A stretch of 13,598 bases of DNA from Streptomyces sp. NRRL F-6676. GTDB lineage: Bacteria; Actinomycetota; Actinomycetes; Streptomycetales; Streptomycetaceae. The position numbers and the translations under genes are program-made. A model generated the notes under the pieces. It had not been told where the DNA came from and did not search any database. It worked only from the letters and a program-made list of their open reading frames with translations. Positions 1 to 13,598 of the stretch are shown piece by piece (positions within the stretch are counted from its first letter, which is position 1; every line of letters begins with the position of its first letter). The DNA is taken from contig NZ_JOHS01000090.1 of the NCBI RefSeq assembly GCF_000725625.1, forward strand, positions 1-13,598, read 5' to 3'.

Positions 1-128
1 ATGGCGGCAGACGCCGATGAGTGCGAAGAAGCAGTAACAGCGAGGGACGACACCCCAACAAGGTAGACCGCGTCTCACCATGATCGTGTTACGAGCTCTC
101 ATGTCCGGCAGATTGGTGTGGGGGGTCG

Positions 129-484
129 TCAGCATGGGTGGGGTCCTGGCCGAGGGTTCGTGAAGCGTTCGGCTGCGGCCGTGTGGCCAGCCTGGGTGGT
201 GTGGACGATGACCCGGTGGGCCAGTGCGCTGACCATGCCCAGGCCCCGGCCGTGTTCGGCGTCCTGGTCCTGGTGCTCGACCTTCGGGGCCGTGGTCGTC
301 CCTCCGTTGTCTGTCCCAGGTGGAAGGTGCCGCTGTCCTGGCCGCTGGCTGTGTGCAGGATCGCCTTCGCGCTCAGCTCGCTCACGATCAGTTCGGCGTC
401 CTCGGCCAGGGGTGATCCGCGCAGGATGTCGCGGGTCCAGCGGCGGGCCCGGCTCACCTCTTCGAGGAATCCCGACTTCCACGA
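129..484 (-). pseudogene. Frameshifted, truncated RsbW-like ATP-binding (HATPase) regulator
   Basis: Remnant of a short Streptomyces anti-sigma/RsbW-like histidine-kinase-type ATPase. The 5' part (about 484 down to 315) reads as an N-terminal segment with SRARRWTRDIL and then SELSAKAILHT, which aligns with the usual SELxxNAxxHT N-box. Around 305-320 the frame shifts; the other minus frame then carries EHGRGLGMVSALAHR, the typical G-box of this family, and stops at 129-131. The N-box asparagine that binds Mg-ATP in the family is a lysine here, another sign of decay. The gene begins abruptly at about 484, exactly where integrase coding sequence begins on the other strand, so both genes look cut by one rearrangement. 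Family assignment is from motifs; loss of function is inferred. Confidence 0.6.
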
Positions 485-677
485 TCTGCGGCACACAGGC
501 AACACGCTGGCCTCGACGGCCGGGACCAGCACGCGGGAGCTGATGACGCGGATGGGGCACAGCAGCAGCTCGCGGGCCGCGTTGATCTATCAGCACATGA
601 CCAGTGACCGTGACCGGGCCGTCGCGGATCGGCTCGGGGCCATGATCCGCGAGGGTGGGGGAGCGGCCTCCGGCTAG
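474..677 (+). pseudogene. C-terminal fragment of a tyrosine integrase
   Basis: The last ~67 codons of a phage/ICE-type tyrosine recombinase. Visible catalytic-domain pieces are DFHDLRHTG (the HxxR box, with a second His), RMGHSS, and IYQHMT with the presumed nucleophilic tyrosine; the stop is TAG at 675-677. The N-terminal DNA-binding domains and the first catalytic arginine are absent: upstream in this frame lies only the antisense of the ATP-binding remnant, although the frame happens to stay open to 138. The fragment points at the 3' end of the tRNA-Arg gene about 105 bp away, the usual arrangement of int and its attachment site in actinobacterial elements. It cannot be functional alone. 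The identification is firm for so short a fragment. Confidence 0.8.
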
Positions 678-681
678 GGAT

Positions 682-720
682 GTGGCATCCACGTGGCATC
701 TAGTGGCACGTGTGTGGCAC
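682..720 (+). repeat. Four phased GTGGCA repeats, probable integrase arm-type sites
   Basis: GTGGCA occurs at 682, 693, 703 and 714, spaced 11, 10 and 11 bp, so all four copies lie on nearly the same face of the helix. They sit between the integrase stop and the tRNA 3' end, where tyrosine integrases of tRNA-targeting elements bind arm sites. The repeats are seen directly; the binding role is inferred from position and phasing. Confidence 0.5.
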
Positions 721-736
721 GACCCCGGACACGGCG

Positions 737-778
737 AAGGGCCAGCCCGGGAGGTAACCCTCCTGAGCTGGCCCTTTT
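737..778 (+). terminator. Rho-independent terminator after the integrase fragment
   Basis: A perfect 10-bp stem (AAGGGCCAGC at 737-746 with GCTGGCCCTT at 767-776) encloses a second hairpin (GGAGG 750-754 with CCTCC 759-763). It runs into four T residues (775-778) on the plus strand. It fits a terminator for int read rightward; on the minus strand it would lie just past the tRNA 3' end but lacks a T-run there. Confidence 0.75.
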
Positions 779-782
779 GCTG

Positions 783-855
783 TGCCCCCGGCAGGATTCG
801 AACCTGCGACACCCGCTTTAGGAGAGCGGTGCTCTATCCCCTGAGCTACGAAGGC
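783..855 (-). tRNA. tRNA-Arg (anticodon CCU)
   Basis: A 73-nt cloverleaf on the minus strand. The acceptor is GCCTTCG pairing with CGGGGGC (two G-U pairs at positions 4 and 5). The D stem is GCTC/GAGC, the anticodon stem CCGCT/AGCGG with loop CTCCTAA, the T arm GCAGG-TTCGAAT-CCTGC, and the discriminator A. The anticodon CCT lies at plus-strand 820-822 and reads AGG codons. No CCA is encoded, as is common in Streptomyces. The 3' end faces the integrase remnant, so this gene is the likely attachment site of the lost element. The two G-U pairs fall where an element-borne 3' end would meet the chromosomal 5' half. Confidence 0.95.
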
Positions 856-984
856 GGGGTATCCGTCGACGAGCGTGTCCGTGGTGGGAGCTACGTGTCG
901 TGGACAGATGGGTGAGCGGACGGTGAGGGTCTGCTCGCCGCGGCCAGTGTAGCGGGTGGGCTGCTGGGTGTGGGGTGCGGTGGG

Positions 985-1105
985 GGTGGCGGGGCCCGCC
1001 GCCGCGGTGGGGCGCGCCGCCGCAGTGGGGGCCGTCGCCGTGGTGGGGCCTTCCGCCGTGGTGGGGCCCCGTCGTGGTGGGGCCCACCGTGGTGGGGGCC
1101 GTTGC
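985..1105 (+). repeat. Degenerate G-rich repeat, GGTGGGG-type
   Basis: About seven imperfect units of 16-18 bp built on CCGTGGTGGGGCC; the last four (about 1034-1103) are the most regular. The block lies between the tRNA and the methyltransferase 3' end. Closely spaced GGGG tracts on the plus strand could form G-quadruplexes. The frames open across it give low-complexity Gly/Arg or Gly/His chains and overlap the tRNA, so I see no gene in 856-1119. Confidence 0.55.
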
Positions 1106-1119
1106 CGCGGCCACCGTTT

Positions 1120-2157
1120 CTATCCTCCGTTTCGGGCGAGGACCAGGCGGCCGACGGGGGTGGGGACCACCTGGACGTCGGTGAAGCCGGCGGTTCGGAG
1201 TTCCGTGGTCAGGGACTCCGCGCTCGCCACCGGCGGGATGCCGCGGCAGTCGGCGAGGAGTGCGTCCAGGGACGCGCTCGGGGTCGCGGGGGAGGAGTCG
1301 TCCGGGGGTGGGGTCAGTTCCTGTACGAGGAGGAGGCCGTCGGGGGTGAGGGCGCGGCGGATGGCGGCCAGGGTGACCTCGCGGGTGCCGTGGGGGAAGA
1401 ACGCCTGGGCCCAGTAGCAGACGGTGTAGACGGCTTCGTCGTCGAGGTGCCGGGCGTCGGCGTGGCGTATCTCCACGCGGGAGGCCACGTCGGCGGCTTC
1501 GGCCCGGTTCCGCAGTTCCTCGACGACGTCGCCGGCCCGTTCGACGCCGACCGCGCGCAGCTCCGGGTACGCCGTCACGGTGCTGAGCAGCGCTCCGCCG
1601 ACCCCGCTGCCCACGTCGAGGAGCGGGCCGCCCGCGGTCAGCCGGTCGTGGTACTCCGGCAGTTCCGCGTAGGCCATCCCGAACAGGGCGCGTGAGGCGT
1701 CGGAGGGCAGCATGCCCCAGTCCCGGGCGACGACGAGCGCGTCCTCCTGCCAGTCGTACGGCGCGTCCGCCGACAGCGCCGTACGGACCCGGTCGCGGGC
1801 CGCGTCGACGGCGTCGAGTGCGATGTCCGTGCGTATGCCGGACGGTCCGGCCTGGAGTGCGGCGAAGTCTTCGGCCAAGGTGAAGGCGGGTGCCGTTCCC
1901 GGGGTTGCGGCCTCACGCACCACCCCGGCCGCGAGGAACACCTCGACGGCCCGGCGGGCGCGTTCGGCCGGGATGCCGCCGAGGCCGGCGAGGTCCTCGG
2001 CGGTGACGGGCCGGGTCAGCGCCTCCAGCCACCCTTCCGACGCCGCCGCGTGCAGCAGGTCGAGCAGTTCGGCGCCCTCCGCCCACTGCCGGATACGGGC
2101 GCGGGCACCGAGGGCCGCCTGCAAAGCTTCGAGTTCCGACTGCGGTTCATCCACCAT
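1120..2157 (-). CDS. Class I SAM-dependent methyltransferase
   Basis: Predicted 345-residue methyltransferase. The N-terminal ~115 residues are helical with a winged-helix look (LLDLLHAAASEGWLEALT, then ERARRAVEVFLAAGVV), like the dimerisation domain of small-molecule O-methyltransferases. The SAM-binding Rossmann domain follows, with motif I LLDVGSGVGG at residues 179-188, an acidic GVER segment at the end of strand 2, HADARHLDDEAV, and PDGLLLVQELTPP. The ATG at 2157 is preferred because GAGGAG lies 7 nt upstream (plus strand 2165-2170); an in-frame ATG at 2181 would add eight residues. Nothing shows the substrate. It is transcribed in the same direction as the CBM3/GH16 gene but separated by a 287-bp repeat-bearing gap, so co-transcription is doubtful. 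The fold is clear; the role is unknown. Confidence 0.85.
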   Translation of the reverse strand: MVDEPQSELEALQAALGARARIRQWAEGAELLDLLHAAASEGWLEALTRPVTAEDLAGLGGIPAERARRAVEVFLAAGVVREAATPGTAPAFTLAEDFAALQAGPSGIRTDIALDAVDAARDRVRTALSADAPYDWQEDALVVARDWGMLPSDASRALFGMAYAELPEYHDRLTAGGPLLDVGSGVGGALLSTVTAYPELRAVGVERAGDVVEELRNRAEAADVASRVEIRHADARHLDDEAVYTVCYWAQAFFPHGTREVTLAAIRRALTPDGLLLVQELTPPPDDSSPATPSASLDALLADCRGIPPVASAESLTTELRTAGFTDVQVVPTPVGRLVLARNGG

Positions 2158-2164
2158 GTTCCGA

Positions 2165-2170
2165 CTCCTC
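2165..2170 (-). promoter_or_regulatory. Ribosome binding site deciding the methyltransferase start
   Basis: GAGGAG on the minus strand, seven bases before the ATG at 2157. The alternative ATG at 2181 has only a GGGGAAG very close upstream, so 2157 is the better start. Confidence 0.6.
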
Positions 2171-2323
2171 GACTCCCTCATCGCTTCCCCTTCGGGCTCG
2201 GGCCGTCAGACTGGCGGGAGGGCGGCGCGGAGACGAAGCCGCCGCGCCGACGAGATCCGGTACCGGCCCCCTCGGGCAATCGGGGCCGTCGGCGTCGGGC
2301 AGTCCCGCCGTCACGAACAGGCA

Positions 2324-2399
2324 GTTCGCCCGTCGCCCTCGGGCAGATGGTTCGTCCGTCGCCCTCGGGCAGATGGTTCGTCCGTCGCCCTCGGGCAGA
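2324..2399. repeat. 26-bp tandem repeat, almost three copies
   Basis: Units begin at 2331, 2357 and 2383 (CGTCGCCCTCGGGCAGATGG as the shared start), period 26 bp. The first two full copies are near identical and the third decays after about 17 bp. Each copy contains GCCCTCGGGC, a short self-complementary stretch. The repeat fills the gap between the CBM3/GH16 gene and the methyltransferase; 26 is not a multiple of three and no convincing gene crosses it. Confidence 0.8.
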
Positions 2400-2444
2400 C
2401 GGACCCCTCGGCGAACACCTCGTGGACCCGGGCCGCCCCGGACG

Positions 2445-4112
2445 TCAGGACCCCGGCAGGGTGTTCACGTACGGGACGCCCGCCGACGCGAACCCCGTCG
2501 CCGCGGCCTCCGCCGTCTTCGCGGACACCGTGGCGCCGGAGGCGTAGTAGAGCCAGTCGACCCGCATGTCCCATGTGCGGGACGCCCCCTTGAAGGGGAG
2601 GTCGATGAACCAGGTGCTCATGTTGATCGTCATGCGTTCGCGGGGGAAGTGACGGCTGCCGCTGGTGAAGAGGGTTTCTCCGTCCACGGAGTAGGTGGTC
2701 CTCCCCTTCACCGCGGTGATCGCCAGCGTGTGCCAGCCGCTGAGCTTGCGGGTGTGGGAGCTGGTGACGCGGTCGTTGCGGGTGCTGTCGCGCCAGCTGG
2801 TGGTGTCGAGACGGGGACCCAGGCTGCCCCAGCCGCCGTTCGGCATGTACTCGTAGTCGAGTTCGCTGTACTTGGACGAGGTGTGGTCGGGGGAGATGGT
2901 GAAGAGGGACTCGGCGATGTGGTCGCCGTCCTTGCCGCTCGTCGGTTCGTCGCCGAAGTACACCCGGGCGACGAGCGTGCCGGTGAAGAACGTGGGCCGG
3001 GCGGTGTGGAACTCCGCCTGCCGGGTGCCGCGCTTCGTCCCGTCCGTGCGGGCCACCAGCCGCAGTGCCTGGCCGCCGTCCCCACGGTCCTCCTCGCTGC
3101 TCCCGGTGCTCCCGCTGCCGCCGGTGCTCCCGCTGCCCCCGGGGCTCTCGCTGCTTCTGTCGTCCCCGCTGCTCCCGGTGCTCCCGCTGCTCCCGTCGTC
3201 CCCGCTGCTCCCGCCGTTCTCACCCGCCGGGAAGCTGACGCCGGACGTCGACCACGTGCCCTTGATGCCCGGGCCGCCCTCGTCGTCGCGGACCTCCCAG
3301 CCGTTCGTCTTGAGCGCCGGGTCGTGCGGGCCCGCGTAGGCGAAGTCGTCGAAGAGGACGGACTTCGGGAGCGCGGCCGCGGAGGCCCCGGCCCCCGGCG
3401 GTGCCGTGCCGTCCGGTTCCTCGCCCCACACATGGGTGCCGCCGAGGTAGGCGGTCACCAGCTTCGACGCCGAGTACGTGGTGTCGTCGGCGTTGAACGA
3501 GCGGTCGTTGGCCTGGTTCAGCTTCGCGTGGTCGACGCGGTAGAGCTGTAGTCCGATGCCCTGGCTGGTGCCGCCGGGCGCCAGGGTCCCCGTACCGGCC
3601 GTGAAGCCGATCTCGAGGTAGTGGTCGGCCTTCTCCGCGGGCTTGTCGAAGGCACCGGTGCGCTGGGTGACGTGCGAGCAACCGAGCGCCGTCTGCACGC
3701 AGTTGGAGCCGTACGCGGAGTCGCCGTCGGCCGTGTAGTAGTACCGCAGCCTCACGTCCGCCAGGTTCACCGTCTTCCCGGAGGTGTTGATGATTTCCAG
3801 CCACGGCGCGGCCACCGCCGAGGTGGCCGGCGCGCCGGTACGGTAACGGACCGTGAGCGCGGAGGGGTCGCCGTGCGAGGACCGCCACAGCGAGCGGAAC
3901 AGCACACCGCCCGCCGCGACGACGCACACGCACAGCACGAGGACGAACACGTTCCGTCCCCGTCGGGGGGTGCCGCGGCGGCGGCTCGGGCGGGTGTCGC
4001 GGCGGCTCACGCGGATATCCCGGACGGCCGCGGGCGCGTGGCCTGGGGCATCTGTCGCACAGCGCGGGCACGGCCGTTTCTCTGGCTGATCACCGGCGCA
4101 TCCTAGGCACAC
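2445..4112 (-). CDS. Membrane-anchored CBM3 / GH16-like protein
   Basis: 555 residues from a GTG start. Order: CxxC at residues 2-5 and 15-18 (zinc-ribbon-like), an Arg-rich stretch, one membrane helix at ~54-72, a CBM3 domain at ~86-238 (PWLEIINTSGKTVNLADV, RYYYT, YLEIGFT, NDRSF), then a concanavalin-A-like domain at ~245-535. The latter holds ELDYE at 417-421, matching the ExDxE form of the GH16 catalytic motif, with the nucleophile and acid/base glutamates both present. CBM3 binds crystalline cellulose or chitin-like chains in known families, and GH16 enzymes cleave or transfer beta-glucans and related polymers. The topology predicts a cytoplasmic N-terminus and an extracellular catalytic part. 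A Gly/Ser/Asp insert (~297-346) interrupts the GH16-like domain. Divergent from the GT2 gene, suggesting action on that enzyme's product. The start is uncertain (weak Shine-Dalgarno) and activity is untested. Confidence 0.8.
   Translation of the reverse strand: MCLGCAGDQPEKRPCPRCATDAPGHAPAAVRDIRVSRRDTRPSRRRGTPRRGRNVFVLVLCVCVVAAGGVLFRSLWRSSHGDPSALTVRYRTGAPATSAVAAPWLEIINTSGKTVNLADVRLRYYYTADGDSAYGSNCVQTALGCSHVTQRTGAFDKPAEKADHYLEIGFTAGTGTLAPGGTSQGIGLQLYRVDHAKLNQANDRSFNADDTTYSASKLVTAYLGGTHVWGEEPDGTAPPGAGASAAALPKSVLFDDFAYAGPHDPALKTNGWEVRDDEGGPGIKGTWSTSGVSFPAGENGGSSGDDGSSGSTGSSGDDRSSESPGGSGSTGGSGSTGSSEEDRGDGGQALRLVARTDGTKRGTRQAEFHTARPTFFTGTLVARVYFGDEPTSGKDGDHIAESLFTISPDHTSSKYSELDYEYMPNGGWGSLGPRLDTTSWRDSTRNDRVTSSHTRKLSGWHTLAITAVKGRTTYSVDGETLFTSGSRHFPRERMTINMSTWFIDLPFKGASRTWDMRVDWLYYASGATVSAKTAEAAATGFASAGVPYVNTLPGS
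3075..3225 (-). repeat. Gly/Ser/Asp-coding low-complexity stretch inside the GH16-like domain
   Basis: The plus strand repeats GCTCCCGGTGCTCCCGCTGC-like 9-12-bp motifs. Read on the coding strand, they give about 50 residues of SSGDD, GSTGSS and GGSGSTG. The stretch separates the segment WSTSGVSFPAG from QALRLVARTDG, which should be neighbouring strands of one beta-sandwich, so it is probably a surface loop that grew by slippage. Confidence 0.7.
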
Positions 4113-4363
4113 TCCGCCCAGTGCTCCACACTGCGGTCATCCCGGCCCCTGTGGTGTGGTTTTCGTCACTGTCGCTCAGTGTCGCTCGCTGTGCCTTATC
4201 GACTCCCAGCATCCGAATTATCAGCCTTTTGAGTGGTAAGGCCGGGCGCATTCAGATGGTTTGGGGTTCAACTACGCAGCCGTCGTGCCACGGAGGGTCG
4301 CGGTCTTGCCCTGGGCTGTGCGATCACCATGAGGTAGTTTCCGGCCAGGGGGTTTCACTTCAC

Positions 4364-4397
4364 GAACACAACTGAACACAACGTAGGGGCGTTGTGT
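4364..4397 (+). promoter_or_regulatory. Direct and inverted repeats at the GT2 gene start
   Basis: GAACACAAC is repeated at 4364-4372 and 4374-4382, exactly 10 bp apart. The second copy overlaps a perfect 8-bp inverted repeat, ACACAACG (4376-4383) and CGTTGTGT (4390-4397). The right arm includes the GTG start at 4396, and the spacer holds the AGGGG Shine-Dalgarno (4385-4389). It could be an operator or an RNA hairpin masking the start. The divergent gap (4113-4395) is visibly lower in GC than its neighbours; I could not place promoters in it with confidence. Confidence 0.4.
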
Positions 4398-5682
4398 GAA
4401 TGGACCGGGTGGGGGGCTGGCAGTGGCCGGGACAACGGTGCCGAGCGTGGACGTCGACACGCAGACACAGGCGGACATCGACGACACGCGGACGCGGGCG
4501 AACGCCGAGACGCGGAACGCCGCCCGCAGCAGGCATCGCCGAGGGCGCGGCGCGCAGTCCGGGGCGGGGCGCGGTACGCGGCCCGGGGTGCCGGACGAGC
4601 TGGTCTACGAGACCGTCGTCCTCGTGCCGGCGCGCAACGAGGAGGTCGGCGTCCTCATGTCGCTGAACTCGCTCGCCGCGCAGACCCGCCGGCCCTCGCT
4701 CATCGTCGTCGTGGTCAACAACTCCACCGACCGCACCGAGGAGTACGCGCGCCGGTTCGCCGAGGACGAGAAGACTCCGCCGACGGTCGTCCTCACCTTC
4801 GACAACAACCCGCACAAGAAGGCGGGCGCCCTCAACTTCGGCCTGCGCTGGCTGCGCGAGGCGGTCGGCGGGCGGCTCAACAACCGGGTGGGGCACGTCC
4901 TGGTCATGGACGCCGACACCGAACTGCACCCGCGGTTCGTCGAGCGGGCCGGCAATGTCATCGCCTCCGACCCGGAGCTCGGCGGCGTCAGCGCCGCCTG
5001 CCTCGGCCGCACCGATCTGTGGCGCAGCCCCTGGCAGCGGTTCCTGCTCGGCATGCAGATCATCGAGTACGGCCGTGCCGCCAACGCGCGCTACCGCCGC
5101 GACGTGCACACGATGTCCGGAGCCGGCTCCTTCTACCGGGCCGAGGCCCTGCAAGGGCTGATCGACTGGCGCGGCGAGGTCTTCTGGGAGGACCACCGCA
5201 ACCTCGTCGAGGACTACGAGACCACGCTCGCCCTCAAGGAGTCCGGCTGGAAGGTGACGGCCAACCAGCTCTGCATCGCCTACACCGACCTCATGCCCAC
5301 CCTCCGTGAACTCATCCAGCAGCGCGAACGGTGGAGCCGCGGAACCGTGGACACCCTGCGCCGGCGCGGCTGGACCAAGTTCACCTGGCACTCCATCGCC
5401 ACGATGATCATGGGGCTGATGGGTTTCGCCTACATCCTCGGATGGGGCGCCAAGCAGCTCGTACTGCTGGCCGTGCACGGCTTCTCCCACCAGCCGCTCC
5501 TGGTGGCGCTGTTCGCCTTCTGGGTCGTCTATCCCGCGCTGCGGGTGCGGAACCTGGGCTGGAAGGCGATGCTCGTCGAGGCGCTGCTGATCCCGGAGCT
5601 GGTGTACACGGTCGTCCGGGCGTACTGGCTCGTCGCGTCGATCCTGAAGTCGTACGTGACGCGCGTGTCCGCGTGGAAGTGA
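4396..5682 (+). CDS. GT2 family membrane glycosyltransferase (processive type)
   Basis: 428 residues. A charged, probably disordered N-terminal ~65 residues precede a GT-A domain: VVLVPARNEEVGVLMSLNSL, a metal-binding DADTE at 172-176, the acidic VEDYET around 271-276, and QRERW at 309-313, the QxxRW motif of processive beta-polysaccharide synthases such as cellulose, hyaluronan and poly-GlcNAc synthases. The C-terminal ~100 residues contain about three or four hydrophobic segments. It should take a nucleotide sugar and extend a polymer at the membrane. The GTG at 4396 has AGGGG 6 nt upstream; GTGs at 4423 or 4438 are possible alternatives and would trim only the disordered tail. It is divergent from the CBM3/GH16 gene. 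No PilZ or deacetylase domain is visible. The product sugar cannot be told from sequence. Confidence 0.88.
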   Translation: MNGPGGGLAVAGTTVPSVDVDTQTQADIDDTRTRANAETRNAARSRHRRGRGAQSGAGRGTRPGVPDELVYETVVLVPARNEEVGVLMSLNSLAAQTRRPSLIVVVVNNSTDRTEEYARRFAEDEKTPPTVVLTFDNNPHKKAGALNFGLRWLREAVGGRLNNRVGHVLVMDADTELHPRFVERAGNVIASDPELGGVSAACLGRTDLWRSPWQRFLLGMQIIEYGRAANARYRRDVHTMSGAGSFYRAEALQGLIDWRGEVFWEDHRNLVEDYETTLALKESGWKVTANQLCIAYTDLMPTLRELIQQRERWSRGTVDTLRRRGWTKFTWHSIATMIMGLMGFAYILGWGAKQLVLLAVHGFSHQPLLVALFAFWVVYPALRVRNLGWKAMLVEALLIPELVYTVVRAYWLVASILKSYVTRVSAWK

Positions 5683-5957
5683 CCCGGTGAGGCGGAGGAG
5701 CGGGCTTCGCAGCGGTCCGGTGAGCCGGAGGAGCCGGGTTCGCAGCGGTCCGGTGAGGCGGAGGAGCCGGGTTCGGAGCGGTCCGGTGAGGCGGAGGAGC
5801 CGGGTTCGGAGCGGTCCGGTGAGGCGGAGGAGCCGGGTTCGGAGCGGTCCGGTGGGCCGGAGGAGCCGGGTTCGCAGCGGTCCGGTGGGCCGGAGGAGCC
5901 GGCTTCGCAGCGGTCCGGTGAGGTGGAGGAGCCGGGCCGGAGCGGTCCGGTGAGGCG
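5683..5957 (+). repeat. 33-bp tandem repeat, about eight copies
   Basis: The unit TCCGGTGAGGCGGAGGAGCC plus 13 further bases is repeated with few substitutions from just behind the GT2 stop to about 5957. Because 33 is 11 codons, each copy keeps the frame. In the GT2 frame it reads RSGEAEEPGSE/Q, and that frame stays open from 5683 to a TGA at 5995-5997. The last copy has lost one base near 5934-5937. One other forward frame and minus-strand frames are also open, so openness alone does not prove coding. No spacers, hence not CRISPR. Confidence 0.85.
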
Positions 5958-5993
5958 TTCGAAGCAGCAGGTCGAGGAAGCAGGTCGTACGAG

Positions 5994-6203
5994 ATGAACA
6001 CCCTCAGGGGCCTGGGGGCGGTGGCGGTGCTCGCGGGCATCGCCTACGCGGTGACCAGGGCGACCACCGTGGACGCCCTGATCCTGGTCGTCACCGTCGG
6101 TACCGTCGCCGTGTCCGCCTTCACCTATCTCGCGTCCGCCAGGCGCCGCCGGCGGGACCGCCGCACCGCCAACGGACGGATCAGGTCCCGCCGGGCCACC
6201 TGA
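5994..6203 (+). CDS. Small membrane protein with two predicted helices
   Basis: 69 residues: a short N-terminus, helix one at about 6-22 (GLGAVAVLAGIAYAV), a short TTVD turn, helix two at about 28-48 (LILVVTVGTVAVSAFTYLA), then a strongly basic tail (SARRRRRDRR) that should face the cytoplasm. I do not recognise a family. The gene lies 311 bp behind the GT2 stop, across the 33-bp repeat. Its ATG overlaps as ATGA the stop of the open frame that continues past the GT2 stop. Its own ribosome-binding sequence is weak (GAGGAA 14 nt upstream, AGG about 10). It may be an accessory subunit for the GT2, judged from position only. Reality of the gene is likely but not certain. Confidence 0.6.
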   Translation: MNTLRGLGAVAVLAGIAYAVTRATTVDALILVVTVGTVAVSAFTYLASARRRRRDRRTANGRIRSRRAT

Positions 6204-6225
6204 GTACGCGGTGCCCGGCGGGACC
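6184..6225. terminator. Bidirectional hairpin between convergent genes
   Basis: GGTCCCGCCGGGCCACC (6184-6200) pairs with GGTGCCCGGCGGGACC (6210-6225) with a single bulged base and a 9-nt loop. It overlaps the stop of the small membrane protein and precedes the aco 3' end. There is no T-run, as in many Streptomyces terminators. Its position serves both converging transcripts. Confidence 0.75.
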
Positions 6226-6236
6226 CGTCCGGCCGG

Positions 6237-8378
6237 TCAGAACCGATCCACCGTCGCCCGGGCGGGGTCCGCCGCCGCCGGATCCGGCGCCCGGGTGATC
6301 GACTCGCCGTTCGCGAGCGGGATCGTGGACAGCAGGCCCGGCGGGAGGGCGAAGGCGTCGGCCAGCGTCGCCAGGTGCGGGGCCGACTGTGCCGTCGCCG
6401 CGTCGAGGGCGCGCGGCAGGGACCGCACCTGGTCGGGGGTGAGCAGGCCCTCCGCCAGCAGATCGCCGGTGTGCGCGCGGAGGCGGCGCAGGAGGAAGAG
6501 CCGGCACAGCGCGCGCAGGACGGCCCGGGCCGTCGGGTCCGTGGCGCGGTCGGCCGCCGTGAGGAACGCGTCGGCGGCCACCCGGCAGGCGTGGACCTCG
6601 ACCATCTCCAGTGCCGGTGCCGACGTGGCGTTCCAGCGGCCCATCGGGTCGCCCGACGGGCCCTCGCGCAGGGCGGTCCGGGCGCGGTTCTGCCAGATCG
6701 ATTCCGCGTGGAGCAGCAGGTCGCGCAGGAAGGCCGGGTCGTCGAGATCACCGGGGCCGCCGGGACCGGCGAGGCCACCGGGAGGGGCGGCGAGGCCGCT
6801 GGGGTCGCCGGGGCCGCCGGTGTCGCCGGGGGTCGTGCGGGCGGGCGGGAGCGGGACCCGGTGGCCGAAGACCATCTCCGACGCCGCCTTCACCCAGATC
6901 ACCAGGTTGTCGCCCTCGGCCGTGATGCCGCCCTCGATGCTGGCCGGCAGGTCGGAGATGCCGTTGGCCGGGAACAGGCCCTGGGCGCCGCAGCGTTCGC
7001 GGCACTCGATGGCGATGTCCCGGGCCTGCCAGGTGATCCAGCCCTTCGCGACCGCGGCGAGCCGCTCGACCTCCTCACGGTCCTCGTCGCTCCGGGCGGC
7101 GAACCGGTCCACCACCGCGCGGTGCAGGAACGTCATCGCGTACGCCGTCGCCAGCGCGTCGAGCAGCCGGCCGTGGTGGCTGCGGTGGGCGGCGACCGGG
7201 ATGCGCTCGCCCGTGCGCGGCCCGGCGATCCGGCGGCTGTGCGCGTGCCGGACGGCGAGGGTGACCGCGGCCCGGGCCATGCCCAGCGTGCCGGCGCTCA
7301 TGCACAGCTTGCCCATCGTGACCCGGCCTATCGAGCGCAGGAACCGCTTGCGCCGGTTGCCGAGCGTGCTGGTCAGCGTGGAGTCGGGGGCCAGCCGTCC
7401 GTGCTCGCCCTGGAGCAGCGCCTCGCGCGGCAGCCGGACGTGGTCGAAGGAGGTCAGACAGTGGTCGACGGGCGTGCCGGTGCGCTCGGGCAGCCGGCGG
7501 ACCGTGACGCCGGGCAGATGACCGCGCGCGTCGCTGAGCGGGGTGAGGAAGAGGAAGATGCCCTGGTCCTCGCCGTCGATGAGGAGGCGGGCGGCGACGA
7601 CGGCCGTCTTGGGGCCGCCGGTCAGACTGGTGTTCGGCATGAACTTGGCCGCGCCCGGCGTCGGCGTGTGCAGGTCGAAGCCGCCGCTCGCGCGGTCCAG
7701 TACGGCGACGGTCTCCATCGCGGCGACGTCGTTGCCGTGCTCCAGCTCCGTGCAGAGGAACGTGCCGACGCGGCGCATGGCGGCGAAGGGGGACAGATCA
7801 CGCGTCCCCGTCGCCCCACCGTCGTGGTCGCCCTGGTGGTCGACCTGGTGGTCGTGGTCGACGAGGCTGCCGAGGAACAGGTTGTAGTGGATGCTCGCCA
7901 GCGTCGTCAGACCGCCGTCCACCGGGCCGATCCACTCGTGCAGCGCCGCCAGCCGGTGCGGATCGGCCGCGAACGCCACGGGGGCGGCGGGAGCTTCGGC
8001 GGTCAGCGCGTCGTTGAGGAGGCGCAGACGGTCGTACGACAGCGCGGCGCGCTCGGCGGGGGAGAGGCCGGGGCGGTAGGTGAAGGCCGGGCCGGCGACG
8101 AGCTCCCGCCAGGTGCCGTGGGTGCGGTCGGGGTCGGGGTCCGCGAAGAGCAGGCGCGTCAGATCCGCCCGGACGGCGGCCTCGGCATCGGCCGCGGCGT
8201 GGGAAGTTCCGGCATCGGCCGCGGCATGGGGAGTTCCGGCATCGGCGCCCGGGTCCTCGGCACCGCCGAGCGCGGCGTCCGGCGCGGACGGCACCCCGGG
8301 GGCCGGTCTTCCCGACGGGGGCGGGAGGAGCCGGCGGGATGCTTCCGTCCGTAAGGCCTCGGACGTCGTGACGGTCAT
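6237..8378 (-). CDS. aco: Acyl-CoA oxidase of an avenolide-type hormone pathway
   Basis: 713-residue acyl-CoA oxidase/dehydrogenase. Family marks: TELEHGNDVAAMET from residue 210 (ACOX form TELGHG), GGFDLHTPTPGAAKFMPN, SFDHVRLPREALL, and CRERCGAQG followed by TAEGDNLVI with E488 in the EGDN box. A C-terminal all-alpha domain follows a Gly/Pro linker at about 515-545. It oxidises an acyl-CoA with FAD. In S. avermitilis, Aco makes the butenolide hormone avenolide, and the neighbours here (receptor, P450, second receptor-like gene) match that locus. ATG at 8378 with a GGGGGGAA ribosome site 4 nt upstream. Codon 9 is TTA. Oddities: a 9-residue repeat near the N-terminus and a His/Asp-rich insert (DHDHQVDHQGDHD) around residues 172-186. 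The gene faces away from the receptor across a 341-bp control region. Confidence 0.85.
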   Translation of the reverse strand: MTVTTSEALRTEASRRLLPPPSGRPAPGVPSAPDAALGGAEDPGADAGTPHAAADAGTSHAAADAEAAVRADLTRLLFADPDPDRTHGTWRELVAGPAFTYRPGLSPAERAALSYDRLRLLNDALTAEAPAAPVAFAADPHRLAALHEWIGPVDGGLTTLASIHYNLFLGSLVDHDHQVDHQGDHDGGATGTRDLSPFAAMRRVGTFLCTELEHGNDVAAMETVAVLDRASGGFDLHTPTPGAAKFMPNTSLTGGPKTAVVAARLLIDGEDQGIFLFLTPLSDARGHLPGVTVRRLPERTGTPVDHCLTSFDHVRLPREALLQGEHGRLAPDSTLTSTLGNRRKRFLRSIGRVTMGKLCMSAGTLGMARAAVTLAVRHAHSRRIAGPRTGERIPVAAHRSHHGRLLDALATAYAMTFLHRAVVDRFAARSDEDREEVERLAAVAKGWITWQARDIAIECRERCGAQGLFPANGISDLPASIEGGITAEGDNLVIWVKAASEMVFGHRVPLPPARTTPGDTGGPGDPSGLAAPPGGLAGPGGPGDLDDPAFLRDLLLHAESIWQNRARTALREGPSGDPMGRWNATSAPALEMVEVHACRVAADAFLTAADRATDPTARAVLRALCRLFLLRRLRAHTGDLLAEGLLTPDQVRSLPRALDAATAQSAPHLATLADAFALPPGLLSTIPLANGESITRAPDPAAADPARATVDRF
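8184..8253 (-). repeat. 27-bp in-frame repeat in the aco N-terminus
   Basis: Units at 8184-8210 and 8211-8237 differ at two positions, and a third begins at 8238. They encode ADAGTPHAA-type nonapeptides in the Ala-rich leader ahead of the oxidase domain. This is probably neutral length variation, since the segment lies outside conserved motifs. Confidence 0.7.
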
Positions 8379-8472
8379 CGAGTTCCCCCCTGGGGTGGGT
8401 CGGTCTCCTGGTGTGCGGCGGCCGGTGTGGAGAGTGGGACCGGAACGTGTCGATCCGGATACCCGGACGTCG

Positions 8473-8502
8473 AAGATAAGGACCGGCCGGTTTTCTTTTC
8501 AA
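8473..8502 (-). promoter_or_regulatory. aco promoter
   Basis: On the minus strand, TTGAAA (8502-8497), an 18-bp spacer, then TATCTT (8478-8473). This gives a predicted transcript start near 8466 and a leader of about 88 nt. It is very AT-rich for this DNA and has the same form as the two receptor-gene promoters. Confidence 0.6.
8474..8495. promoter_or_regulatory. Autoregulator-element-like site in the aco promoter
   Basis: A 22-bp site centred on the palindrome ACCGGCCGGT (8482-8491), lying between the -35 and -10 of aco. Compared by eye with the ArpA-type consensus (ACC-N8-GGT with AT-rich flanks), about 15 of 22 positions agree. A receptor bound here would block RNA polymerase. Confidence 0.55.
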
Positions 8503-8624
8503 GGGCCACAACCGGCATATGCCTCTCCGACTTCGTGAAGATCGTAGAGGGGCAAGGGGCGGGAGGGTACGGAGGGGTGCAGAAGCCGGAACAAGCGGGG
8601 CATCGGGGGCTGTTCCCGGCAGGG

Positions 8625-8654
8625 TTGAAAAAACCGTGCGGCTGGTTTTACTGT
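8625..8654 (+). promoter_or_regulatory. Promoter of the butenolide receptor gene
   Basis: TTGAAA (8625-8630), an 18-bp spacer, TACTGT (8649-8654). The predicted start is near 8661, about 59 nt before the GTG at 8720. Confidence 0.6.
8629..8650. promoter_or_regulatory. Autoregulator-element-like site in the receptor promoter
   Basis: AAAACC-N8-GGTTTT (8630-8649) has perfect 6-bp arms at the 8-bp spacing of gamma-butyrolactone-receptor operators, inside the -35/-10 spacer. About 13 of 22 positions fit the ArpA-type consensus. It implies autorepression by the receptor. Confidence 0.6.
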
Positions 8655-8660
8655 CCGGGC

Positions 8661-8699
8661 ATTCCTTGAGGATGTTCCTCGCGGACATTCCTCGAACAG
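8661..8699 (+). repeat. Three 13-bp repeats in the receptor 5' leader
   Basis: RTTCCTYG recurs at 8661, 8674 and 8687, exactly 13 bp apart, beginning at the predicted transcription start. The first two copies carry small palindromes (CCTTGAGG, TCCTCGCGGA). Role unknown: a second operator or an RNA element are both possible. Confidence 0.4.
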
Positions 8700-8719
8700 A
8701 TGAACGGGGCGGGGTGCGA

Positions 8720-9427
8720 GTGGCGCGGCAGGAGCGGGCCATCCGGACGCGGCAGGCCATCCTGGTCGCCGCGGCCGAGGTGTTCGACGAGGTCGGATAC
8801 GAGGCGGCGACCATCTCCGACGTGCTGCGCCGGTCGGGGGTCACCAAGGGCGCCCTCTACTTCCACTTCGCGTCCAAGGAGGCACTGGCCCAGGAGGTCC
8901 TGGCGGCGCAGGTCTCCTCCCTGCCCCGGGTGCCGGAGCAGGACCTGAAGCTCCAGGAGTCCCTGGACGAGGCGCTGTTGCTCGCCCATCTGTTGCAGGG
9001 CGGCACCGGCGACCCCATGGTCCAGGGCAGCGTGCGCCTGACCGTGGACCAGGGCTCGGCCAAGGACAACCTCAACCGCCGGGTGCCGATGCGGGACTGG
9101 ACCGAGCACAACCGCGCACTGTTCGAGGAGGCCAGACACCGGGGCGAGATCCTGGCGCACGTCGATGTCGCCAACCTCGCGCGGCTCTTCGTCGGCGCGT
9201 TCACCGGCGTGCAGGTGCTCTCGCGGATCATGACCGACCGCGCCGACCTGCCGGAACGCGTCGCCGACCTCTACCGCTACCTGATGCCGGCCGTCGCCGC
9301 GCCCGGCGTCCTGGTCCGCCTCGACTTCTCGGCCGAGCGGGGACCGAAGGTGTACGAGGCGGCACTGCGCCGCAGAGAGGCGGAAGCGGAAGCGCGGACC
9401 GACAGCGAGGCCGCCGCGCCCGGCTGA
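8720..9427 (+). CDS. avaR1: Gamma-butyrolactone/butenolide receptor, TetR family
   Basis: 235 residues starting ARQERAIRTRQ after the initiator, the usual opening of ArpA/ScbR/AvaR1 receptors. The TetR helix-turn-helix spans about residues 10-57 (TISDVLRRSGVTKGALYFHF). The ligand domain follows, with RLTVDQ and W127 in RDWTEHNRALFEEARHRGE at the place of the conserved ligand-pocket tryptophan. Such receptors sit on operators as dimers and leave when the hormone binds, inside the cytoplasm. GTG 8720 is chosen by homology and a GGGG ribosome site; GTG 8714 would add two residues. The neighbours are aco (divergent) and the P450, as in the avenolide locus. The operator-like site in its own promoter predicts autoregulation. 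Family is firm; avenolide as the ligand is inferred from context. Confidence 0.88.
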   Translation: MARQERAIRTRQAILVAAAEVFDEVGYEAATISDVLRRSGVTKGALYFHFASKEALAQEVLAAQVSSLPRVPEQDLKLQESLDEALLLAHLLQGGTGDPMVQGSVRLTVDQGSAKDNLNRRVPMRDWTEHNRALFEEARHRGEILAHVDVANLARLFVGAFTGVQVLSRIMTDRADLPERVADLYRYLMPAVAAPGVLVRLDFSAERGPKVYEAALRRREAEAEARTDSEAAAPG

Positions 9428-9575
9428 CCCCAACGGGCCCCGCCGCCCCGCCACGTGCCGCCCGCCACTCGCCGCTCATCCCGACCCGCTCGCTCTGCCC
9501 TGCTCGCCCCGTCCCGCCCCGCGCTGCCCCGCCCCGCGCCACCTCCCGGCGGCGCCCACACCTGCCCGATCGAAC

Positions 9576-9579
9576 GGAG
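9576..9579 (+). promoter_or_regulatory. Ribosome binding site of the P450
   Basis: GGAG 7 nt before the ATG at 9587 fixes this start over the upstream extension of the frame. The 159-bp gap behind the receptor is strongly C-rich (CCCCGCCCCGC runs) and shows no operator-like site or clear promoter, so the P450 may be read from the receptor promoter. Confidence 0.55.
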
Positions 9580-9586
9580 TGCACGG

Positions 9587-10879
9587 ATGGACCCCGACGT
9601 TTGCCCGTACGCCCTCGACGTCGCCGGACGCGACCCGGCCGGGGAGGCCGCGCACCTGCGGGCCATGGGCCCCGCCGCGCGCGTCGAACTGCCCGGCGGG
9701 GTCACCGCCTGGGCGGTCGTGCGGCAGAAGTACCTCAAGCGGCTGCTCATGGACCCCCGCGTCTCCAAGGACGGCCGCCGGCACTGGCCGGCGTTCGCGG
9801 CCGGGGAGATCGGCCCGGACTGGCCGCTGTACCCGTGGGTGGCCAACGAGAACATGCTCTTCTCCTACGGGGAGCACCACGCGCGGCTGCGCCGCCTGGT
9901 CGCCGCCGCGTTCACCGCCCGCCGTACGCAGGCGATGCGGCCCCGGATCGAGGAGATCACCGAGGCGCTGCTCGACCGGCTCGAAGCGCTGCCGCCCGGC
10001 CAACAGGTCGACCTGCGCGCCGAGTTCGCCAACGTGCTGCCGATGCGCGTGATCTGCGAGCTGTTCGGGGTCGCGGAGGAGTCGCGTGAGCGGCTGTGCG
10101 GCCTGCTCGACCTGGTGTTCGGTACGGCGGTGCCCGGCGCGGAGATGGCGGCGGCGCAGCAGGAGGTGTTCGGGATGCTCGCCGAACTGGTCGCCGAGAA
10201 ACGGGCCCGTCCCGGCGACGACCTCACCTCGGCGCTCATCGCGGTCCGCGACGACGACGAGGAGGGGGACCCCGGAGCGGGCACCGCCCGTCTCACCGAG
10301 CCCGAACTGCTCGGCACGCTCTACCTGATGATCGCCGCCGGGCAGGAGACCACCTGCACGCTGCTCACCAACGCCGTCGCCGCGCTCTGCGCCGACCCGG
10401 AGCAGCGTGCGCACGTCCGGGCGGGGCGCGCGGACTGGGCGGACGTGGTCGAGGAGACCCTGCGCGCGCACGGGCCCGCCGCCTACTCGCCGATGCGGTT
10501 CGCCGTCGAGGACATCGACCTGGACGGCGTACGCATCGCGCGCGGCGAGCCCATCCTGGTCAACTTCGCCGCGGCGGCCGTCGATCCGGAGGCGTACGGG
10601 GAAAGCGCCGAGGGCGGCGAGGGCAGCGAGGGTGGCGACGGCGTGGCGGCCTTCGATCTGCTGCGGCCGGGCCGCCGCGAGGACCTGGTCTTCGGGTACG
10701 GGGCCCACCGCTGCCTGGGCGCGCCGCTGGCCCGGCTGGAGGCGACGACCGCGCTCGCGGCGCTCTTCGCCCGCTTCCCGGATCTGGAGTCTGTTCTTCC
10801 GGTGGAGGAGCTGGGGCGGGTGCCGTCCTTCATCGTCAGCGGATATGCCCGGCTTCCGGTCGTGCTGCGTACCGACTGA
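9587..10879 (+). CDS. cyp17: Cytochrome P450 of an avenolide-type pathway
   Basis: 430-residue bacterial class I P450. Visible marks: the oxygen-binding I-helix AAGQETT with A251, G252, E254 and T255; the K-helix ExxR at E290-R293; and the heme loop [10 protein letters not shown] with the thiolate ligand C376. It should hydroxylate or oxidise an acyl intermediate using ferredoxin and its reductase, neither of which is encoded here. In S. avermitilis, Cyp17 works in avenolide synthesis and lies beside the receptor and aco, as in this window. Odd: a Gly/Glu-rich insert (about residues 338-355) between DPEAYG and FDLLRP is some 13 residues longer than usual before the heme loop. P450 identity is certain; the hormone role rests on neighbourhood. 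Confidence 0.88.
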
Positions 10880-10900
10880 GCTGCGACGAAGGGGCGTTCA

Positions 10901-10927
10901 CCCGGCGCGCGGCGGGCGCGCGCCGGG
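10901..10927 (+). terminator. GC hairpin after the P450
   Basis: CCCGGCGCGC (10901-10910) and GCGCGCCGGG (10918-10927) form a perfect 10-bp stem with a 7-nt loop, 22 bp past the P450 stop. There is no T-run. It separates the P450 transcript from the promoter of the next regulator. Confidence 0.6.
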
Positions 10928-10972
10928 CGCCTCCGGGTGCGCCCGTCCGCGTCTCACGCCTTGTGCGCCCGC

Positions 10973-11002
10973 TTGAAAACAGCGCGAACGGTTTGTTAGT
11001 TT
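10973..11002 (+). promoter_or_regulatory. Promoter of the second receptor-like gene
   Basis: TTGAAA (10973-10978), an 18-bp spacer, TAGTTT (10997-11002). The predicted start is near 11009, leaving a leader of about 25 nt. It has the same layout as the aco and first receptor promoters. Confidence 0.6.
10975..10996. promoter_or_regulatory. Autoregulator-element-like site before the second regulator
   Basis: The right half GGTTTGT (10990-10996) is a good receptor half-site; the left half has ACA where ACC is expected. About 13 of 22 positions agree with the ArpA-type consensus. It lies in the promoter spacer, so one or both receptors may repress this gene. Confidence 0.45.
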
Positions 11003-11033
11003 CGCTCGACCCTCCAGCAGCCCGGAGCGACCG

Positions 11034-11723
11034 ATGGCCAAGCAGGAACGTGCGGTACGCACGCGGAACGCGTTGATCGAGTCCGCCGCCGAACTGTTCA
11101 CCCGGGACGGTTTCGAACTCGCCTCCCTCGCCGGGATCAGCTCCCGGGCCGGGGTGAGCAACGGGGCGTTGCACTTCCACTTCGCCAGCAAGGCGGCGCT
11201 CGCCGCGGCGGTGGGCCGGGCGGCGGCCGAGCGGTTCGACCGGATGACGGCGGCGGAGCGGCCGTCGCCGCAGTACGGGGGCTCGTTGCAGGCGCTCGTC
11301 GACGCGAGCCACGCCCTGCTGGACGGGCTGGCCCACGACGCCGTACTGCGCGCGGGGTTCGACCTCAGCGACGGTACGGCGGTGGGGTCCGGGGAGCGGG
11401 AGGACCTGTACGCGCGCTGGCGGGAGTGGGTGGAGCGGGCCGCCGCCCGGGCCGGCCGCGAGGCGGTGCTGGCCGGGGACGTCCAGCCCCGGGACCTGGC
11501 GACCGCGGTCGTGGGCGCGACGGTCGGCTTCGTCGCGCTCGGCGGGCACGACGGGCGCTGGCTGGGCCGGCCCACCCTGACCCGGTTCTGGACGCTGCTG
11601 CTGCCCCGGGTGGCCGCGGGCCCGGTACGGCGCGCGCTGGTGCCGGCCGGGCGTCGGGCGGAGCCGGCCCGGGACCCGGCGGTGTACGGCCGCGCACCCC
11701 GACCGGCACCGGCGACACCGTAG
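11034..11723 (+). CDS. Second gamma-butyrolactone-receptor-like TetR regulator
   Basis: 229 residues opening MAKQERAVRTRNALIESAAELF, with the TetR helix-turn-helix at about 10-57 (SRAGVSNGALHFHFASK). The ligand domain keeps a tryptophan at the family position (W129 in YARWREWVERAA) but the rest diverges from the first receptor. The C-terminus is a long Arg/Pro/Ala tail. ATG 11034 has GGAG 6 nt upstream. In this family many loci pair a true receptor with a pseudo-receptor that answers antibiotics or other signals (AvaR2, JadR2 and BarB types); the position after the P450 resembles avaR2. Whether it binds a hormone cannot be seen. An operator-like site in its promoter puts it under the same control. 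Confidence 0.82.
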   Translation: MAKQERAVRTRNALIESAAELFTRDGFELASLAGISSRAGVSNGALHFHFASKAALAAAVGRAAAERFDRMTAAERPSPQYGGSLQALVDASHALLDGLAHDAVLRAGFDLSDGTAVGSGEREDLYARWREWVERAAARAGREAVLAGDVQPRDLATAVVGATVGFVALGGHDGRWLGRPTLTRFWTLLLPRVAAGPVRRALVPAGRRAEPARDPAVYGRAPRPAPATP

Positions 11724-11728
11724 GGGCG

Positions 11729-11802
11729 CCCGGCCGGGGCCGCGCGCGCCGGATGCCCGCCCGGGGTCGCACGGGCTGGATGCCCGGCCGGCGCCGCGCG
11801 CG
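11729..11802. repeat. 20-bp direct repeat in the convergent gap
   Basis: CCCGGCCGGGGCCGCGCGCG (11729-11748) recurs with one mismatch at 11783-11802. GGATGCCCG is repeated at 11751 and 11778. The gap between the convergent second regulator and the IclR gene holds only this GC-rich repetitive sequence. It could fold into hairpins that end both transcripts, but no single clean terminator stands out. Confidence 0.5.
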
Positions 11803-11822
11803 CTCGCTGCCCGGCCAGGGCT

Positions 11823-13598
11823 TTACACGCTCGGTACCCGCCGGAACCGTCCCGCCACGTGCAGGTCCGCCTCGATACGGGCGGCCGTCTCGCGCAGCCG
11901 GGGGAGGATCTCCGTCTCGCACGCCTCGGCGGTGCGGCGGCCGCTGTGCAGGGCGACGTTGACCGCGGCGACCACCCGTCCGTCGCGCTCCCGCACGGGT
12001 ACGGCCACCGACCGCAGCCCCTCCTCCAACTCGCCGTCGACCAGCGCGTACCCCTGCCGCCGTACGCCGTCCAGGATCACCCGCAGCCGGTCCGGGTCGG
12101 TGACCGTGCGCCCGGTCGGGGCCGGCAGCACGGCCGGGAGGCGCGGGTCGGGGCGGCCGGCCAGCAGGACCCGGCCCAGCGCGGTCGGGTGGGCGGGCAG
12201 CCGGGTGCCGACCGAGACATGGACGCTCAGCACCCGGCCGGCGGAGGCCCGGGCGACGTACTGGATGTCGTCGTCGCCCGTGAGGACCGCGAGCGAGGAC
12301 GACTCGTGCAGGTACTGCGAAAGCGCCGTCAGATGCGGCTCCGCGATCTCCGCGAGCGTCGTGCGGGACAGCGGCGGGAAGCCGAGGCCCAGGACGCGCG
12401 GGGTGAGCCGGAAGCCGCGGCCCTGCGCGGTGACGCAGCCGAGGTGGCGCAGGGTGATCAGTGCCCGGCGCGCGGTGGCCCGGGCGAGCCCGGTGGCCTC
12501 GGCGACCTCGCTCAGCGTCAGCTCGGCGCGGCCCTCCCCGAACGCGGTGATCACCGTCAGCCCCCGGGCCAGCGACTCGACGAACTCCCGGCCCAGCTCC
12601 TGCTTGGACGCGCCGGTCCACCGGGCGAGCCCGGACGCCGGTGCGGGGGAGGGCGCCGCCGGCGGGGCCGCGGCCAGCTCCCGCTCCATCGCGGCGACCG
12701 CCGTGCGCAGCCGGGGCAGCAGGCTCTCGCGCAGGTCCTCGGCGGTGTGCCGGCGGGTGTGGCTGACGATGCTGACGACGCAGGCGATACGGCGGGCGGC
12801 GGCGGTCCCGGAGCCCGGCGCGTCCGGTGCCGGTTCCCGGACCGGCATGGAGAGGGCGACCAGGCCGGGTTCGATGAGCTGGTCGTCCAACGCCCAGCCG
12901 TCGCGGGCGGCCGTGGCGGCGCGCTCCTCGAAGTCGTCGCCCGGGGCGTCGCCGGTGGCGCCGGCCGGGGGGCGGCTGCGGGCCGGGACCGCCGGGAAGC
13001 CGCGGTCCTCGGGGTCCGCCGCGCGGCGGGCGCGCCAGCGCGCCCAGTCCGCCTCGTCCCACTCGGTCGCGAACAGCGGGCCCGGGGCGGTGCGCTCGGC
13101 GGGCAGCAGATCGCCGATGCGGAAGCTGAGCGACATCGCGCGGCGGCGGGTGGCCTGGTGGATGAAGCGGATGCCGTCCTGGTCGGGGACGGCGAGCGAG
13201 ACGGACTCGTCGAGCTCGTCGGCGAGCGCGTCCGCGTGGCCGTCCAGGAGCCGGGGCAGGCGCAGGGCCGCGAGGTAGGCGTTGCCGAGTTCCGCCAGAC
13301 GGGGGGCGACGAGGACGTCGCGGTGCTCCAGGCGGACGTAGCCCATGCGGGCGAGGGTGGCGGTGATGCGGTCGACGGTGGAGCGGGCGAGGCCGCTGGA
13401 GCGTTCGAGGGCGCTGAGGGAGCAGGTGCCGTTCGCTTCTGTGAGACGGCGGAGGACGGCGATGCCGCGGATCAGGGGGGCGACGGCCTCCGCGGGGACG
13501 CCGGGGGCGTCCGCGCGGAGGCCGTCGCCCCCCTGATCCGCGGCATCGCCGTCCTCCGCCGTCTCACAGAAGCGAACGGCACCTGCTCCCTCAGCGCC
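11823..13598 (-). CDS. Double IclR-family regulator, 5' end missing
   Basis: The frame is open from the window edge to a TAA at 11823-11825. Going downstream: winged helix one (about 13480-13330: RGIAVLRRL, CSLSALERSSGLARSTVDRI, LARMGYVRLE), IclR effector domain one (about 13310-12700), an Ala/Pro linker, winged helix two (about 12590-12400: ARGLTVITAFGEGRAELTLS, EVAEATGLARATARRALITL), and effector domain two (about 12380-11840) with YVARASAGRVLSVHVSVGTR and HPTALGRVLLAG. IclR regulators of aromatic-acid catabolism such as PcaR and PobR resemble the second half. Each normal IclR protein has one such unit, so this is an internal duplication or fusion. An ATG at 13346 lies inside the first recognition region and is not the real start. 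Bases beyond about 13504 belong to a palindrome and may be artefact, so the true N-terminus is unknown. Target genes are not visible. Confidence 0.85.
   Translation of the reverse strand, partial: GAEGAGAVRFCETAEDGDAADQGGDGLRADAPGVPAEAVAPLIRGIAVLRRLTEANGTCSLSALERSSGLARSTVDRITATLARMGYVRLEHRDVLVAPRLAELGNAYLAALRLPRLLDGHADALADELDESVSLAVPDQDGIRFIHQATRRRAMSLSFRIGDLLPAERTAPGPLFATEWDEADWARWRARRAADPEDRGFPAVPARSRPPAGATGDAPGDDFEERAATAARDGWALDDQLIEPGLVALSMPVREPAPDAPGSGTAAARRIACVVSIVSHTRRHTAEDLRESLLPRLRTAVAAMERELAAAPPAAPSPAPASGLARWTGASKQELGREFVESLARGLTVITAFGEGRAELTLSEVAEATGLARATARRALITLRHLGCVTAQGRGFRLTPRVLGLGFPPLSRTTLAEIAEPHLTALSQYLHESSSLAVLTGDDDIQYVARASAGRVLSVHVSVGTRLPAHPTALGRVLLAGRPDPRLPAVLPAPTGRTVTDPDRLRVILDGVRRQGYALVDGELEEGLRSVAVPVRERDGRVVAAVNVALHSGRRTAEACETEILPRLRETAARIEADLHVAGRFRRVPSV
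13410..13598. repeat. Near-perfect 189-bp palindrome at the window end
   Basis: Bases 13410-13503 and 13505-13598 are reverse complements about 13504. Apart from the central bases, the only mismatch I find is 13495/13513. The left arm is coding sequence for the first IclR helix-turn-helix. The centre is a natural small inverted repeat, GGACGCC-GGG-GGCGTCC (13496-13512). A coding exon copied back on itself right to the end points to fold-back synthesis or an assembly error. Confidence 0.9.

Follow-up and report, generated by a model that had tools for sequence, protein, structure and literature searches.

The locus occupies positions 6237..11723 of the window, the whole 13.6 kb contig (13,598 nucleotides) analysed here, from a Streptomyces sp. 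NRRL F-6676 genome of about 8.12 Mb. Judged by sequence, its four genes form the standard Streptomyces gene set for producing and detecting a butenolide hormone like avenolide.

Genes and predicted AREs

6237..8378, minus strand: Aco-type acyl-CoA oxidase (713 aa; Pfam ACOX_C_alpha1 and ACOX)
8470..8503, minus strand: predicted ARE (autoregulatory element), some 90 bp ahead of the start codon of aco, matching the published S. avermitilis acoARE at 26/34 positions
8627..8652, either strand: predicted ARE in front of the receptor gene, differing from the 18-bp AvaR1 consensus at one position
8720..9427, plus strand: AvaR1-type butenolide receptor/repressor, TetR family (235 aa; Pfam TetR_N)
9587..10879, plus strand: Cyp17-type cytochrome P450 (430 aa; Pfam p450)
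10975..10998, plus strand: predicted ARE in front of the second TetR gene, differing from the AvaR1 consensus at one position
11034..11723, plus strand: AvaR3-type receptor homologue, a pseudo-receptor-like TetR (229 aa; pI 10.6; Pfam TetR_N)

The open reading frames and Pfam domains agreed with the four genes that the first-pass annotation had placed here, and the gene order was as it described: the oxidase gene is divergent from the receptor gene, whose direction is shared by the P450 and second TetR genes. The GTG start of the receptor was picked by its match to AvaR1 and the P450 was given an ATG start; both ORFs lie inside longer open frames. The next gene after the AvaR3-type one encodes a double IclR-type regulator on the opposite strand. 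GT2 and CBM3 genes lie between the oxidase and methyltransferase genes in the window, and no antibiotic gene cluster was recognised by eye on the contig.

Against the 26/34 match at aco, 20 shuffles of the intergenic stretch reached at most 17, and the best other place in the window reached 21. The profile score of this site (34.4 bits) is inflated because the site is itself part of the profile, and 26/34 is the independent figure. Upstream of the receptor gene, 24 bases of the predicted ARE are identical in S. griseoaurantiacus JCM 4763 (fetched as L001), and related palindromes precede the orthologous second-TetR gene in several relatives. No acoARE-like site reached 19/34 in relatives L023 and L024, and in L021 and L028 the best such site was at the receptor side (of the receptor copies in L028, the one more distant from the oxidase entered the ARE and receptor comparisons).

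Relatedness of the four proteins to the avenolide system

The expected kinship with Aco and Cyp17 was found in proteins labelled S. avermitilis: the oxidase was identical to Aco (P0144) at 449 of 631 positions, and the P450 to P0269 at 312/408 and to P0272 at 310/410. The EGDN motif of the oxidase was present in 33/33 aligned rows, and we take its Glu to be the catalytic base. At 1e-10 the oxidase was the sole match within its own genome (one Aco). The P450, whose gene adjoins that of the receptor, has the heme-Cys motif, and its best solved relative was CYP154A1 (343 bits). The role proposed for Aco is to introduce the butenolide C2-C3 double bond (PMC7554373).

Both enzymes do contain the inserts noted in the first-pass annotation, which had seen in them room for a variant hormone; that second part found no support, as the inserts are all low-complexity and the length of the oxidase linker is variable. 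This linker (residues 505-550) has 46 residues here, 55 in the S. avermitilis-labelled Aco and from 19 to 80 over the 33 aligned rows. A second oxidase insert (176-196) is private to the window, with 21 residues versus 8-9 in the other 32 rows. The P450 insert has 36 residues; it is special to the lineage of the window and L001 (47 residues, the sole sharer in the alignment), since the loop measures 23-24 residues in 32/34 rows.

The receptor was compared with the crystallised AvaR1 of PDB 6wp7, as the first-pass annotation had proposed, and was identical at 182 of 229 positions (79%) with its ligand contacts mostly kept. The two TetR proteins of the window scored 209.3 and 157.4 bits with the NCBIfam ScbR-family model (cut-off 150). 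With contact positions taken from PMC7347384, 14 of the 15 checked ligand- or DNA-contact positions of the receptor were kept (among them Q64, T108, W127, V158, F161, T162 and Q165), the exception being T131N. Gln64, Thr108 and Trp127, described as conserved in 90 receptors (PMC7347384), are all present. A further DNA contact given in that source is Arg5; this position, outside the 15 checked, is Glu in the window receptor by our numbering.

In AvaR1, Thr131 hydrogen-bonds the C10 hydroxyl of avenolide (PMC7347384), and the Thr looked for here as a mark of avenolide as ligand is Asn in the window receptor. Among the receptors of the 31 syntenic loci described below (the receptor table held just the loci with a receptor match above 250 bits), position 131 was N in 16, T in 12, G in 2 and S in 1; Thr131 is thus not class-defining for the locus, because 19 of the 31 do without it. 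If there is any hint of a variant hormone, it would come from this residue and not from the inserts. As a sub-case of the avenolide-type circuit, the hormone may be a butenolide other than avenolide, its tail altered in oxidation or in shape to suit Asn131 of the receptor. The C10 bond of Thr131 speaks for this, as does the seven-row AvaR1 group of the tree, in which the window and L001 have N131 and AvaR1 and the other four relatives (L002, L003, L006 and L008) have T. However, Asn is also able to bond a hydroxyl and is the residue in those 16 syntenic receptors, and we consider an altered tail possible but somewhat improbable.

The first-pass annotation was right to call the second TetR receptor-like, but its comparison with AvaR2 was not upheld. 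The gene directly follows the P450 gene, as sav_3703 (avaR3) follows sav_3704 (cyp17), and the protein was identical at 130 of 211 positions to each of the S. avermitilis-labelled P0029 and P0032, which we termed AvaR3-like from their label and long insert. In the tree it grouped with these two (support 100/94); rows with long branches (e.g. L029_TET2 and L011_TET2) are unsure. The lactone contacts are lost. The extra stretch of about 75 aa in AvaR3 is missing as well (41 residues versus 108 and 126 in P0029 and P0032), and none of 25 aligned relatives exceeded 66 residues there (these are the loci with a second-TetR match above 100 bits, kept from the 31 with a receptor above 250 bits). By slot and tree we class the second TetR as AvaR3-type, lacking the AvaR3 insert; its slot, tree placement, pI of 10.6 and lost contacts led us to drop AvaR2, in a comparison that did not include the AvaR2 sequence itself.

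Synteny, AfsA and candidate targets in the genome

Of the 80 oxidase loci fetched for the synteny check, 31 carry relatives of both the receptor (>250 bits) and the P450, and because the two recur so often the gene arrangement is not due to chance. An AvaR1-like receptor and a P450 were present in 30 of the 31 loci with an oxidase identity of at least 57%; in the exception (L009) the contig ended 160 bases before the oxidase. A receptor match above 250 bits was lacking in 48 of the 80 loci, whose oxidase identity was 48-55%. These last loci would suit a reading in which the oxidase and P450 belong to ordinary beta-oxidation or tailor an unrelated metabolite and the TetR proteins are local regulators of that pathway, as would the solved structures matched by the oxidase, which are general acyl-CoA oxidases (best a peroxisomal one, 120.9 bits). 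The 30/31 co-occurrence stands against that reading, together with the 79% identity of the receptor to AvaR1, its kept lactone contacts and the acoARE at the orthologous place, and we judge it very unlikely.

The absence of an AfsA-type synthase from the window was borne out, and the whole genome gave no match either (8.12 Mb), while the same search run on 61 genomes of the genus, this one among them, matched AfsA in 48. A classical gamma-butyrolactone system to which the oxidase and P450 are bystanders agrees with the membership of the receptor in the ScbR/ArpA family but is hardly credible given this AfsA result. Two ScbR-family regulators exceeded the cut-off in the genome, both at this locus. 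The choice of a butenolide over a gamma-butyrolactone made in the first-pass annotation, and with it the avenolide-type reading, holds because protein identity, contact residues, operators, synteny and the lack of an AfsA match in the genome all favour it.

The AvaR1 targets described in S. avermitilis are aco, avaR1 (with co-transcribed cyp17), avaR2, avaR3 and aveR (PMC5744401). The published 18-bp AvaR1 consensus had 0 matches genome-wide, the window sites each having at least one mismatch. A looser pattern hit the receptor-gene ARE plus a single further place (C2:213258), which is no better than chance because a backward-read control also yielded one match. A sequence-only profile built from 22 hand-picked AREs, with 150 of 4581 candidates scored, recovered the site at aco, that of the receptor gene on both strands, and a single further place, C5:170892, inside an ORF; it missed the site at 10975-10998, one of its own 22 members. 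Beyond the locus, the pattern and profile scans thus yielded no target, since the single extra site from each could not be assigned to a promoter, but they neither find nor exclude distant targets, given the missed third site and the 150/4581 scored. SARP-type BTAD domains had 11 matches in the genome, none tied to an ARE.

Proposed circuit and comparison with known systems

On the genes, kinship, contact residues and ARE sequences observed, the locus very probably makes and senses an avenolide-class butenolide; the product, binding, release and targets that we infer would be as follows. The oxidase would desaturate a fatty acyl-CoA, the P450 would oxidise the desaturated acyl-CoA, and its product would close into a 4-alkyl butenolide. 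A dimer of the AvaR1-type receptor would sit on the AREs of aco, of the AvaR3-type gene and of its own gene, which the P450 gene follows, repressing all of them. Hormone build-up would fill the receptor pocket and take the receptor off the DNA, which would raise hormone synthesis in a positive loop and free the AvaR3-type regulator and putative antibiotic genes. The second TetR, probably blind to lactone, would act downstream like AvaR3 in S. avermitilis. Against this circuit stand the Asn at position 131 and results from other strains, which show that the circuit is not uniform: ScyR1, the homologue in S. cyaneogriseus, bound the promoter region of scyA1 but left scyA1 expression unchanged, and antibiotic yield in S. 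pristinaespiralis rose when the P450 SnbU was lost (PMC7670052, PMC7554373).

In S. avermitilis, where avenolide triggers avermectin production at about 4 nM, the order is aco-avaR1-cyp17-avaR3-avaR2 (sav_3706 to sav_3702; PMC5744401). The locus resembles it in gene content and order to the fourth gene, in the divergent aco and receptor genes, in AREs (predicted here) upstream of aco, of the receptor gene and of the avaR3-type gene, and in protein identity (62-79% to S. avermitilis-labelled proteins or AvaR1). Unlike it, the window has no avaR2 and the genome no third ScbR-family gene over the cut-off, the AvaR3-type protein (229 aa versus 281-299 aa) has no long insert, the receptor carries T131N, and an IclR-type gene follows the AvaR3-type one.

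A table of avenolide-type loci was already published in 2020, including those of S. jietaisiensis and S. griseoaurantiacus (SGM_6043-6045 in the table of PMC7347384). In tblastn pieces, L001 shared the receptor (91%), P450 (87%), second TetR (93%), oxidase (75%), IclR (88%) and methyltransferase (79%), and it has N131 too; it differs in oxidase and P450 loop lengths and had no match above 60 bits to the GT2 and CBM3 genes. Receptor, P450 and acyl-CoA oxidase genes are also close together in S. fradiae (tylP/orf16*/orf18*) and S. pristinaespiralis (spbR/snbU/snbX) (PMC7554373), but those sets lie in or beside antibiotic clusters, which were not recognised on our contig. S. albus J1074 has an oxidase and P450 (XNR_2339/2340) for an avenolide-like compound; unlike here, its avaR1-like XNR_4681 (31% identity) is non-adjacent by gene number, deletion of XNR_4681 left metabolites unaffected, and the butenolide genes are repressed by an unclassified regulator, XNR_3174 (PMC5575351).

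The locus class is already well described, and this locus is one more example of a known antibiotic-timing switch, present in many related strains. New here are the failure to find AfsA genome-wide, the single Aco, the two ScbR-family regulators over the cut-off and T131N. A fuller joint reading, in which this compact two-regulator locus is the only autoregulator system detected in a genome with no AfsA match, a changed-tail butenolide is sensed by the T131N receptor and the AvaR3-type protein plays no part in binding lactone, seems doubtful to us. Since a single Aco and a single AvaR1-type receptor were found and AfsA was not, the strain would offer a simple host for learning what one autoregulator circuit controls, and the Thr131/Asn131 split in close relatives gives a direct handle on how receptors discriminate butenolide tails.

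Composition of the locus and its genome setting

The four genes listed below were found at the span and in the orientation assigned to them in the first-pass annotation, with open reading frames and domains as expected.

8378..6237, minus strand, acyl-CoA oxidase gene (Aco-type)
8720..9427, plus strand, receptor TetR gene (AvaR1-type; ScbR-family, 209.3 bits)
9587..10879, plus strand, P450 gene (Cyp17-type)
11034..11723, plus strand, second TetR gene (AvaR3-type; ScbR-family, 157.4 bits)

The window is a complete contig (C86) of an assembly of 8.12 Mb in 166 contigs, 99.99% complete. Both TetR scores exceed the NCBIfam ScbR-family cut-off of 150, and no other gene of the genome does so (next best 72.7 bits). 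The oxidase had no second match at 1e-10 in the genome. A domain search of the 8.12 Mb found no AfsA (gamma-butyrolactone-type synthase) domain; in the control, 48 of 61 genus genomes, a set including this one, gave a match. Among the kinds of autoregulator considered, and only among these, the avenolide route alone remains for the strain.

Relationship to the avenolide proteins and predicted operators

The proposed comparison with avenolide proteins gave 182/229 identical residues between the receptor and crystallised AvaR1 (6wp7), 449/631 between the oxidase and P0144, 312/408 between the P450 and P0269, and 130/211 between the second TetR and P0029, the last three being S. avermitilis counterparts by source label. 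In the tree, the receptor falls in a seven-row group with AvaR1 (support 90/78), enclosed by an eleven-row group (100/96). At 15 positions drawn from the contacts that PMC7347384 names, 14 residues are the same as in AvaR1, the single change being Thr131 to Asn. Within the seven-row group, Asn131 occurs in the window and in L001 (S. griseoaurantiacus JCM 4763) only, and Thr in AvaR1 and the other four relatives; the 31 syntenic receptors have Asn (16), Thr (12), Gly (2) or Ser (1). Residue 131 permits a hormone with a variant tail, without showing one.

Positions 8470-8503 (minus strand) match the published S. avermitilis acoARE (appendix table of PMC7347384) at 26 of 34 bases, ungapped, and are a predicted ARE. 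The maximum in 20 shuffles of the intergenic stretch was 17/34, and the next-best place in the window, within the methyltransferase gene, reached 21/34. The AvaR1 consensus (from PMC5744401) gave six matches in the window with at most two mismatches versus 1.07 expected; six was reached in 0/200 shuffles. Five of these matches represent the predicted AREs of three genes, lying upstream of aco, of the receptor gene and of the second TetR gene (one or both strands counted); the sixth lies at 4338. An acoARE-like site of at least 19/34 was present between oxidase and receptor in 29 of the 31 syntenic loci, at the receptor side in two (L021, L028).

The second TetR gene occupies the avaR3 slot of the S. 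avermitilis order, which PMC5744401 gives as aco (sav_3706), avaR1 (3705), cyp17 (3704), avaR3 (3703), avaR2 (3702). Its protein joins S. avermitilis AvaR3-like proteins (support 100/94) and has a pI of 10.6 (AvaR3-like proteins 10.8-11.0; receptor 5.8). The additional 75-aa stretch described in PMC5744401 for AvaR3 is absent from it and likewise from the 25 relatives aligned. At the lactone contacts Gln64, Thr108, Thr162 and Gln165 are replaced by Ala, Ser, Val and Val, and Trp127 is kept. Judged from its residues, the second TetR would probably have no role in reading the butenolide. PMC6930871 states that AvaR3 promotes avermectin, the mechanism being unknown.

Conservation in relatives and neighbouring features

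Synteny was checked in the best 80 of 111 confirmed oxidase loci. Oxidase, receptor (>250 bits) and P450 occur together in 31 of them, the P450 accompanying the receptor in every case (in L011 about 4 kb beyond it, on the opposite strand). A second TetR match (>100 bits) was present in 25 of the 31, differing in place or strand in L011 and L025. The six loci lacking it are L022, L023, L026 and L027, whose contigs end less than 1.6 kb past the P450, and L007 and L024, which have more left. The 49 loci with no receptor match >250 bits comprise 48 at 48-55% oxidase identity, plus L009, which is cut off at the contig end. At 1e-60 or better, a receptor match was found in 10 of 101 genus genomes, this one included.

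In L028 (S. echinatus), two AvaR1-type receptor genes flank the P450, one per side, and one oxidase adjoins. Three lower-identity oxidase loci (L044, L047, L048) have a P450 1-3 kb away, 40-41% identical to the window's, and no receptor match >250 bits.

The surroundings of the locus contain the following features.

138-855 region, phage-type integrase-like C-terminal piece (weak, 23.9 bits, under the cut-off of 27.1)
782-855, minus strand, tRNA-Arg (CCT) gene, near the integrase-like piece
2445-5682, divergent pair: cellulose-binding protein (CBM3-type, carrying Gly/Ser-rich repeats) and GT2 glycosyltransferase
5684-5957, tandem array directly after the GT2 gene (33-bp units, 8.3 copies, 92% matches)
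11823-13346, open frame continuing to 13598, minus strand, double IclR-type regulator of the PcaR/PcaU family (362.7 bits, cut-off 284.75)

The integrase-like piece and tRNA-Arg gene possibly mark where an integrated element borders the neighbourhood of the hormone locus. In L001, the nearest relative, nothing matched the CBM3-type and GT2 genes at >60 bits; an ORF there, between oxidase and methyltransferase, resembles, by eye, a short-chain dehydrogenase. The IclR-type gene is convergent with the second TetR gene, has a further HTH match upstream of its called start within the open frame, and is retained nearly whole next to the hormone locus in 7 of the best 80 loci (L001, L002, L003, L005, L008, L010, L019). 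Within it (13410-13598), the contig's final 85 bases repeat, exactly and in inverted orientation, the sequence starting at 13410; the contig end is therefore a fold-back, which looks like an assembly artefact.

Placement among known systems

PMC7347384 tabulates receptor/aco/cyp sets, counted there as 90 genomes. Both S. griseoaurantiacus M045 and S. jietaisiensis appear in that table, and proteins bearing these species names were among our best matches (P0125, 74%; L001, 75-76%). A search for an S. griseoaurantiacus signal, with most subscription papers outside its range, found the name only in PMC7347384 among the matches listed. Functional homologues are described in PMC7554373, PMC5575351 and PMC7670052. 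There, snbU and scyA1 mutants lose the receptor-active signal (PMC7554373, PMC7670052), in favour of the circuit; against a uniform circuit, scyA1 expression is unchanged by ScyR1 (PMC7670052) and pristinamycin is raised on snbU loss (PMC7554373).

The first-pass reading of an avenolide-type hormone locus is borne out by sequence identity, the kept contacts, the operator sequences, synteny and the AfsA search result. We infer what the locus makes, that this product releases the receptor, and what its targets are. By its sequence, the locus is an avenolide-type butenolide locus, of a kind already known and of which this member is new.
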